From: Crocinitomicaceae bacterium
GTDB taxonomy: Bacteria > Bacteroidota > Bacteroidia > Flavobacteriales_G > Salibacteraceae
DNA: 64,000 nucleotides
Assembly (NCBI GenBank): GCA_002713215.1
Contig: PAVO01000018.1
Span: 62,001-126,000 of the forward strand
Reading direction: 5' to 3'
The notes below the pieces were generated by a model that saw only the letters and a list, made by a program, of their open reading frames with translations, was not told the DNA's origin and made no database searches. Positions 1 to 64,000 of the stretch are shown here, piece after piece. Position 1 is the stretch's first letter; each line of letters begins with the position of its first letter. A program made the position numbers and the translations under genes.

Positions 1-1
1 G

Positions 2-1417
2 CCCATGAAACCATTTGGAGGGTCGGAAGATTTAACCTGGAACCCCAATGGACAGGAAATAGTTTATCAGTGCAAAAAACTATCGGGAATTGAATATGCA
101 ACGAGCACCAACTCTGACCTTTATTCCTATAACATTGAATCAGGAGAAACTAAGAACATTACACTGGGACGAAAAGGTTATGATAGTAGTCCGCAATTCA
201 ACTCCAAGGGAAATAAAATGGCCTGGTTATCCATGGCAAGAGATGGCTATGAGAGTGACAAAAACGACCTCATTATCCGAGATTTATCTACTGGTGAAGA
301 TGTGAACATAACCCAAAAGTGGGACAATACAGTTTCTACCTACACCTGGAGTAAAGATGCCAAAAAGATCTTCTTTTTAGCCTCCATAAATGCTACTTAT
401 CAAATATTCGAAATCACTTTGCCTAAAAAATTGTCCTCGATTGACCCTGCCGTTCATTTTAGACAAGTAACCAACGGACAATATAACTACCGATCTATTC
501 TCGAGGCGGGTAGTCAGATAATTGCCCTTCGCCAGGATATGAACAACGCCAGTGAAATATATTCCGTGAATATTAAATCTGGAGAAGCTGTTCAACTAAC
601 CCACGTAAATGACAAAATATATCAGGGAATTGCAAGGGGCAAAGTTGAAAAACGAATGGTTAAAACTACCGATGGAAAAGACATGCTTACCTGGGTAATA
701 TATCCTCCCAATTTTGACCCCGCTAAAAAACACCCTACTCTTTTGTACTGTCAGGGTGGCCCACAGAGCGCTGTTTCTCAGTTTTATTCGTTCCGTTGGA
801 ATTTCCAGTTGATGGCCGCTGCAGGGTACATAGTGGTTGCTCCTAATAGAAGAGGACTTCCCAGTTTTGGAGTAGAATGGAACGAAGCCATCAGCAAGGA
901 TTGGGGCGGACAAGCTATGAAAGACTATTTCAGTGCAATTGATGAGTTGGCCAAAGAACCTTACGTCGATGAAAATCGCCTGGGCGCCATAGGGGCCAGT
1001 TACGGTGGTTATTCCGTGTATATGTTGGCCGGTATTCACGAAAACAGGTTTAAGACATTTATATCGCATTGTGGTTTATTTAACCTTGAAAGCTGGTATG
1101 GAACCACCGAAGAACTCTTTTTTGCCAATTGGGATATTGGAGGAGCATACTACCAAAAGAGTCCACCTGCAAGCTATGAAAAACATTCGCCTCATAAATA
1201 CGTTGCTAATTGGAATACGCCCATGCTAGTATTTCATGGAGGAAAAGATTTTCGTGTTCCCGAAGGACAAGGAATGGAAGCTTTTAATGCAGCCAGGCAA
1301 ATGGGCTTAAAAAGTCGTTTTGTATACTTTCCAGAAGAAAGTCATTGGGTCCTCTCCCCACAAAATGGAATCATTTGGCATAGCGAATTTTTTAAGTGGC
1401 TTAAAGAAACCTTGTAA
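2..1417 (+). CDS. S9 family prolyl oligopeptidase-type peptidase, 5' end outside window
   Basis: Serine peptidase of clan SC, family S9 (DPP4/acylaminoacyl-peptidase group), which trims peptides after Pro or releases acyl-amino acids. The visible part has an N-terminal WD40-like/TolB-like beta-propeller region (about residues 1-210, with repeats of the type 'S..Y..D..SG'). A C-terminal alpha/beta-hydrolase domain follows. The nucleophile motif GASYGG carries Ser332 (counted from the ATG at 5); the rest of the triad reads as Asp415 (HGGKDFRVP) and His447 (EESHWV). Family members are usually 650-700 residues and the frame is open to the first base, so the ATG at 5 is probably internal and part of the propeller plus signal peptide is missing. 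Only 6 nt separate it from the next gene. Family call firm; substrate unknown. Confidence 0.93.
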   Translation, partial: PMKPFGGSEDLTWNPNGQEIVYQCKKLSGIEYATSTNSDLYSYNIESGETKNITLGRKGYDSSPQFNSKGNKMAWLSMARDGYESDKNDLIIRDLSTGEDVNITQKWDNTVSTYTWSKDAKKIFFLASINATYQIFEITLPKKLSSIDPAVHFRQVTNGQYNYRSILEAGSQIIALRQDMNNASEIYSVNIKSGEAVQLTHVNDKIYQGIARGKVEKRMVKTTDGKDMLTWVIYPPNFDPAKKHPTLLYCQGGPQSAVSQFYSFRWNFQLMAAAGYIVVAPNRRGLPSFGVEWNEAISKDWGGQAMKDYFSAIDELAKEPYVDENRLGAIGASYGGYSVYMLAGIHENRFKTFISHCGLFNLESWYGTTEELFFANWDIGGAYYQKSPPASYEKHSPHKYVANWNTPMLVFHGGKDFRVPEGQGMEAFNAARQMGLKSRFVYFPEESHWVLSPQNGIIWHSEFFKWLKETL

Positions 1418-1423
1418 AAATAT

Positions 1424-1828
1424 ATGATCAGAAACGTAGATTTTCCTGAGATAAAAGATGTTGCGGTAGCTATCGTTCCTGAAACGAATGAGGCTGGAGT
1501 CGAAGAATGGTTTGTTTATGTGATTAATTACGGTAAAAAAGCCATTAAAAACCTAATGGTAACCAGCAATGGGTATGGCAAAAAAGACGGCAAAGACGTA
1601 AAAACTTCAACACTTAGACGGTTTTTGGACAACGTCGAGGCAATGAATTCCATAAAGGTAGAACCGATTCACGAAGAGGTTTTCGGTTTAAATAATGAGT
1701 ACTGGGTCAGCTTTTATCGAGGCAATAAAATCTACGATAAAAAATACCTGTTTATTGCCGGTTCGATCTCCAATAAATTTCTGGTTGAAATCCCTGTTTT
1801 AAACTGCAAAGGAATCTGGCATCCTTAA
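1424..1828 (+). CDS. Small conserved Bacteroidota protein of unknown function
   Basis: A 134-residue soluble protein without signal peptide or membrane segment, starting at ATG 6 nt after the peptidase stop and so probably cotranscribed. It alternates beta-strand-like segments (DVAVAIVPE, WFVYVINYG, YWVSFYRGNKIYDKKY). The pattern 'VTSNGYG...TSTLRRFL' resembles a small conserved protein of Bacteroidota that some databases label 'phenylalanyl-tRNA synthetase subunit alpha'. Nothing here looks like a synthetase domain, so I do not adopt that name. Its stop overlaps the stop of the convergent CPBP gene by 4 bp through a shared TTAA. Confidence 0.75.
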   Translation: MIRNVDFPEIKDVAVAIVPETNEAGVEEWFVYVINYGKKAIKNLMVTSNGYGKKDGKDVKTSTLRRFLDNVEAMNSIKVEPIHEEVFGLNNEYWVSFYRGNKIYDKKYLFIAGSISNKFLVEIPVLNCKGIWHP

Positions 1829-2724
1829 TTATTCAAGGCTTTTTGCAAGGTACTAAACCGGAATAAGCCGATTAGTCCAACGACCAACAATGTGCTAAAT
1901 ATGACGTAGAACCAATCGCCTTCATTGGCTCCAAAAGTCTCAAATTCAGTGCTAAGCTCTCCTTTATAAATCAGGTACATGAATAAAACCGTAACCCCGT
2001 TGTTGATAAAGTGGGCCCAAATGGAATACCAAAGAGAACCTCCCCAAACCACCAAATAGCCAAACAGTGCCCCTAGAATCATCCTGGGAAAAAACCCAAA
2101 AAACTGCATATGAATCGCACTGAACAAGGCTGCGCTTATCCAGATGGAAAGGTGTTTGTTTTGAGTGTGTTTAATTAAGGTTCCCTGCAAAGCACCGCGG
2201 AATAACAATTCTTCTCCAACAGCTGGTAATACGGCAATTACAAAAATGTTTATCAGCATTTCACTCCGTGTATTCACAGCTAAAAATGCCTCCGTAATCT
2301 GCCTAGCGCTTTCCTCAGATGCTCGTAAAAATTCTTCCAGCCAGGACAATGACTCAGGTAGGGCCATTTGCATGTTTAGTTCAGCCATCCAGCCTATCAC
2401 TGGCATAGCGCAGATTCCCAAAACCGTCACTATAATTATCAAGTTGACCCTTACCCCTTTCATACTGAAATAAGCTCCAAATTGTTCTTTAACTATTTTG
2501 GAAAAGAGCCATACGGGAAAGACAAATGTGCCAAGTGTAACTAATGACTGCACAAACTTTAAAGCTTGTACTGCTCGGTAATTATCAAGGTTGGCCAATT
2601 GTCCAATTTCGAGTCCAAAAAACAAAGAGGCCAGTCCATAACCCAATAATGAAAACAGCAATAAGCCCATTACGAAAAGGCCAATCAGCAATACTATTTT
2701 AGATGGTAGACTCAATCGGGGCAA
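1825..2724 (-). CDS. CPBP family intramembrane glutamic endopeptidase
   Basis: Integral membrane protein of the CPBP/Abi (type II CAAX prenyl endopeptidase-like) family, about 299 residues with 7-8 hydrophobic helices. The diagnostic motif 1 is present as GEELLFRGALQG, motif 2 has its His in SAIHMQFFGFFPRM, and the third conserved site is SIWAHFINNG. The catalytic Glu-Glu/Arg and His residues therefore appear intact. Bacterial members process membrane peptides or act in immunity to bacteriocins; the substrate here cannot be read. The listed start is a TTG at 2724; a second TTG at 2715 is equally possible and I see no ATG near the N-terminus. The gene is divergent from dusB. Confidence 0.9.
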   Translation of the reverse strand: MPRLSLPSKIVLLIGLFVMGLLLFSLLGYGLASLFFGLEIGQLANLDNYRAVQALKFVQSLVTLGTFVFPVWLFSKIVKEQFGAYFSMKGVRVNLIIIVTVLGICAMPVIGWMAELNMQMALPESLSWLEEFLRASEESARQITEAFLAVNTRSEMLINIFVIAVLPAVGEELLFRGALQGTLIKHTQNKHLSIWISAALFSAIHMQFFGFFPRMILGALFGYLVVWGGSLWYSIWAHFINNGVTVLFMYLIYKGELSTEFETFGANEGDWFYVIFSTLLVVGLIGLFRFSTLQKALNN

Positions 2725-2760
2725 ATAAATTCAGGTGACTGCTCTTTATTAGCATATCGC

Positions 2761-2768
2761 TAATTTTG
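2761..2768 (+). promoter_or_regulatory. -7 promoter element TAATTTTG for dusB-queA
   Basis: Exact match to the Bacteroidota -7 consensus TAnnTTTG, 22 nt before the preferred dusB start. I see no convincing -33 TTG at the right distance, so this is a half-site call. Confidence 0.5.
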
Positions 2769-2790
2769 CGCTCAAATATACTTGAACAAT

Positions 2791-3783
2791 TTGGTTAAAA
2801 TTGGAGATATAGGATTAGGCGAATTTCCGTTGTTGCTTGCACCCATGGAAGATGTTAGTGACCCCCCATTTAGAGCACTTTGCAAAGAAAACGGCGCGGA
2901 TTTAATGTTTACCGAATTCATTTCCAGTGAAGGGTTGATCAGAGATGCTGCCAAGAGCGTAGAAAAACTTGACATTTATGAAGCAGAGCGACCTATCGGC
3001 ATTCAGATTTTTGGGTCGGAAATTGAAAGCATGAGACTCTCCGCTCAAATTGTTGAGCGCTCCAAACCGGACATTCTGGATATTAATTATGGATGCCCAG
3101 TTAAAAAAGTTACTGGAAAAGGTGCTGGCGCAGGCATTCTGCAAGACATACCAAAAATGGTGAGAATGACCCGAGAAATTGTCAACTCTACTTCGCTTCC
3201 CGTAACCGTGAAAACCCGCCTGGGGTGGGATGACTCGACGAAATACATAGTGGACGTTGCCGAACAACTCCAGGATACAGGTATTAAGGCAATTTCGATC
3301 CATGGAAGAACGCGAAAGCAGATGTACAAGGGCGAAGCCGATTGGTCGCTCATTGGAGAAGTTAAAAATAACCCAAGGATGCACATTCCAGTTTTTGGAA
3401 ACGGTGACGTAACTGATGGTCAAAAAGCCCTGGAAATGAAAAATCGCTTTGGTATTGATGGTGTTATGATTGGGCGTGCAAGTATTGGGTATCCCTGGAT
3501 ATTCAATGAAATAAAACATTATTTGAAAACGGGACAACAATTAAAGCCCCCTACTCTGGAAGAACGGATTCAAATGGCAAAGCGACACGTAGAACTTGCT
3601 TTAAAATGGAAGGGGCCAATACTTGGAATAGTTGAAACCAGAAGGCATTATGGCAACTACTTCAAAGGAATTCCACATTTCAAAGATTTCCGAATTAGAT
3701 TGGTAACCGCTGATACCCCGGAAGAGCTACTTCCCATTTTTGACGACATTCACGATCACTTCGTTGGTCAGGAAATTTCCTAG
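2791..3783 (+). CDS. dusB: tRNA-dihydrouridine synthase (DusB family)
   Basis: FMN enzyme that reduces uridines in the tRNA D-loop using NADPH. It is a TIM-barrel with the FMN-binding start LLLAPMEDVSDPPFR, the catalytic Cys in NYGCPVKKVTGKGAGAG (about residue 102), the VKTRLGWD Lys/Arg segment and IHGRTRKQMYKG, all hallmarks of DusB. Length is about 330 residues, as usual for the family. There is no ATG. A TTG at 2782 and another at 2791 are available; 2791 gives M-V-K-I-G, which matches the usual Bacteroidota N-terminus, so I prefer it. It is followed after 3 nt by queA, forming a tRNA-modification operon. Confidence 0.95.
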   Translation: MVKIGDIGLGEFPLLLAPMEDVSDPPFRALCKENGADLMFTEFISSEGLIRDAAKSVEKLDIYEAERPIGIQIFGSEIESMRLSAQIVERSKPDILDINYGCPVKKVTGKGAGAGILQDIPKMVRMTREIVNSTSLPVTVKTRLGWDDSTKYIVDVAEQLQDTGIKAISIHGRTRKQMYKGEADWSLIGEVKNNPRMHIPVFGNGDVTDGQKALEMKNRFGIDGVMIGRASIGYPWIFNEIKHYLKTGQQLKPPTLEERIQMAKRHVELALKWKGPILGIVETRRHYGNYFKGIPHFKDFRIRLVTADTPEELLPIFDDIHDHFVGQEIS

Positions 3784-3786
3784 TTC

Positions 3787-5001
3787 ATGAGCCATCCAAA
3801 AAACCTCAGGATAGAAGACTACATCTATGATCTTCCAGAAAACCGGATCGCTAAGTTTCCTTTGGAACAACGAGAAAAATCCAAGCTTCTTATTTATCGA
3901 AATGGAGGAATTAATGAGTCTCAATTCGAAAACATTGTAGAAGAATTACCAGCCAATTGCCTCCTGGTATACAATAATACCAAAGTCTTTTATGCCCGAT
4001 TGCAATTCTTAAAATCTACTGGAGCTAAAATCGAAGTTTTTTGCCTTGAACCTGATAGTATAGAACTTACACAGGCCATGCAACAAAAGAGGTCGGCCAC
4101 CTGGAAATGTATGGTTGGAAATGCAAAAAAGTGGAAAGATGAATCACTGGTTTTGCATTCACCTTCCGGGGTTAAACTTACAGCCTCCTTAATTGGGAAA
4201 GAGGGTAATGACTATGTGATTCAATTTCAATGGGAGGATGAAATTACGTTTAGTGAATTGATCGAACAATTGGGTAAGGTACCTCTTCCTCCCTACCTTA
4301 AAAGAGAGGCCGAAGAAGAGGACAAACATCGATACCAAACTGTGTATAGTATAGAGGAAGGGTCAGTGGCTGCTCCTACCGCAGGCCTTCATTTTACCGA
4401 AGAATTACTTCAAAAATTAGAAGCCAAAGGCATTGGCACCTTACCTATTACGCTGCACGTTGGAGCCGGAACATTTCAACCTGTGAAGTCAGAAACCATG
4501 AGAGATCATGATATGCATGCCGAATCATTTTCATTCCATCTTGATCAATTAATAACTTTAAGAGACCACCTGGAAAAAGGAAAGCCCATTGTTGTAGTTG
4601 GCACAACCAGCATGCGAGCCTTAGAAAGCTTGTTCTGGATAGGAAACGAGAAGGTTATTGCCTTACCTGCAGGTGTTGATCAATGGACACCCTATGATGG
4701 AAATATTACTAGAGGTGCTTCTGATGCCCTCTCATTTATCATTGATTATCTTCAAAAAAATTGGGAAGGGGAATTGATGGGTAAAACCAGTATCATAATT
4801 GCACCAGGATATCAGTTTCGATTTGCTGACGCTTTAATTACCAATTTTCATCAGCCAAAAAGTACTTTATTGTTGCTTGTTTCCGCATTAGTCGGTAATG
4901 ACTGGCAGTCTATTTACGATTATGCTTTGGGTAATGGATTTCGGTTTTTGAGTTATGGCGATAGTTCTCTACTTTGGAAAAACAATTTAAGGTTAGATTA
5001 G
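3787..5001 (+). CDS. queA: S-adenosylmethionine:tRNA ribosyltransferase-isomerase
   Basis: Transfers and isomerises the ribosyl part of SAM onto 7-aminomethyl-deazaguanine in tRNA, giving epoxyqueuosine. Family signatures run through the protein: LVYNNTKVFYARL near residue 60, APTAGLHFTEELL, LHVGAGTFQPVKSE, HAESF, VVGTTSMRALES, PGYQFRFADALITNFHQPKSTL. At 404 residues it is longer than the typical ~350 of E. coli QueA, with the extra length mainly around residues 90-150. It starts with ATG 3 nt after the dusB stop, so the two tRNA-modifying enzymes are almost certainly one transcript. Its 3' end lies 8 nt from the convergent rnhA stop. Confidence 0.96.
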   Translation: MSHPKNLRIEDYIYDLPENRIAKFPLEQREKSKLLIYRNGGINESQFENIVEELPANCLLVYNNTKVFYARLQFLKSTGAKIEVFCLEPDSIELTQAMQQKRSATWKCMVGNAKKWKDESLVLHSPSGVKLTASLIGKEGNDYVIQFQWEDEITFSELIEQLGKVPLPPYLKREAEEEDKHRYQTVYSIEEGSVAAPTAGLHFTEELLQKLEAKGIGTLPITLHVGAGTFQPVKSETMRDHDMHAESFSFHLDQLITLRDHLEKGKPIVVVGTTSMRALESLFWIGNEKVIALPAGVDQWTPYDGNITRGASDALSFIIDYLQKNWEGELMGKTSIIIAPGYQFRFADALITNFHQPKSTLLLLVSALVGNDWQSIYDYALGNGFRFLSYGDSSLLWKNNLRLD

Positions 5002-5009
5002 TTATAAAT

Positions 5010-5471
5010 CTAAAACAATCCCTTCTCTACTTTCTCGTATTCTTTGTCAATCAAAAGGTTATCCCCTTCGGCTGCCTCCACGGCAAGTTGATCACACCTT
5101 TCATTTTCAGGAATATTTGCATGGCCTTTAACCCAGACATACTTAACGGGGTTTTTCGGATGGATTTTTAGATAGCGCTTCCACAAGTCAACATTCTTCT
5201 TTCCCTTAAATCCCTTTTTGACCCAATTGAAAACCCATCCTTTTTCAATGGAATCTACTACGTATTTAGAATCTGAGTAAACCGTTACTGAATGGTTTTC
5301 GCCCTTAATGGTTTCTAGCGCCACAATTACAGCCAGTAATTCCATTCGATTGTTTGTAGTCAACTTGAAGCCTTCTGAAATTTCTTTGCGATGACCTCCC
5401 GAAAGCATTACAATGCCATAACCCCCATTTCCAGGGTTTCCTTTTGCAGCTCCGTCGGTATAAATGATAAT
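5010..5471 (-). CDS. rnhA: Ribonuclease HI, with no canonical start codon
   Basis: Degrades the RNA strand of RNA-DNA hybrids. All catalytic acids are visible: Asp in YTDGAAKGNPG, Glu in NNRMELLAV, Asp in YSDSKYV and Asp in NERCDQLA. WVKGHANIPENERC gives the C-terminal signature. The only ATG in frame (5408) lies after the first catalytic Asp (codon 5456-5454), so it cannot be the start of an active enzyme. Upstream the frame is open to a TAG inside dxs, but it contains no ATG, GTG or TTG. Candidates are ATT at 5471 (giving M-I-I-Y-T-D-G) or ATT at 5486, just past the dxs stop. I list the first. Translation coupled to dxs is the likeliest reason it can be initiated. Identity is firm; the start is uncertain. 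Confidence 0.85.
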   Translation of the reverse strand: MIIYTDGAAKGNPGNGGYGIVMLSGGHRKEISEGFKLTTNNRMELLAVIVALETIKGENHSVTVYSDSKYVVDSIEKGWVFNWVKKGFKGKKNVDLWKRYLKIHPKNPVKYVWVKGHANIPENERCDQLAVEAAEGDNLLIDKEYEKVEKGLF

Positions 5472-5490
5472 GTTAGCGATAAGAATTCGT

Positions 5491-7422
5491 TTACCCGGCC
5501 AGAGATTGAGCCTGTTTATCGACTATCTTAACCGCTGTTTCAACCATGGCCTGAGCATCATATTCACACTCGCGATAAAGCTCGGCCTGAGATCCATGCT
5601 CAATAATTTTATCTGGTATTCCGAGTCTCACTACCTGAGCCTGATAACCATGATCGGCCATAAATTCTAATATAGCACTTCCCATACCTCCCTGAATACA
5701 GCCGTCTTCTACTGTAATTACCTTGTTGAATTTTCCAAAAACCTCATGAAGCAAGTTTTCGTCCAAAGGCTTTACAAATCGCATGTCATAGTGCGCAGCA
5801 CTTATTCCTTTCTTTTCGAGTTGGTCACATGCATCTACCGTCAGGTTTCCAATTGGCCCTAAGGTCAAAAAGGCAATATCTTCTCCGTTTTTAACCCTTC
5901 GTCCCTGCCCAACTTTTATTTCTCTAAAGGGCTTCTTCCAATCAGGCATAACCCCTTCACCACGTGGATAACGAATAACCCAGGATCCAGCATTCTTATC
6001 CAATTGCGAAGTGTACATCAAATTACGAAGTTCCTCTTCGTTCATTGGAGAAGATACCATTAGGTTAGGAATGCAGCGCATAAATGCCAAATCGTAAGCT
6101 CCGTGATGAGTTGGACCATCCGCTCCAACCAAACCACCCCGATCCAGGCACATAACCACATGCAGGTTTTGGATGGCTACATCGTGAATTACCGAATCAT
6201 AAGCCCGCTGCATAAACGAACTGTAAATGTTGCAAAAAGGAATCATTCCCTGAGTTGCCAGCCCGGCTGAAAAAGTAACCGCATGTTGTTCAGCAATACC
6301 CACATCAAATGATCGGTCGGGCATAGCCTCCATCATAAACTTCAACGAACAACCGGAAGGCATAGCGGGAGTAATCCCCATTATTTTATCGTTCTTTTCC
6401 GCAAGCTCGATTATGCTGTGGCCGAATACATCTTGAAATTTTGGTGGCTGTGGTGTTTTTGGAATAACCTTAACAATTTCCCCAGTCTCCTTATTAAAAA
6501 GCCCCGGTGCATGCCAGGTAGTAGCACTGCCAGCTTCGGCTGGCTCATATCCCTTTCCTTTTTTTGTAAGAATATGAAGAATTTTCGGGCCTGGAATATC
6601 TCTTATATCTTCCAGTACCTTGGCAACCCGAATAACATCATGTCCATCGATTGGTCCAAAATACCTCCAGTTTAGTGATTCAAAATAATTGGATTGCTCC
6701 AATACTGAATGTTTAATGGCGTTTTCAACCCGGGCTGCAATGTCCTGAGCATTAGGACCAAACTTGGATATTTTGCCCAACAGGTTCCATACTTCATCCT
6801 TTACCTTGTTGTAGGTATGCGAAGTACTAATATCGGTCAAATATTCTTTTAAGGCTCCAACATTGGGGTCAATAGACATGCAATTGTCGTTTAATACAAC
6901 CAACATGTTTGAGTTTTCAACGCCACCGTGATTTAGTCCTTCAAAAGCCAATCCGGCGGTCATAGCCCCATCGCCAATTACGGCTATGTGTTGCCTTTCT
7001 TTTTCTCCGTTGTACTGGCTGGCCACTGCCATGCCCAGTGCTGCGGAAATTGAAGTACTGCTATGGCCAACACCCATTGCATCATATTCACTCTCCTTCC
7101 TTTTTGGAAAACCTGAAAGCCCCTTGTATTTTCTATTGGTATAAAACTGGTCCCGCCTTCCGGTCAAAATTTTATGTCCGTATGCCTGGTGTCCAACATC
7201 CCAAACCAATTGATCATATGGGGTATTAAACACATAATGAAGTGCAACGGTAAGTTCTACTACACCCAAACTTGCACCAAAATGGCCGCCTTTTCGCGAA
7301 ACTACTTCAACAATGAAGTCTCTAAGTTCGTCAGAAATTTGGGGTAAATCCTCTATTTTGAATTTCTTCAGGTCATCAGGTGTTTTAACCTGACTCAGCA
7401 ATGGACCGGTTTTAATTTCCAT
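5491..7422 (-). CDS. dxs: 1-deoxy-D-xylulose-5-phosphate synthase
   Basis: Thiamine-diphosphate enzyme that condenses pyruvate and glyceraldehyde 3-phosphate, the first step of the MEP isoprenoid pathway. Visible landmarks are the catalytic His segment KGGHFGASLG, DVGHQAYGHKILTGR, the ThDP/Mg motif GDGAMTAG...N (GDG followed by the DNCMSID segment), DRGGLVGADGPTHHG, and the catalytic Glu in GIAEQHAVTFSAG. Length is about 643 residues, normal for the family. ATG 7422 (M-E-I-K-T-G) is preferred. A TTG extension to 7437 would run into the -7 promoter element at 7435-7442. rnhA follows on the same strand without a gap. Confidence 0.97.
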   Translation of the reverse strand: MEIKTGPLLSQVKTPDDLKKFKIEDLPQISDELRDFIVEVVSRKGGHFGASLGVVELTVALHYVFNTPYDQLVWDVGHQAYGHKILTGRRDQFYTNRKYKGLSGFPKRKESEYDAMGVGHSSTSISAALGMAVASQYNGEKERQHIAVIGDGAMTAGLAFEGLNHGGVENSNMLVVLNDNCMSIDPNVGALKEYLTDISTSHTYNKVKDEVWNLLGKISKFGPNAQDIAARVENAIKHSVLEQSNYFESLNWRYFGPIDGHDVIRVAKVLEDIRDIPGPKILHILTKKGKGYEPAEAGSATTWHAPGLFNKETGEIVKVIPKTPQPPKFQDVFGHSIIELAEKNDKIMGITPAMPSGCSLKFMMEAMPDRSFDVGIAEQHAVTFSAGLATQGMIPFCNIYSSFMQRAYDSVIHDVAIQNLHVVMCLDRGGLVGADGPTHHGAYDLAFMRCIPNLMVSSPMNEEELRNLMYTSQLDKNAGSWVIRYPRGEGVMPDWKKPFREIKVGQGRRVKNGEDIAFLTLGPIGNLTVDACDQLEKKGISAAHYDMRFVKPLDENLLHEVFGKFNKVITVEDGCIQGGMGSAILEFMADHGYQAQVVRLGIPDKIIEHGSQAELYRECEYDAQAMVETAVKIVDKQAQSLAG

Positions 7423-7434
7423 AATTAGGTAGTG

Positions 7435-7442
7435 CAAATATA
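7435..7442 (-). promoter_or_regulatory. -7 promoter element TATATTTG for dxs-rnhA
   Basis: Reads TATATTTG on the minus strand, an exact TAnnTTTG match, 12 nt upstream of the dxs ATG at 7422. It helps to rule out the upstream TTG start. Confidence 0.55.
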
Positions 7443-7485
7443 AAAGATGCTGTGAAGCATTCCTTATATTACTACATTCACAAAG

Positions 7486-7493
7486 TATATTTG
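7486..7493 (+). promoter_or_regulatory. -7 promoter element TATATTTG for the MORN/TonB-C gene
   Basis: Exact TAnnTTTG match 16 nt before the ATG at 7510. It is divergent from the dxs promoter about 45 nt away. No clear -33 box was identified. Confidence 0.5.
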
Positions 7494-7509
7494 TTCAATA
7501 ACAATTCAA

Positions 7510-9363
7510 ATGGCACAAATCAATATTAATCTATTCGCGCTTTGCCTTTTTATAGGCACCTTGGGGTTTGCCCAACAAGAACAGAGCGTTGAAACAATTA
7601 CACTAAACCCTCATCCGGATATTAGAATTGTGTATAATCAACTTAGAGCTCAAAAAGTAAAACATGGAAAGTATACCTACTACCACAGAAACGTCAGAAT
7701 TGTTGAAGGAAATTTTGTAGCAGGCCGAAAACACGGAAAATGGAAAAGGTATTATCTGGATGGGACCGTTGCTATAAATGCCTTTTATCTACACAACAAA
7801 AAACACGGAAATTGGGAATTCTATTTTCAGAATAAACGCAAAATGGCCAGTATCTATTTTACCCGGGGCCATAAAAGCGGTGTTTGGACAAGCTGGTTTA
7901 TCGATGGCAACGTAAGAGCTCAACTTTCCTATAAAAATGACACACTAATTGGGCCTCAAAAAATCTATTACTTTCCGAGAGATCTTGAATCTGGCACACC
8001 AATACCTCAGCTTCAAATTAAAATCAACATCAAGGATACATTATCGAAAAAAATGATGTTGACTGAAAAATACTATCTCAATGGAAAATTATTCGAGAAG
8101 TATTCAGAAATTGATAATACCCCGATTGGTATGTACGAGAGTTTTTATTTCACGGCACTACCATGGCGGAAAATGAAATATGAAGAGGATGGTAGACTTT
8201 TTTCTATCTATGAATACAACAATCCTGTTGGAAAAGATGCCGAAAGAGGAACTTTTAATGATGGTAATGGAGAGCTAATTACCTATAACAGCGATGGGAC
8301 TAAATTTTCAAATGTTGGTTACGCAAATGGCCTTCGGGATGGAAAAGCCATTATTTATGAAAACGATACGAAAGAACTTATCACTGGATATTTCAACGAC
8401 AACATTCCTACCGGTACCTGGAAACAGTATAAAAGAAAAACTGCCAAAAGAGAATTGATGGTTGAAATGAACTATACCGGAGATGATACTGCCCAGGCAA
8501 CGTTTTATAAAAGTGACTTAAAGGCAAGATCTACCGGGAAATTGATCCGAAAAAAACGTTGCGATCTATGGAGGTCGTATTATGCTAATAATTCGCTTAA
8601 AGAAGAAACCTTTTATAAAATGGATTTTCAGCATGGAACGTCTAAAGGATATATGGATCCAAAACAAATTGATTTTTCAGGAGGTTATTACTATGGGCTA
8701 AAGGTCGGTACCTGGAGTTATTACAATGACTTTGGGAAGGTGACCTTTAAAGAACAATTTCTAACACAGGCAACGGCTGATGAAGGATACCTATTTAGTG
8801 ATTCCTGCCACCAACGGGCATTTATGGAAAATGTATTCTACAATACCTCTCGCTACGTTACCAAAGACGAGAAACGCCTCTCCTATGTTGTGGCAGATGA
8901 AAAGCACATGAATTTTGATCATTTCCTGCACGATGGGAATTATAGCTCCTGGGCTCCTTCCTGGATGAAAGACGAAGAAAAAGTGAAAGAGTATAAAGAA
9001 AGCTTTAAGCCTGATTTCCCTCAATTTATTCCTTGGGAAGTAGATAAAAGATCTGGGGTAGTTGAAGATAATGATCTGGGGCTTTTCCTGGAAACATTAA
9101 ACCCAAAAAAGCTCAAAATAAAAGGGGATAAGGCTTCTCCTAAGTTGGGAGTGGCTATGGTTTTGTTAGAGCTTGATGAATTTGGCTTTTGCACCCGGAC
9201 CAGAATCGTACGGGGCATTGACCCAACGTGGGATCAAAAAATCCTGGATTTGTTTTCAACCTATCAATTTTGGGAACCTGCGTTAATGCTTAACCAACCC
9301 ATTGCAAACACCTTACAATTTAAAATTCCAATCGAATTAGAATTAGTTAAAAAGATGGAATAA
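7510..9363 (+). CDS. Exported MORN-repeat protein with TonB C-terminal-like domain
   Basis: A 617-residue protein with a signal peptide (hydrophobic 8-20, FAQ/Q cleavage). Residues about 45-440 hold many MORN/YwqK-type repeats: 'HGKYTYYHRN', 'RKHGKWKRYYLDG', 'KKHGNWEFYF', 'KSGVWTSWFIDG', 'GTWKQYK', 'VGTWSYYNDFGKV'. The last ~95 residues (LGVAMVLLELDEFG, IDPTWDQKILDLF, FWEPALMLNQPI, FKIPIELEL) follow the TonB C-terminal fold pattern (variable strand, 'D..al.....W.Pa...g.pv', iP). Without a TonB transmembrane anchor it is more likely a periplasmic or surface protein than an energy transducer. The role is unknown. It is a single gene with its own promoter, convergent with the thioredoxin operon. 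Confidence 0.85.
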   Translation: MAQININLFALCLFIGTLGFAQQEQSVETITLNPHPDIRIVYNQLRAQKVKHGKYTYYHRNVRIVEGNFVAGRKHGKWKRYYLDGTVAINAFYLHNKKHGNWEFYFQNKRKMASIYFTRGHKSGVWTSWFIDGNVRAQLSYKNDTLIGPQKIYYFPRDLESGTPIPQLQIKINIKDTLSKKMMLTEKYYLNGKLFEKYSEIDNTPIGMYESFYFTALPWRKMKYEEDGRLFSIYEYNNPVGKDAERGTFNDGNGELITYNSDGTKFSNVGYANGLRDGKAIIYENDTKELITGYFNDNIPTGTWKQYKRKTAKRELMVEMNYTGDDTAQATFYKSDLKARSTGKLIRKKRCDLWRSYYANNSLKEETFYKMDFQHGTSKGYMDPKQIDFSGGYYYGLKVGTWSYYNDFGKVTFKEQFLTQATADEGYLFSDSCHQRAFMENVFYNTSRYVTKDEKRLSYVVADEKHMNFDHFLHDGNYSSWAPSWMKDEEKVKEYKESFKPDFPQFIPWEVDKRSGVVEDNDLGLFLETLNPKKLKIKGDKASPKLGVAMVLLELDEFGFCTRTRIVRGIDPTWDQKILDLFSTYQFWEPALMLNQPIANTLQFKIPIELELVKKME

Positions 9364-9369
9364 ACTTTT

Positions 9370-9666
9370 TTACAAATGTTTCTGTAATTCTGCTTTAATT
9401 GCCTCTTTTGGAAACACTCCTGATTGCCTCCAAAGTTGGAGCCCCTTTTTAAATATCATCATAGTTGGCACTCCTCTGATCTGGTACTTTTGAGCAATCG
9501 CCTGGTTTTTGTCAACATCAATTTTAATAACCCGAACGGCTTCTCCCATTTCTTGAGATACTTGCTGAATTATTGGGCTTAGGGTTTTACAAGGGCCACA
9601 CCATGTAGCATGAAAATCTATTAGAACTGGCTTATCGGAATTGATAATTTCTAAAAATGATGCCAT
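9370..9666 (-). CDS. Thioredoxin
   Basis: Small thiol-disulfide oxidoreductase of 98 residues with the active site W22-C-G-P-C26 and the cis-Pro loop RGVPTMMIF. It has no signal peptide, so it acts in the cytoplasm. It is the last of four tightly packed genes (rhodanese lipoprotein, YgaP-like membrane protein, DUF3365 lipoprotein, thioredoxin); its start shares one base with the preceding stop. The Trx fold is complete but short at the C-terminus. The specific partner is unknown; the operon suggests sulfur or thiol redox work alongside the rhodanese. Confidence 0.95.
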   Translation of the reverse strand: MASFLEIINSDKPVLIDFHATWCGPCKTLSPIIQQVSQEMGEAVRVIKIDVDKNQAIAQKYQIRGVPTMMIFKKGLQLWRQSGVFPKEAIKAELQKHL

Positions 9667-10274
9667 TAGTCTGATTCAAATTTGATACTCCAAATACCCC
9701 TTAATTCATCCTCCTTATAACCATATGCCCGATCAGTGGGGTACATACTTCGCAGCAGGTCAATTGTACTAATGTCTAAGTCTTGATTAGGCTCTCCATG
9801 ACAATTTAGGCAAATGGGTTTTACTAAAATTGGAGAATAAAACGATACCCAATTGGAGTCCAACAAAACAATGGGCATCAAGGTTTCATTTGCATCTTTG
9901 GCCCTACTATAAAGTTTTAATATATGCTTCTCGTCAGGAGATGGGCTATTGACTTCATTTCTAATTTTTAATGATGTCCTTTTAATAGTTGCTCCATATT
10001 CGTTAGAAAGGGAGTCCACCAGCGGAGACGCATGAATGTTGCAAGTTCGAATCGCTCCCTCAATTCCATCGGTTGCAATGGTATTCTTTAATTTTCCAGA
10101 TAACGCTTCAAAGCTTGCCTTAGCAATTTGATTCCCCTTTTCAAGGTACTCTGCTTTCTTTCTAGCGTTTTCCTTTAAGATTTCACTCACGTTTTCACTT
10201 GATGGTTCAGAGTCACATCCAACCAGACCAATGAGCATGCCCATTCCAAGAAAAACTATCCATGCCCTAAACAT
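9666..10274 (-). CDS. DUF3365 (Tll0287-like) haem-binding lipoprotein
   Basis: A 202-residue lipoprotein: the signal peptide ends in the lipobox LVGC with Cys20. The remainder matches the DUF3365/Tll0287-like sensor fold, with 'AIRTCNIHASPLVDSLS' and 'IKRTSLKIRNEVNSPSPDE'. A single c-type haem motif C155-x-x-C158-H159 (CLNCHG) sits in 'LVKPICLNCHGEPN'. Relatives are periplasmic haem proteins or the sensor part of signalling proteins; here there is no output domain. It overlaps the YgaP-like gene by 8 bp and thioredoxin by 1 bp, so it belongs to a redox operon. A role in electron transfer or redox sensing is inferred. Confidence 0.88.
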   Translation of the reverse strand: MFRAWIVFLGMGMLIGLVGCDSEPSSENVSEILKENARKKAEYLEKGNQIAKASFEALSGKLKNTIATDGIEGAIRTCNIHASPLVDSLSNEYGATIKRTSLKIRNEVNSPSPDEKHILKLYSRAKDANETLMPIVLLDSNWVSFYSPILVKPICLNCHGEPNQDLDISTIDLLRSMYPTDRAYGYKEDELRGIWSIKFESD

Positions 10275-10488
10275 CCGTCTTAATTTTATTATTTGTTGAA
10301 CCTATTTCACAACTGCCACCTGCACATCCCCAGTTAAACCATGCCTTGGCAACAAGATAAGTACCTATTATTCCTAAAAATAAATCTTTGGACTTCCAGG
10401 CCCCGTATAGAGCGACTAACCCAAGCAGCATGAATAACCACCTGGTCCAACCAAACCCTGAGACTCTATTTATAACTGGCTCAAGCAC
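10267..10488 (-). CDS. YgaP-type (DUF2892-like) small membrane protein
   Basis: A 73-residue protein with two hydrophobic stretches (about 14-30 and 34-51) after the start 'MLEPVINRVSGFGWTRWLF'. It resembles the membrane part of the rhodanese YgaP (DUF2892 family), here as a separate gene next to a rhodanese. The C-terminus carries two Cys in GCAGGSCE, which could bind a metal or persulfide. It begins 3 nt after the rhodanese stop and overlaps the next gene by 8 bp. In E. coli YgaP the rhodanese and the membrane helices are one polypeptide, so the pair here looks like a split version; that is inference. Confidence 0.8.
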   Translation of the reverse strand: MLEPVINRVSGFGWTRWLFMLLGLVALYGAWKSKDLFLGIIGTYLVAKAWFNWGCAGGSCEIGSTNNKIKTDV

Positions 10489-10491
10489 CTT

Positions 10492-10914
10492 TTAATTTAC
10501 AGTTGGGTAACCATTTGCCTTCCAGGCATCCATTCCTCCCATAATGTTATAGACCTGCTGATATCCAAGTCCCACTAATTTCTCTGAAGCATTTGCACTT
10601 CTACCTCCGGCCTTACAGTATACATATATGGGCTTACCCTTTTCCAATTTGGAAATTCTTTCCATAAAATCTTCTTGGGTTATATCCACTACCATCGCTC
10701 CTTCAATTACTCCATCAGCAACCTCCTCAGGTGTCCTTACATCGACAATAATCCCAGGGTTATCAATTACAAGCTTCTTAAACTCATCAATTTCAATGTC
10801 TTTAACCAGCGCATTTTCCTGCTGAGTCGAATTGTTTTCTCCTGAACTACCATTGCAACCAACAAAGGCACTTATAGATAGCACTACCAGTAATTTAAAT
10901 AATGTCTTTTTCAT
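10492..10914 (-). CDS. Rhodanese-like lipoprotein
   Basis: Single-domain rhodanese exported as a lipoprotein: the signal peptide ends at FVGC with Cys20, followed by a short polar linker and the domain from about residue 38. The persulfide-forming Cys100 sits in the loop YCKAGGRSA, and the 'DVRTPEEVADG' and 'GGMDAWKANGYP' signatures are complete. It is likely a thiosulfate:thiol or persulfide sulfurtransferase in the periplasm. First gene of the four-gene operon ending in thioredoxin; a -7 element lies 20 nt upstream. Confidence 0.93.
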   Translation of the reverse strand: MKKTLFKLLVVLSISAFVGCNGSSGENNSTQQENALVKDIEIDEFKKLVIDNPGIIVDVRTPEEVADGVIEGAMVVDITQEDFMERISKLEKGKPIYVYCKAGGRSANASEKLVGLGYQQVYNIMGGMDAWKANGYPTVN

Positions 10915-10933
10915 AATCTTCTATTTCAATTTG

Positions 10934-10941
10934 CAAAGCTA
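10934..10941 (-). promoter_or_regulatory. -7 promoter element TAGCTTTG for the rhodanese-thioredoxin operon
   Basis: Minus strand reads TAGCTTTG, an exact TAnnTTTG match, about 19 nt before the ATG at 10914. Confidence 0.5.
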
Positions 10942-10973
10942 AAAACTAACACCCATAAAATTAGTGATTAAAG

Positions 10974-11501
10974 TTACTGAAGTTCAAAACTGGCTGTAAT
11001 CTCCAGCCGATTATCTACCAGCCATCTCAAACTGGTTTTTTCAACCAATCTGTACCTCGAATTAGTTACATAGCGTAGGTCTAAAATCCTGGATCCAAAC
11101 AATGACGATTGGTTAATATCAATTGTAAGCTGAACAATTTCATTATTCAAATAATCCACCTGAAGCAACTCACCTCCCTGCTTCTGATAGGAAACCACCA
11201 TAGTATCGCCATTGGTTGATTTGACAGAACCAATTAGTTCGCCATTTTTTCGAAACTCATTTACATACCCTTCCAAAAACTTCAGTTCACTTGCCCATTC
11301 CGGTGCATATGATTTATTCTCCTGCTCATCATTTAACACCACGTTTTTACTGACCGTAGCTTGTTTCTCCGACAACGCAATGATTTCTTTTTCGATAAAG
11401 CGACTTAGCTCATCAGAAGGCTTTTCCTGTTTGCCTGAATTAAGGCAACTGGAAAACAGAACTGCCAGGAGTAAAATTCTTATCATTCTCATCTTAGACA
11501 T
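10974..11501 (-). CDS. Lipoprotein of unknown function
   Basis: A 175-residue protein starting M-S-K-M-R-M-I-R. The signal peptide ends in the lipobox LFSSC, so it is a membrane lipoprotein. I do not recognise the mature part: a helical, charged N-terminal segment (DELSRFIEKEIIALSEKQ) is followed by beta-rich sequence (LIGSVKSTNGDTMVVSYQK, LDLRYVTNSRYRLVEK, LEITASFELQ). The frame could be extended to a TTG at 11534, but the ATG at 11501 gives a normal signal peptide. It is transcribed alone, 59 nt before the rhodanese gene, and is divergent from the large surface protein. Confidence 0.75.
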   Translation of the reverse strand: MSKMRMIRILLLAVLFSSCLNSGKQEKPSDELSRFIEKEIIALSEKQATVSKNVVLNDEQENKSYAPEWASELKFLEGYVNEFRKNGELIGSVKSTNGDTMVVSYQKQGGELLQVDYLNNEIVQLTIDINQSSLFGSRILDLRYVTNSRYRLVEKTSLRWLVDNRLEITASFELQ

Positions 11502-11671
11502 AATCACCTTTTCATTGACAACCTCCGAGTGCAAATTTGGTGAAAAAAGGTTCCTTTAGGTTCTTTTAAGTTCAATTCATTGGAGGTTGAACAATTTATT
11601 TTGTAATTTAAGGATATTAACTCATAAACCACTTATAACAATAATTTGGAAAGACCGGATAACCATTAACT

Positions 11672-14600
11672 TTGATACCATCCCTTTCAAAAGCTTTGAT
11701 CCATAAGTTTAAATACATAGGAATTCTGATGTTTGTCGCTTTGTTGGCCTGGACTGGTTCCGTTTATGCAGCCAATCCTGCAGGTGGGAGTATTAAGTAT
11801 ACCTATATTGGACCTGGAGCAACGCCCGGAACACACCAGTATTATATCGAAGCCTATGTTTATCAGGATTGCCAACGACTTTCGCCCAGAAATTTAACGC
11901 AAAACATAACAGCAACTTGCAGTAGTACCGGAAGTTCTACGAACTTCACATTAAATTATGTTGCTTACGTGGCACCTACCCCGTTTGCTTATGGCGGGCC
12001 ATATACGGCAATAACCTTGTATTCCAGAATGGATGGTGAAGAGGTTTCCGATTTGTGTGACACAATAATGAATCCTTTGACGTTCCCAAATTCAAGTTGC
12101 AGAACCGGATTAGGGTCGTCTGGCATACCCGGGTACATCAAATTTGTTTATGCCGGAAACATAACTCTCTCAACCTGTAACTATTGGACCATTGGTTTAG
12201 CTGCAGGTTGCTGCCGGGCAGCGTCAATCAATGCTAATGGTGGAACGATTTATTTGGAGACTCAATTGAACAACCTAAACTTTCCGAAAAACTCATCACC
12301 ACATTTTTCAGACGAAATCAAACCCTTTCCCTCTGCGTGTGCTAACCAAATAGTAAATTATGGAGTAGGTACAGTTGATTTGGAAGGAGATAGCCTGGTA
12401 TACGCACTTACCTGTTCTATGACCAGGGCTAGTACCTGTGTTACCTACAAGAGCGGATATTCTGCAACATCTCCGGTAGCGGGCTTTAAAATGGACTCTT
12501 TAACAGGTTTAATTCAGTTTACCCCCAAGATAACAGGGAAAATTGTTGCCACATTTTGGGTCAAGGAATATGAGCGATGCACTGGAAAATGGAAAGGACA
12601 AACACTAAGGGATGTAATGTTTATTGTTACCAACTGTGTCAATAAAAATCCACAGGATATTTCCGGTATTTCTAATCTAATAGGTCCAAGGGTTAAAAAA
12701 TTGGGGAAATATTCTCTTCAAACCTGTAACGGTGAAACTTTCTCCTTTGAGGATACCATATATGATGTTGACAAGAATGACACATTGTTGTTTAAATCGA
12801 ATCATAATGTGGCCATGCCTGGCTCCAGAATGTCTATAAACTACCTGGCGAAAAACAAGGCAGTGGTTACATTTACATGGACCACGGTACTGGGAAATAA
12901 CCCGTTACGATCCTTTTTCTTAGAGTTTAATGATGATAATTGTAACTATCCCGGCCATGGGCTTTCCCTTTTCGAAATCGAAATAGTTAACTCAACTTCG
13001 GCTGGAAAAGATGTAATAGTATGCAAAGGTGTTGACACGGCGAGATTGGTTGCTTCCGGTGGACGGCTGTACAAGTGGCGTAGTATATATGGTGATTCAC
13101 TAATTTGGACCGGAACCAATAAAAATGTTTGGGTAGATACTACGGCAACCGATACGAATAAACGGTTAAAGTTTGTACCAACCAAAACTACCTACCTGGA
13201 GGTATGGTCCGATCTTAATGAAGGTTGCCGGAAAGCACAGGCTTGTACCAATAAGGATACGGTAAAGGTTATTGCCGCCGAAAATTACGCCCTTTCAAAA
13301 AGCAACGACACGATTATTTGCTTCCACGACAGTACCATTCAAATACAAGTACAACCCGATTCAAACTTTGCATTCAACTATAAATGGTCGCCCTCTTCTC
13401 GGTTAAATCATGATAGTATAAGGAACCCCATGGTTACCCCGATAAGGAATACCTGGTACCAGGTAACAGTCACTTCGGATTCAGGTTGCATAAAACATGA
13501 CTCCATCTATGTTGGTGTAACCACACCAATGCCCGACTCAATAATTGCAAGTACTACCAACTCTATTATTTGCCCGGGAGACCCAACACAAATCAATTTA
13601 ACCCTGGGAATACCACCAGGTTCATGCGGTAAAACAGCAAAAAAATGTGTCGGGTCATTATTTTATGAAACCAGTAATTCAACAGCCAATTTTAATGGTT
13701 CCGGTTCTACTGGTGTAGCAAATTGGCCATGCGCTTATGGCGGAGCAAGTCGTTCTGCTCGTCAACAGTTTTTGTATACGGCCACCGAGTTAAATGCGAT
13801 GGGAGTTCGAGCTGGGATTATTGAAGGACTCGGCTTTAACGTGGTGTCATTGAATGCAGTAGGTGCACTCCAGGGTTATACCATTAAATTAAAATGTGTT
13901 CCAACATCGGTAACTAACCTCAGCTCCTGGCAAATTAGTGGCTTAGTCACCGTTTTTAATCCTAAAACGGTTAACCCAATACCAGGCTGGAACCTTCACT
14001 ACTTTGATCAAAACTATAACTACGATGGTGTGTCCAATTTAATTGTTGAAGTATGCTGGGATAAAGGTACTTTACCAGCCGGAGCCAATGCGTCGGTCGC
14101 TTATGTAGCCACAACCAACAATTCGTGCGTGGTATATACTAATAGTGCGGCTGGAGCCTGTACTTCTCAGTTTCTTACCCTGGCAAGTAGAGTTAACCGA
14201 CCCACTCTAAGAGTAAGTTTTTGTGGAGCCAGAGATAGTACAGAATTCACTTACAAATGGAAGCCAGCTCTAGGCTTGAACTCAGACACGGTGAAATCTC
14301 CTATCGCAACTATTTTCTCCAAAAAAACCTATAGTGTTGTACTTACCGATACTTTCAATAAGTGCAAAGATTCTACCACCATTAGCCTGGATATAGCAAC
14401 TCTTGACCTCACCCCTGATACTGCTATTTGCGCCGGCGACACCATTCGTGTTGAAGCAAAAATTCAAAGCAAGTGTTCAACTCCAGGTAAATTTAGTTGG
14501 TCACCTGGAAAGTACTTTTCGGATAGCACCATTTCAAACCCAAAAGTTTCACTAACCACCACTACCACTCTTAGAGTGACTTACACCGACGCATGTGGGT

Positions 14601-16945
14601 GTATTATTACCGATAGTCTAACGATATTGGCCGATTCGCTAAAACCCGGTATTAGCATAACCAACCCCAATTGTTCTAGTAACCTGGGGCAAATAACGAT
14701 TAGCCCCAAAGGTGGTGTTGGCCCATACTTGTACAGCATTGACAGTGGTAAGGTTTACCAACAAGACAGCATTTTTAAAAATATTTTATCGGGGTATTTT
14801 TTCATTTCAGTTAAAGATTCATTTGGTTGCAAGTCAGAAATAATTCCAGATACCTTATTTAATTCAGGGGCTCCTGTTATTGATTCCTTAAAGTCTGGTA
14901 ATATTTCTTGTTACGATGCCAATGACGGGCAAATTAGAATTTACGCCTCTGGAATTTCCACGCAATCATTATTTAGTATTGACAGTGGTGCAACCTGGCA
15001 AAAATCGACACTATTCAATTCTCTGCCAACAGGGCGATACGTTGTATACGCAAAAGGGGGAACCGGTTGTCTGTCCTTACCAAAGATTACTGACCTTACA
15101 CAACCAGATTCAATATCCATGGACTTAAAGCTCTATACAGATAGCTGCTACGAACAGGGCCATGGTTGGGCAGTTGGATATGCAAAAGGAGGAACTGGCA
15201 AACTGAATTTCAATTGGAGTGGCGTTAAGTCCGGAGCATCTCATTTACCAGTAATAAGCGGTGATAGTCTGTATTCTAAATTATTTGCTTACAACGGATA
15301 TAAACTTGAGATTCAGGATTCTATTGGTTGTTCCATTGATTCTGTATTTACCATTAATCAAGTATCTCCAATTGTATTCGATTCAACCGCCTTTAAGCCG
15401 GTGACTTGTTATGGATACGATGATGGGCAAATCTTTGTATGGGTGCACGGTGGTAACAAACCCAAGAATAACATTTCCTATAAATACAGTGCAGATAGCG
15501 GCAAAACATTTACGGGCCCCACCTATTCGGCGACACCAAATTATGCCATCTTCCAGAAAAAAATAAACGGGTTTCCTTTGAGTGCCAAAACCCATAAAAT
15601 TGTGGTGAAAGATAGTCGCGGTTGTATTGGTGACACAACAATCACAGTTACAGAACCTCCGAAAGTTGAATTAAGTACGCTTCAGGATTCGTTTAAAATT
15701 TGTGTGTCAACCTGTACCAAACTGGAAGTCTTTGCGGTTGGTGGAAATAGCACTAATCATAAGTACCATTGGACGCCAACAGTAAGTAACACGGGTGTAG
15801 CTAACGTATGCCCCAAAAAAGATGAAGTTTACACGGTTTATGCCTCCGACGAAAAGGGGTGTGCTTCTAATTCCCTTTTGCTAAAAGTCGATTTGTATGA
15901 TTCCTTAAATGTCAACGTCGTTGGAGACAGCACCATCTGTTATGGAGATTTTACTCAATTAAAGGCCTTACCTTCAGGTGGAAAAGGAAAGTCCTATAAC
16001 TTCACATGGCAACCGTTTAGAGGCTTAAGTAATGCGTTTATAAATAATCCGGTTGCCTCTCCAAATCAAAGAACCACCTATGTTATTAAACTTTATGATG
16101 AATGTGGTTCAACTCCCGTTTATGATTCTATCTCCATAAGAATTTTGGATTTACCAAAAGCTGATTTTGAAGCGGATACAACAGATGGATGTCCACCTTT
16201 TACCAGCACATTTAAGCAGCTTTCACCAAATACTGTTAACTGTATTTGGGAGTTTGGTGATGGGACTTTTGCTAATACCTGCCAGGATGTTCGAAAGGAG
16301 TTTATTACTTCAGGTGTTTTCGATGCTAAGCTTGTAGTTTATAGCCTAGATGGATGCAAGGACTCCATTATAAAGCCAAAATACATAACCAGTTACCAGA
16401 TTCCGGAAGCGGATTTTAGTGTTTCACCGCAACCCACGTCTATTCTCAATACGAATATTGAATTTACAGACAATTCTCAGGGAAGAATTAAGGGCTGGGA
16501 ATGGAATTTCGCTGGAATAGATACCTCCTTGGAGCGTAATCCTGTATTTCGATTTCCAGATGATAAAAGTGGTTCTTATCTGGTGCGATTGGATGTTAAA
16601 ACGGAAAACGAGTGCTCGAATTCTGTTATTAAAAAAGTCATTATTGACCCCAGTTTCTACTTGTATATTCCCAGCTCATTTAGTCCCAATGGCGACGGAA
16701 TTAATGATACCTGGAAACCTGTTTTAACCGGATTCGAACAAGACTTTTATTCTCTATTGGTCTTTGATCGCTGGGGCGAAATTGTCTTTGAAAGCCGAGT
16801 TCCAGGTGAATCCTGGGATGGAAAATCAAGCTCAAATGGCAGCCTGGTCCAAAATGGTGTTTTTACCTATGTAATTGTAGTTGGAGATGCTTTGGACGAA
16901 AAAAGCCGCCATGAAGAAACTGGGTCTATTACCGTTATCAGATAG
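11672..16945 (+). CDS. Giant T9SS-secreted surface protein with PKD domains and type B sorting tail
   Basis: A 1757-residue exported protein. The signal peptide ends near VYA-AN (residue ~33). Ig-like and polymorphic beta domains with repeated 'WSP...L......P.V.P....Y.VT..D..GC' blocks cover ~330-1000. SprB-type repeats lie near 1006-1060 and 1086-1135 ('PYLYSIDSG', 'SLFSIDSGATW'). Two PKD domains lie near 1496-1565 (WEFGDGTF) and 1580-1658 (WEWNF). The C-terminus (~1662-1757: FSPNGDGINDTW, VFDRWGEIVF, WDGKSS, GVFTYVI) is the gliding-motility-type C-terminal domain (type B T9SS sorting signal). An extra ~200-residue domain interrupts an Ig-like unit at ~650-852. Many Cys pairs suggest disulfides. 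A likely adhesin or cell-surface polymer. The start is a TTG (11672); TTG 11696 is an alternative. Confidence 0.93.
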   Translation: MIPSLSKALIHKFKYIGILMFVALLAWTGSVYAANPAGGSIKYTYIGPGATPGTHQYYIEAYVYQDCQRLSPRNLTQNITATCSSTGSSTNFTLNYVAYVAPTPFAYGGPYTAITLYSRMDGEEVSDLCDTIMNPLTFPNSSCRTGLGSSGIPGYIKFVYAGNITLSTCNYWTIGLAAGCCRAASINANGGTIYLETQLNNLNFPKNSSPHFSDEIKPFPSACANQIVNYGVGTVDLEGDSLVYALTCSMTRASTCVTYKSGYSATSPVAGFKMDSLTGLIQFTPKITGKIVATFWVKEYERCTGKWKGQTLRDVMFIVTNCVNKNPQDISGISNLIGPRVKKLGKYSLQTCNGETFSFEDTIYDVDKNDTLLFKSNHNVAMPGSRMSINYLAKNKAVVTFTWTTVLGNNPLRSFFLEFNDDNCNYPGHGLSLFEIEIVNSTSAGKDVIVCKGVDTARLVASGGRLYKWRSIYGDSLIWTGTNKNVWVDTTATDTNKRLKFVPTKTTYLEVWSDLNEGCRKAQACTNKDTVKVIAAENYALSKSNDTIICFHDSTIQIQVQPDSNFAFNYKWSPSSRLNHDSIRNPMVTPIRNTWYQVTVTSDSGCIKHDSIYVGVTTPMPDSIIASTTNSIICPGDPTQINLTLGIPPGSCGKTAKKCVGSLFYETSNSTANFNGSGSTGVANWPCAYGGASRSARQQFLYTATELNAMGVRAGIIEGLGFNVVSLNAVGALQGYTIKLKCVPTSVTNLSSWQISGLVTVFNPKTVNPIPGWNLHYFDQNYNYDGVSNLIVEVCWDKGTLPAGANASVAYVATTNNSCVVYTNSAAGACTSQFLTLASRVNRPTLRVSFCGARDSTEFTYKWKPALGLNSDTVKSPIATIFSKKTYSVVLTDTFNKCKDSTTISLDIATLDLTPDTAICAGDTIRVEAKIQSKCSTPGKFSWSPGKYFSDSTISNPKVSLTTTTTLRVTYTDACGCIITDSLTILADSLKPGISITNPNCSSNLGQITISPKGGVGPYLYSIDSGKVYQQDSIFKNILSGYFFISVKDSFGCKSEIIPDTLFNSGAPVIDSLKSGNISCYDANDGQIRIYASGISTQSLFSIDSGATWQKSTLFNSLPTGRYVVYAKGGTGCLSLPKITDLTQPDSISMDLKLYTDSCYEQGHGWAVGYAKGGTGKLNFNWSGVKSGASHLPVISGDSLYSKLFAYNGYKLEIQDSIGCSIDSVFTINQVSPIVFDSTAFKPVTCYGYDDGQIFVWVHGGNKPKNNISYKYSADSGKTFTGPTYSATPNYAIFQKKINGFPLSAKTHKIVVKDSRGCIGDTTITVTEPPKVELSTLQDSFKICVSTCTKLEVFAVGGNSTNHKYHWTPTVSNTGVANVCPKKDEVYTVYASDEKGCASNSLLLKVDLYDSLNVNVVGDSTICYGDFTQLKALPSGGKGKSYNFTWQPFRGLSNAFINNPVASPNQRTTYVIKLYDECGSTPVYDSISIRILDLPKADFEADTTDGCPPFTSTFKQLSPNTVNCIWEFGDGTFANTCQDVRKEFITSGVFDAKLVVYSLDGCKDSIIKPKYITSYQIPEADFSVSPQPTSILNTNIEFTDNSQGRIKGWEWNFAGIDTSLERNPVFRFPDDKSGSYLVRLDVKTENECSNSVIKKVIIDPSFYLYIPSSFSPNGDGINDTWKPVLTGFEQDFYSLLVFDRWGEIVFESRVPGESWDGKSSSNGSLVQNGVFTYVIVVGDALDEKSRHEETGSITVIR

Positions 16946-16961
16946 TTAGTGGAAGTTAAAA

Positions 16962-17330
16962 ATGTCAAGACAATATATCATATTCGTTTTTCTTTTTCAG
17001 ATAATAGGACGGGGCTTAACTTCTATAGCACAGACACCATCAGATACACTTAATCAAATTGATGATTTAGGAAAACAAGGTAGCTGGAAGTATTATGACG
17101 CTCAAAACAGAATAAAAGCAACTGGTCAATATCTAAACAATCAGAAAATTGGTACTTGGAAAACATACAAGTATAAATCCGGAGAAGCATATTCTATAGT
17201 ATGGACTGACTATTCTGGTTGGCGAAAAAAACCGATAAAAAAATATTACGATTCAGGAACTTGTAAATACACATACAGGAGAAAATTTGTTCGATGGAAA
17301 ATATCATCACATGCGAACGGGAGCTGGTAA
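16962..17330 (+). CDS. Small exported MORN-like protein, possibly frameshifted at the 3' end
   Basis: A 122-residue protein starting with ATG 16 nt after the giant gene. It has a signal peptide (hydrophobic 5-17, SIAQ/T) and MORN/YwqK-type repeats 'QGSWKYYDAQN', 'IGTWKTYKYKSG'. From about codon 105 the composition changes to a basic tail (YRRKFVRWKI). The +1-related frame over 17276-17335 instead reads TGENLFDGKYHH..., ending in its own TAA, which looks more like a repeat. The gene may therefore carry a 1-nt indel near 17275. It could equally be a natural short protein. Function unknown. Confidence 0.6.
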   Translation: MSRQYIIFVFLFQIIGRGLTSIAQTPSDTLNQIDDLGKQGSWKYYDAQNRIKATGQYLNNQKIGTWKTYKYKSGEAYSIVWTDYSGWRKKPIKKYYDSGTCKYTYRRKFVRWKISSHANGSW

Positions 17331-17370
17331 TTACTTCTGCTAACAACAGCCAAGGCAAGTGTAGATCGGT

Positions 17371-18033
17371 CTAATAAACCTTACAGATTTCTTCAATCTT
17401 CTTGCGCTCTATATCAGGAACCATACATTCATCAACCGGATATCCCACAGGAATTAACAGGTAGGCTCTTTCGTTTTTGGGACGTTCCAGAATTTCTGCT
17501 AAAAAATTCATTGGGCTTGGAGTATGTGTTAAGGCAACGAGCCCAGCATTTTGAATAGCGGCCAACAACATTCCAACTGCAATTCCAACCGATTCGTTTA
17601 CATAATAATTCCTTCCCCGTGTACTTCCGTCTTCGTTGTAAGCCTGCTTAAAGACTACAATCAGGTAGGGTGCAATTTCTAAAAATGGTTTTATGTGGTT
17701 GGTGTCAAATTTTTCCAGATCCTTTAACCATTCCTCACTCATTCTGCCATGGTAATTTTCATACTCTTCCTGCTCAGCAGCGGCTCTAATCTTTGATTTA
17801 ATCGACGCGTCTTGTACTACACAAAAAGACCAGGGCTGTTTGTGAGCTCCACTAGGAGCAGTTCCAGCCGATCGAATTATGTTTTTAATTACCTCAATTG
17901 AGACCGGTTTATCCGAAAACTCACGAACACTTCTTCGTCGATTCATTTCTTCGTAAAAAGCTTTGCTAGAAGCTAACATTTGATCTTCTGTTTTTTCCTC
18001 AAACTGAAAAGGAACAAAACCTCCATTCTCCAT
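17371..18033 (-). CDS. Nitroreductase-fold flavoprotein, iodotyrosine deiodinase-like
   Basis: A 220-residue FMN protein of the nitroreductase superfamily. Besides the FMN contacts RRRSVREFSDKPV and APSGAHKQPW, it holds the substrate-lid signature of iodotyrosine deiodinases: EEYENYHGRMSEEWLKDL followed by the Lys-containing segment TNHIKPFLEIAP and VFKQ, then NAGLVALTHTPSP and LLIPVGYP. In characterised IYD enzymes (animals and the bacterium Haliscomenobacter) the Glu, Tyr and Lys of this lid bind the zwitterion of the halotyrosine, and all three have counterparts here. The mammalian membrane anchor is absent. Reductive dehalogenation of halotyrosine is the best inference; a generic nitroreductase is the fallback. 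Confidence 0.85.
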   Translation of the reverse strand: MENGGFVPFQFEEKTEDQMLASSKAFYEEMNRRRSVREFSDKPVSIEVIKNIIRSAGTAPSGAHKQPWSFCVVQDASIKSKIRAAAEQEEYENYHGRMSEEWLKDLEKFDTNHIKPFLEIAPYLIVVFKQAYNEDGSTRGRNYYVNESVGIAVGMLLAAIQNAGLVALTHTPSPMNFLAEILERPKNERAYLLIPVGYPVDECMVPDIERKKIEEICKVY

Positions 18034-18116
18034 ACCTTATATTTTGGGCTAAATTATTCATTCTTTAAATAGGGACTAAGCATTCTAATAAGGTTAATTT
18101 CGTCGCAAATTTGCCT

Positions 18117-18689
18117 ATGAAGAACATTGTAATTTTTGCATCGGGTGGTGGGTCAAATGCAGAAAAAATAATGGGATTTTTTGCCCAATCGGATGTCGCC
18201 AAAGTTACCCTGATTATCTCCAACAACACGAATGCCGGTGTATTGCAAAAGGCCAATCGATTTGGAATTGAAAGTCATCTGATTTCCAATGATGACTTAA
18301 AGAGTCCAACCGAATTAATTGAAATACTAGCTGAGAAAAAAACCGACCTTATTGTCCTTGCTGGCTTTCTACGAAAAATCCATGGAGAGATTCTTCGGAA
18401 ATTTCCAAACAAAATCATTAACATTCATCCCGCCCTGCTTCCTAAGTACGGAGGAAAAGGAATGCATGGAAAACATGTCCATCAAGCTGTCATCGATCAT
18501 CAGGAAAAAGAAAGTGGTATAAGTATTCATTATGTTAATGAAAACTATGATGAAGGGGCAATTATTTATCAGGCGAAATGCGCGGTCAAAAAAACAGATA
18601 CAGCAGACTCTCTTGCTGCGAGGGTTTTAGAATTAGAACATGAACATTTTCCTAGGATCATAAATGAAATTTTAATCGGTCATCGATAA
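18117..18689 (+). CDS. purN: Phosphoribosylglycinamide formyltransferase
   Basis: Transfers formyl from 10-formyl-THF to GAR, the third step of purine synthesis. Family motifs: N-terminal FASGGGSNAEKI (phosphate loop), VLAGFLRKI, NIHPALLPKYGG with the catalytic Asn-x-His, and the 'HYVNENYDEGAII' segment with the catalytic Asp. Length is 190 residues, as usual. ATG 18117 is preferred over a TTG two codons upstream, because the sequence just before it (CAAATTTG, ending 3 nt before the ATG) looks like a near-match -7 element. It stands alone, not with other pur genes. Confidence 0.96.
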   Translation: MKNIVIFASGGGSNAEKIMGFFAQSDVAKVTLIISNNTNAGVLQKANRFGIESHLISNDDLKSPTELIEILAEKKTDLIVLAGFLRKIHGEILRKFPNKIINIHPALLPKYGGKGMHGKHVHQAVIDHQEKESGISIHYVNENYDEGAIIYQAKCAVKKTDTADSLAARVLELEHEHFPRIINEILIGHR

Positions 18690-18695
18690 AAACAT

Positions 18696-18733
18696 AGCTT
18701 ATCACTAGTAATCAATGCGTATAAGCTTTTTAT
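18696..18733 (+). terminator. Weak hairpin terminator after purN
   Basis: Inverted repeat AGCTTAT (18696-18702) and ATAAGCT (18721-18727) is followed directly by TTTTATAT. The loop is long (18 nt) and the stem AT-rich, so this is tentative. Confidence 0.35.
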
Positions 18734-18768
18734 ATATCACTTTTGCCGGAAATTAATTTTAAACAAAT

Positions 18769-19590
18769 ATGGATAGCATAGATTTTACTTCAATTTACGA
18801 TATAGTTCTAGGGCTTGTCGTAGAATTTGGAACCAAAATTATTGGTGGATTAGCTGTATTGATCATAGGCTTCTGGATCATCAGTATGATCATGAAGGGT
18901 GTGAGAAAGGGATTTGATCAAAGAGATATTTCACCATCATTAAAACCGTTTTTAACCAGTTTAATCGCAACTCTTCTTAAAGCACTCGTGGTAATAAGTG
19001 CCTTGAGCGTGTTGGGCATTGAAATGACCTCTTTCGCCGCAATACTTGGTGCTGCAGGACTTGCCGTCGGCATGGCTCTTAGTGGAACTTTACAGAACTT
19101 TGCAGGAGGAGTAATAATATTAATCTTTAAACCTTACGAGGTTGGCGATGTCATTGAAGCACAGGGTTACATTGGCTCGGTAAAGGCCATTAGAATTTTC
19201 AATACCATTCTAAACACCCCTGATAATAAGGTGATTATTATTCCAAATGGTCCGCTTTCTACTGGATCATTGGTGAACTTTAGCAAAGAAGAAACCCGAA
19301 GAGTCGATTGGACAGTTGGAATTGGATACGGAGATGACTTCGATAAGGCAAAATCGGTATTGCTAGGTTTTATCCAGGCAGACAAAAGAATTCTTACCAC
19401 TCCTGAACCATTTGTAGCACTTGCCGAATTAGCTGATAGCTCTGTCAACCTTACCGTAAGGGTATGGGTAAACCCTGCTGATTATTGGGGCGTATTCTTT
19501 GACATGAATGAAAAGATCTATAAGAATTTTGAAAAAGAAGGACTAAATATTCCATTCCCACAGATGGATGTACATGTACATAACTCTTAA
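18769..19590 (+). CDS. mscS: Small-conductance mechanosensitive channel (MscS family)
   Basis: A 273-residue MscS-type channel that opens on membrane tension to release solutes. Three N-terminal hydrophobic helices occur near residues 18-42, 60-82 and 85-125. The pore helix TM3 carries the Gly/Ala pattern AAILGAAGLAVGMALSGTLQNFAGG. It is followed by the beta domain 'YEVGDVIEAQGYIGSVKAI' and 'PDNKVIIIPNGPL'. The cytosolic C-terminal cage ends in 'NIPFPQMDVHV'. Length matches E. coli MscS (286). The next gene begins 13 nt downstream. Confidence 0.95.
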   Translation: MDSIDFTSIYDIVLGLVVEFGTKIIGGLAVLIIGFWIISMIMKGVRKGFDQRDISPSLKPFLTSLIATLLKALVVISALSVLGIEMTSFAAILGAAGLAVGMALSGTLQNFAGGVIILIFKPYEVGDVIEAQGYIGSVKAIRIFNTILNTPDNKVIIIPNGPLSTGSLVNFSKEETRRVDWTVGIGYGDDFDKAKSVLLGFIQADKRILTTPEPFVALAELADSSVNLTVRVWVNPADYWGVFFDMNEKIYKNFEKEGLNIPFPQMDVHVHNS

Positions 19591-19603
19591 TATAATTAAC
19601 AAC

Positions 19604-20533
19604 ATGAAAAGAACATTATTAATTCTAGTTTTTGGGCTCTGTGTAGCAACAACTGCAATTGCTCAGTCAGATGCTGACACTAATAAAGCCTGGAAATTTG
19701 GAGGCATTTTCAACCTGGCCATTTCACAAACAGGTATGGTTAACTGGACTGCGGGAGGTGAAAACACCGTATCGGGTACCGTCTTATTTAAATACAGTGC
19801 AGACTATGCTAAAGACAAATGGATTTGGGACAATGATATGGTTATTGGATACGGGGGGCTTATTAAGGGAAATTCACCCTGGGAAAAAACAGATGACCGT
19901 ATTGAAATAACCACAAAACTGGGAAAAGAAGCAAAAAAGAATTGGTACTATACGGCCTTTATCAATTTTAGAACCCAGATGTTGGATGGATATAAACTAC
20001 CCGATGATTCAACCCTTATTTCTACCTGGATGGCACCGGGGTATGTAACTGCTGGTATTGGTATGGAGTATAAACCCAATAAGTTCTTCTATGTTAACAT
20101 TTCTCCAATCGCCAGTAAGTTTACCATCGTTGCCAATCAAGATTTAGCCGACTTTGGTGCGTATGGAGTTGAAAAAGCGGAATATGACACCAATAATGTG
20201 CGTACCAAGGCGGGACTACAATATCGATATGAATTTGGGGGTAATATTACTTTACAATTCAAGAAAGAAATTGTAAAAAATGTAGAGCTAGATACTAAAT
20301 TGAATTTTTTCTCAAACTATCTGGAAAACCCTCAAAACATAGATGTTAACTGGGATTTAATGCTTAACATGAAAGTGAATAAATGGTTGAGTGCATCCAT
20401 TTCGACCAACCTCATTTATGACCATGATATCGATGTTCCTTTGGATCGGGACGATGATGGTGTTGATGACGGATTTGGCCCAAGAACTCAATTTAAAGAA
20501 GTAATCGGAGTTGGCCTGAACATGACTTTTTAA
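19604..20533 (+). CDS. DUF3078 outer-membrane-type protein
   Basis: A 309-residue exported protein (signal peptide to about residue 20, AIAQ/S) of the DUF3078 family, a Bacteroidota group of predicted beta-barrel proteins. Typical segments: 'WKFGGIFNLAISQTGMVNWTAGGENTVSG', here seen in shorter pieces (GMVNWTAGG), 'WIWDNDMVIGYGG', 'NWYYTAFINFRTQ' and the last strand 'FKEVIGVGLNMTF' ending in Phe, as barrels do. An acidic loop RDDDGVDDGFG precedes the last strand. The frame could open earlier at 19568, but ATG 19604 gives a clean signal peptide. Function unknown. Confidence 0.88.
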   Translation: MKRTLLILVFGLCVATTAIAQSDADTNKAWKFGGIFNLAISQTGMVNWTAGGENTVSGTVLFKYSADYAKDKWIWDNDMVIGYGGLIKGNSPWEKTDDRIEITTKLGKEAKKNWYYTAFINFRTQMLDGYKLPDDSTLISTWMAPGYVTAGIGMEYKPNKFFYVNISPIASKFTIVANQDLADFGAYGVEKAEYDTNNVRTKAGLQYRYEFGGNITLQFKKEIVKNVELDTKLNFFSNYLENPQNIDVNWDLMLNMKVNKWLSASISTNLIYDHDIDVPLDRDDDGVDDGFGPRTQFKEVIGVGLNMTF

Positions 20534-20543
20534 ATTAAATTTG

Positions 20544-22049
20544 ATGCCCTCAATGGGTATTAAATCTTCATTAGCAAAATATTATGCAGCCTTTCTTATA
20601 AATAAACTAAGAAAGGCTGTTTCTTTTCCTGAAAAATCCCAGGATAAGGTCTTTAATCAGTTAATCGCATCCGGAAGAAAAACAAAGTTTGGTAAAGACC
20701 ATCAATTCGATAAAATCGAAAACTACTCGGATTTCAAAAACCAGGTTCCACTTACCGATTACGAAGGGCTTAAACCTTACATTGAAGAAATTAAGGAGGG
20801 CAAGTTAGATATCTTGTGGCCCGGTAGACCGATCTACTTCTGTAAAACCTCAGGAACGACCTCGGGAGCCAAGTATATTCCAATTTCCAAAGAATCGATT
20901 CACAATCACATACACTCGGCAAAACTTGCCTTAATGAGTTATGTGCATGAAACGGGGAAATCGGAATTCATAGATGGAAAAATGATCTTTCTGCAAGGGA
21001 GCCCGGTATTGGATACGAGTGGCAAAATTCCAACAGGAAGGCTCTCGGGAATAGTAGCCCACCACGTTCCTGCCTATCTCATGAAAAACAGAATGCCAAC
21101 CATGGAGACTAACAGCATAGAGGACTGGGAACAAAAAGTCGACTCAATTGTATTAGAAACGTCTAGTGCAGACATGCGTCTGATAAGTGGTATTCCATCC
21201 TGGGTTCAAATGTATTTTGAGAGGCTAATAGAAAACACAGAAAAAGTAAATATCAAATCGATATTTCCAAACTTTTCTCTCTTCGTCTACGGCGGGGTTA
21301 ATTACGAGCCCTATCGACCCATATTTGAAAAATTAATTGGCGATCAAGTTCCAAGTGTTGAAACCTATCCTGCAAGTGAAGGTTTTATAGCGTTTCAGGA
21401 TTCGCAGAAAGAAAAGGGCTTATTGCTGGTGGTAAACGATGGTATCTTTTATGAGTTTATTCCAGTAGAAGAAGCTCACAATGAAAACCCCACAAGAATT
21501 CCGCTTCAGGATGTTGAATTGGATAAAAACTACGCCATTGTGCTCAATACTAATGCTGGGCTCTGGGGATACGTCATTGGGGATCTGGTAAAATTTGTCT
21601 CACTCGAACCCTATAGAATAATTGTATCGGGTAGAATTAAACATTTCACCAGTGCATTTGGCGAACATGTAATTGCTGAAGAGGTGGAGGCTGCCCTGCA
21701 GGTTGGTTTATCTAACTCCAACGCCCAAATAAAAGAGTTTCACGTTGCACCTCAAGTCAATCCAGAATCAGGATTACCATATCACGAGTGGTTTATTGAA
21801 TTTGTTACCGAGCCGAAGGATTTGGAAAGCTTTGTTCAGGACATTGACCAGGAATTACAGAATAAAAACCCTTATTACAAAGATTTAATACAAGGAAACA
21901 TTCTAAGAAAGTTGGTAATTACCAAAATAAAACCCAATGGTTTTGTTGAGTTCATGAAAAGCCGTGGAAAGCTTGGTGGGCAAAATAAAATACCACGCCT
22001 ATCTGACGATCGTACCAATGCAAAGGAATTAGAAGGTTATGCGATTTAA
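20544..22049 (+). CDS. GH3-family acyl-adenylating enzyme
   Basis: About 501 residues of the GH3 (auxin-responsive promoter) family in the ANL adenylate-forming superfamily, which in plants conjugates amino acids to indole-3-acetate or jasmonate. The ATP-phosphate loop FCKTSGTTSGAKYIP is clear near residue 95. 'YPASEGFIAFQ' is the second ATP motif, and 'NAGLWGYVIGDLVKF' and 'VSGRIKHFTSAFGEHV' mark the hinge and C-terminal domain. Bacterial members are common in Bacteroidota but their substrates are mostly unknown. No carrier-protein gene lies next to it. Starts available are TTG 20541, ATG 20544 and ATG 20553. The 3' end overlaps the next gene by 11 bp. Confidence 0.9.
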   Translation: MPSMGIKSSLAKYYAAFLINKLRKAVSFPEKSQDKVFNQLIASGRKTKFGKDHQFDKIENYSDFKNQVPLTDYEGLKPYIEEIKEGKLDILWPGRPIYFCKTSGTTSGAKYIPISKESIHNHIHSAKLALMSYVHETGKSEFIDGKMIFLQGSPVLDTSGKIPTGRLSGIVAHHVPAYLMKNRMPTMETNSIEDWEQKVDSIVLETSSADMRLISGIPSWVQMYFERLIENTEKVNIKSIFPNFSLFVYGGVNYEPYRPIFEKLIGDQVPSVETYPASEGFIAFQDSQKEKGLLLVVNDGIFYEFIPVEEAHNENPTRIPLQDVELDKNYAIVLNTNAGLWGYVIGDLVKFVSLEPYRIIVSGRIKHFTSAFGEHVIAEEVEAALQVGLSNSNAQIKEFHVAPQVNPESGLPYHEWFIEFVTEPKDLESFVQDIDQELQNKNPYYKDLIQGNILRKLVITKIKPNGFVEFMKSRGKLGGQNKIPRLSDDRTNAKELEGYAI

Positions 22050-22737
22050 GTATACTTATCTGGTTTTTCTTTTGAGTTCGATCGTAATGACTTCTTGTCT
22101 TTTGTTCCAACCCAACTTTAAGGAAATTTGGGCAAAAAACTCCAAACAGCAGTATGATGTTATAATCGTTCCGGGAATTCCATTTGAGCCTCCAACCTGG
22201 AATCCAATAATGAAAATGCGGGTGCATTGGAGCGCATATTTGTATAAACAGGGAATTGCAAAAAATATAATCTACAGTGGTGGAGCAGTACACAGTCCTT
22301 ATCTTGAATCAAAGATTATGTCATTGTATGCTCAAAAACTAGGTGTACCAAAAGAAAATATTTACCTGGAGTCAAAGGCAGAACACGGTTCTGAAAACCT
22401 ATTTTACTCAACCGTGCTGGCCGACAGTTTAGGATTCGAAAAAATTGCCTTGGCAACTGATGTATACCAAGGGTCTCTCATGTTTAAACACAACCGAAAG
22501 TTTGACCTAAACTTACCTTTTCTACCAGCAATGATGGATACTTTAATTACGCTGGATATGTACATGCCCGAAATTGACTACGAGCAAGCCAAAGTTGAGA
22601 ATTTTGTTAAACTAAATGAGCGGGTTGGTAAAATAGAACAATATCAGAACTCAATGGGCAGGCGGATTAAAAAGGAAAGCAAAGCCCGCAAAAAGGCCAA
22701 AAAAAGGGCTAAAAAAGAAGTTAAAACAACCAACTAA
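22039..22737 (+). CDS. YdcF/SanA-like (DUF218) lipoprotein
   Basis: A 232-residue DUF218-family protein. The N-terminus is a lipoprotein signal ending IVMTSC (Cys19). The fold is recognisable from 'DVIIVPGIPFEPP', 'GIAKNIIYSGGAVHSPYLES', 'GVPKENIYLESKAEHGSEN' and 'IALATDVYQGSLM'. Relatives (SanA, YdcF, ElyC) act in envelope integrity or bind SAM-like ligands; no exact role can be assigned. The last ~35 residues are an almost pure Lys/Arg/Ala tail (RIKKESKARKKAKKRAKK), unusual for the family. Translationally coupled to the GH3 gene (11 bp overlap). Confidence 0.85.
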   Translation: MRFKYTYLVFLLSSIVMTSCLLFQPNFKEIWAKNSKQQYDVIIVPGIPFEPPTWNPIMKMRVHWSAYLYKQGIAKNIIYSGGAVHSPYLESKIMSLYAQKLGVPKENIYLESKAEHGSENLFYSTVLADSLGFEKIALATDVYQGSLMFKHNRKFDLNLPFLPAMMDTLITLDMYMPEIDYEQAKVENFVKLNERVGKIEQYQNSMGRRIKKESKARKKAKKRAKKEVKTTN

Positions 22738-22752
22738 ACAGGAGTTTCCAAT

Positions 22753-22760
22753 TACTTTTG
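22753..22760 (+). promoter_or_regulatory. -7 promoter element TACTTTTG
   Basis: Exact TAnnTTTG match 16 nt before the ATG of the TPR membrane protein at 22777. Confidence 0.5.
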
Positions 22761-22776
22761 CGCGACAATTTTTGCT

Positions 22777-23292
22777 ATGATTAATAAAGTCATTAAAATA
22801 GTACTAGCCTTGTTGTTATTGGCCTGGGATGTATACGAGTGGTCGGAAGGTAACATTGGAAATGGAATAATGGTTATTTTGCTTATCGGGCTTGTAGTTT
22901 TGTTTTGGTTTAAACATGAAATAAACCTCCTTGCATTTTTACAAATTAGACGAAGCAAATTTGAAAGTGCTAAAAAAATATTGTCATGGGTTAAGCATCC
23001 TAACCAAATGAATAAATCTCAACAGGCCTATTACTACTTTTTAAATGGTCTGGTGGAGTCGCAGGGAAAGAACATAACCGGATCTGAAAAGTACTTTAAA
23101 CGTGCATTGAACATTGGACTTAACATGGACCATGACATTGCAATGGCTAACCTCAATCTGGCAAGTGTTGCAATGGCAAGAAGAAGAAAGCGTGAGGCCA
23201 TGAATTACCTCACCCAGGTAAAAAAACACGATAAGGCAAAATTGCTCAACGATCAAGTCAAAATGCTTAAGGGCCAGATGGGTAGAATTTGA
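22777..23292 (+). CDS. Membrane-anchored TPR protein
   Basis: A 171-residue protein with two closely spaced hydrophobic helices (about 4-20 and 28-46) at the N-terminus. They are followed by helical repeats that read as two to three TPR units (QQAYYYFLNGLVESQGKN, SEKYFKRALNIGL, AMANLNLASVAMARRRKREAMNYL). It is probably bound to the inner membrane with the TPR part in the cytoplasm as a protein-protein scaffold. No partner gene is evident. A -7 element lies upstream, so it is transcribed independently of the YdcF-like gene. Confidence 0.8.
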   Translation: MINKVIKIVLALLLLAWDVYEWSEGNIGNGIMVILLIGLVVLFWFKHEINLLAFLQIRRSKFESAKKILSWVKHPNQMNKSQQAYYYFLNGLVESQGKNITGSEKYFKRALNIGLNMDHDIAMANLNLASVAMARRRKREAMNYLTQVKKHDKAKLLNDQVKMLKGQMGRI

Positions 23293-23368
23293 TCTTGTCC
23301 TATTCCAATTAACACAACTTCGTGCATAAGTAGAACCGACCAAATCCAACAGATTTCTTAGTTCTGAT

Positions 23369-23376
23369 TAAATTTG
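23369..23376 (+). promoter_or_regulatory. -7 promoter element TAAATTTG for the response regulator
   Basis: Exact TAnnTTTG match 21 nt before the ATG at 23398. It overlaps a TTG (23374) that would extend the frame, and so argues against that start. Confidence 0.55.
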
Positions 23377-23397
23377 GGAAAGCGTCAAATCGTTTTT

Positions 23398-23793
23398 ATG
23401 GCTAAGACTGAGTATCCAAATATTAGACTTTTGTTGGTTGAGAATGATGAAGTATCCATTTTCGTGATGGAGAAGATTCTTCAAAAACGATTTACGGTTA
23501 CTACGGCCCGAAATGGAATGGAAGCCATCCATTTCACCCATAAAAAAACCTTTGACGTTATTTTAATGGACATCGATTTGGGCCATTCCATGGATGGTAC
23601 TGAAGTATTGGACGAAATCCGAAAAGATCCCAATAACGATAATTCTAAAATTTTTGCAGTAACTGGGATTGGTCTTCCAGACGATGGAGATTATTATGAA
23701 GGGTTAGGTTTTGATGGGTTTTTTCACAAGCCGGTGAATCATAGCCTACTCGTAGAAACCATCAAAGAAGCCTGTTACGCTAAGACGGTGTAA
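23398..23793 (+). CDS. Single-domain response regulator (CheY-like receiver)
   Basis: A 131-residue receiver domain with no output domain. Acidic pocket Asn16-Asp17 (VENDEVS), phospho-acceptor Asp58 in VILMDIDLG, the Thr in 'FAVTGIG' and the conserved Lys in FFHKPV are all present, so it should be phosphorylatable. There is no histidine kinase or effector gene beside it, so its partner is elsewhere. The gene ends 2 nt from the stop of the convergent outer-membrane protein gene. Confidence 0.93.
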   Translation: MAKTEYPNIRLLLVENDEVSIFVMEKILQKRFTVTTARNGMEAIHFTHKKTFDVILMDIDLGHSMDGTEVLDEIRKDPNNDNSKIFAVTGIGLPDDGDYYEGLGFDGFFHKPVNHSLLVETIKEACYAKTV

Positions 23794-23795
23794 CC

Positions 23796-24470
23796 CTAAA
23801 ATGGAGTAATCGTTATTCCTGCAGACCATGGAATAAGTTCGTGTCCCCTGGCAGGATCAAAGAGCCGGCTTAAACTGTAGTAATAAACCAATCCAAACCT
23901 TCCAAAACCAAAACGTGCCGAAACACCGTATCTAACCCTTTCTAAGCTATCGTAGTTGTAGGTCTGAAACCTTCCTTTGTCTGTAATGGTCTTAGTATGG
24001 CTCCCCAGTCTAAAGCCTACCCTGAAGCCAACCGATGCCTTCCAGCTATGCCCATTTCTGTTAGGAGTAGACCGAAACCTCAATTCAAATGGAATATCAA
24101 AGTAATTAGTAACATATTTATTCAACTTTACATTCGAGTCCAAATCACTAAACGGATAAAACTGAGTATAGTCTCCATTAACTGAGTCGTAGTTGGACAA
24201 ATAGGCATTATTGTAATAATGGTCGGTTGAGTAAGCAAGACCTAAGGCGCCGCTCAATTGCTTTACTTTAAATTGATAATCATAAAGCAACTGAAATGAA
24301 AGTCCATAACCAAAATCAAAATGAACATTAGGTGGTCTGTTAATCAAACTACTATAATGAAGGTCAATTAGAACATTGTCTTTTTTCATCGGTTTACCCG
24401 TTTTCTGGTTCTTCTGCGAGTATACTGTGCAGGTAACCAAGATAAAGAGTAAGGTAAAGGCTTTTCTCAT
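23796..24470 (-). CDS. Predicted outer-membrane beta-barrel protein
   Basis: A 224-residue exported protein (signal peptide 1-19, VYSQ/K). Alternating aromatic/polar strands look like a small 8-stranded barrel (YGLSFQLLYDYQFKV, GALGLAYSTDHYY, FDIPFELRFRS, GFRVGFRLGSHTK, YGVSARFGFGRFGLVYYYS), ending in Phe (WSAGITITPF). It belongs to the PorT/OmpW-like set of Bacteroidota barrels; function unknown. ATG 24470 was chosen because the TTG at 24488 falls inside the -7 element. Confidence 0.82.
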   Translation of the reverse strand: MRKAFTLLFILVTCTVYSQKNQKTGKPMKKDNVLIDLHYSSLINRPPNVHFDFGYGLSFQLLYDYQFKVKQLSGALGLAYSTDHYYNNAYLSNYDSVNGDYTQFYPFSDLDSNVKLNKYVTNYFDIPFELRFRSTPNRNGHSWKASVGFRVGFRLGSHTKTITDKGRFQTYNYDSLERVRYGVSARFGFGRFGLVYYYSLSRLFDPARGHELIPWSAGITITPF

Positions 24471-24485
24471 GTCATTAATGTGCGG

Positions 24486-24493
24486 CAAAAGTA
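24486..24493 (-). promoter_or_regulatory. -7 promoter element TACTTTTG for the barrel gene
   Basis: Minus strand reads TACTTTTG, 15 nt upstream of ATG 24470. Confidence 0.5.
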
Positions 24494-24667
24494 AAATAAT
24501 TGATTACCTATATTCCTTAGTTTGCAAATACTAATTTTAACTTGTTAAATTCTACTATATCGCAAATTGGTAAGCTTTATTTTTGAGAAAGGCAACAGAT
24601 TTAGTATTAACACGGCAACCAATTGCATAATAAGACCGTACTACACTTGTTAATTGCTACGTCCTCT

Positions 24668-24675
24668 TAATTTTG
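24668..24675 (+). promoter_or_regulatory. -7 promoter element TAATTTTG, probably giving a leaderless transcript
   Basis: Exact TAnnTTTG match with a TTG about 19 nt upstream as a possible -33 box. It ends only 5 nt before the ATG at 24681, so the transcript start should fall at or near the start codon. Confidence 0.5.
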
Positions 24676-24680
24676 AAGCT

Positions 24681-27047
24681 ATGACAAAAAGTAAAAATAT
24701 TGGGCCTCTTCAGTTGTTCTCAACTATACTACTTTTATGTACGGTTGCTTCGCTAAAAGCGCAAATTAAAGTATCCGAATATGGCCGATACGATTCAATT
24801 GTAGTTGTCTCTAATTTGGGTGACACCATGGTTAACCCATGGGCCGGAGGAATAAATAATGCCCAATTTACCGAATGGGACTTCAATAAGGATGGCAAAA
24901 AAGACCTCTTTGTTTTTGACAAAGATCATGCTGCCCCGAGGATTTTTGTTAACACGGGCGAAAAAGGTAAACATGCCTATAAGCATGTACCCGAATATGA
25001 ACATCGTTTTCCCAGAATGTGGAATTGGGCATTGATGGTAGACTACGATGGTGATGGGAAAGAAGATCTTTTTACTGCAGCAGAAATTGGCGACATCAGA
25101 GTCTTTAGAAACACGTCTGTTGGTACCGAACCTAAAGACATCACGTTCGAACCCATACTTTTTAAAGATCCATACGATAGCACCAAACGAGTAAAGTACA
25201 TAACAACCAAATTCGATTTGAACCCAGGGTTTATATATACCAACGTGTTTAATTTATCGAGTGATATTCCGGGTATCGTGGATGTAGACCACGATGGTGA
25301 TATGGACATTATTGCATATGGAAGCTCTTCTAATTCTACCTATCTGTATGAAAACACATGCAAGAAGTTATACGGCCATGCCGATAGTCTTCTCTTCGAA
25401 CTAAATGAGCTCTGTTGGGGCAGGTATTCCGAAAACTTTTTTGATTTTCACCTTGATCTGAATGCTTGTAAAGGAAAATCACCTCAGCTAAATCAACATG
25501 GAAGAACAGGAAGCAGGCACGAAGGCTCAACAATCCTTATGCGCGACTTTGACTACAATGGGCAAATTGACATTCTATTGGGTGATGTCTCTTTTAATAA
25601 ACTGGTAATGGGATATAATCATGGTACTTCCAGAGCCGCTAAAATCACGCGACAAGATACAGCATATCCTTCAGACGCACCTTCGAGCACCATTCCTGTT
25701 GACCTTAATAATTTTCCTGCCGCATTTTATGTTGATGCCAACAATGATGGCTCAAACAACCTGGTTGTTTGTCCCAATGCTGTTTCTAATTTTAGTAATT
25801 ACAACAATGTGCACATGTATTCCAATTCAGGAACCACTCAACAGCCTGTTTTCAAATTGGCTCAAAAGGATTTTCTGGTTGGAGAAATGGTTGAAGTAGG
25901 TAGTAACGCTTTTCCTTTACTCATTGATATTGACGGTGACTCGCTTAATGACATTCTGGTGGGTAGTTTTGGCGTTTGGACCCAATCCAGTACACATGAG
26001 AGCCGATTGAGTTACTACAAAAATACCGGAACCAAAACCAATCCAAAGTACAACCTGATAACCCGTGATTATTTGGTACTTCCACAAAGTCAGGATACCG
26101 GCCTATACCCTACATCCGGAGATGTGGATAACGATGGTGACCTGGACTTATTTATAGGTACCGATAGGGGCAACATATTGTTTTACGAAAACCAGGCTGC
26201 TTCTCGTGGCGACTCTGTGATTCTGGTTCATCAACCAACTCCATTCGATACGGTTGTTTTTGGAAAAAGTATTCGACCATACCTCTTTGATATCGATAAT
26301 GATGGAAAGCTGGACTTGTTGGTTGGCTCTCAATTGTCAGGAATTAAGTTTTATAAAAACATTGGTACTAAAGCAACTCCAAACTATAACAATAATAATG
26401 TGACACTTAATTGGGCTGATATATACCATATCAATGAATTGGGATTTGGAAACCTTTCTATAACCATTGCCGATCTGGATACAGCCGGGAAATTGATTGA
26501 CTCCATAACTGACATTAAATCTCAGCGAAATATTTTTGTCGGAACTTCTACTGGTTCTTTGTTTCGATACGTTGGCATTGATTCGACCGGAATCAATCTG
26601 TTGATGCCCAGTCTCGACAGTGTTTATCATTATACAACTGATTTATCAATATCACTTGGTGATATAACCGGAGATGATAAACTTGACTTTATTATTGGAC
26701 AAAAAAGTGGCGGTATAAGTGCACTTTTAAAAGATGGTGGTAACATTGTTCTACCTCCACCCGAAGACACAACGGACACCGTAGGAGTAATCCAATTCAG
26801 TTATAATAATGATGTTAACATCTATCCCAACCCAACAACTGGAAAGATTTATGTTGAATTTGATCCTCAGCAAAAATTGGATACTCCAATCCAAATAAGA
26901 GACCTGTCAGGAAGGGTGGTATTTGTTGGGCCATTAACTGAAGATTCATCCGTTGATCTTTCCGCTTTCCCAACAGGTGTGTATTGGCTAGAAATATCTT
27001 TCGACAATCAAAAACAATTCAAGAAGGTTGTAAAAGTCGATCAATAG
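24681..27047 (+). CDS. FG-GAP/VCBS-repeat protein with T9SS type A sorting tail
   Basis: A 788-residue secreted protein: signal peptide (SLKAQ), then repeated Ca-binding-like blades of the FG-GAP/VCBS type ('DFNKDGKKDLFVFD', 'DYDGDGKEDLFTA', 'DVDHDGDMDIIAYG', 'DFDYNGQIDILLGD', 'DVDNDGDLDLFIGT', 'DIDNDGKLDLLVGS', 'DITGDDKLDFIIG'), which should form an integrin-like beta-propeller. The last ~75 residues (NIYPNPTTGKIYVEF, IRDLSGRVV, LSAFPTGVYWLEI, KKVVKV) are a T9SS type A sorting signal. Probable surface or secreted binding protein. A tandem, damaged copy begins 1 nt after its stop. ATG 24681 is chosen because upstream TTG 24654 precedes the -7 element. Confidence 0.92.
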   Translation: MTKSKNIGPLQLFSTILLLCTVASLKAQIKVSEYGRYDSIVVVSNLGDTMVNPWAGGINNAQFTEWDFNKDGKKDLFVFDKDHAAPRIFVNTGEKGKHAYKHVPEYEHRFPRMWNWALMVDYDGDGKEDLFTAAEIGDIRVFRNTSVGTEPKDITFEPILFKDPYDSTKRVKYITTKFDLNPGFIYTNVFNLSSDIPGIVDVDHDGDMDIIAYGSSSNSTYLYENTCKKLYGHADSLLFELNELCWGRYSENFFDFHLDLNACKGKSPQLNQHGRTGSRHEGSTILMRDFDYNGQIDILLGDVSFNKLVMGYNHGTSRAAKITRQDTAYPSDAPSSTIPVDLNNFPAAFYVDANNDGSNNLVVCPNAVSNFSNYNNVHMYSNSGTTQQPVFKLAQKDFLVGEMVEVGSNAFPLLIDIDGDSLNDILVGSFGVWTQSSTHESRLSYYKNTGTKTNPKYNLITRDYLVLPQSQDTGLYPTSGDVDNDGDLDLFIGTDRGNILFYENQAASRGDSVILVHQPTPFDTVVFGKSIRPYLFDIDNDGKLDLLVGSQLSGIKFYKNIGTKATPNYNNNNVTLNWADIYHINELGFGNLSITIADLDTAGKLIDSITDIKSQRNIFVGTSTGSLFRYVGIDSTGINLLMPSLDSVYHYTTDLSISLGDITGDDKLDFIIGQKSGGISALLKDGGNIVLPPPEDTTDTVGVIQFSYNNDVNIYPNPTTGKIYVEFDPQQKLDTPIQIRDLSGRVVFVGPLTEDSSVDLSAFPTGVYWLEISFDNQKQFKKVVKVDQ

Positions 27048-27048
27048 C

Positions 27049-29342
27049 ATGAGAAATGTAATAGCCGCCATAAGCCTTGCCATTACATTTACTAATCTAT
27101 TCGGGCAACTTAAGCTTGCTGATTACCGAAGGTACGATTCCATCTTAGTCATTCGTAGCGGGGACACCATGCTGAATCCATGGGTTGGCGGTATAAACAA
27201 TGCTCAGTTTAGCGAATGGGACATTAACAAGGATGGTTACATGGATTTATTCGTTTTTGACAAAGATCATTCCTCTCTCAAGGGTATTTATAAATACTCA
27301 TAAACAGGGAAGAAATGCTTACAAGCATTCTCCGGAATATGAATCAAGGTTGCCGGAGATGCAACTCTGGGCCATTATGAAGGATTTTAACAACGACGGT
27401 AAAGAAGATTTATTCACTTCAGCAGAAAACGGTGGAATTCGAGTTTTTAAAAACACTTCCAAGGGCTCCAAAGTTGAAGATATTTCATTTAACCTCATTC
27501 GTTTTAAAGGTACCGGCGCTGACAGTATGAAGCGTGTTGACAAAATAACCACCAAGTATTTTCTAAACCCTGGGTTTTTCTATACTGAAGTATACAACCT
27601 GGCCAATGATATTCCAGGTTTGGTAGATGTGGACCACGATGGAGATTTGGACATTCTATGTTATGGCCTTAATGGTACTGAAGTTAAACTGTTAGAAAAC
27701 ACCTGCATAAAAAAACACGGGCATGCCGATAGCCTGCTCCTGGAATGGACTAATCTATGTTGGGGCAATTATGCAGAATCTGGAGATTCCAGTTCTTTTA
27801 GTTTGACACTAAACGTAAGTTGTAAAGGTGGTTTACCAAATCAACAGTCTGGAAGTCGACATGAAGGAGCTACCATTTTAATGCGCGATTTTGACTGCAA
27901 TGGAAAAATAGACATCCTGGTTGGGGATGTGTCATTTAACAACATGGCTCTAGGTTACAACACCGGGCCGCTTGGGAATGCCAATATCAGCTCACAAGAT
28001 TCAACATTTCCAACATATGACGTTCCTGTTAACATAGATAATTTCCCGGCAGCTTTTTATTTAGACGCTGATAATAACGGAACTAAGAACCTCGTTATGG
28101 CTCCAAACGCGCCTACTAACTTCAGCAATTTTAATAATGTTCATTTGTATAAAAACACAGGTACTACCCAATGCCCTAAATTTAAAATGACCCAAAAGGA
28201 CTTTTTAATTGAAGACATAATTGAGGTGGGAAGCAATGCATACCCTCTTCTCATTGATGTCAATGGAGATTCATTAAATGATCTTTTAATCGGAAATTAC
28301 GGTGTTTGGACCAAGTCCTCTACTTACGAAAGCAAGGTTAGTTATTACAAGAATATTGGCAGCAAAACCAACCCCAAATTTGAGCTAGTTACCAGGGACT
28401 ACATACTGCTTCCAAATAGCCACGAGGTTGGAATATATCCAGCTTCAGGAGATATTGATAATGATGGAGACGTAGACCTAATCCTTGGCACCGACAAAGG
28501 CAATATCAACCGGTGATTCAGCAATATGGGTTCACAAACCGACTTCATTCGATTCTCTGGTTTTTGGGAAAAGCATTCACCCATACCTTTTTGACGTTAA
28601 TAACAATGGAAAGCTTGACTTATTAATAGGTTCTCAACTACGTGGAATTAAACTATTTAAAAATGTAGGCTCTTCAACGATTCCTCACTTTGACACCAAT
28701 AACCTGGTATACAATTGGGCCGGGATTCTACACTCCAATGGTATTGGTAACGGGAACCTGTCCATTGCAATTGCCGATCTAGACACTGCAGGAAAACCAA
28801 TTGACTCAATTACAAACATTAAGGCTCAGCGACATGTTTTTGTTGGAACTTCAAACGGATATCTATTTTCATATTCAGGTCTGGATTCAACCGGATTAAA
28901 TGACATCCATCAAAACCGGGATAGTGTTTATCATTACACTACAGACCTATCAATAGCCTTTAAAGACATTACCGGTGACGACAAACCAGATTTTATTCTT
29001 GGGCAAAAAAGTGGTGGGGTCAGTGTTCTATTAAAAGATCGTGGAGAAATTGTCATACCTCCACCACCAAATCCCAAAAGCATAGAAAGACCTGAGGAAG
29101 AGAGTTCTTTTAATGTCTATCCCAACCCGACCACGGGAAAGATGAATGTTGAACTATTTAACAGTCAAAGCACTGCTTATTCTTTCCAAATTAGGGATTC
29201 ATCCGGCCGCGTTCTTCTGACCGGAAGCACCATTAAAGATGAAGCCCTTGACCTTTCAGCACTCCCAATCGGAGTTTACTGGTTAGAGCTCTCAGTCGAT
29301 TATAAAAAAATGTATCGAAAGGTTGTCAAGGTTGACCCATAG
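27049..29342 (+). pseudogene. Broken tandem paralogue of the FG-GAP T9SS protein
   Basis: Colinear paralogue of the preceding gene, split over three frames. Frame 1 runs from ATG 27049 (signal peptide, blade 1) to 'FDKDHSS', where a stop follows at 27301. The homology continues in another frame (RVFINTHKQGRN). The 10-nt stretch 27271-27280 (tcctctctca) should be 9 nt by comparison with the intact copy, so a +1 insertion in the CT tract explains the shift. The second frame continues to 'LGTDKGNI' and stops at 28516. The third frame resumes at 'TGDSAIWVH' with only 4 nt (28508-28511) where the intact copy has 30, a 26-nt deletion. The T9SS tail at 29100-29342 is intact. Two independent lesions favour a real pseudogene over a single sequencing error. 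Confidence 0.85.
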
Positions 29343-29348
29343 AAGGGC

Positions 29349-29356
29349 TAGATTTG
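29349..29356 (+). promoter_or_regulatory. -7 promoter element TAGATTTG for DAHP synthase
   Basis: Exact TAnnTTTG match. It overlaps the first possible TTG start (29354) of the next gene, which suggests that the TTG at 29375 may be the true start. Confidence 0.45.
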
Positions 29357-30442
29357 CAGGCTAAGCAAAAATCCTTGGAAGCAATCGCCCTAAATAATCT
29401 TGAAAAGCCCATTTTACTTGCCGGGCCATGTAGTGCAGAATCAAAAGAGCAATTGTTACAGGTAGCAACTTCTCTTCAAAATTCTTCAACCATCAATATG
29501 CTCAGGGCTGGAATTTGGAAACCCAGAACCCGACCCAATTCGTTTGAGGGAGTTGGAGAAGAGGGGCTTAAATGGTTAAGTGAAATCCAGTCGGAACTGA
29601 ATCTACCAGTAGTAACTGAAGTTGCTACTGCGCAACATGCTCAAAAAGCACTGGAACATGGAATTAAAAATGTTTGGATCGGTGCAAGAACAACCGTAAA
29701 CCCATTTTCGGTTCAGGAAATTGTTGAAGCTTTAACCGGAGAGGATGTATGCGTTCTGGTTAAGAATCCCATTCACGCCGATATCGATCTTTGGCAAGGA
29801 AGTATAGAGCGGTTCATGAAAGCCGGTATTACCAATTTAGCCGGTGTACATCGTGGGTTTTCTTCATTCCTTAATTCAGAATACCGAAACCTGCCTATGT
29901 GGAACATTCCTATTGAACTCCAGAGAAGGTTTCCTGAACTGCCAATAATTTGTGACCCAAGCCACATTGCCGGCGTCAACAACCTGGTTCCAACAGTAGC
30001 ACAAAAGGCTCTCGATTTGAACATGGCCGGCCTGATGATTGAAGTACATCCAAATCCAAAAGAAGCACTTAGTGATCCCGAACAACAACTCACACCAAAA
30101 GATTATAATGAGTTAATTGCAACCCTGGTTATTCGGGATGCTAAGCCTGAAAGCCAGCTGATTATTAACCAATTGGAAGAGTTGCGAGCTCAAATTGACA
30201 AAGTAGATGAAGATTTGATAAGTACATTGTTATCAAGAATGGATGTAATTAGACAAATTGGCCAATACAAGCACAATAACAACGTATCGGTTCTACAATT
30301 AGAAAGGTGGAACGAAATACTAACGTCAAGAAGCGAACTTGGCAGCAAACTCAATATGGACGATAAATTTATTAAGCGACTGTTCGAGTTGATTCATCAG
30401 GAATCCATTCGAATTCAAACCAATATAAATTCCACTAAATAG
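29354..30442 (+). CDS. Bifunctional DAHP synthase / chorismate mutase type II
   Basis: Fuses the first step of aromatic amino-acid synthesis to chorismate mutase. Residues ~15-265 are a type I beta-class DAHP synthase: LLAGPCSAESKEQ, RAGIWKPRTRPNSFEGVGEEGL, PVVTEVAT, WIGARTT, VKNPIHADIDLW, GVHRGF and ICDPSHIAG. Residues ~275-355 are an AroQ chorismate mutase (LEELRAQIDKVDEDLISTLLSRMDVI broken here into its pattern 'R..ID..D..L...L..R', then IGQYKHNN and LFELIHQESIRIQ). This order is common in Bacteroidota, where the mutase domain may mediate feedback. No ATG exists; TTG 29354 or 29375 are the options. Its last 8 bp overlap the end of convergent hemD. Confidence 0.94.
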   Translation: MQAKQKSLEAIALNNLEKPILLAGPCSAESKEQLLQVATSLQNSSTINMLRAGIWKPRTRPNSFEGVGEEGLKWLSEIQSELNLPVVTEVATAQHAQKALEHGIKNVWIGARTTVNPFSVQEIVEALTGEDVCVLVKNPIHADIDLWQGSIERFMKAGITNLAGVHRGFSSFLNSEYRNLPMWNIPIELQRRFPELPIICDPSHIAGVNNLVPTVAQKALDLNMAGLMIEVHPNPKEALSDPEQQLTPKDYNELIATLVIRDAKPESQLIINQLEELRAQIDKVDEDLISTLLSRMDVIRQIGQYKHNNNVSVLQLERWNEILTSRSELGSKLNMDDKFIKRLFELIHQESIRIQTNINSTK

Positions 30443-31091
30443 AAATGCCATTCACGGCGTCGGCCCAGGCTAATTCCTTATAACTCCATGGAAGGATTGA
30501 ATCAACTCCCTGGTTATCCAGTTCTTGCTTTGTACTTCTTCCTATCGCTATTGCCTTCTGATTTATATTTATTTTGTTTCCTGAATTAAAATATCCAAGG
30601 ACATTCGAGGGACTGGTAAATACAACTACGTCGTAGTTGTCGGAAAGCAGAATGTTAATTGTTTTGGTTTCGTAAATGGGCAAATCAATCACCTGGTTTG
30701 TCGGTAGTTTTTTTTGAATATTTCTCCTCCCGTCAGCAGCCCCGGGAAAAAGTACCTTTTCCTGCCCTACAAGTGAAACGAATTCAAACGCTACTCTTTC
30801 AACCTCGTGAGACCCTGTATAGCTGGAGCTAACATTAAATCTAGCCAACGCTTTTTCTGTTCCAGCACCTAAACAGCCAATTTTTTTATCCGCTACTTCA
30901 TCAGCGGAAATGCAATTAAAAAAATGAATAACCGCATTTGGAGAGCTAAAAAATACCCATTGAAATTCTTTTGGAAGATTAAAAGCAATCGATTCTAATT
31001 GAATAAACGATTGTCCGGCAATCGAGTGGTTTAAGGTAGAAAGTGACCGATAAAAGTCACCCTCCGGATTTAATTCACGCGTGATTAGAAC
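30435..31091 (-). CDS. hemD: Uroporphyrinogen-III synthase, in the -1 frame behind hemC, no own start codon
   Basis: Cyclises hydroxymethylbilane to uroporphyrinogen III. The frame reads V-L-I-T-R-E-L-N-P-E-G-D-F-Y-R from 31091 and runs 218 residues to 30435, the usual length. Family landmarks: WVFFSSPNAVIHFF, KKIGCLGAGTEKALA, 'VLFPGAADGRRNIQKKL', 'YETKTIN', 'DVVVFTSPSNVLGYF', 'AIAIGRSTKQEL'. No ATG, GTG or TTG occurs in the frame between the upstream TAA (about 31112) and a TTG at 30848 in the middle of the protein. The N-terminal half is nevertheless well conserved, so the gene must be expressed another way. It follows the A10 run of hemC in the -1 frame, so a HemC-HemD fusion by frameshift, slippage or a homopolymer miscount is the best explanation. 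Confidence 0.88.
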   Translation of the reverse strand, partial: VLITRELNPEGDFYRSLSTLNHSIAGQSFIQLESIAFNLPKEFQWVFFSSPNAVIHFFNCISADEVADKKIGCLGAGTEKALARFNVSSSYTGSHEVERVAFEFVSLVGQEKVLFPGAADGRRNIQKKLPTNQVIDLPIYETKTINILLSDNYDVVVFTSPSNVLGYFNSGNKININQKAIAIGRSTKQELDNQGVDSILPWSYKELAWADAVNGISI

Positions 31092-31110
31092 TTTTTTTTT
31101 TGCTCCTCCT
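31085..31110 (-). promoter_or_regulatory. hemC-hemD: Candidate frameshift/slippage site at the hemC-hemD junction
   Basis: On the minus strand, AGGAGG (31110-31105) is followed by AGC and ten A (31101-31092), then GTTCTAA. In the hemC frame the end of the run is A-AAA-AAG, the same heptamer as the E. coli dnaX frameshift site, with an internal Shine-Dalgarno-like sequence 7 nt before it and the hemC stop 2 codons after it. A -1 slip continues directly into hemD (K-K-V-L-I-T-R). Transcriptional slippage adding one A would have the same effect. Confidence 0.6.
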
Positions 31111-31987
31111 TAATAATTTGGAGTGCTTCAGAGATTAACTCATCAGGATTTGTATTGGTAAGATGAAATCGATTCACCGGTGAGTTCAAATCCTGGGCAT
31201 AAGATACCCATAGTTTAAATTCATGGTCGTTTGTACAATAAACACCTAACGGCAATTGGCACCCACCTTCGCAGGCCTTTAAAATTCCTCGTTCCACATT
31301 AATTCGTTCTGAAACGTTCGAATCATTCAACTGGCTCACAATACTTATAGTCTCTTGGTCATTCGTACGGGCTTGCCATGCTAGCACTCCCTGAGCCGGA
31401 GCGGGGACGAACTCATGTGGTTCAAGTATTTCAAGGTGAAGATCAGTTACATCAAGCTCTAGTCGCTCAACCCCGGCGCGAGCAAGCATGATTGCATCGT
31501 ACTTTCCTTCACGTAATTTCTCAATTCTGGTAGGAACATTTCCTCTTAACTCAGAAAGTTCAAGATCAGGTCTAAAGAATTTAAGTTGGGATACTCTCCT
31601 GGCCGACGAGGTGCCAACCTTTGCTTTCTCACTAAGGCCAAATCGCTTTTCAGGATCAATGCATTCGTTCCTAATTAGCAATATATCAGAAGGGTTTGCC
31701 CGACTGGAAACTGCTACGATTTTTAACCCTTCCGGTTCTTCCGTTTCCAAATCTTTATGGGAGTGAACCGCCAGGTCTATCTCATTGTTTAGAAGCTTTT
31801 CTTCAATTTCTTTGGTAAAGAAGCCTTTGCCTTCCATTTTGTCAAAACTCAGATGCTGAATTTTATCTCCCTGGGTTTTAATCACAATAATTTCAACCTC
31901 AACTCCGAGGTCTTCAAGAAGCATTTTAGTTTTGTTAGCCTGCCAAAGAGCCAACCTGCTTCCCCGTGTACCAATTCTTATTTTCAA
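31085..31987 (-). CDS. hemC: Hydroxymethylbilane synthase (porphobilinogen deaminase)
   Basis: Polymerises four porphobilinogens into hydroxymethylbilane. Signatures: IGTRGSRLALWQA at the N-terminus, HSHKDLETEEPEGL, GTSSARRVSQL, ELRGNVPTRIEKL, APAQGVLAWQ, and the dipyrromethane-cofactor Cys in CEGGCQLPLGVY. It is 300 residues long with ATG start 7 nt after the hemA stop. The C-terminus reads EEQKKKF; its last codons (CAA AAA AAA AAG TTC TAA) contain an A10 run and the heptamer A-AAA-AAG, where a -1 slip would enter hemD. hemA-hemC-hemD forms one operon. Confidence 0.96.
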   Translation of the reverse strand: MKIRIGTRGSRLALWQANKTKMLLEDLGVEVEIIVIKTQGDKIQHLSFDKMEGKGFFTKEIEEKLLNNEIDLAVHSHKDLETEEPEGLKIVAVSSRANPSDILLIRNECIDPEKRFGLSEKAKVGTSSARRVSQLKFFRPDLELSELRGNVPTRIEKLREGKYDAIMLARAGVERLELDVTDLHLEILEPHEFVPAPAQGVLAWQARTNDQETISIVSQLNDSNVSERINVERGILKACEGGCQLPLGVYCTNDHEFKLWVSYAQDLNSPVNRFHLTNTNPDELISEALQIIKEEQKKKF

Positions 31988-31994
31988 CCTGGGA

Positions 31995-33233
31995 TTATTT
32001 AGATTCGTCTTGCAACAAAATTTCTTTTGCCAACAACATTGGAGTACTCATGTATTTCTTTTCGACAAAAGAAAGAACCTTTTCTAGTGTTTCCCTTGAA
32101 TTAGAATCCAGCTGTGCAATTTCCTTAGCATAAACTATTTCGGTGGCACGCTTTCGAATTTCCTTAACCTGAATAGGCACTTTTCTCATCACAAGCTCTA
32201 CCTGTCGAACTTTATGAAGGCTTTCAAAATCAACAAGCCCCTGCGATATAATAAGCTCACACTTCTCTAGCTCACCTCTTCTTGCCTCAAGATTTCTGGC
32301 CGCAATGTCCTTTAAATTCTCAATTGCTATATATTGTATTCTTGGGTCCGACTGAATATCCTTCGAAACATCACCAGGAACCGCCAGGTCCACAACAGTA
32401 ATTTTATTTGAATTCTGTGGTTCCTTTTTCAAAAGACTATCTAAAATCGTTTTATCGATTATGTGTCCTTCTGAACCAGTACAGGTTACCACAATGTCGG
32501 CTGGTTTATTATGTTCAGAAAGTTTTTCAAGGTCTAACGCTTCTCCTCCAAAACCTTCCTGCATCTTTTTGGCATTGATCAGGGTTCTGTTGTAAATGGT
32601 AAAATCACTATAGCCCACCTTAACCATCTTTTTTGCCATAGCCTGGTTGGTTTTTCCTGAACCAACGAATACGATTTGTGATGTCAATGATGGGTTGAAT
32701 TCCCTTAATTGCCTGAAAGCAAGATTAACTACTGAAACCGGCCGGGTTGCAATATCCGTTTCCGTATAAACCTGCTTAGCCAGTTCTACCGTTTTCTTAT
32801 AGAGGATTCGAATAAAGTCACCTGTAAATCCAAGATCCCTGCAAAAATGGTAGGCATCCCTGAATTGACTTAAGATTTCCCGTTCGCCAATTACCAAAGA
32901 TTCTAACGAAGACGCAACACGAAATGCATGATTAACTCCTTCCAAATGTGAAAATACCCATGCCTTTTCTACTGCATTATTAAGTTGAAATGGAGAAAAA
33001 GAAGGATAAATTTCAGTTAAGATCTCAAACAAAAGCTCAGAAGTCATCTCTTTTTCAGCCCTAAGCCATAATTCTACTCGATTGCAGGTACTTAAAAAGA
33101 GAAACTCGGAGACCTCCAAATCCTTTAATCTGCCAAGTCTACCTGGCTGATTATCAATTGAAATGTGAAAATCTCCAATAAGATCTATTCCAATGTTCTT
33201 GTGATTAAATGATATGCAATGAAATGACTTCAT
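31995..33233 (-). CDS. hemA: Glutamyl-tRNA reductase
   Basis: Reduces Glu-tRNA to glutamate-1-semialdehyde, the entry step of the C5 haem pathway. The N-terminal catalytic domain has the nucleophilic Cys in STCNRVELW and 'HAFRVASSLESLVIGEREILSQ' in pieces SLESLVIGERE and LSQFRDAY. The Rossmann domain follows (IVFVGSGKTNQAMAKKM), then the helical dimerisation domain. About 412 residues. ATG 33233 (M-K-S-F-H-C) is preferred; a TTG at 33245 would add four residues. First gene of hemA-hemC-hemD. The region 33234-33435 contains the divergent promoters; I see only imperfect -7 elements in it. Confidence 0.96.
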   Translation of the reverse strand: MKSFHCISFNHKNIGIDLIGDFHISIDNQPGRLGRLKDLEVSEFLFLSTCNRVELWLRAEKEMTSELLFEILTEIYPSFSPFQLNNAVEKAWVFSHLEGVNHAFRVASSLESLVIGEREILSQFRDAYHFCRDLGFTGDFIRILYKKTVELAKQVYTETDIATRPVSVVNLAFRQLREFNPSLTSQIVFVGSGKTNQAMAKKMVKVGYSDFTIYNRTLINAKKMQEGFGGEALDLEKLSEHNKPADIVVTCTGSEGHIIDKTILDSLLKKEPQNSNKITVVDLAVPGDVSKDIQSDPRIQYIAIENLKDIAARNLEARRGELEKCELIISQGLVDFESLHKVRQVELVMRKVPIQVKEIRKRATEIVYAKEIAQLDSNSRETLEKVLSFVEKKYMSTPMLLAKEILLQDESK

Positions 33234-33435
33234 AGTCCTTAACAAAGGTGCGGCTATGTTGAATTTCGATTGTCACGCTATTGTCATCTAACTCGTATCT
33301 GGAACGATTCTAAATAAAGGCCTTTATTTGCTGTTTTTAACAAATTCAATAGTTCAAAAATTAACCCTTACTTTGTGTCCGCGTTAGAGCGAACGAAATT
33401 TTATTACTTTTATGGTTAAATCAAAAATTTAAGAG

Positions 33436-34251
33436 ATGAAAAAATTATTAATGTTACTGGTTGTTGTTGGAACGGTTGTTTCATTTGAAAGTTGTAAAAA
33501 GGGCTGTACTGATCCTTCGGCAACTAATTACAATGCAGATGCTAAAAAAGATGATGGTTCCTGTGAGTTTGTTACTGCAGATGTTACAAAACCTACTATT
33601 ACAGTTACCTCACCTACAGAAGGGGCAGTAATAAATAAAGGAGATATGCTAACAATCTCAGGTAAAGCAAATGATAATTCTGCGTTAAAATCATTTAGTG
33701 TAAAATTTGAACTTGGACCTGTATTGCTTAAAGATTCCATTACAACTGTAACCGGAACTGAGCATTCGTTTTCACAAACGGTTTCTACAGCAATTATGCC
33801 CGCTGGAGAATACACTTTGACTTTCACATCAACAGATGCGGCAAATAACGTCTCTGATCCTGTAGTGGTAAAAATTACAATTAAGGATTCGGCTCCTTCT
33901 GATACTGAAAAGCCTATGGTAAATGCTATTTCGGTGAAGATTCCTACTAATGGGAAGTTAAACTCTGGTTTCGAAAATACGATTACCATTGATGTGAGTG
34001 ATAATGAGGCATTGGATTTTATAGACGTTGAGATATACAATTTAAATTCAGGTTCTCCTGTTCTGGTTGGATCTGCGAAAGTGGCCAATTCTTCTATTAC
34101 CGATCCTAAATCTTATAAAGGTGATGTTAAAGTAACGATTCAAAATTTAGGTGGAAGTGTTCTTAACTGGCCAGCTGAAATCCTTGTTAAAGCACAAGAT
34201 AAAGCCGGAAATACTGGCGAGAAGAAACAACCAGCAGTACTTGAAAACTAG
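33436..34251 (+). CDS. Lipoprotein with Cys-rich calcium-loop motif and Ig-like/DUF4625-type domain
   Basis: A 271-residue lipoprotein: the signal peptide ends VVSFESC (Cys20). Directly after it comes a short motif, C-T-D-P-S-A-T-N-Y-N-A-D-A, with DDGSC, i.e. 'C.D..A.NYN..A..DDGSC', seen repeatedly in Bacteroidota surface proteins. Then come one or two Ig-like domains ('TITVTSPTEGAVINKGD', 'LTFTSTDAANNVSDPVVVKITIKD', 'DTEKPMVNAISVKIP', 'AEILVKAQDKAGNTGEKK') resembling DUF4625. Surface-exposed; function unknown. It is followed by a strong terminator, so it forms a single-gene transcript. Confidence 0.85.
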   Translation: MKKLLMLLVVVGTVVSFESCKKGCTDPSATNYNADAKKDDGSCEFVTADVTKPTITVTSPTEGAVINKGDMLTISGKANDNSALKSFSVKFELGPVLLKDSITTVTGTEHSFSQTVSTAIMPAGEYTLTFTSTDAANNVSDPVVVKITIKDSAPSDTEKPMVNAISVKIPTNGKLNSGFENTITIDVSDNEALDFIDVEIYNLNSGSPVLVGSAKVANSSITDPKSYKGDVKVTIQNLGGSVLNWPAEILVKAQDKAGNTGEKKQPAVLEN

Positions 34252-34272
34252 AAATACATATTTGATTAATAG

Positions 34273-34300
34273 AACCTCGCTTCTGGCGGGGTTTTTTTTT
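34273..34300 (+). terminator. Rho-independent terminator of the lipoprotein gene
   Basis: Stem AACCTCGC (34273-34280) and GCGGGGTT (34286-34293) with a 5-nt loop, followed by T9. Eight pairs including one G-T. The remainder of the 34252-34572 gap holds the tRNA-Gln unit on the other strand. Confidence 0.85.
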
Positions 34301-34367
34301 GAACTTTTTTAGCCGGTAAGTTTATCAGCTACCAGAGTTCGTTTGATAATGATTAAGATTTATTCGA

Positions 34368-34396
34368 ATAAAAAAAAGCCTCACGGAAGTGAAGCT
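34368..34396 (-). terminator. Rho-independent terminator of tRNA-Gln
   Basis: On the minus strand, AGCTTCAC, loop TTCC and GTGAGGCT form an 8-bp hairpin (one T-G pair) followed by a run of T (forward A-run from 34368). It begins 4 nt after the tRNA 3' end. Confidence 0.75.
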
Positions 34397-34400
34397 TTAG

Positions 34401-34473
34401 TTGTCCCACTAGGTCTCGAACCTAGACTCTTCTGGACCAAAACCAGACGTGTTGCCAATTACACCATGGGACA
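34401..34473 (-). tRNA. tRNA-Gln (anticodon TTG)
   Basis: Minus-strand cloverleaf: acceptor TGTCCCA pairs with TGGGACA, the anticodon arm is TCTGG-TTTTGGT-CCAGA with anticodon TTG (reads CAA), and the T-arm is CTAGG-TTCGAGA-CCTAG. The discriminator is A, and the CCA end is not encoded. A -7 promoter element lies 26 nt upstream and a terminator follows, so it is its own transcript. Confidence 0.95.
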
Positions 34474-34498
34474 AAACTTCCCAATAATTTTGGGCCTG

Positions 34499-34506
34499 CA
34501 AAAATA
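34499..34506 (-). promoter_or_regulatory. -7 promoter element TATTTTTG for tRNA-Gln
   Basis: Minus strand TATTTTTG, an exact TAnnTTTG match. A TTTG at 34533-34530 is a possible -33 box, though the 23-nt spacer is long. Confidence 0.5.
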
Positions 34507-34572
34507 GATAAAATTAAAGGTATAAAAAACAAATAATAATATTTCATCAATTAATTAAATTCGCGCCAAACA

Positions 34573-37500
34573 ATGAAAGACATGAATTTCAGAAAGCTAG
34601 ATATTATTGGAGGGTGGATTGCCTTCGCAATTGCAACCTTTGTATATGTATCAACCATGGAACCCACCGTCAGTTTCTGGGATTGTGGTGAGTTTATCGC
34701 ATGTAGTTATAAGCTACAAATTGGTCATCCGCCAGGAGCACCATTGTTTTTAATGATTGGTCGCTTTTTCTCCATGTGGACTGCTCCTGAACAAGCAGCT
34801 TACATGGTAAATCTCATTTCGGCACTTTCAAGCTCATTCACTATTTTATTTTTGTTTTGGACCATAAGTGCACTGGGTAAGAAAATTGTGAAGAAGACTT
34901 CGGAGGAATGGAATACAGGACATACGGTTGCTGTTCTTGGTTCCTCGCTGGTAGGTTCTCTTGCTTATACTTTTAGTGATACGTTTTGGTTTTCAGCAGT
35001 TGAGGCTGAGGTTTATGCGATGTCTTCATTATTTACGGCTATCGTGTTTTGGGCGATTCTACGTTGGGAACAAGTATCCGAAGAAAAAGGAGCAGACCAT
35101 TGGCTAATTTTTATTGCCTACTTAATGGGACTCTCAATCGGGGTTCACTTACTGAACTTACTTGCAATTCCAACTATTGCATTTGTATATTACTTCAAGA
35201 AATTTAAACCCAGTATTAAGGGTACGATTCTTACATTTTTAATTTCTGTAATTATTCTAGGGTTTGTACAAAAGGGTGTAATTCCGGGTATTGTAGAAAT
35301 GGCTAGTAAGTTTGAGCTCGTTTTTGTTAATTCGCTTAACTTGCCTTTTAATACGGGTGCCATACTGCACATAACATTAATGGTTTCTGCGTTGGTTTTT
35401 GGTATTTACCTTACCCACCAAAAAAATTCTAATAAGTGGTTGTTGTTAGCTGTGCTGGTTGCCCTTTCATTCTTGGTAGGATCGGTATCTACAATGGGGC
35501 TTGTTGCCGCTGCAACTGTGACAGCAGTATTTGTTATGATCCCTAAAATTAACTTGAAAGAGGTTAATACAGGGCTTCTTTGCTTAACTGTAATTATAAT
35601 TGGATATTCCTCTTATACCATGGTTGTGGTTCGCTCAAATGCCAATCCACCAATGGATGAAAACGATCCAGAAAATATGTTTTCATTACTGTCCTATTTA
35701 AACCGTGAACAATATGGTGCTCAACCATTAGCCTATGGACATTACTTTAACACTCCTCTTGATAATAAAAAGCCATATATAGATGGTGAAAAACAATGGT
35801 TCCGAGATTTGGAAAACGGTGAATACATTGTGTCTGACGACAAAAAAGGTTCAGTTCCTAATTATGCCAAGGAGTTTATGACAGTCTTCCCACGAATGTG
35901 GAGTCAGGAAGCCAGGCATATCGGAGCCTACAAGAGTTGGTCGGAATTCAAAGGTAAGCCAATTAAATACCGTACGGTAAGTGGAAAAACGGAGACCATT
36001 CGAAAGCCTAAGTTCATGGAAAACCTGAAATTCTTTTTTAGGCATCAGGTCAACTGGATGTATATCCGCTACTTCATGTGGAACTTTGCCGGACGTCAAA
36101 GCGATGTTCAGGGACATTCAAACGTAATAGATGGCAACTGGATAAGTGGAATAGGATTTTTGGACGGCGCCCGACTAGGCTCTCAAAAAAATCTACCCGC
36201 GTTTCTGAGTGATAATAAATCGAGAAACAAGTATTACATGCTACCCTTTTTATTGGGTCTGATAGGCTTGTTCTTTCAGTTCAATCGTTCAAAAAGGGAC
36301 TTTGTTTTAGTAACACTTCTGTTCTTTTTCACGGGAATGGCAATTATTCTATACCTGAATCAATATCCTTATCAACCAAGGGAGCGAGATTATGCATATG
36401 CTGGGTCTTTTTATGCTTACACCATTTGGATTGGATTAGGGGTTATGGGAATTATCAGCTTTATAGCTGAAAAAGTTAAGAGCAATCAGGTTATTGCAGG
36501 CGGGCTTGCTACTCTAATCTGCTTGGTCTCAGTTCCTGGCCTTATGGCCAAAGACAACTGGGACGACCACGATCGATCGAATCGATACACCGCTCTTGAG
36601 TTCGCCAAAATGTACCTCGACAGTTGTGAAAAAGATGCCGTTCTGTTTACTAACGGTGACAACGATACATTCCCGCTTTGGTACGTACAGGAGGTTGAAG
36701 AGTATAGAACCGATGTTCGTGTAGTTAACTTGAGCCTGCTCAATACCGATTGGTATATAAACCAGATGAAACGTGCAGCTTATGATTCAAAGCCAACACC
36801 ATTTACGATTCCGGAACCAAAGTATAGACAAGGAACAAGGGACTATGTACCGGTAATTGACCGAAATGAGAAAAAAGAGTATGTTGATGTCAAGCGAATT
36901 GTTGAATTCGTAACAAATGACAAAAACAAAGCAATGTTGGGTAACCAACGAAGAATGAATTATTCTCCAACCAAACTATATTCTTTGAAAGTGGATACCC
37001 AAAAGGTATTGACCAACGGAACCGTTTCATCAGAAAAAGCAGGCGAAGTTCTTCCTGAATTAAGATGGTCGATAACTAAAAACTTCTTGCTTAAAAAAGA
37101 CATTCTTATGTTGGATCTATTGGCTCATTTTAATTGGGATCGCCCCGTCTATTTTGCAATTACTACAGGGGATGGCGCGTATCTAGGATTGAAGGAATAC
37201 TTCCAGCTTGAGGGACTTGCTTATAGACTAGTACCATTTAAAGGCACAAGCCCAGATGGTCAGACTGGGTATGTAAACAGTGCCATTATGTACGACAACC
37301 TTATGAATAACTTTTCCTATGGTAATGTTAAGGGACGAGATGTTTACGTCGATCATAATATCTTAAGAATGTGTATGAACCTTAGAAACAATTTTGCACG
37401 TTGTGCCGATCAACTTCTAACAGAAGGGAAGAAAGGCATGGCTATTGAGGTCCTGGACAAATGCCAAGAGGAAATGCCAGAATACAATGTCCCGTATAAC

Positions 37501-37788
37501 TATTTTATGCTTCCTATCGCGGAGCTATATTTTAAGTTGGATGAAAAGGAAAAAGGAAAGCAGATCCTGGAAAGCATGTCCAATTCTTATACTGCTGAAT
37601 CCGATTACTACATGGGTCTAAAAACTGAGCACTACAATTCGGTTAAAAACAACTCTCAGCAAGCGGTTTCAATTCTGTATCGAGTGAACTTATTGTCGAA
37701 ACAATATCTTCCTGATGACGAATTAACTGCTCAAATAGAGGAGAATTTTAAGCGCCTTGAAACCGAGTTTTCGGTTAAGCATAAGTAA
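34573..37788 (+). CDS. DUF2723 (TMEM260-like, GT-C) membrane glycosyltransferase candidate
   Basis: A 1071-residue membrane protein. The N-terminal ~350 residues hold many hydrophobic helices and the DUF2723 signature: 'PTVSFWDCGEFIACSYKLQ' (Asp/Glu pair typical of GT-C loops) and 'IGHPPGAPLFLMIGRFFS', then 'WFSAVEAEVYAMSS'. More helices follow near 555-660 with 'YQPRERDYAYAGSFYAYT'. A ~400-residue soluble C-terminus has 'LFTNGDNDTFPLWY' and helical, TPR-like sequence. The human homologue TMEM260 is a protein O-mannosyltransferase (family GT117), so a protein O-glycosylation role in the periplasm is plausible. The Bacteroidota members are widespread and still little characterised. ATG 34573 or 34582 can start it. 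Confidence 0.88.
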   Translation: MKDMNFRKLDIIGGWIAFAIATFVYVSTMEPTVSFWDCGEFIACSYKLQIGHPPGAPLFLMIGRFFSMWTAPEQAAYMVNLISALSSSFTILFLFWTISALGKKIVKKTSEEWNTGHTVAVLGSSLVGSLAYTFSDTFWFSAVEAEVYAMSSLFTAIVFWAILRWEQVSEEKGADHWLIFIAYLMGLSIGVHLLNLLAIPTIAFVYYFKKFKPSIKGTILTFLISVIILGFVQKGVIPGIVEMASKFELVFVNSLNLPFNTGAILHITLMVSALVFGIYLTHQKNSNKWLLLAVLVALSFLVGSVSTMGLVAAATVTAVFVMIPKINLKEVNTGLLCLTVIIIGYSSYTMVVVRSNANPPMDENDPENMFSLLSYLNREQYGAQPLAYGHYFNTPLDNKKPYIDGEKQWFRDLENGEYIVSDDKKGSVPNYAKEFMTVFPRMWSQEARHIGAYKSWSEFKGKPIKYRTVSGKTETIRKPKFMENLKFFFRHQVNWMYIRYFMWNFAGRQSDVQGHSNVIDGNWISGIGFLDGARLGSQKNLPAFLSDNKSRNKYYMLPFLLGLIGLFFQFNRSKRDFVLVTLLFFFTGMAIILYLNQYPYQPRERDYAYAGSFYAYTIWIGLGVMGIISFIAEKVKSNQVIAGGLATLICLVSVPGLMAKDNWDDHDRSNRYTALEFAKMYLDSCEKDAVLFTNGDNDTFPLWYVQEVEEYRTDVRVVNLSLLNTDWYINQMKRAAYDSKPTPFTIPEPKYRQGTRDYVPVIDRNEKKEYVDVKRIVEFVTNDKNKAMLGNQRRMNYSPTKLYSLKVDTQKVLTNGTVSSEKAGEVLPELRWSITKNFLLKKDILMLDLLAHFNWDRPVYFAITTGDGAYLGLKEYFQLEGLAYRLVPFKGTSPDGQTGYVNSAIMYDNLMNNFSYGNVKGRDVYVDHNILRMCMNLRNNFARCADQLLTEGKKGMAIEVLDKCQEEMPEYNVPYNYFMLPIAELYFKLDEKEKGKQILESMSNSYTAESDYYMGLKTEHYNSVKNNSQQAVSILYRVNLLSKQYLPDDELTAQIEENFKRLETEFSVKHK

Positions 37789-37823
37789 ATTATCCTTACC
37801 TGAATTCTCTAAAGGACAAAATG

Positions 37824-37831
37824 TAAATTTG
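37824..37831 (+). promoter_or_regulatory. -7 promoter element TAAATTTG before the deacetylase
   Basis: Exact TAnnTTTG match ending 4 nt before the GTG at 37836, which predicts a leaderless or very short-leader message. Confidence 0.45.
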
Positions 37832-37835
37832 GTCG

Positions 37836-38456
37836 GTGCTATTGTATCATACACCGGACTCTGTTGCTAAACTTTTCCCCCAGGTAGTATTTCATCTTTC
37901 CCGTGAAGAAAAAATACTATACCTAACTTTTGACGATGGCCCTCACCCTAAAATTACCCCGTGGGTGCTTGACCAATTGAATCAGCACAAGGCAAAAGCT
38001 ACGTTTTTTTGCGTAGGTGAAAACCTGGAAAAGAACCTTGATTTTATTCCACGATTGGAAAACGAAGAGCATAAAATAGGCAACCACAGTCATAATCATT
38101 TGAATGGTTGGAAAACCAAAACCCCGGAATACCTAAAGAACGTAACCCGCTTCCAGCAGGTATACAGCGCCCGGTTATTTAGGCCTCCTTACGGAAAAAT
38201 CAACAACAACCAATTGCAAAAAATAGATGAAGCACTACGGGTGGTTCTTTGGGATGTTCTAACTGGAGACTTTAACAAAAAACTGTCGGTCAAACAGTGT
38301 TTTAAGCACATAACCAAATACTCAAAAGCCGGCAGTATCTTAGTTTTTCACGATAGTGTAAAGGCTGAAAAAAAGCTAAAACAGTTGCTTCCAATGGTTT
38401 TATCTCATTACTCAAATCTTGGCTTTAAATTTGAAGCATTGCCAACTTTTGATTGA
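37836..38456 (+). CDS. Polysaccharide deacetylase (NodB homology, CE4)
   Basis: A 206-residue NodB-type deacetylase that removes acetyl groups from peptidoglycan or other GlcNAc polymers. Motif 1 is TFDDGPHP (catalytic base and metal Asp), motif 2 GNHSHNH (metal His pair), motif 3 RPPYGK, motif 4 VLWDVLTGD and motif 5 ILVFHDS. The metal triad Asp-His-His is therefore complete. No signal peptide is seen, so it would act in the cytosol or be exported by other means. The start is GTG 37836 (M-L-L-Y-H); TTG 37842 is the alternative. Confidence 0.93.
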   Translation: MLLYHTPDSVAKLFPQVVFHLSREEKILYLTFDDGPHPKITPWVLDQLNQHKAKATFFCVGENLEKNLDFIPRLENEEHKIGNHSHNHLNGWKTKTPEYLKNVTRFQQVYSARLFRPPYGKINNNQLQKIDEALRVVLWDVLTGDFNKKLSVKQCFKHITKYSKAGSILVFHDSVKAEKKLKQLLPMVLSHYSNLGFKFEALPTFD

Positions 38457-38460
38457 TAAC

Positions 38461-39594
38461 ATGGCAAAGTATTTACTGTTTTTTCTTTTCCTGGGTTGCC
38501 TGGGGTCATGCGCTAACGTGGACGAATTAATTGAAAATGGACAATATGACCATGCCATTCACAAAGGCATTCAAAAATTAGAAAAAACCCCCAACGACGC
38601 TGTAGCTCAAAAGAACGTAATAAAAGCTTACCAACTGGCCCAGAAAATGGATTTGGCCGACCTTAGGTCATTCTATGAACTGGAGGAAAGCCCTGCGACT
38701 TGGGAAATGATTTACAATACCTACGCTAAAATGAAAGACCGGGATCGGCAATTAGAAAATGCTAACCTTTCAGCTCCCCTGGCTTATCATGTTCCTTCCG
38801 GTGAAATGCAAAATGCTCAAAAAAACCTCTGCATTGCGTACACTGACCTAGCAGAAGAACTGATGGAGAAACAGACCAAAATCGGATATCGACAAGCTTA
38901 TTCAAAATGGCAAAAGACACGTCAATACAACTGCGAAATAGATCAACTGGATTCACTAATAAGCTACTGCGTTTCCAAGGGTAAAGTTTCAGTTGCCCTT
39001 CAACTGGATGAACAAAAGGGGGTTAGCATACCAGAGAAAACAAGAATTGACTTATCCAATTTATCCTTTAGCAGGAACAATAAGCTAGGTATGTGGGTAG
39101 ATTATTGGACAAATTATGAAATAGACCAGGAAATAAACTACACGGTTTTATGCACCTTCAACGAAATAACAGTATCGCGAAACCGGGAAAGCGTAGTTAG
39201 TACAGTCGCTGAAAAAAAAATTATTGATCATTATGAAAACAAAAAAAATGCAGAAGGAAAGATAGAAAGGGTCCCTGTTTATAAAATCATTAAGGCTACC
39301 ATTAAGAAATACACTCAACGAAAGGCTTCAACACAAGGGGTTTATTTTTTAATAATTGATAATGAAAAAGGAAGCACCCTATACCAGAAACAGTTGGTGG
39401 CCCGGTTTTCATATGTTTATAATTATTCTACAGCCAGTGGCGATTTACGAGCACTAAGTTCAAAACAAAAAAATGCGTTGAAAAGAAAGAAAAAACCGTT
39501 TCCATCCAATTCTTTTATGGTACAACGGAGTGGAGAAAAGCTGGTTAACCTAGTTTCAAATGAAATATATAGACAAAGAAGGTTCTTTAATTAG
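38461..39594 (+). CDS. Lipoprotein of unknown function with helical repeat-like N-terminus
   Basis: A 377-residue lipoprotein starting ATG 4 nt after the deacetylase stop. The signal peptide ends LGCLGSC (Cys at ~17). Residues ~20-150 are helical and charged, perhaps TPR-like (DHAIHKGIQKLEKTPNDAVAQ). Residues ~190-340 are beta-rich (GMWVDYWTNYEIDQEINYTVL, VYKIIKATIKKYTQRKAS, GVYFLIIDNEKGSTLYQKQL). The tail is basic. I do not recognise the family. It is coupled to the deacetylase and is therefore probably an envelope protein. Confidence 0.72.
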   Translation: MAKYLLFFLFLGCLGSCANVDELIENGQYDHAIHKGIQKLEKTPNDAVAQKNVIKAYQLAQKMDLADLRSFYELEESPATWEMIYNTYAKMKDRDRQLENANLSAPLAYHVPSGEMQNAQKNLCIAYTDLAEELMEKQTKIGYRQAYSKWQKTRQYNCEIDQLDSLISYCVSKGKVSVALQLDEQKGVSIPEKTRIDLSNLSFSRNNKLGMWVDYWTNYEIDQEINYTVLCTFNEITVSRNRESVVSTVAEKKIIDHYENKKNAEGKIERVPVYKIIKATIKKYTQRKASTQGVYFLIIDNEKGSTLYQKQLVARFSYVYNYSTASGDLRALSSKQKNALKRKKKPFPSNSFMVQRSGEKLVNLVSNEIYRQRRFFN

Positions 39595-39596
39595 AC

Positions 39597-42500
39597 TTAA
39601 AAATATGCCCTTACACGCATTGATCCGGTATGTATGGTCTTTGCGTCTTCTGATTGTCTTCCTCCGTAGCTTAAATCCAACTGTAAATACTTACCAATAT
39701 TTCTCTGATAACTAAGTTGCCACGTACCATTAATCCCAGGTAATAATCCATCCAACATTTCATAAGACAGTGAGCTATTTGATGGCTCATTATATGACAA
39801 GTTAATCACATTGGCTTCTGCAACAAAACTTCCTTTCCCTACCTTATTTAGTTTAGTTTCTACACCCAGCTTATGCATTTGACCTAGCTCCCCTTTTTCT
39901 GAATCATTTTTCTTTTCCTGATATTGGTATAAAACTGCAACCCTGAAGCTAACCCCTTTTTGGAACGTAATTTTAGGCTGTATCGAATAATATTGAATAT
40001 TGAAATCCCTTGATGAGGCATAATCAGCCTGGCTAAACTTTCTTCCTAGTTTTCCATCAACCTCGGTAAGGAATAGCCTACCAATATTTACACGTAATCG
40101 AGTGTTCTGGAATACATTTGACCTACTTTCAAAACCATTGGTAAGAAACACCCGGCCCTTGATATCCTGATAAGTCCAATCGATACCATAAACCGGATGC
40201 GTTCGATTGAAATAGACCGTGTTTCTCAACGACGAGCTAAGGGTCAATAGTGACGAGTCCAGGCCTGCACTTGGTAATGGATTGAATCTTGCATCCGCAT
40301 TATCATTTTGAGTTTTTCGATTAATTCTATATGAAAATTGGTTTGAAAACGCACTTATAAATTTTTTAATTCCCTTCTTTTTTCTCCATACCCGGCCTGG
40401 GCTAATCAACACGGTTTGGTTGAACTGATGCGTAAATGCCTTTACATAGTCATCGGTCAAAATTGATATTTTTATGTACTTCTTCTGGTCGTCATAAACC
40501 CCAATTTCAAATTCGTTTATTTCCTTTATACCGTTTTCATTGTAGTCAATCCATGTATATTCTCCTTGACCAGCAGGAACTTCTATAAACTGAAATTCGC
40601 GACCCGCCTCAAGCCCAGAGCCAATTTCATAAAAAGAACTGGCGGTGATCGCTCCTTTTAAAACCCTAAGAGTATACTCCACCCTACTCAACAAGTTTTC
40701 ATCTGGCTTTTGGGTGGTCAGGCTGGTATCCTTAATGCTCAACGTTCGATAAGTGGTTTTACTTGCCAGTTGGATTACTTTGTTCTTTCTCCAGTCAAAT
40801 GAAAGCCCTACACTTTCTCCGAAAGTAACAGGTACTATTTCATTGTTTCGGCTTTTTTCATCATCTCTCTGATTGTAAAATACCTTGTATTGTAACGCTG
40901 CACTATCAGTTGATTTTAGAAAGAATTCACGTTCCCAAAATCGGTACGCTGCCGCAGACAGTGTATCCCCTAACTGATCATTGATCTTATTGTCTTCCCT
41001 GTCATCCCTGTAACCCAGGTTAAAAAAGAAAATACGCTGTTGAATCAGGCTTTTGTGGCGTATAAATTCCGTATTGCTTAAAGAGCCTTTTGAATTTAAA
41101 TAATATCCATCGAAGTCGACCAATAAGCCTTTGTACTTCCAGTCAGCAAGAAGCTCGTGTTTGTTAGCATTGTACTCACCACCACTATAAAACCCATTCC
41201 AACGATATCCAAGAGCTCCTTTTTTTCCATTGGTTAGCTTTAGCGCAGCTTTAGTCAAGTTTTGGTCATCGGTCAAATCAACATCCCTTAGGTTCCAATC
41301 CCGATAGAACTCCACGGTCCTAACCCGTTCTATTTCCGTAAAATATTTACTCCAATGTTCGTATCCGATTTGGGGTGTCAATGACCAATTTCCATTTGTA
41401 TTAAGAGCTATTTTTCGGTCCCAGTTTATCTTTCCCGAGTACCCAATGTCATCGTCCTTATCCTTGTCACTAAACGTGTTAATATCGTTATTGCTTACTG
41501 CCCCTTCAAATGTTAATGCTGAGCTTTTGTTGAAATCGTAATTACCTCCAAACGATATCATCTGCCGTTGTTTCGGTGAAAAAAGTAAAACGACCGGTGC
41601 AAAATTTCCCTGTTTAATTCCTCCTAACGATGGTTGCACCCATTGATAAACCCGACCATTCGCAACCGTGTTTAGCAATACATAATCACCATTTCCCTGG
41701 CCAACCTCAGAAAATGTGACCCGATAAAATGCACTGTCGGGGTTAGTTGAATAAACAAAAACAGAGTCGTGACCCAGTGTGTCTACAATTTTATAGAGCA
41801 CCTCATTTTCGTTATACTCAACCAATCGTGCACCATTTGAAATGGCTTGATCCAAGCTATCTCCAACGCCTGCTAGTATGTCCTTTTGTTCTTCACTTAA
41901 GTCTTGTTGAAGGCTCTGATTCTTAGCATCCTGCTCGGAATACAAGTTGAAATTTAATTTTAGCTTTTTGTATTCATAAAAGTCAGAAAACTGAACAACG
42001 CTCCTCGTATAGTTTTGATCTGAATACTGGAATTCAATGATAATCCTCTTGTCTTTGGTAACTATCTGTTTTGCAGTAAATGATATTTCTGCGGTATTGT
42101 AGTTAATTGTGTAATCCTGATCTTGCCCCCGAGTCAATAATTTGCCATCAATATAAACCCTTTCGGTACCGGAAAGAATGATAATATAAGATTCATTCTC
42201 CTCACCTCTTAATCTATACGGTCCCTGGTTTCCCTCAACCCCCTGAATTATGTTTCTCGAAAATTTTCCACGGGATAATGCACCACTTAATTGAACTTTC
42301 ATCTTTGCAGCTTTGGCCGTATCCATTTTGTTTTTGCCCAGGTAAAACGTAGAAGAGCCACTTATTCCCTGTGCCTTTTTTAAGTATTTCATGAAGTAGC
42401 TGTTCCTCGATTTGATCATATAATCTCCGGCAATCAACTTTGACCGATTATTATAAATCTGAATAAAAACCTTGTCAAAATCTTGTAATTGCTGTGTATT

Positions 42501-43085
42501 ACCTTCTGCTTGTATCGGTATGCTTTCGTCACTTATAGCTGCCATGACGTATAGATTGTCTGCAATTTTCCCATTGAGCTGAAGGTTCATACTTGAGCTG
42601 ACGCTTAGATCTCGGTTGTTCCCAAAACCCAGTCCTCGGGATATACTTCCACTTTTTTCTATTCCACCTAATTCAAAAATGTCTTCCTTGTCAGTCGGCA
42701 CCGCAGTATACTTAAACGGATTCCTACTCTGAAGTATTTTGTTTTGAACGCGGCCTGCATCCTTGTGATGATATTCCTGGTAAAAATTAAAAGGAAAAGA
42801 CTTGTACTCAATCTGAACCTCCTGATTTTTGTATGGAGAGTTTTTGCTCCAGATCAGCTCACCTTTTAATGAATTTACGCTGTAGTGATTACTGTCAATC
42901 AAAATACCATCGACTGTATATAGCTTAACTGTGCCTGGTACAAGGCTCAAGCTATCAATTTTAAGAGTGTCTCCGGTTGATTTATATATTGGTGGCCTGT
43001 CTGGTCCTTGCGATTCCTGACCTACTATTTCAAACGATACCAGGGAAAAACCAAGTATTAGGAAAGCGCATATAGAATCTCGCAT
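39597..43085 (-). CDS. Large outer-membrane protein (SprA-like modules), unknown function
   Basis: A 1162-residue exported protein with ATG 43085 and a signal peptide to about residue 26. Residues ~140-200 carry the modules 'GSISRGLGFGNNRDLSV', 'NLQLNGKIADNLYVMAAIS' and 'IQAEGNTQQLQDFDKVFIQI', and then 'LIAGDYMIKSRNSYFMKY'. They recall parts of SprA-type Bacteroidota outer-membrane proteins, which is a pattern-level impression only. From ~520 to the end there are many amphipathic strands, and the last residues 'GSMRVRAYF' end in Phe, as barrels do. It likely forms a large beta-barrel with periplasmic domains. It has its own promoter and ends 2 nt from the convergent lipoprotein gene. Confidence 0.75.
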   Translation of the reverse strand: MRDSICAFLILGFSLVSFEIVGQESQGPDRPPIYKSTGDTLKIDSLSLVPGTVKLYTVDGILIDSNHYSVNSLKGELIWSKNSPYKNQEVQIEYKSFPFNFYQEYHHKDAGRVQNKILQSRNPFKYTAVPTDKEDIFELGGIEKSGSISRGLGFGNNRDLSVSSSMNLQLNGKIADNLYVMAAISDESIPIQAEGNTQQLQDFDKVFIQIYNNRSKLIAGDYMIKSRNSYFMKYLKKAQGISGSSTFYLGKNKMDTAKAAKMKVQLSGALSRGKFSRNIIQGVEGNQGPYRLRGEENESYIIILSGTERVYIDGKLLTRGQDQDYTINYNTAEISFTAKQIVTKDKRIIIEFQYSDQNYTRSVVQFSDFYEYKKLKLNFNLYSEQDAKNQSLQQDLSEEQKDILAGVGDSLDQAISNGARLVEYNENEVLYKIVDTLGHDSVFVYSTNPDSAFYRVTFSEVGQGNGDYVLLNTVANGRVYQWVQPSLGGIKQGNFAPVVLLFSPKQRQMISFGGNYDFNKSSALTFEGAVSNNDINTFSDKDKDDDIGYSGKINWDRKIALNTNGNWSLTPQIGYEHWSKYFTEIERVRTVEFYRDWNLRDVDLTDDQNLTKAALKLTNGKKGALGYRWNGFYSGGEYNANKHELLADWKYKGLLVDFDGYYLNSKGSLSNTEFIRHKSLIQQRIFFFNLGYRDDREDNKINDQLGDTLSAAAYRFWEREFFLKSTDSAALQYKVFYNQRDDEKSRNNEIVPVTFGESVGLSFDWRKNKVIQLASKTTYRTLSIKDTSLTTQKPDENLLSRVEYTLRVLKGAITASSFYEIGSGLEAGREFQFIEVPAGQGEYTWIDYNENGIKEINEFEIGVYDDQKKYIKISILTDDYVKAFTHQFNQTVLISPGRVWRKKKGIKKFISAFSNQFSYRINRKTQNDNADARFNPLPSAGLDSSLLTLSSSLRNTVYFNRTHPVYGIDWTYQDIKGRVFLTNGFESRSNVFQNTRLRVNIGRLFLTEVDGKLGRKFSQADYASSRDFNIQYYSIQPKITFQKGVSFRVAVLYQYQEKKNDSEKGELGQMHKLGVETKLNKVGKGSFVAEANVINLSYNEPSNSSLSYEMLDGLLPGINGTWQLSYQRNIGKYLQLDLSYGGRQSEDAKTIHTGSMRVRAYF

Positions 43086-43100
43086 GAACACGGTAGAATT

Positions 43101-43108
43101 CAAATCTA
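43101..43108 (-). promoter_or_regulatory. -7 promoter element TAGATTTG for the large outer-membrane protein
   Basis: Minus strand TAGATTTG, an exact TAnnTTTG match, 15 nt before ATG 43085. It argues against a start further upstream. Confidence 0.5.
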
Positions 43109-43209
43109 CGAAAGAGGGAGCATACCATTTACTCATTAATCCTGGTACTTATGCTAATGGTCATGCTATATGCATGAGACTGATAACGTGATAAGAAAGA
43201 TTTAGGTAT

Positions 43210-43244
43210 AAAAAAAGCCAATGGATTTAAATCCATTGGCTTTT
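43210..43244 (-). terminator. Perfect 32-nt palindromic terminator of the ExbB-ExbD operon
   Basis: 43213-43244 is a perfect inverted repeat (16 nt each arm, AAAAGCCAATGGATTT mirrored), with seven T following on the minus strand. It lies 20 nt after the exbD stop. Confidence 0.85.
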
Positions 43245-43263
43245 CGGTAGAAACGCAACATCT

Positions 43264-43734
43264 CTACAAGTCTTTTTCAACTTTTTCCAGGGTCGAGTAG
43301 CTTATTTTTAATGCATTAACTTCTCTAAGCTCCTGTTTAACCTTAGTGACAATACCCATTTGTGTATTTCGATCTACTTTTAATGATGTAGTCAACTTTG
43401 GAATTAAAGCTTCCAATGTATTGTGCCGTTTCTCTTCAATATGTCCTGCAACATCTTCAACGTTTGCAAAAGCATCGTTTAATTGAATTCGGGGCGTTGT
43501 ACCATGGAGTTTAGTATCCGAAGGCTCACCAATATATATATATGTTACCAACGATTTGTTTTCCAGTTTCTTAATTTCAGTTGCTTCCGGTTGATTCATC
43601 TTTACTTTTAAATCAACCTCTCTCATTACGGTTGTAACCATAAAAAAGAAAAGTAGCATAAAAACAATATCAGGTAATGAAGCTGTAGATACAGCAGGTA
43701 ACGCTTTACTACCACTCTTTTTAAACTTACTCAT
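43264..43734 (-). CDS. exbD: ExbD/TolR-family transport protein (second copy)
   Basis: A 156-residue biopolymer transport protein. The single N-terminal helix 'LPDIVFMLLFFFMVTTVMRE' contains the proton-carrying Asp of the ExbD family (S-L-P-D-I-V-F-M-L-L). It is followed by a periplasmic domain. With ExbB it converts the proton gradient into motion for TonB-type or gliding/T9SS machines. It overlaps the first exbD by 8 bp and is the last gene before a strong terminator. Bacteroidota clusters often hold two ExbD homologues, as here. Confidence 0.92.
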   Translation of the reverse strand: MSKFKKSGSKALPAVSTASLPDIVFMLLFFFMVTTVMREVDLKVKMNQPEATEIKKLENKSLVTYIYIGEPSDTKLHGTTPRIQLNDAFANVEDVAGHIEEKRHNTLEALIPKLTTSLKVDRNTQMGIVTKVKQELREVNALKISYSTLEKVEKDL

Positions 43735-44314
43735 TTCCGCCTCCTATGTCTTTTGGTTCTGCTTCAGAGATTCGCTGAGGAAACACTTTTCGAATAGCCT
43801 TTACCCTATCCTTGTCTTTAATCTCAACATAATAGTCGTAGGATTTACCAAATTGCTGTTCAGACAACTCATTCCTTAACTCATTGTACGCCTTTGCCAA
43901 TTCATTTTGAACCTGGATGTACATGTTATACGAAGTTCCATTATCGTTCTGGAGAGAGATAACTTGTTTACTTACCATAACGTTTCCGAAAAAAGGAACT
44001 TCGGTAGCCTTTTTCTCAGGTAAATGCTCAGCATTGGAAGCATTTGCGATAAACTCTTTGGCCTTTTCTTTTAAATCTTCAACAACCATTAATTCTCCTT
44101 GAACCAATAACTGGTCATTGGCATTCACAAGTACCTGCATTACATTACGTTGCTTAATATCAACGATTTCCTGATCATCTTCAGGAGGTGGGGGTAATTT
44201 CCTCGATAATCCAAAGTCAGTATCCATAGTTGTTGTAACCAAGAAGAATACTAACAACAGGAAAGCGATATCTGCCATAGACCCTGCATTTATTTCTGGA
44301 GGAGATTTAGCCAT
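43727..44314 (-). CDS. exbD: ExbD/TolR-family transport protein (first copy)
   Basis: A 195-residue ExbD with the helix 'GSMADIAFLLLVFFLVTTTMD' shown here in the pieces SMADIAFLLLVF and FLVTTTMD. The Asp in M-A-D-I-A-F is the likely proton-relay residue. A Pro-rich stretch (RKLPPPPEDDQE) follows the helix, then a periplasmic domain longer than in the second copy. It begins 14 nt after the preceding membrane protein gene. Confidence 0.93.
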   Translation of the reverse strand: MAKSPPEINAGSMADIAFLLLVFFLVTTTMDTDFGLSRKLPPPPEDDQEIVDIKQRNVMQVLVNANDQLLVQGELMVVEDLKEKAKEFIANASNAEHLPEKKATEVPFFGNVMVSKQVISLQNDNGTSYNMYIQVQNELAKAYNELRNELSEQQFGKSYDYYVEIKDKDRVKAIRKVFPQRISEAEPKDIGGGNE

Positions 44315-44328
44315 AACCTTAGTTTAGA

Positions 44329-44739
44329 TTAATTCTTATTCAATAATTGAGCCACACCTGCATACAAAACACTAACAATAGAAAGTGATCCAATAATATA
44401 AAGCATATATAACCCTGTGTCACTCCACTTAACAGCAGTCGATGAGGTTCCTTCAGGGTAAACTTCAAGTACTTCTCCATTGCCTAAAGCATAAGAAATA
44501 CCCAGAACCACACCCATTCCAACAATTCCAATTACGTTTCCTTTAACTGACTCAGGTTTTGCCATTGCTCCCATTATACCTCCTGCCAACGCACCGATAA
44601 TGGCGATAATGGCATAGATATAACAGAGGTAAATCATGAAGTTATACTGCTCGAAAAACATGCTTCCGACAAAGGACATTGCTCCTAACAATAGGAAAAC
44701 AACTAACGCTATTTTAGAAAATTTTTCAGCCATCTTCAA
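44329..44739 (-). CDS. Small membrane protein of the ExbB-ExbD cluster
   Basis: A 136-residue protein with four hydrophobic helices (about 10-28, 33-58, 68-86, 108-130) and no recognisable domain. Position between exbB (4 nt upstream) and exbD1 (14 nt downstream) is typical for a conserved but unnamed membrane protein in Bacteroidota ExbB/ExbD clusters. It is probably an accessory of the proton channel; this is inference from context. Confidence 0.78.
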   Translation of the reverse strand: MKMAEKFSKIALVVFLLLGAMSFVGSMFFEQYNFMIYLCYIYAIIAIIGALAGGIMGAMAKPESVKGNVIGIVGMGVVLGISYALGNGEVLEVYPEGTSSTAVKWSDTGLYMLYIIGSLSIVSVLYAGVAQLLNKN

Positions 44740-44743
44740 CCTC

Positions 44744-45625
44744 CTATTTTTGGTGTTTGATTAGCAAGTCAATCAGCGAAATTGAAGCATCTTCCATGTC
44801 ATTTACAATTGAATCAACTTTTGCAACAATGTAATTGTAGAAGATTTGAAGCACCATCGCAACAAGTAGTCCGGATACTGTTGTAATCAAAGCAACCCCA
44901 ATACCAGTTGCAACAATTCCAGGTGAAATGTTATTTGCAGCAGCAATTGCATCAAACGCCGCAATCATACCGATTACTGTTCCAAAGAATCCAAGCATCG
45001 GTGCCAATGCAATAAACAACGAAATCCAAGACAAGTTTTTCTCTAACAATCCCATTTGAACCGAACCATAAGCAACAACTGATTTTTCAACCATATCAAT
45101 TCCTTCAGACGACCGATCTAATCCCTGATAGAAAATGCTCGCCACAGGACCTTTTGTATTTCTACAAACTTCTTTGGCTGCATCAACACCTCCGCTTTGT
45201 AATGCACTTTCAACATCATTAAGCAACTTTTTTGTGTTACTTGTGGACATTGTTAAATACAAGATTCTTTCAATACAAATTGCAAGGCCCAAAATCAAAC
45301 AGATCAATACAAATGACATAAAGCCGGGACCACCTGCAATGAATTTCTCTTTTACCACTTGATGAAAACTTCTCTCAGCATCAGCAGCAACCTTATCTTC
45401 TCCTGCCTCCATAGTGGGAGCAGCTTCTTCTGCAGCAGTCTCTTCTGCAACGGGTTCTTCAGCCATTGGCTCTTCTGCCGCAGCTTCTTCTGCGCCATCT
45501 GCACTTTCTTCTGCTACCGCTTCAGTTTCTTGAGGAGCAGCCTCTTCATCTTGAGCGAAGGAATTCGAAACAAAGCCAAAATTCAACATGGTGAAAACGG
45601 CAAGAATTGAAAACAACTTATTCAT
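44744..45625 (-). CDS. exbB: MotA/TolQ/ExbB proton channel protein with acidic N-terminal extension
   Basis: A 293-residue ExbB homologue. Unusually it starts with a cleavable-looking signal peptide (NSFAQ, residue ~24) and a ~60-residue linker made almost only of Ala and Glu (EEAAAEEPMAEEPVAEE). Three transmembrane segments follow near 100-120, 195-218 and 235-260. The TolQ/ExbB signature is present: LAPMLGFFGTVIGMI, then ATGIGVALITTVSGLLVA with the channel Thr/Ser. Together with two ExbD proteins it forms a proton-driven motor. The upstream 45626-45682 region has no clear promoter. Confidence 0.93.
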   Translation of the reverse strand: MNKLFSILAVFTMLNFGFVSNSFAQDEEAAPQETEAVAEESADGAEEAAAEEPMAEEPVAEETAAEEAAPTMEAGEDKVAADAERSFHQVVKEKFIAGGPGFMSFVLICLILGLAICIERILYLTMSTSNTKKLLNDVESALQSGGVDAAKEVCRNTKGPVASIFYQGLDRSSEGIDMVEKSVVAYGSVQMGLLEKNLSWISLFIALAPMLGFFGTVIGMIAAFDAIAAANNISPGIVATGIGVALITTVSGLLVAMVLQIFYNYIVAKVDSIVNDMEDASISLIDLLIKHQK

Positions 45626-45682
45626 TTTTTATTGAGTTTGTTATACTATATATTAATTATCTATTTTATCCTTTTTCTTCAG

Positions 45683-45770
45683 CGGAGAAGGAGGGATTCG
45701 AACCCCCGAGACCCTTTTGAGATCTACACGCTTTCCAAGCGAGCCAGTTCAGCCACTCCTGCACTTCTCC
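45683..45770 (-). tRNA. tRNA-Ser (anticodon GGA)
   Basis: Minus-strand class II tRNA of 88 nt. Acceptor GGAGAAG pairs with CTTCTCC, and the discriminator is G. The anticodon loop TTGGAAA gives anticodon GGA (reads UCC/UCU). There is a long variable arm (TAGATCTCAAAAGGGTCTC), and the T-arm is GGGGG-TTCGAAT-CCCTC. The anticodon stem CTCGC/GCGTG has one T-T mismatch. CCA is not encoded. Confidence 0.93.
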
Positions 45771-45884
45771 TATTACACTTTCTTACAGAACCAAAGCTTC
45801 GCGTTTAAAAGCGGGCGCAAATTACAATTTTTTTATAATAACAATATCCATTATTTATTCAATTGAGGATAAGGTACTGTTACT

Positions 45885-47858
45885 TTAGTTATTCGTCGGT
45901 TTTAAACTCGGATCAAGTTCATAAGCTTTTAATAAGCAACGTTTTGATTCCTCATCATTTCCAACACCGGCATACGCATATCCCAGGTTTAACCATAAGT
46001 TAGCATTGCCCTCATCAAGTTTCGTACCTTTCTTAAATAATGAAATGGCTTCATGCCCTCTTCCCGAAATAGCGTAAGCAACGCCCAATTTCTGAATGAT
46101 GTTTGGATCATTGGGTAATGCGTTGTAGGCATTATTCAAATGAAGGATCGACTTTTCCAGCTGCCCCATATTCTTACCATAAAGTTCTCCCAGCTTTTCC
46201 TCAATTTTTGGATCTGCCTTATACTGGAGGTAAATTAGATATACCTTTTCGGCCAGCTCAAATTTATTTTCATTGGTCGCTTCCTGACCAACGAACTCCA
46301 AATTCTGCAGGGCAAAGTTTATCTGAGTCTTCGATTTTAGGCAGGTCTCATAATAAGATATTGCCTTATCATAATTTTTTAGATTAGTGTACGCATTGCC
46401 CAGGAGTAGTATTGGAGGGCTATAAGTCGGGTATATCTCTAATGATTTGTTCAAGTGCTTGATCGCCAGATTCAGGTACTTTTTCTTTTGATGATCTTTT
46501 CTCTCAACATCCGCCAAATCGATATAGGCTAATCCCGCAGACATATTGCACTTGGCACTGTTACTACTGTATTCAACGTCGGTAATAGCAAGAGTTGTAT
46601 CACTCTCCCATGCATAATTCCTTGAAAAGGTTTTGACCGAATAGCCTACAATCAGCACGGTAAAAAGGGTCATCCTAAGTTGTTTTGATTTAATGAAATT
46701 ATATATCCAATAGGCTGTAACCAGAGCAATGCCAATAGATGGAACGTACAGAAAGCGTTCATTCATAAAGGTACCAATGGGAAAAAGCATATTGGAGTAC
46801 AGAAAAATCCCACCCAAGTATATGCCTGCAATTAAGCCATAGAAGTTTCTCTTTTTAATCCCATATAAAAACAAAACCACTAATCCTGCATGCAACAACA
46901 GAGATAGAATTACAATTGGATCTGAAAATCCGGTAATCTCAATCTGCTTGGGATAGTAATCATGCGTCAAAGGATGAGGAACCCAAAGCAATTTAAGATA
47001 CATGAACAAAACATAAAATACAGTTGCCCATTGTTCGGTAGCAGTTGCATCCAGAAATGGGTTGTTCATTAGCTCACTGGCGATTTCAGTTTTGACCCCT
47101 CCTATAACTGCATACCTCATTGCAACGTAAAGAAACCCTGAAAGTAGTAGCACACCAACTGGAACAGCCAGCCTGGAAAGTGTAATTTCCTTATTCAAAA
47201 CATAAATAAACAACGGAATTATACCAACAAATACAATTGCACTTTCCTTCGAGAGCAATCCAAAGAAAAACAGGGCGCCTGCCATTGGTAGCAGACGGGT
47301 TTGGTTGTTCCGGATATACTTCAATAGGTAATAAAACGATAGTAAAGCAAATACAATACTCAAGATTTCATCTCGGCTTTTAATGTTTGCAACTACTTCT
47401 GTGTGCAACGGATTTACCTGGAACAATAGCGCCGCTATAAAGGGAATTGAAAGGTACCAAACGCTTGTCAATGGAAACAAATTCAATAACACGAGGTAAA
47501 GCAAAATTCCGGAAATTGCATATAGCACCACATTTGTAAAGTGATAGAATAATGGTTCATCTCCAAAAAGTTGCCATTCGATGGCATGCGTTGCCATCGA
47601 TAAAGGTCTATAACGACCGCCAGCAACCAAATTCTTATCCTGGCCAAAAAAGCCAGTCATACTGTCGTGAGTAAATATGTCGGCTATCCCATCGAATCCC
47701 CTTTTCGTAAATTCATTGTTGGTTACCACAATTTTATCGTCCAGTACAAATTCAAAATTCAATGTATTCGTATAGAGGCCAAAACTGATAAGAAAAATAG
47801 CAGCAATTGGGTTCCAGTTTACCCCAGAGGTTTTGTCGTTACTCTGTAAGTTCTCCAC
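45885..47858 (-). CDS. TMTC-like GT-C glycosyltransferase with TPR repeats
   Basis: A 657-residue protein. Residues ~15-400 form about ten membrane helices with GT-C features: an early acidic loop 'FEFVLDDKIVVTNN', 'RYRPLSMATHAIEW' and 'VNPLHTEVVANIKSRDEIL'. The last closely resembles the conserved loop of the animal TMTC proteins (H-P-x-H-T-E-A-V...R-A-D). From ~430 to the end there are about six TPR units (NLAIKHLNKSLEIYP, ILLLGNAYTNLKNYDKAISYYE, ANLWLNLGYAYAGVGNDEE), the same architecture as TMTC1-4, which O-mannosylate cadherins (family GT105). A periplasmic protein O-glycosyltransferase role is inferred. GTG start; the first 20 bp overlap the end of ansA. Confidence 0.85.
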   Translation of the reverse strand: MENLQSNDKTSGVNWNPIAAIFLISFGLYTNTLNFEFVLDDKIVVTNNEFTKRGFDGIADIFTHDSMTGFFGQDKNLVAGGRYRPLSMATHAIEWQLFGDEPLFYHFTNVVLYAISGILLYLVLLNLFPLTSVWYLSIPFIAALLFQVNPLHTEVVANIKSRDEILSIVFALLSFYYLLKYIRNNQTRLLPMAGALFFFGLLSKESAIVFVGIIPLFIYVLNKEITLSRLAVPVGVLLLSGFLYVAMRYAVIGGVKTEIASELMNNPFLDATATEQWATVFYVLFMYLKLLWVPHPLTHDYYPKQIEITGFSDPIVILSLLLHAGLVVLFLYGIKKRNFYGLIAGIYLGGIFLYSNMLFPIGTFMNERFLYVPSIGIALVTAYWIYNFIKSKQLRMTLFTVLIVGYSVKTFSRNYAWESDTTLAITDVEYSSNSAKCNMSAGLAYIDLADVERKDHQKKKYLNLAIKHLNKSLEIYPTYSPPILLLGNAYTNLKNYDKAISYYETCLKSKTQINFALQNLEFVGQEATNENKFELAEKVYLIYLQYKADPKIEEKLGELYGKNMGQLEKSILHLNNAYNALPNDPNIIQKLGVAYAISGRGHEAISLFKKGTKLDEGNANLWLNLGYAYAGVGNDEESKRCLLKAYELDPSLKPTNN

Positions 47859-48867
47859 GTAACGATTTATTTAGGTTTGAAAATACCTGCTCCGGTTCAA
47901 AATTTCCCAAGGAAACCATCATTTTGGTTATTGCTGCTTCAAGAGTAATATCGGCTCCACCTATTACTCCAACATTCTGCAAGCTTGATCCTGTTTCATA
48001 CTTAAGCTGATCGACTTTTCCATGTGCACACTGGGTAACATTCATAACAGCAACCCCTCTGTTAACCAGTTTTTCTAATACGGACAAAAACTCAGAATTG
48101 GTTGGAGCATTACCAGCACCAAAGGTTCTCAGAATTACTCCTTTTAAATTCTTTGAGTTCATGGCATTCTGCAACAGGTTGTTAGATAGCCCTGGAAAGA
48201 GGGTAACCACCAATATGTTCTGCTCCACCTCCCGGTAAATTTTAAATTTCTTGTCCTCCTTAGGTAGAATCCGACGATCACTATAAATTATGTCAACACC
48301 TGCCTCGGCCAAGGGAGGAAAATTAGGTGAAGAGAAGGCATTAAAATTTTGAGTACTACTCTTATGAGAACGGTTTCCCCTAAACAGAAATGAATCAAAA
48401 TATATCCCGACTTCAGGAACCCTGGGGTTTCCGTTTGCGTCTCTTTCTGATGCAATTTCCAAGGCTGCGAGAAGGTTCTCTTTTCCGTCAGTACGCACCA
48501 TACCAATTGGAAGTTGAGAACCGGTGAAAATTACCGGTTTGTTTAAACCTGACAGCATAAAACTAAGTGCCGATGCAGAATATGCCATAGTATCGGTTCC
48601 ATGAAGAATGACAAACCCATGATAGTCACGGTAGTTTTCTGAAATAATATCACAGAGTTCCTGCCAGAGCTCTGGTGTTGCGTTACTTGAATCAATTGGG
48701 TTTTTAAAAGATGTTGAATGTATGCTAAAGTCAATCTTCTGTAATTCTGGTATCGTTTTAAGCAAATTGTCAAGTGAAAATGGTTTTAGTTTGCCCGTCT
48801 TTGGATCCATAACCATACCAATGGTTCCACCTGTATATATTAGCAATATGGCCGAACTACCTTTCAC
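47839..48867 (-). CDS. ansA: Type I L-asparaginase
   Basis: Hydrolyses asparagine to aspartate and ammonia. It is 342 residues with no signal peptide, so this is the cytoplasmic type. First catalytic Thr in IYTGGTIGM, second triad Thr-Asp in VILHGTDTMAYSASAL, Lys in RTDGKENLLA; 'FSSPNFPPLAEAGV' and 'LRTFGAGNAP' follow. GTG start at 48867 (M-K-G-S-S-A). The downstream GT-C gene begins inside its 3' end (20 bp overlap), so the two are cotranscribed, and probably also with tatD upstream. Confidence 0.95.
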   Translation of the reverse strand: MKGSSAILLIYTGGTIGMVMDPKTGKLKPFSLDNLLKTIPELQKIDFSIHSTSFKNPIDSSNATPELWQELCDIISENYRDYHGFVILHGTDTMAYSASALSFMLSGLNKPVIFTGSQLPIGMVRTDGKENLLAALEIASERDANGNPRVPEVGIYFDSFLFRGNRSHKSSTQNFNAFSSPNFPPLAEAGVDIIYSDRRILPKEDKKFKIYREVEQNILVVTLFPGLSNNLLQNAMNSKNLKGVILRTFGAGNAPTNSEFLSVLEKLVNRGVAVMNVTQCAHGKVDQLKYETGSSLQNVGVIGGADITLEAAITKMMVSLGNFEPEQVFSNLNKSLRGELTE

Positions 48868-48902
48868 TGTTTCAGTTTGAATGCCGAAATGTAAATTTAA
48901 TT

Positions 48903-49682
48903 TTACAAACCAAATACTTCATTTGTGTTTTGTTCAGTTATTTCTGACAATTTTTCGAGTGATACACCTTTTATTTTAGCAAGTTTTTCGGCCACAAACA
49001 TTAAATAGGATGGCTCGTTACGCTTACCGCGGTTAGGATGGGGTGCAAGATAAGGACTATCTGTTTCAAGTACTATTCTGTCTAACGGGACTGGACTCAC
49101 AACTTCATCAAGTCCGCTGTTTTTAAAAGTAAGTACACCGCCTATTCCAAGCTTAAAATTCTCGTATTCCAAAATCTTTTCAGCCTGCGACTTATCTCCA
49201 GTAAAGCAATGAAATATACCTTTTAGTTCAGGCTGATATATGGCATCCATTGCATCAAAGATTTCATCAAAAGCATCACGAACATGAATCACAATCGGTA
49301 AGTCCAATTTAATAGCCCAACCTACCTGAATTTTAAATGCATCAATCTGCTCTTTCAGGAAGGTTTTGTCCCAGTATAGATCCAGCCCTATTTCACCTAC
49401 TCCAATATAGTTGCCAGATTCATTTGTGAATAGTTGATTTTCAATAATTTCCAGTTCTTTCTCATAATCTTGATTGACGCTGCAAGGGTGCAATCCCATC
49501 ATTGGATAGGTGTATTGTGGGAATTCCTGAACAGCTTGCTGCAACCTTTGAATATACGAGGAATCGATGTTGGGAAGAAAAAATCGTCGAACATTCATAT
49601 CAATTGCACGAGACATAATTTCCGGTCTATCTTGATCGAATTGTTCTGTATAAATGTGGCAGTGCGTGTCTGAAAATACCAT
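48903..49682 (-). CDS. tatD: TatD-family metal-dependent hydrolase (DNase)
   Basis: A 259-residue TIM-barrel amidohydrolase of the TatD family: metal ligands SDTHCHIY (H-x-H), Glu in GEIGLDLYWD, His in IVIHVRDAFDE, His in FHCFTG, and Asp in LETDSPYLAP. Known members are 3'-5' exonucleases involved in DNA repair and degradation. ATG 49682 is chosen because the sequence upstream is the -7 element TATTTTTG, which ends 4 nt before it. Confidence 0.94.
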   Translation of the reverse strand: MVFSDTHCHIYTEQFDQDRPEIMSRAIDMNVRRFFLPNIDSSYIQRLQQAVQEFPQYTYPMMGLHPCSVNQDYEKELEIIENQLFTNESGNYIGVGEIGLDLYWDKTFLKEQIDAFKIQVGWAIKLDLPIVIHVRDAFDEIFDAMDAIYQPELKGIFHCFTGDKSQAEKILEYENFKLGIGGVLTFKNSGLDEVVSPVPLDRIVLETDSPYLAPHPNRGKRNEPSYLMFVAEKLAKIKGVSLEKLSEITEQNTNEVFGL

Positions 49683-49686
49683 ACGC

Positions 49687-49694
49687 CAAAAATA
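49687..49694 (-). promoter_or_regulatory. -7 promoter element TATTTTTG for tatD-ansA-TMTC
   Basis: Minus strand TATTTTTG, exact TAnnTTTG match. Only GCGT separates it from ATG 49682, which predicts a leaderless transcript. Confidence 0.5.
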
Positions 49695-49766
49695 GATTTT
49701 CAATTTGTGCCTGAATCAATTTTGATTTGATGAAATTCAAGATAAATCCCCGCTATAAAATATTGT

Positions 49767-49774
49767 TACATTTG
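49767..49774 (+). promoter_or_regulatory. -7 promoter element TACATTTG
   Basis: Exact TAnnTTTG match 26 nt before the ATG at 49801; divergent from the tatD promoter. Confidence 0.5.
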
Positions 49775-49800
49775 TCAGAGTCTAAAAATCCGCATCTCAA

Positions 49801-50709
49801 ATGACATATCGATTTATTACAATTATTACCCTTGCGATTAGCGTGTTGGCAATATGGTCTTGCGATAGTGAAGCACCGGAAAAAACACAAGATTCGATTG
49901 AAGAAAGTTTGCCTGATGAATTAAACATTAGCAGAAGCGATAAGGTTCAATATCAGCGGGCTAAAATTGTGCTCTTTTCCCTTCCGTCACCCATGGAAAC
50001 GGCTAAGGTATTGAAGAAGTCTGGCGCCATTTATGACAGCAAATATTTGAACCCTGTCGAAAATTTGGATAAACACGAGACTTCAAAAGGCAGGGCAATT
50101 GTTATGGGAATTTATGTAGCGGATTTAAGTTATGCTAACGTATTTAAACAACAACAAGCGTGCATGGATTACTTTGCGGCGATGAGTGAATTGGCAAACG
50201 AATTATCTCTGAGCGAGGTTTTTACTAAGGAGTTTATAGAAAAAGTTGATGAGAACATTTCGAACGAAGATTCAGTATTGAAGTATTTAACAGAATCTTA
50301 TTGGAGGGCAAATAATGAGCTTAAAGAAGATGACCGAGAAAGTGTTGCCGGATTAATTGCTGCGGGTGGCTGGATTGAAGGCTTATACATTGCAACCCAT
50401 TTAATTAACCCTCAGAACATGGATGATCCGGTTACGGAGAGAATTGCAGAACAAGGTGCTACTTTAAAACAACTGATTAAGTTTTTGTCTTCCTTTAGAG
50501 ATGATAAAAACCTGCTGGACATTATTAAAGACCTAGAAAAACTGGAAAAACTGTTTGACAAAATCGAAGTCGAAAAGGTACGTGTCGAAGCTTCCACTGA
50601 TGAAAATGGAGTTGCTGTTGTGGGTAAAAAGAAAGTTTACAAGTTCAAAGGAACTCTGTTGCAAGATATTATAGATCAAACTAAAGATATTCGAAATAAA
50701 TATGTTTAA
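49801..50709 (+). CDS. Helical lipoprotein of unknown function
   Basis: A 302-residue lipoprotein, signal peptide ending AIWSC (Cys21). The mature part is mainly helical and acidic: 'ETAKVLKKSGAIYDSKYLNPVENLDKH' in pieces, 'RAIVMGIYVADLSYANVFKQQ', 'ACMDYFAAMSELANELSL', 'AGLIAAGGWIEGLYIATHL', and a long charged helix near 225-270. The family occurs in Bacteroidota without known function, as far as I recognise it. It starts with its own promoter, and a small exported protein follows 10 nt later. Confidence 0.75.
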   Translation: MTYRFITIITLAISVLAIWSCDSEAPEKTQDSIEESLPDELNISRSDKVQYQRAKIVLFSLPSPMETAKVLKKSGAIYDSKYLNPVENLDKHETSKGRAIVMGIYVADLSYANVFKQQQACMDYFAAMSELANELSLSEVFTKEFIEKVDENISNEDSVLKYLTESYWRANNELKEDDRESVAGLIAAGGWIEGLYIATHLINPQNMDDPVTERIAEQGATLKQLIKFLSSFRDDKNLLDIIKDLEKLEKLFDKIEVEKVRVEASTDENGVAVVGKKKVYKFKGTLLQDIIDQTKDIRNKYV

Positions 50710-50719
50710 ACCGCAAGCT

Positions 50720-51160
50720 ATGAAAGTGAAATTCTCAATAATCATCTTAATTCTTGCCTTGGTATTTATTGGAAATCAGGCCGAAGCACAGTGCAAAAGG
50801 TTCACTCAAAAAAACTGCTTACCAGCATTGTCTCCGTACACCAATAATGGACAAATTAATTCGACTACACTATATGAAGGCGATTCGGCTGCACTTAATA
50901 TGACTTTCTATTCTTTACTGGAATATAGACTAATGGTTTGTACTCACCCTGTACTTGGAGATGGTGCATTTTTTAGAGTGAAAGACAATGATGGTGAAAT
51001 CCTATATTCCAGTGAAGGAAAAAATAAAAATCACTGGGATTTTAAAGTTAATTCAACACAAGACTTACATATAGACGTTGTTATTCCAGAAAATGCGGAG
51101 AGCGTCTCAGATATGCCACCCAGCGGGTGCGTCAGTATCATTCTTGGATTTAAGGAATAA
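50720..51160 (+). CDS. Small exported beta-rich protein
   Basis: A 146-residue protein with a signal peptide (EAQC/K, about residue 24) and a mature part of predicted strands: 'STTLYEGDSAALNMTFYSLLEY', 'RLMVCTHPVLGDG', 'FFRVKDNDGEILYSS', 'WDFKVNSTQDLHIDVVIPE', 'GCVSIILGF'. This reads like a pre-peptidase C-terminal-type or other jelly-roll beta sandwich with two or three Cys. No function can be given. An ATG at 50702 overlaps the previous stop, but 50720 gives the proper signal peptide. Confidence 0.72.
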   Translation: MKVKFSIIILILALVFIGNQAEAQCKRFTQKNCLPALSPYTNNGQINSTTLYEGDSAALNMTFYSLLEYRLMVCTHPVLGDGAFFRVKDNDGEILYSSEGKNKNHWDFKVNSTQDLHIDVVIPENAESVSDMPPSGCVSIILGFKE

Positions 51161-51192
51161 ATAAATGATAACCAACAAACATACCAACTCAA

Positions 51193-52299
51193 TTGAATTA
51201 CTATTATGAAATAGCCTTAACCATGGTCCCTGGAATTGGACCGATAAAGGCTAAAAATTTGATCCGATATTGCGGCAATGCCGAAGCTGTTTTCACTGAA
51301 AAGAAAAGCCGACTATTAAAAATTCCGGAGGTAGGGGAATCTGTAATCAACGCGATTGTTAAGCACAATGTTTTTGATCTTGTAGAGAAAGAACTAAGGT
51401 TTATTGGTGAAAATAAACTTGATGTTCTCTACTACCAAGATGCGGCATTTCCCAAGAGATTACTACATTGTCCGGATCATCCACTCATTCTTTTTAAAAC
51501 GGGTAATTATAACTTCGATGCCAATTATGTAATAAGTATTGTTGGGACAAGAAAAGCGACTCCTTATGGTCGAGAAGTTTGCAATGAGTTATTGGATTAT
51601 TTAAAACCTTTTCCTATTACAATGGTTTCTGGGTTAGCCTATGGTATTGATATCTATGCTCATGCAGCAGCTCTAAGAAATGAGGTTCCTAACATTGGCG
51701 TAGTTGCTCATGGCCTGGATCAAGTGTATCCTAGGGAACACGAGAAATACGTAAGAGAAATGGTAAATAATGGCGGGCTACTTACAGAATTTACATCTGG
51801 CGGAAGGCCCGATAAGGAAAACTTTCCCAAACGAAATAGGCTGGTTGCCGGCTTAGCTGATGTTATTTTGGTTGTTGAATCACAAGAAAGAGGAGGCGCT
51901 CTAATAACGGCCCGGTTAGGACAAGAATATAATCGCGATGTGTTTGCAGTCCCTGGGAAAACTACGGACCCCTATTCGATTGGTTGCAACAATCTCATTT
52001 TTGAAAATGGCGCGGCATTGTATCCTGGCCCTGAACAATTCGTGCATGCCATGGGCTGGGTAAATGATTCACAAAGTCTATCAAATGCCAAACAACAATT
52101 GGCACTGTCACTTAACTTAAGCCCGCTAGAAGAAAACATTGTATCCATGCTTAGGACATACCCAAAAATCAGGAAAGACGAGTTAAGCGGAATTATATCT
52201 ACACCAGTTAGCGAGGTCTCAATATCACTTCTCAACCTAGAACTAAATGGGATAGTTAAATCACTTCCCGGTAGTCGGTTTGACCTCGCTATCGCTTAG
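51193..52299 (+). CDS. dprA: DNA processing protein DprA
   Basis: Loads RecA on incoming single-stranded DNA in natural transformation. Residues ~1-70 hold the N-terminal HhH/SAM-like domain (MVPGIGPIKAKNLI). The Rossmann core follows: ISIVGTRKATPYG, MVSGLAYGIDIYAHAAAL, VAHGLDQVYP, TEFTSGGRPDKENFPKRNRLVAGL, VVESQERGGALITARLG and FAVPGKTTDPYSIGCN. The C-terminal winged helix (ENIVSMLRTYPKIRKDEL) is intact. 368 residues. TTG start at 51193, no ATG available. Its 3' end overlaps the convergent MscS gene by 39 bp. Confidence 0.95.
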   Translation: MNYYYEIALTMVPGIGPIKAKNLIRYCGNAEAVFTEKKSRLLKIPEVGESVINAIVKHNVFDLVEKELRFIGENKLDVLYYQDAAFPKRLLHCPDHPLILFKTGNYNFDANYVISIVGTRKATPYGREVCNELLDYLKPFPITMVSGLAYGIDIYAHAAALRNEVPNIGVVAHGLDQVYPREHEKYVREMVNNGGLLTEFTSGGRPDKENFPKRNRLVAGLADVILVVESQERGGALITARLGQEYNRDVFAVPGKTTDPYSIGCNNLIFENGAALYPGPEQFVHAMGWVNDSQSLSNAKQQLALSLNLSPLEENIVSMLRTYPKIRKDELSGIISTPVSEVSISLLNLELNGIVKSLPGSRFDLAIA

Positions 52300-54696
52300 G
52301 TTAACTCTACTCTCAGGAATAGCAATTCTAACATTCATATCATTTAGCGTCTCATTTATTCTAAGCGATATTTCTGAACCGACAACCAATATATTACCTG
52401 TAACCCAGTACAAAATTCTAAAACGATAATAATTTTGAAACTGTCCCTTGAAAAGTACTTGAGGAGTTGGGTCGCTCAACACTTCCTGGTTTAAAATAAT
52501 TGCGCTGTGAATTGCCATAATTATATCTCTGGGGTCTGCGTCCTTTTCAGTCTCTAGTATAATCTCACGTCTTCTATTCTTATCGGTTAAAGTAAGATTA
52601 GTTACTTGCTTTGTAATAAGGTCACCATTTGGTACAATTACCTCAGCTCCATCCCAGGTTTTGACTTTACTTGCTCGCAATCCAATTTCCAATACCACTC
52701 CATCCAATTCACCCATAACAATGATGTCACCGGCAACAATGGGACGCTCAAAAAGAAGGATAAGCCCACTAATAAAGTTTCCTACAATATTTTGCAAGCC
52801 AAAACCAATACCAACCGACAAAGCACCGGCAATAAAGCTGAGCTTGTTTAAATCGATTCCAAGAGAAGCCACGGCCAGGAAAAAACCCATGGTCAGGACA
52901 AAGTACCTGGTAGACACTCCAATTGCTACCGGAAGCCCTCGTTTCATGCTGAAACGTGGTAATATTTCATCCTCAAGAAGAACCTTTAAAGACAGGCCAA
53001 TAAACCAGGCCGCAATAAGCACCAGAATAGCATCCCACAAGTGACCCAGAGTAAAAGTGACGCTACCAAATTTCCAGGAAAGGTCATTAATAATAGCCTG
53101 GTATTCGTCCAGCGTAGAATATAATCCAAATTGGATCAATACAATTTTGGTCCAGACTAAGGTTAGTACCCCTTTTAGAATAAGCAGGCTATACTTAGTT
53201 AAGGACTCTTTATACCTGAAAATGATGTTTGACTTTTGCATGATCTTTCCATGAAACAAAAGCGTTAATAGGCCTTGTCCCATCGAGACCAAAGCAAAAA
53301 ACAAGAACATGGCTACAGAACATGAAACAACTCCCCTAACCACATAAAAAGCAAATGCAGTATTACCCCTTATGTTTCCAACAATAGCCGCGATAAGAAG
53401 AAGTATGGCAATAATTGCCAATGGAAAAAATGAAGTAAATAACGGTTGCTGCTTGTAATACATTTTCAGGTTTGAACTTACATTCCGATACAAATGAATA
53501 AAGCCAACCAAGGCAATAACTCCTTCAATCATCACTATCCATCTTCTGGTTAGCTCAAAATTTCCAATTAATGTGTTCAGCTGGTCAAAGAAGAATGTAA
53601 TTGCCAGTAGAAATATAGTAACGTGGAATTTCTTTGACAGAATTTGCGGTAATAGTATTATTAAAGGGACCAGCAGAAGGAGTGTATTGAACTCTTTGAC
53701 CGTTACTGGAATACCTTTATAAATCCAATTGGAAACCAGGATACCAACAAAGGTTGCTGCCCAAAAAGGCCTACTAATAAACTGAATGGTAGCCTTCATA
53801 GTGTCCTTTTGAAAGGCCTCCCATGAACTAAAATTGATGGATACGTAATAGAAGAATGCTAAGAACAATACAAACAAAATCAAATGAAATATTGCCTCAT
53901 TACTGTTTTTGCCTATGAACTCAATTGTTTCTGTATAGATAGACCCCCAAGAATGAGCCGCCTGTTCCCTAAGGCTTAATGTATCATTGGGAGACTTGGT
54001 AACATTCCATATGGCCGGTTGATCTCTCGTAAACAGGCCCGATAGTTGATCTTCCTCAAACTTCTTTAGGGTAGTTTCAACTTCGAGCAAATGACTTTTG
54101 GAACTAATAATCCGATTGTTAATTTCAAAAGCAACCGTAGTTGAATCAGATATTTGTTCCAACACCGCTTCAATATTTTCAATATTTACCGCAAGTGTTT
54201 TTTCAATCACTTCTTTATTCGCAGGATCAACCAGTGTTTTTATGGTACGCTTCCACTTTTCATTTTCTTCATCCAAAAGCATCTTGTGTGATTCTAAACT
54301 GGAAAATATTCCTTGTATTTTTTCTTCTTGTTTTACAACCTTTTTATCAATTTGTAAACGAAGCTCTTCCAGTTCTCTAAGCGTTCTAATGCTCGGATCC
54401 TCAACCAACTTAGCTGTGGCTTGAGAATCGAGACTGACCAACTTATTTTCTAATTGAATGGTGGTTAAGTCAATTTTCTGAAGCTCTATCAAAGAGCTTA
54501 AGTAGTTGTTTGCCCTTTTTATCTTTTCGTTTAGCCGATTGGTTTCCTTACTCAAATTGGTTAACTCAACCACCTCTATTTGACTCGTGGATGTATCGGT
54601 TACGGACTTGTCTTCTGTTTGTGAAAATCCATAATGACCAGTCAATACAATCGCAATTGAGAGAGTGATCAAACGCCAATTTATACTCTGAAGCAT
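52261..54696 (-). CDS. Large MscS-family mechanosensitive channel (MscK/YbdG-like)
   Basis: An 811-residue channel: signal peptide (YGFSQ), then a periplasmic coiled-coil region (~30-200, e.g. LSKETNRLNEKIKRANNYLS, LRELEELRLQIDKKVVKQEE). About eight membrane helices follow at ~265-560. A typical MscS core ends the protein: pore helix 'SFIAGALSVGIGFGLQNIVGNF', beta domain 'PIVAGDIIVMGELDGVVLEIG' and 'GAEVIVPNGDLI', C-terminal cage with 'MNVRIAIPES'. This is the MscK/YnaI-like large type and differs clearly from the small channel at 18769. ATG 54696 is preferred over TTG 54702. Confidence 0.93.
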   Translation of the reverse strand: MLQSINWRLITLSIAIVLTGHYGFSQTEDKSVTDTSTSQIEVVELTNLSKETNRLNEKIKRANNYLSSLIELQKIDLTTIQLENKLVSLDSQATAKLVEDPSIRTLRELEELRLQIDKKVVKQEEKIQGIFSSLESHKMLLDEENEKWKRTIKTLVDPANKEVIEKTLAVNIENIEAVLEQISDSTTVAFEINNRIISSKSHLLEVETTLKKFEEDQLSGLFTRDQPAIWNVTKSPNDTLSLREQAAHSWGSIYTETIEFIGKNSNEAIFHLILFVLFLAFFYYVSINFSSWEAFQKDTMKATIQFISRPFWAATFVGILVSNWIYKGIPVTVKEFNTLLLLVPLIILLPQILSKKFHVTIFLLAITFFFDQLNTLIGNFELTRRWIVMIEGVIALVGFIHLYRNVSSNLKMYYKQQPLFTSFFPLAIIAILLLIAAIVGNIRGNTAFAFYVVRGVVSCSVAMFLFFALVSMGQGLLTLLFHGKIMQKSNIIFRYKESLTKYSLLILKGVLTLVWTKIVLIQFGLYSTLDEYQAIINDLSWKFGSVTFTLGHLWDAILVLIAAWFIGLSLKVLLEDEILPRFSMKRGLPVAIGVSTRYFVLTMGFFLAVASLGIDLNKLSFIAGALSVGIGFGLQNIVGNFISGLILLFERPIVAGDIIVMGELDGVVLEIGLRASKVKTWDGAEVIVPNGDLITKQVTNLTLTDKNRRREIILETEKDADPRDIIMAIHSAIILNQEVLSDPTPQVLFKGQFQNYYRFRILYWVTGNILVVGSEISLRINETLNDMNVRIAIPESRVNLSDSEVKPTTGK

Positions 54697-54762
54697 ATAC
54701 AATAATACACGGAATTGTAGATTAATGCCAATTCCATTGTTTTAAGTCGTAATTTAGGAGAC

Positions 54763-55221
54763 ATGAAAAAGTATAGAACTGAAAATCTTACCATTGGTTG
54801 GGAGCCTGATAAATGCATTCATTCGGCAGTTTGTATTTCACAATTGGCTTCTGTGTTTGATATAAACAAGAGACCCTGGATTAATGTGGATGGGGCATCA
54901 GAAGAAGAAATTGCTAAACAAATTGATCGGTGTCCCTCAGGTGCCCTTTCTTATCAAAAAAGAAATGAAGCTACCCAAAATGAAAAAAAAGTTGCCGTTG
55001 CTGGTACTTCACCTGCCCTTGTTGAATTGGAATCTGACAAGAAACAAGCTTGGTGCGCCTGTGGTTCCAGTGGTAATCAACCTTGGTGCGATGGGTCTCA
55101 TAAAGGATCAGGTGTTACCCCAGTAGTCTTTAGCGTTGATGAGAAAAAAAAGGTTGCACTTTGTATGTGCAAGCATACCTCAAACCCACCATACTGCGAT
55201 GGTACACATGCTAAAATTTAA
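54763..55221 (+). CDS. Fe-S protein: Fer4_19 domain plus two CDGSH motifs
   Basis: A 152-residue cytosolic protein combining three cluster sites. Residues 1-65 match the divergent mono-cluster ferredoxin domain Fer4_19: C18-I-H-S-A-V-C24 and C57-P-S-G-A-L. Residues 96-114 form CDGSH site 1 (C98-A-C100 ... C109-D-G-S-H113). Residues 132-150 form CDGSH site 2 (C134-M-C136 ... C145-D-G-T-H149, Thr for Ser). CDGSH sites bind 2Fe-2S with three Cys and one His, as in mitoNEET. Redox relay or cluster transfer is plausible; the partner is unknown. Promoter not clear. Confidence 0.92.
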   Translation: MKKYRTENLTIGWEPDKCIHSAVCISQLASVFDINKRPWINVDGASEEEIAKQIDRCPSGALSYQKRNEATQNEKKVAVAGTSPALVELESDKKQAWCACGSSGNQPWCDGSHKGSGVTPVVFSVDEKKKVALCMCKHTSNPPYCDGTHAKI

Positions 55222-55338
55222 TCTCGGTTGACTTGTTCCAATAAAAACTCAAAAAAATCCAAACCTATTTTATAACTTGAATTGTAATTAAAGCGATTCA
55301 AATATTACATCGAATCTTTTAATTTCTATTTTTACCTA

Positions 55339-55887
55339 ATGCTTAAAGTGCGACTCACATTGGTGCTATTTCTTTTGATTCTTGGGTCATCATCCTATGC
55401 TCAACGGTATACGCAAAGTGGAGTAATTCATACTGAAATTCAGCTTTTTACGAAAAACGGCATACAAATAAATGGTAGCTCCAAGGAAATGCATGTGGAT
55501 TATCCCGCCCAAGATCAAAAAATGGTAATTCGACTAGATCCACATACCATAAGAACAGATAACATCGATTTTAATAAACAACTAGATGAATGTCTATTAG
55601 GAAACTTCGTTTTTACTTCCGAGGTAGACGCTAGCTCGTTGGAATTTCGCAGTAAGTATAATGAAACCATAGAGGTGGAAGCTGAAGCGGAAATAAATAA
55701 TATTACTCAACAAGTAAAACTTTACCTCATACTATCCAATAAAAAGACGACTAATAAAAATGAAATTATTATAGTAGGTAAGGGTGTAATTAATATTTCA
55801 GATTTTGAATTAGACAACATCTTTCCGGACCTTGAAGGAGAGCTGATTTTCCAGTTCACACAGAACTTGGTTGTAAACTATAAATAA
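55339..55887 (+). CDS. YceI-like periplasmic protein
   Basis: A 182-residue exported protein (signal peptide to SSYAQ, ~21) with the pattern of the YceI lipid-binding beta-barrel: 'GIQINGSSKEMHVDYPAQDQKMVI' in pieces, 'RLDPHTIRTDNIDFNKQL', 'LLGNFVFTSEVD', 'EAEINNITQQVKLYL', 'GKGVINISDFEL'. It is divergent from the classical family and may be a remote member. It ends directly against the next gene (0 nt gap). The 55222-55338 gap is AT-rich, with a near-match -7 element TATTTTTA at 55327. Confidence 0.68.
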   Translation: MLKVRLTLVLFLLILGSSSYAQRYTQSGVIHTEIQLFTKNGIQINGSSKEMHVDYPAQDQKMVIRLDPHTIRTDNIDFNKQLDECLLGNFVFTSEVDASSLEFRSKYNETIEVEAEAEINNITQQVKLYLILSNKKTTNKNEIIIVGKGVINISDFELDNIFPDLEGELIFQFTQNLVVNYK

Positions 55888-56481
55888 ATGAAAAAATCAC
55901 TTTTACTTATTCTAATCGGCCTTTCTAGCCAGCTTGTATTCGGGCAAAATAATGGATCAACTGCAGCGGTAAAAAAGGATGCAGAGTTTTCTATTCGAGC
56001 TAACTGGAATTACCAATATTTTTCCTTCTCGGGAAGAAGGACGAACTCAATGGCTCTTGGAGGAATACTTGAAAAAAGGATTAATTACGAGAGTACTATC
56101 GGTTTAACGGTTAACTATATAACCCGAATGGAAGATGGAAGCGTGCAGAATGAGAATTTGCCAAGTTACCAGGAGGTTGTATACTTTGCTCCATTTGTAA
56201 GAAAATATTTCCATAAAGCGCTTGATGGCCCATATGCTGGATTTACCATGGGTATTGGAATTCCTAGTGGTAAAGGAACTCAGTGGGATTTTGGAGGGCA
56301 ATTCGGATACAGCATCCTCAACCATAAATTAGCTGTAGACCTCATGATTAACGTGGGCTTTGGATCTTATCGATACTATACTGATGCGTATAATAACAAT
56401 GGAATTTATGTTAATGAGGTCTTTGTTAGAGATTATGGCTTTTATTTCCGTCCTGGAATAAGTATAGGCCTGGCGCACTAA
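55888..56481 (+). CDS. Predicted outer-membrane beta-barrel protein
   Basis: A 197-residue exported protein (signal peptide to VFGQ, ~20). Strands alternate with turns: 'AEFSIRANWNYQYFSFSGR', 'MALGGILEKRINYESTIGLT', 'VVYFAPFVRKYFHK', 'GPYAGFTMGIGIPSGK', 'WDFGGQFGYSILN', 'YGFYFRPGISIGLAH'. It resembles DUF3575/OmpW-type small barrels. It starts at the base after the YceI-like stop, so the two are translated from one message. Function unknown. Confidence 0.78.
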   Translation: MKKSLLLILIGLSSQLVFGQNNGSTAAVKKDAEFSIRANWNYQYFSFSGRRTNSMALGGILEKRINYESTIGLTVNYITRMEDGSVQNENLPSYQEVVYFAPFVRKYFHKALDGPYAGFTMGIGIPSGKGTQWDFGGQFGYSILNHKLAVDLMINVGFGSYRYYTDAYNNNGIYVNEVFVRDYGFYFRPGISIGLAH

Positions 56482-56579
56482 ACCCAACCTTCGTAATAAA
56501 ATAATGTTAACTTTATTGGTTCGAACTCGTTCAAGTGACGGTGGCGTAATTATGATTTTGTGTATTTAGAGTGTTTTTG

Positions 56580-58076
56580 ATGAGCGAAGTGTGGTTTAAA
56601 AAATATTTGATTGGGGCGTTTATTGCGCTCCTTATTCCTTTCGCTTCGGTTTCTTCCCCCCTCGAGATTCTAGGTGTGGTTAAGGAATTCAACCAAAAAA
56701 AGGTAGAGACTAAAGTTTACATAAACTATTTTGGGAAAGACACAGTAACCTATACCGACACTAAAGGGCTCTATGATATTATACTTGACGTTCCTTTTAA
56801 CAGCGGTTACATATTAATAAGCACAGTGGATTGCATTGGTGACACTATTGAAAATTTCGCCTATTATGCAACCAATCAACAGCTTATAGTATCTGATTTT
56901 GAACTTTGTAAAAGTAACTTTAGAACATACCTAACCGGTGATGTTTTTTACTACAAACTCCCGGCCAGGGGTGTAAGAATAGAATTATCACTCAACAAAT
57001 TCCGCTCTATCCTTGAGTATGTTTATACTGATTCTTCCGGGCATTTTGAAGCCTATATGGGAACCGGAACCATTCGAAGTGGTACCATGTCGGCCCGCGT
57101 TATGGATTGTACGGGAAGATATATCTATAGCTCTGCAGATTTTTCAGATGGTGATACATTGGATTTGAGTTTTGTAAAATGTAAACCCCCAGGCGAAACC
57201 TTGCTAACCGGCCAAATAAGCCGTGGTACCAACTATGCTTTTAAAGACGAAGTAAAACTTCTCTTGTATTCACTGGACCGCGATAGTAAGGAAATGTATA
57301 TCGCAGACTCGGCAACGACTAAATATGGAGGAGCTTATAAGTTCTTTTTGAGTGACTATGAGTCCTATTTAATTAAGGCTATGCCTATGTCAAATCATTC
57401 AATTATGTATCCAACTTATACGAATGGTTCAACATTTTGGGATGAAGATCCGGTAATTAAAATTGTTAATCTGGAAGGGCAAATTCGGAAAAATGTTCCA
57501 ATGAACTTAAACTATCAGGGTTTAGGAAATCAGTCGATAAGTGGAAACATCATTAATGAAAGTACTCAGGGTAAGGGACTAAGTAGAAACCAACCAGCTG
57601 TATTACTACTATCTGTCGAAAAAGAACCATTAGCCTATACTTATGCAGAGCCAAACGGGTCGTACAAGTTTGAAAAAATAACTAGCGGGGAATACTTTAT
57701 TTGGGTAGATGATCCCGGAAAACGTACTATACCTGTGAAAGTTTATTTAGACCGGTCCACCACTAATATCGAAGCCGAAGAAATTGTTGTTACAGATTAC
57801 AGAATAGCCCCTAGATCAACTTCACAAAAGGAAATAGTGAATTCACAAAATGCCGTGACCTTCGGACCCAATCCTTTCGTTAACTTTATACGTCTTAATT
57901 TTAAACAGGAGCAACCTGCTGAAGTTCAAATAATTTCAATGTCTGGTACACTGTTGAAAAGCGAAATGCTATCGAATGAAAATACACTCAACACATCTGA
58001 TATTCCAAATGGAACCTATTTAATAGTAGTAAATACCGAAGACGAAATTTATATACAGCGAATGATAAAAAACTAG
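56580..58076 (+). CDS. T9SS-secreted protein with carboxypeptidase-regulatory-like repeats
   Basis: A 498-residue exported protein: signal peptide (ASVSS, ~27). Three to four Ig/CarboxypepD_reg-like units follow ('ILGVVKEFNQKKVETKVYI', 'YTDTKGLYDIILDVPF', 'VYTDSSGHFEAYMGTG', 'GEYFIWVDDPGKRTIPV'), with a Cys at the end of each unit (VDCIGDTI, ELCKSNF, MDCTG, FVKCKPPG). The last ~75 residues are a T9SS type A sorting tail (FGPNPFVNFIRLNF, QIISMSGTLL, TSDIPNGTYLIVV, YIQRMI). ATG 56580 is preferred over a GTG at 56571. It lies 4 nt upstream of the sigma factor gene, which suggests it is part of the same regulon. Confidence 0.88.
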   Translation: MSEVWFKKYLIGAFIALLIPFASVSSPLEILGVVKEFNQKKVETKVYINYFGKDTVTYTDTKGLYDIILDVPFNSGYILISTVDCIGDTIENFAYYATNQQLIVSDFELCKSNFRTYLTGDVFYYKLPARGVRIELSLNKFRSILEYVYTDSSGHFEAYMGTGTIRSGTMSARVMDCTGRYIYSSADFSDGDTLDLSFVKCKPPGETLLTGQISRGTNYAFKDEVKLLLYSLDRDSKEMYIADSATTKYGGAYKFFLSDYESYLIKAMPMSNHSIMYPTYTNGSTFWDEDPVIKIVNLEGQIRKNVPMNLNYQGLGNQSISGNIINESTQGKGLSRNQPAVLLLSVEKEPLAYTYAEPNGSYKFEKITSGEYFIWVDDPGKRTIPVKVYLDRSTTNIEAEEIVVTDYRIAPRSTSQKEIVNSQNAVTFGPNPFVNFIRLNFKQEQPAEVQIISMSGTLLKSEMLSNENTLNTSDIPNGTYLIVVNTEDEIYIQRMIKN

Positions 58077-58080
58077 GCTT

Positions 58081-58656
58081 ATGGAGGTATCCCAGAAAAT
58101 CATTAAATCCTGTGTTAAAAATGATAGGATGGCACAACAAGAATTGTACAAGTTGTGTTACGGTCCCCTCCTAAGCATATGCATGCGCTACAAGCATAAC
58201 AAAGAAGACGGTGTTGCGATATTAAATGATGCTTTTCTGAAAATACTTACCAATTTAAAAGACCTGGGCAATGACGTCCCATTTGAGGCGTGGATTAAAC
58301 GAATTACTATAAATTGTTGCATTAACGATTATCGAAAGAATAAAAACAAGCCGAAACTAATTAACGTTGAATCCGAATCATTTTTGGACATTCTTCTACC
58401 CATAGACGATGAAGAAATTGATGAGGCAGACCAAGGAATATCCATTCAAAAATTACGAACATTACTTGCTGAATTACCTAACAGTTCTCAAGAAGTTTTC
58501 CAATTATATATTCTTGAAGGGTATAATCACGCAGAAATTGGGGGTATTCTGAATATCTCAGAAGGTACCTCTAAATGGCACCTAAACAACGCCCGGAAAA
58601 TATTAAGAACCAAATTGAAAGAAAGGTTCAATATTACTCGCAAGGTTGCGCTTTAG
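58081..58656 (+). CDS. ECF RNA polymerase sigma factor
   Basis: A 191-residue sigma-70 family protein with region 2 at about residues 10-95 (QQELYKLCYGPLLSICMRY, VAILNDAFLKILTNL, FEAWIKRITINCCINDYRK) and region 4 at about 125-185 (LRTLLAELPNSSQEVFQLYI, GYNHAEIGGILNISEGTSKWHLNNAR, KILRTKL). Regions 1.1 and 3 are absent, so it is of the ECF type. It is placed 4 nt after the T9SS protein and 2 nt before a membrane-spanning protein that is the natural candidate for its anti-sigma factor. Confidence 0.95.
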   Translation: MEVSQKIIKSCVKNDRMAQQELYKLCYGPLLSICMRYKHNKEDGVAILNDAFLKILTNLKDLGNDVPFEAWIKRITINCCINDYRKNKNKPKLINVESESFLDILLPIDDEEIDEADQGISIQKLRTLLAELPNSSQEVFQLYILEGYNHAEIGGILNISEGTSKWHLNNARKILRTKLKERFNITRKVAL

Positions 58657-58658
58657 TC

Positions 58659-60212
58659 ATGAGTAAAATTGATACCCTATATAAGCGGGCCTTTGGCACC
58701 GATAAGCACGAATACAACGATGCGAATTGGGAGAAGATGGAATCTTTGCTCGATGACGTGCTCCCAGTTAAGGAATCAACATCGTGGCTTTCGAGAGCAG
58801 CTTCTTTTGCACTGGTTGCAGGGCTCACATTAGTTGGCACCTTGTTTATTGACCAATCTCCTGAACTATTAGAAACGGACAGGTATTCTCAAACACAAAA
58901 TGAGGGCCAAGATCTGAAAGGTGAAACTGCAGTTCCCTCCAATGACCGTGACCTTGTCAAAACAAATAATAAGATTGTCAATACAACATCCAGTATGCGC
59001 GTTGTAAAATATACTTCTCCTGTACTCGCAAGTACAACTATTCCTGGAAAGGAGGATGTTAGTAAAACGAGTTCAACTCTTGCAGAAGATAATTTTGCTC
59101 CGAACCGTTCTGTTTTAACCATAAGTTCTAATAGTGCTACACCTTCGGGCTTAGTTCATGTAGCCGGGTTATCCAATTCCCTGGCTTCTGCCGAACTTGA
59201 AAACTCCATTGTTAAACTTGGTTTGTCTCTTGGGAAAAAACCCATTTCCATTGTAAACGAACCTTCAAAAATTGAAAGAACAAATCCCCCTGCCCCAGCC
59301 ATAAGGTCCATGACTAGTCTTGAATTTATGAGCCGCCCTGACTTGGTTTTAGACGTGGAATCAATGTCTTTATTATCGTATCAACCTGCCAAGGGCAAGA
59401 GAATTAAATATCGTGTTTCACCAAAAGTATTTACCGAACTTGCAGTTGTTAGTGAACAATTGGATAATGATTTGGATTTGAATATTTACGTGAGTGAAGA
59501 AATTAAAAATGTTGCCCTTGTGAATATGAAGAACAACAATTCTGAAGTTGGCATGAACCTAGGCTTTAAATGGAAGGGGTTGGTTGTTTCATCAGGTGTA
59601 TTCTACAAAAAACATTCAGCAGCTTATCGACTGTACTATAGTCATACAAGAAATTGGGAAGAACAAAACATTCAAACGGAAACCACTATGGAGGTGGATT
59701 CTACCTTTATACGAACAGATGTAATATTACCGGTTGATGGAGAAACAACCTATACCATGAAGGACATATATCAGGTGGATTCCACCTATTATACCACCTC
59801 TGATACAACAAGAATTGCAAGGTCAAGTACCGATGAGCTTGATGAATACTTCGATTATAAAATTCGTTATGTAAGTATTCCGCTAAACATTGGGTATGAA
59901 CATCAAATTAGTCGGTTTTTTGTGTCGGTTAATGTTGGAATGAATATGAGCTTTTTGGCCAATGCATCAGGTAGCATTTACAACTCAAGAACCAATCAGG
60001 TTGAATCGTTTGTTGATAAGCAAGATTTGAATTCGGTACTTTATACTGCCAATGCTTCCGTGGGAGTTGGTTATAATTTCAGCCCACAGCTTAGTTTGGC
60101 CGTTCAACCGCGACTTAGCAAGGCATTAAATAGCACCTTTAAGTCTACATCAGACTTTGCAACTACCTACATGGGTTACGGTGCAAACTTTGCCCTAAGG
60201 TATAGCTTCTAG
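58659..60212 (+). CDS. Candidate dual-membrane-spanning anti-sigma factor with outer-membrane barrel
   Basis: A 517-residue protein without signal peptide. Residues 1-42 are charged and could be a cytosolic sigma-binding segment (MSKIDTLYKRAF, NWEKMESLLDDVLP). Residues 43-65 form one hydrophobic helix (SWLSRAASFALVAGLTLVG). Residues ~70-250 are a low-complexity Ser/Thr/Pro/Asn-rich linker. Residues ~255-517 look like an outer-membrane barrel of the PorT type (VGMNLGFKWKGLVVSSGVFY, IRYVSIPLNIGYEHQISRFF, VSVNVGMNMSFLA, SVGVGYNFSPQLSLAV) ending FALRYSF. The gene follows the ECF sigma factor by 2 nt. This is the layout described for Bacteroides Dma proteins. ATG 58659 follows directly on the sigma stop; an in-frame upstream extension is out of place. 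No anti-sigma domain is proven. Confidence 0.8.
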   Translation: MSKIDTLYKRAFGTDKHEYNDANWEKMESLLDDVLPVKESTSWLSRAASFALVAGLTLVGTLFIDQSPELLETDRYSQTQNEGQDLKGETAVPSNDRDLVKTNNKIVNTTSSMRVVKYTSPVLASTTIPGKEDVSKTSSTLAEDNFAPNRSVLTISSNSATPSGLVHVAGLSNSLASAELENSIVKLGLSLGKKPISIVNEPSKIERTNPPAPAIRSMTSLEFMSRPDLVLDVESMSLLSYQPAKGKRIKYRVSPKVFTELAVVSEQLDNDLDLNIYVSEEIKNVALVNMKNNNSEVGMNLGFKWKGLVVSSGVFYKKHSAAYRLYYSHTRNWEEQNIQTETTMEVDSTFIRTDVILPVDGETTYTMKDIYQVDSTYYTTSDTTRIARSSTDELDEYFDYKIRYVSIPLNIGYEHQISRFFVSVNVGMNMSFLANASGSIYNSRTNQVESFVDKQDLNSVLYTANASVGVGYNFSPQLSLAVQPRLSKALNSTFKSTSDFATTYMGYGANFALRYSF

Positions 60213-61738
60213 AAATCGAATTTTATTCCCTGCGCTAGTGGAAGTTCACTGGAGTAATTAATTGTATTCGTCTGCCTTCTCATATAGGCTTTCCATGCGT
60301 CTGAACCAGATTCTCTTCCCCCACCAGTTTCTTTTTCACCACCAAATGCACCTCCAATTTCCGCTCCTGAAGTTCCAATATTGACATTGGCAATTCCACA
60401 GTCTGAACCTGCACTGGATAAAAAGCTTTCCGCTTCACGCATATTGGTTGTCATAATTGCAGAAGACAGCCCTTGTTTTACACCATTCTGAAGCTCTATT
60501 GCCTCATTCAAATCACTGTATTTTATTAAATATAGGATGGGGGCAAATGTTTCTTCCTGGACAATCTGGTATTCATTCTGAACTTCAGCAATTGCAGGCT
60601 TAACATAGCAACCACTTTCGTACCCATAACCAGTAAGTACTCCTCCATCAACAAGCATGGTACCTCCAGCCTTTTCAATTTCTATAAGCGCATTCAAATA
60701 CGCATCCACCGCCATAGTATCGATCAATGGACCTACGTGATTGTTTTCATCAAGTGGATCACCAATTCTAATCTGTCCATAAGCACTAACCAGCTTTTCT
60801 TTTAGGGCATCATAAATACTCTCATGAATAATTAGTCTACGGGTTGATGTACATCGTTGTCCAGCAGTGCCTACAGCGCCAAAAACAGCTCCAATAATTG
60901 TCATTTCAATGTCGGCATCCGGAGTAACAATTATGGCATTGTTTCCACCAAGTTCCAGCAAAGACCTACCTAACCTTTTTGCAACCTCTGCACCAACTAT
61001 TTTTCCCATTCTAATTGAACCGGTGGCAGAAACCAATGGAATTCGTACGTCTTGTGTTAGCATTTCTCCAACCTTGTAATCACCGTTCACCAAACAACTA
61101 AGTCCTTCAGGCAAATCGTTTTCTCTGATTACCTCAGCAAAAATATTCTGGCAAGCCACTCCGCAAAGTGGAACTTTTTCTGATGGCTTCCAAACACATA
61201 CGTCTCCACAAACCCAAGCCAGGGCCGAATTCCAACACCATACTGCAACCGGAAAATTGAACGCTGAAATTATTCCAACAGTTCCAAGCGGATGGTATTG
61301 TTCATACATTCGATGGCCTGGGCGCTCAGAATGCATGGTTAAGCCATAAAGCTGACGAGAAAGTCCTACTGCAAAATCACAGATATCGATCATTTCCTGA
61401 ACCTCTCCAAGGCCTTCTTGCAACGACTTACCCATTTCGTAAGTAACTAAGGTTCCGAGGGCCTCTTTTCGCTCCCTAAGTTTAAGGCCAAACTGGCGCA
61501 CTATTTCTCCACGCTGAGGGGCAGGAACAGTTCTCCAATGGACAAAAGCATCCTGGGCTTTCTTGAGTACCTTTTCGTAATCTTCTTTTTCAGAAACGCC
61601 AACTTTTCCAATCAACTTCCCGCTAATTGGTGAAAATGATTCAATGTAACTTTTAGCTTCTAACCAATCAGATCCAGTACTGGTACCTTGATTGACTTCA
61701 GAAAGGCCCAATGTGTTTAATGCTTCACCTATATTCAT
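60209..61738 (-). CDS. ALDH7-family aldehyde dehydrogenase (aminoadipate-semialdehyde dehydrogenase type)
   Basis: A 509-residue NAD-dependent dehydrogenase of the antiquitin (ALDH7) group, which oxidises alpha-aminoadipate semialdehyde in lysine breakdown. Catalytic Cys in TAGQRCTSTRR, general base Glu in LLELGGNNAI, NAD-binding 'SATGSIRMGK' and 'FNFPVAVWCWNSALAW'. The C-terminal signature 'GTSGAEIGGAFGGEKETGGG' with 'RESGSDAWKAYMRR' is particular to ALDH7. ATG 61738. It is convergent with the anti-sigma gene, both stops sharing CTAG (60209-60212). Confidence 0.94.
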   Translation of the reverse strand: MNIGEALNTLGLSEVNQGTSTGSDWLEAKSYIESFSPISGKLIGKVGVSEKEDYEKVLKKAQDAFVHWRTVPAPQRGEIVRQFGLKLRERKEALGTLVTYEMGKSLQEGLGEVQEMIDICDFAVGLSRQLYGLTMHSERPGHRMYEQYHPLGTVGIISAFNFPVAVWCWNSALAWVCGDVCVWKPSEKVPLCGVACQNIFAEVIRENDLPEGLSCLVNGDYKVGEMLTQDVRIPLVSATGSIRMGKIVGAEVAKRLGRSLLELGGNNAIIVTPDADIEMTIIGAVFGAVGTAGQRCTSTRRLIIHESIYDALKEKLVSAYGQIRIGDPLDENNHVGPLIDTMAVDAYLNALIEIEKAGGTMLVDGGVLTGYGYESGCYVKPAIAEVQNEYQIVQEETFAPILYLIKYSDLNEAIELQNGVKQGLSSAIMTTNMREAESFLSSAGSDCGIANVNIGTSGAEIGGAFGGEKETGGGRESGSDAWKAYMRRQTNTINYSSELPLAQGIKFDF

Positions 61739-61782
61739 GAATAGTGTCTTAAATAATAAAATGCAATATTAGTTGGCTTTAT

Positions 61783-63081
61783 TTAATCGGAGGTATTCTC
61801 TTCATCTTTATCTAAAGATTCTATCGATTCCTTGTGTCGATCATCGCCTTTCATCATCCTACTGGTAGCTTTTAAGAAGAACGGAAGTTTTTCCTCTTTT
61901 TCTCTGGTCATTAAAGCAAGTGTCATAATGCCACTGCTTACTAAGATGATATAAAGCAATACACCGTTATCGAAATGTGGAATCTGATGCTCCTGTGGAA
62001 TACTAAAGAACAGCAAAATCGTAATTAATCCACGAGGCGCGACAAAAAGGGAAGGCATAATAAATTTTTGAGCTACTCCAATAAAAATGAGGTACCGCAA
62101 GACAATCATTACACCTAACATGATGAGCGATATCAGAAGAACTTCAACGTTTATCAGTGAGGAAAGAGCAATGCTCATTCCAAACGTGATAAAGAAAAAA
62201 GTGCGAACAAAGAAACTCGATTCCAGTGTAATCACTTTGAAGTTGGCCAGTGTTTCTTTTACCTTGGAAGAATCGACGTGCTTTTCCAGCCCCTTTATAA
62301 AAAACAGCTCGTGATTATTAATTAACAACCCGAAGAAGAGTATAATTAGAAGAGAGGAAATATGGAGTAATTTACCTACCGAATAAAGCAACATCAATAC
62401 TGAAATCAGTAGAAATAATTTGGTTTTGCTCGCTATCTTTTGAAATACAACTGTAAGTACGTAACTCAATACTACAGCTATGACCAAAGTGAGGAGAATA
62501 TTCAATAGAATACCAACTCCTATGCTAGCCCCCGCAGGTGCCTCAATAGCCTTAATATCGAAATAAAAAAGCATTATCCCGAGTATATCTGAAAACGTTG
62601 ATTCATAGATCAAAAACTCCTTAATGTCTTCTCGGCAGTTGATAACACTTGGAATTACAATTGCACTACTAATTACCGAAAGTGGGATCGCATATAAAAA
62701 TGCCCGCTGCGTGTCCACGACAAAAAAGAATTGGATGAGAAACGTAAAAATTAGAGCGGTAGCCGCCAGGCCAAATAAAGCAACAGCAAAGGCCTTCCAG
62801 ATAATTGGCCATTTTTCTTTCGTTAGCTTTAGGTCAAGCGCAGCTTCAAGCACAATCATTACCAAACCAACAATGCCCAGTATTTTTAGAATTGGGAACC
62901 AGTTTGCGTTTTCACCCGGTTGGTGGAAATAATCCAGTCCGTAGCTAATAATTACACCGGTGGATATAAGCAACACCACCGAAGGAATGTTGGTCTTTTT
63001 AGCTAGAATATTAAACAGGTAGGAAAGTATTAGTAATGAACAGAGTACTATGACCAGGATATATGGATTATCTAACCCCAT
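61783..63081 (-). CDS. Cation:proton antiporter (CPA family)
   Basis: A 432-residue Na+(K+)/H+ antiporter with about 12 membrane helices from residue 5 to 395. The ion-binding region reads 'VIPSVINCREDIKEFLIYESTFSDILGIMLFYF', seen here in pieces VIPSVIN and YESTFSDILGI, where other CPA1 members have E-S-x-x-N-D. 'APRGLITILLFFS' is the helix-10 motif with Arg. The C-terminus (~400-432) is a soluble acidic tail. It starts 3 nt after the exported protein upstream, so the two form an operon. Confidence 0.92.
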   Translation of the reverse strand: MGLDNPYILVIVLCSLLILSYLFNILAKKTNIPSVVLLISTGVIISYGLDYFHQPGENANWFPILKILGIVGLVMIVLEAALDLKLTKEKWPIIWKAFAVALFGLAATALIFTFLIQFFFVVDTQRAFLYAIPLSVISSAIVIPSVINCREDIKEFLIYESTFSDILGIMLFYFDIKAIEAPAGASIGVGILLNILLTLVIAVVLSYVLTVVFQKIASKTKLFLLISVLMLLYSVGKLLHISSLLIILFFGLLINNHELFFIKGLEKHVDSSKVKETLANFKVITLESSFFVRTFFFITFGMSIALSSLINVEVLLISLIMLGVMIVLRYLIFIGVAQKFIMPSLFVAPRGLITILLFFSIPQEHQIPHFDNGVLLYIILVSSGIMTLALMTREKEEKLPFFLKATSRMMKGDDRHKESIESLDKDEENTSD

Positions 63082-63084
63082 ATT

Positions 63085-63972
63085 CTATTCCTTTTCACTG
63101 CCAATTCCCCCGGTGATAGCCACAGGAATATGATTGGCAATTTGCTGTGCCAACGCCGGAAAGTTTTCAATGATTATATCCTTTTGACTGTTTACTTCAC
63201 TCGAAAACCCAGTAACAACAACTCCGGAGTAAACCTCCTGTTTATGCGTATAAATTGAGTAGTGCACTTTGATCTGTCGCTGGTATTCGCCTGATTCAAA
63301 AGCCCTGTTGTCAAGGCCAGGCTGAGGTCCAATATCAAATTGATTGATAAACAAATAGAGCACCGATCCATACTTACCATACATGTAGTCAAATATGCTG
63401 GAATCCTTAATGACCCTTGCCATAAATCGCTCCTGTCCATCATCGTTGCTTACAATTTGCCCTGCCTCGATTCTGGTCCCGTGTTCCTGTTTTTCCTCTT
63501 CGGTGTTTTTATCTTTTTTGGACAATAGCTTTATCTTCTTTTCCTTTTTACCATCGTTTTCTTTTGGTACGACCCGGTAGTCCCTGGTGCTTGCTGTATA
63601 AAGCGCATATAGGTCCTTTTTAATTTCCTCTTCGTCTACAATCATTCTTACAATAGAATACCTGGACTGGTTTTCTATGTATATTACATTGTCCAATCCT
63701 CTTCTAAAATTATTTACTATTTGATTGTAAGTAGTTCCATCGTTAGTGCCAATCGATCTGTCTATTTGTGATTTGTACATTATGGGCTCAAAGGGGACCA
63801 AAACCAGGATGGGCTCATTTCCGTAGGTCCATAGCGTATCATTTTTAAATGAACTAATGCCTACGTTACCAATGTTCATGGTTTCGTCTTGTGCCTGAAC
63901 TTGTATAAATACAACGCACAAAAAAGCCAGTAGGCCTACAATTCTCGAGCTGTTTTTAATTGATGCCACCAT
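63085..63972 (-). CDS. Exported protein of unknown function, first gene of the antiporter operon
   Basis: A 295-residue exported protein (signal peptide to QVQAQ, about residue 27). The mature part has strand/helix alternation ('EPILVLVPFEPIMYKSQID', 'YNQIVNNFRRGLDNV', 'SIVRMIVDEEEIKKDLYALY', 'YGSVLYLFINQFDIGP', 'QIKVHYSIYTHKQEVYSGVVV') and a charged insert of Lys/Glu near 150-175. 'VLVPFEP.MY.SQIDR' is a pattern I know from other unnamed Bacteroidota secreted proteins; no function. ATG 63972 is preferred; an ATG at 63993 is in frame, but a near-match -7 element TACTTTTA (63985-63978) lies between them. The region 63994-64000 shows nothing. Confidence 0.72.
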   Translation of the reverse strand: MVASIKNSSRIVGLLAFLCVVFIQVQAQDETMNIGNVGISSFKNDTLWTYGNEPILVLVPFEPIMYKSQIDRSIGTNDGTTYNQIVNNFRRGLDNVIYIENQSRYSIVRMIVDEEEIKKDLYALYTASTRDYRVVPKENDGKKEKKIKLLSKKDKNTEEEKQEHGTRIEAGQIVSNDDGQERFMARVIKDSSIFDYMYGKYGSVLYLFINQFDIGPQPGLDNRAFESGEYQRQIKVHYSIYTHKQEVYSGVVVTGFSSEVNSQKDIIIENFPALAQQIANHIPVAITGGIGSEKE

Positions 63973-64000
63973 AGTTGTAAAAGTAGAGTGCATCTTAACA

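Follow-up and report, generated by a model that had tools for sequence, protein, structure and literature searches.

In the window, by which we mean the whole stretch of 64,000 nucleotides analysed here, hemD has no start codon of its own and is encoded in the −1 frame, following a run of ten As close to the end of hemC. Comparison of this junction with those of relatives strongly supports the view that the A run is a recoding site, from which HemC and a HemC-HemD fusion would both be made. The recoding most probably takes the form of transcriptional slippage on the A10 run, which would yield the two products from one gene pair. In our best reading the mechanism is one already known, and the hemC-hemD pair is a new gene for it, for which we found no earlier report.

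The hemC gene (porphobilinogen deaminase, or hydroxymethylbilane synthase) occupies positions 31987..31085 on the minus strand, starts with TTG and encodes 300 aa, which match Pfam PF01379 (E 4.5e-72). Directly 5′ of it, on the same strand, lies an ORF (31995..33245) which we take from its sequence to be a hemA-like glutamyl-tRNA reductase. The 3′ end of hemC reads GAG GAG CAA AAA AAA AAG TTC TAA, the stop codon being at 31087..31085. The A10 run, our proposed slippage site, is at 31092..31101 on the minus strand (T10 on the plus strand), in the hemC phase cAA AAA AAA AAg. The hemD gene is in the −1 frame relative to hemC. From its upstream in-frame stop, at 31110..31112 and 8 nt 5′ of the run, this frame reads TAA GGA GGA GCA AAA AAA AAA GTT CTA ATC ACG, and it forms a stop-to-stop ORF of 224 aa (31109..30435, minus strand) whose conserved domain, V-L-I-T-R, begins at the GTT at position 31091. 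The end of hemC, the frame of hemD and the A10 run are all as the original prediction had given them. Its claim that hemD lacks a start also held: there is no ATG, GTG or TTG in the hemD frame between the upstream in-frame stop and residue 88 of 224, where a TTG is found (30848). As no such codon precedes residue 88, an overlooked ordinary start can be ruled out. The mechanical, start-codon-based list of ORFs of the window contains hemC and a shortened hemD, and the full enzyme is therefore easily overlooked by a gene caller of this kind.

The start-less hemD frame matches the Pfam HEM4 family (PF02602, E 2.8e-23). A structure model of its product, built from 13 sequences, had a pLDDT of 94.6 and a pTM of 0.83, and its PDB fold matches at E ≤ 0.001, 13 in number, were all uroporphyrinogen-III synthases (UROS; e.g. 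1jr2, E 3.6e-11). Profile and modelled fold agree in predicting that the frame encodes a true uroporphyrinogen-III synthase. The first strand of the model corresponds to residues 6-9, directly at the lysines encoded by the A run, so that initiation at the TTG would cost 87 of the 224 residues. In close pairs of start-less relatives hemD is under purifying selection, with dN/dS values of 0.143, 0.105 and 0.159 in three such pairs, the pairs being hand-picked and none of them coming from the window's lineage. Among five more distant pairs, hemD gave values near saturation in two (0.12 and 0.23) and was not computable in three, one of which is the pair formed by the window and L004. Two HEM4 matches above the cut-off were found in 27 of 28 genomes checked, regardless of the state of their hemC-hemD junction; these genomes were hand-picked for the HEM4 and dnaX searches and include the 15 start-less ones described below. 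Since the second gene lies elsewhere in these 27 genomes, it may take on part of the work of the operon hemD. In the window's genome the second HEM4 gene (C18:27163-27765) was also seen, as a HemD-like gene, at positions 1459-2214 of locus L001 on the minus strand (G000:C18); its neighbours are presumably an rnpA-like ORF and a membrane-protein ORF, judging from their sequences.

For a comparison with relatives, 202 hemC loci with their flanks were collected by whole-genome searches and from one contig collection. The search of the contig collection covered the best 80 of 219 relatives and had the hemC-end peptide KEEQKKKF among its patterns, while the other genome searches for hemC loci used the entire protein as query. 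One of the searches was class-wide (395 genomes, 246 with a match), and among the matches listed only loci with an unfused hemC frame were taken from it. Fifty-four of the 202 loci were dropped (duplicate junctions, HemD absent from the locus, hemD non-adjacent or HemD broken), and L001, L002 and L030 were left out of the junction classification. The result was a set of 148 distinct hemC-hemD junctions: 59 in-frame fusions, a class under-counted because of the restriction to unfused loci in the class-wide search, 74 separate hemD genes with a start (50 ATG, 15 GTG, 9 TTG), and 15 start-less hemD genes. We called a hemD start-less when the stretch from 36 nt before the beginning of its domain to 6 nt after it contained no start; in one locus of this class, L038, a GTG is present farther upstream, at 111 nt.

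All 15 start-less hemD genes lie in the −1 frame behind an A9 (13 loci) or an A10 (2 loci). Runs of nine As or more were absent from the 133 other junctions (0 of 59 fused, 0 of 74 start-bearing), the longest run there being A8. The association of the start-less state with such runs, 15/15 against 0/133, has a Fisher p of 7.6e-21, ignoring relatedness. The original prediction had asked for this comparison of junctions among relatives, and the answer agrees with it, as the start-less −1 hemD occurs only with A9 or A10 (15 of 148 junctions). It had also held that relatives with an ordinary hemD start and no run would speak against recoding; such relatives exist, but as a separate class. The confinement of start-less −1 hemD genes to A9/A10 junctions and the frequency of fusions (59 of 148, in the under-counted class) give, at the level of sequence, strong support to recoding as the likely origin of the joined protein.

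The 15 start-less loci are spread over eight genera and three families. Seven of the genomes belong to six genera of the window's family, five to one genus of a second family and three to one genus of a third. On a quick LG+G4 tree built from HemC and HemD with the linker removed, 8 changes of the start-less state were needed, at least four of them being forced by well-supported branches. In two loci of the window's family, L004 (A9) and L010 (A10), the run is at the same place, with KKKV followed by LIT, and the hemC stop overlaps the same codons. More generally, the hemC stop is found 0-1 codons past the run in 13 of the 15 start-less loci and at most 10 codons past it in all 15, the third frame closes 2-15 codons past the run, and the hemD frames are open for 214-223 codons. 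Around the hemC stop of more distant hemC types, runs of nine As or more were absent (0 of 40 loci, in 18 of which the profile found no hemD). The distance from the HemC to the HemD motifs was considered as evidence for fusion and dropped: the median was 56.7 residues for start-less loci and 57.0 for fusions, and that of separate genes is nearly equal (55.7), so that spacing does not discriminate.

In the mechanism that we propose, RNA polymerase would slip on the A10 run close to the end of hemC. On faithful A10 transcripts, translation would end at the TAA one codon past the run and yield only HemC. If one A were gained or two were lost, the reading frame would continue into hemD, and the product would be a bifunctional HemC-HemD protein, predicted from the coordinates to be 517 aa long in the case of one A gained, with the junction ...QKKKVLITR.... 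The remaining frame error would lead to a stop after four codons. The same fusion protein would result from programmed −1 ribosomal frameshifting at the A-AAA-AAG heptamer in the manner of E. coli dnaX; the two mechanisms yield an identical protein sequence, and they could also act together. The original prediction had favoured the ribosomal one and named slippage as an alternative. Its recoding part, with HemC and a HemC-HemD fusion as products, is strongly supported, but of the two mechanisms slippage is the better supported one.

Frameshifting in E. coli dnaX involves an upstream Shine-Dalgarno-like element and a stem-loop a few nucleotides downstream. The heptamer itself, A_AAA_AAG, triggers −1 ribosomal frameshifting there, and of the two products it is the shorter that results from the frameshift (PMC3711429). 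Like E. coli dnaX, the window has an A-AAA-AAG heptamer, in hemC phase (31091..31097, minus strand), and a Shine-Dalgarno-like AGGAGG (31110..31105, minus strand), which is indeed present 7 nt 5′ of the heptamer as had been claimed. A hairpin is also predicted downstream (z −2.7 with flanks). Among the start-less sites, 12 of 15 have the A_AAA_AAG/C pattern in phase, and the position of hemD in the −1 frame in all 15 fits a ribosomal shift as well. However, unlike in E. coli dnaX, the Shine-Dalgarno-like element and the hairpin are not kept among start-less hemC-hemD loci. The AGGAGG occurs in 1 of 15 loci, and any of GGAG, GAGG or AGGA within 22 nt in 3 of 15, which removes it as a conserved stimulator. 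No downstream hairpin common to the start-less relatives was found, and that of the window is not shared; its core (31038..31065, minus strand) is 26 nt 3′ of the A10 run, a weak, interrupted outer stem beginning 10 nt 3′ of the run. A class-level excess of downstream RNA folding does speak for frameshifting, with a mean z of −1.06 in start-less loci against −0.12 in fused ones (p 0.0008, ignoring relatedness), though the comparison with start-bearing loci (−0.60) is not clear (p 0.09, ignoring relatedness); single strong folds were seen in L003 and L125.

The length and phase of the run point the other way. Six As are enough for the ribosomal A_AAA_AAG, yet the run is never shorter than nine in the 15 start-less loci. 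Its phase also varies: in 12 of the 15 loci it is read as NNA or NAA, AAA, AAA, AAG/C, and in the other 3 as AAA AAA AAA GCC. Slippage of bacterial RNA polymerase has been described at nine As (PMC1088944, PMC5009743). The critical length is reported to differ between genomes (PMC1088944), and 7-8 As may slip too in some dnaX genes (PMC3711429); nine is therefore not a sharp general threshold.

The dnaX genes of the same genomes bear on this choice. In the 28 genomes chosen, 27 dnaX loci were examined, and all 27 had a run of nine As or more near the gamma/tau boundary (24 A10, and one each of A9, A11 and A13); the search in the 28th genome, G039, gave weak matches only. The tau frame behind the run was −1 in 18 of the 27 loci, all with an A10, in frame in 8, where the run is A10 or more, and +1 in one, that of the window's genome. 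In this last case the run is an A9 (L256, minus strand, G000:C25:73858-73866), the gamma frame ends just after it, and the C-terminal part of tau is encoded by an ORF in the +1 frame, where no start is present for about 200 nt. This dnaX needs the +1 direction, which one −1 step of the ribosome cannot provide, unless the A9 is a miscount of the A10 found in relatives, as it could be. Runs of at least nine As, the Shine-Dalgarno element and hairpin that are not kept, the variation in phase and the dnaX runs together lead us to regard transcriptional slippage as the probable mechanism at hemC-hemD and ribosomal frameshifting as an unlikely one. We infer that slippage occurs and that it does so in transcription and not on the ribosome; it would then determine the ratio of the products, and it may have a regulatory role.

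Three further explanations were weighed. An error of sequencing or assembly, with a real run in frame and hence a plain fusion gene, is very improbable. Homopolymers are error-prone, and the window's genome is a draft of 56 contigs; no second genome of its genus was met in the searches, and the exact run length of this strain therefore rests on one assembly. Nevertheless, the runs of nine or more are always accompanied by a −1 hemD in 15 separate genomes, including assemblies of one and two contigs (G011, G323, G466). An in-frame junction with such a run, which the original prediction regarded as the sign of miscounting, was sought in the 148 junctions and none was found, so that homopolymer miscount is excluded as a general explanation. 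The proximity of the hemC stop, within one codon of the run in 13 loci, is a further argument against it, as is a stop of the hemD frame that overlaps the run in four loci (L010, L146, L185 and L228). In these four there is also no start before the first strand, and ordinary initiation therefore cannot make a whole HemD.

A HemD translated on its own from a non-standard start, by coupling to the termination of hemC, is likewise very doubtful. In the window, the AGGAGG just 5′ of the hemD motif would suit such a start, as would the overlap of the hemC end with the hemD start in many start-bearing relatives. But we searched the interval from −36 nt, or from the upstream stop, to +6 nt for ATT, ATC, ATA, CTG, ACG, AAG and AGG, and 9 of the 15 start-less loci contained none of these; the other 6 have no near-cognate codon common to all. 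A non-AUG start of hemD was rejected on this ground, no near-cognate codon being common to the 15 loci, and it would leave the association with runs of nine As or more unexplained. Least credible of all are the views that hemD is decaying as a pseudogene, or that changes in genomic run length switch it on and off as a contingency locus. Although a second HEM4 gene is present and long A runs generally mutate fast, the 15 hemD frames are open throughout, close pairs are under purifying selection, and the "on" length is seen in 0 of 15 loci when phase variation would show some.

Long A runs were also counted over the whole genome of the window's strain (5.03 Mb, 56 contigs). There are 88 runs of nine As or more on both strands together (81 A9, 6 A10, 1 A11). 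Only 7 runs thus have ten or more As, and one of them, an A10, is exactly at the start-less hemC-hemD junction. Relative to ORFs of at least 150 codons, 41 of the 88 runs are on the sense strand, 12 on the opposite strand and 35 in neither position. A paper on such runs regards more than 20 A9-type genes in a genome as a reason for caution where the runs are not under-represented in coding regions (PMC1088944). Of the 88 long runs, 53 are within ORFs of at least 150 codons, whereas among the A/T runs of 5-6 in the window the figure is 371 of 408; long runs thus appear depleted from coding sequence, which would be expected of runs that slip. The 41 runs on the sense strand of long ORFs nonetheless indicate that an A9 is tolerated in many genes. 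Within the 148 hemC-hemD loci, runs of nine As or more number 15 in the 90-nt junction windows and 5 in the 216 kb of hemC and hemD bodies away from the junction.

Several known systems resemble the one proposed here. In Thermus thermophilus dnaX, transcriptional slippage on an A9 is established, at about 50%, and the heterogeneity of the mRNA sets the ratio of the products (PMC1088944). As proposed for hemC-hemD, a run of the nine-A type in a coding region is associated with two products from one gene, but in Thermus the long product is the one encoded by the genomic frame, and the short one results from slippage, which is the reverse of what we propose. Closer is the two-ORF form of dnaX with ten As, for which the GeneTack study proposed slippage (PMC3711429): it shares with hemC-hemD the −1 relation, the A10 run and a longer product that needs realignment. 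This form is also the one found in 18 of the 27 genomes examined here; unlike it, hemC-hemD is a pair of biosynthetic enzymes. In Citrobacter rodentium tssM, slippage occurs at about 20-25% on an A11 that lies 28 nt short of the stop (PMC4256274). In this gene and in Shigella mxiE and spa13, slippage links an upstream ORF to a downstream one and gives a longer protein (PMC4256274, PMC1088944, PMC5009743), as would be the case for hemC-hemD. Those are secretion-system genes, whereas hemC-hemD is a housekeeping biosynthetic operon, with the start-less arrangement in three families. Finally, a bifunctional HemC-HemD fusion is described in Leptospira interrogans (PMC8698207). The predicted product would join the same two enzymes with adjacent domains (PF01379 and PF02602); in Leptospira this is a fusion protein, while the window has two frames and no single ORF, which recoding is proposed to join.

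The conserved cases reported by the 2005 survey of A9/T9 runs are six from insertion sequences and one Staphylococcus gene (PMC1088944). The words hemC, hemD, porphobilinogen and uroporphyrinogen do not occur in the main text of the 2013 study of frame transitions (PMC3711429), and they are likewise absent from the part of a 2016 review that was searched (PMC5009743). A search of titles and the beginnings of abstracts in the open-access literature, with supplements and subscription papers outside its scope, found no report of hemC/hemD recoding.

Programmed bacterial slippage concerns dnaX, insertion sequences, secretion systems and endosymbiont genes in the papers cited here. If slippage at hemC-hemD is true, it would serve a pair of enzymes of a core pathway, and it would recur in several lineages. 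We put forward, tentatively and at somewhat less than even chances, that in Bacteroidota a slippage site that evolved repeatedly and is conserved sets the ratio of HemC to HemC-HemD, as a stable intermediate between the separate and the fused arrangement that is selected for its output of two products and not merely tolerated. The junctions of this group form a natural series of separate, presumably slippage-joined and fused genes, in which the origin of gene fusions may be studied. They also raise the question of whether fusion in part of the HemC suffices to hand the unstable hydroxymethylbilane on to HemD.

A few minor observations were made along the way. Two candidates from the genome-wide screen of A runs were dropped, L255 having a normal ATG after the run and L252 looking like a chance frame. 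The broken hemD genes of L043, L062, L068 and L147 were rejected as slippage cases, as there is no run of nine As or more there; in L043 (4348-4362), a fused HemC-HemD, the HemD part shifts frame near its end, perhaps by assembly error or decay. In the window itself, an A9 run at 39212-39220 lies inside a long plus-strand ORF (404 codons within the fetched stretch), so that slippage at this place would truncate the product. Lastly, the only A11 of the genome (L287, minus strand, G000:C55:36913-36923) coincides with a break into the −1 frame in an ankyrin-repeat gene, and Pfam detects ankyrin repeats on either side of the break.
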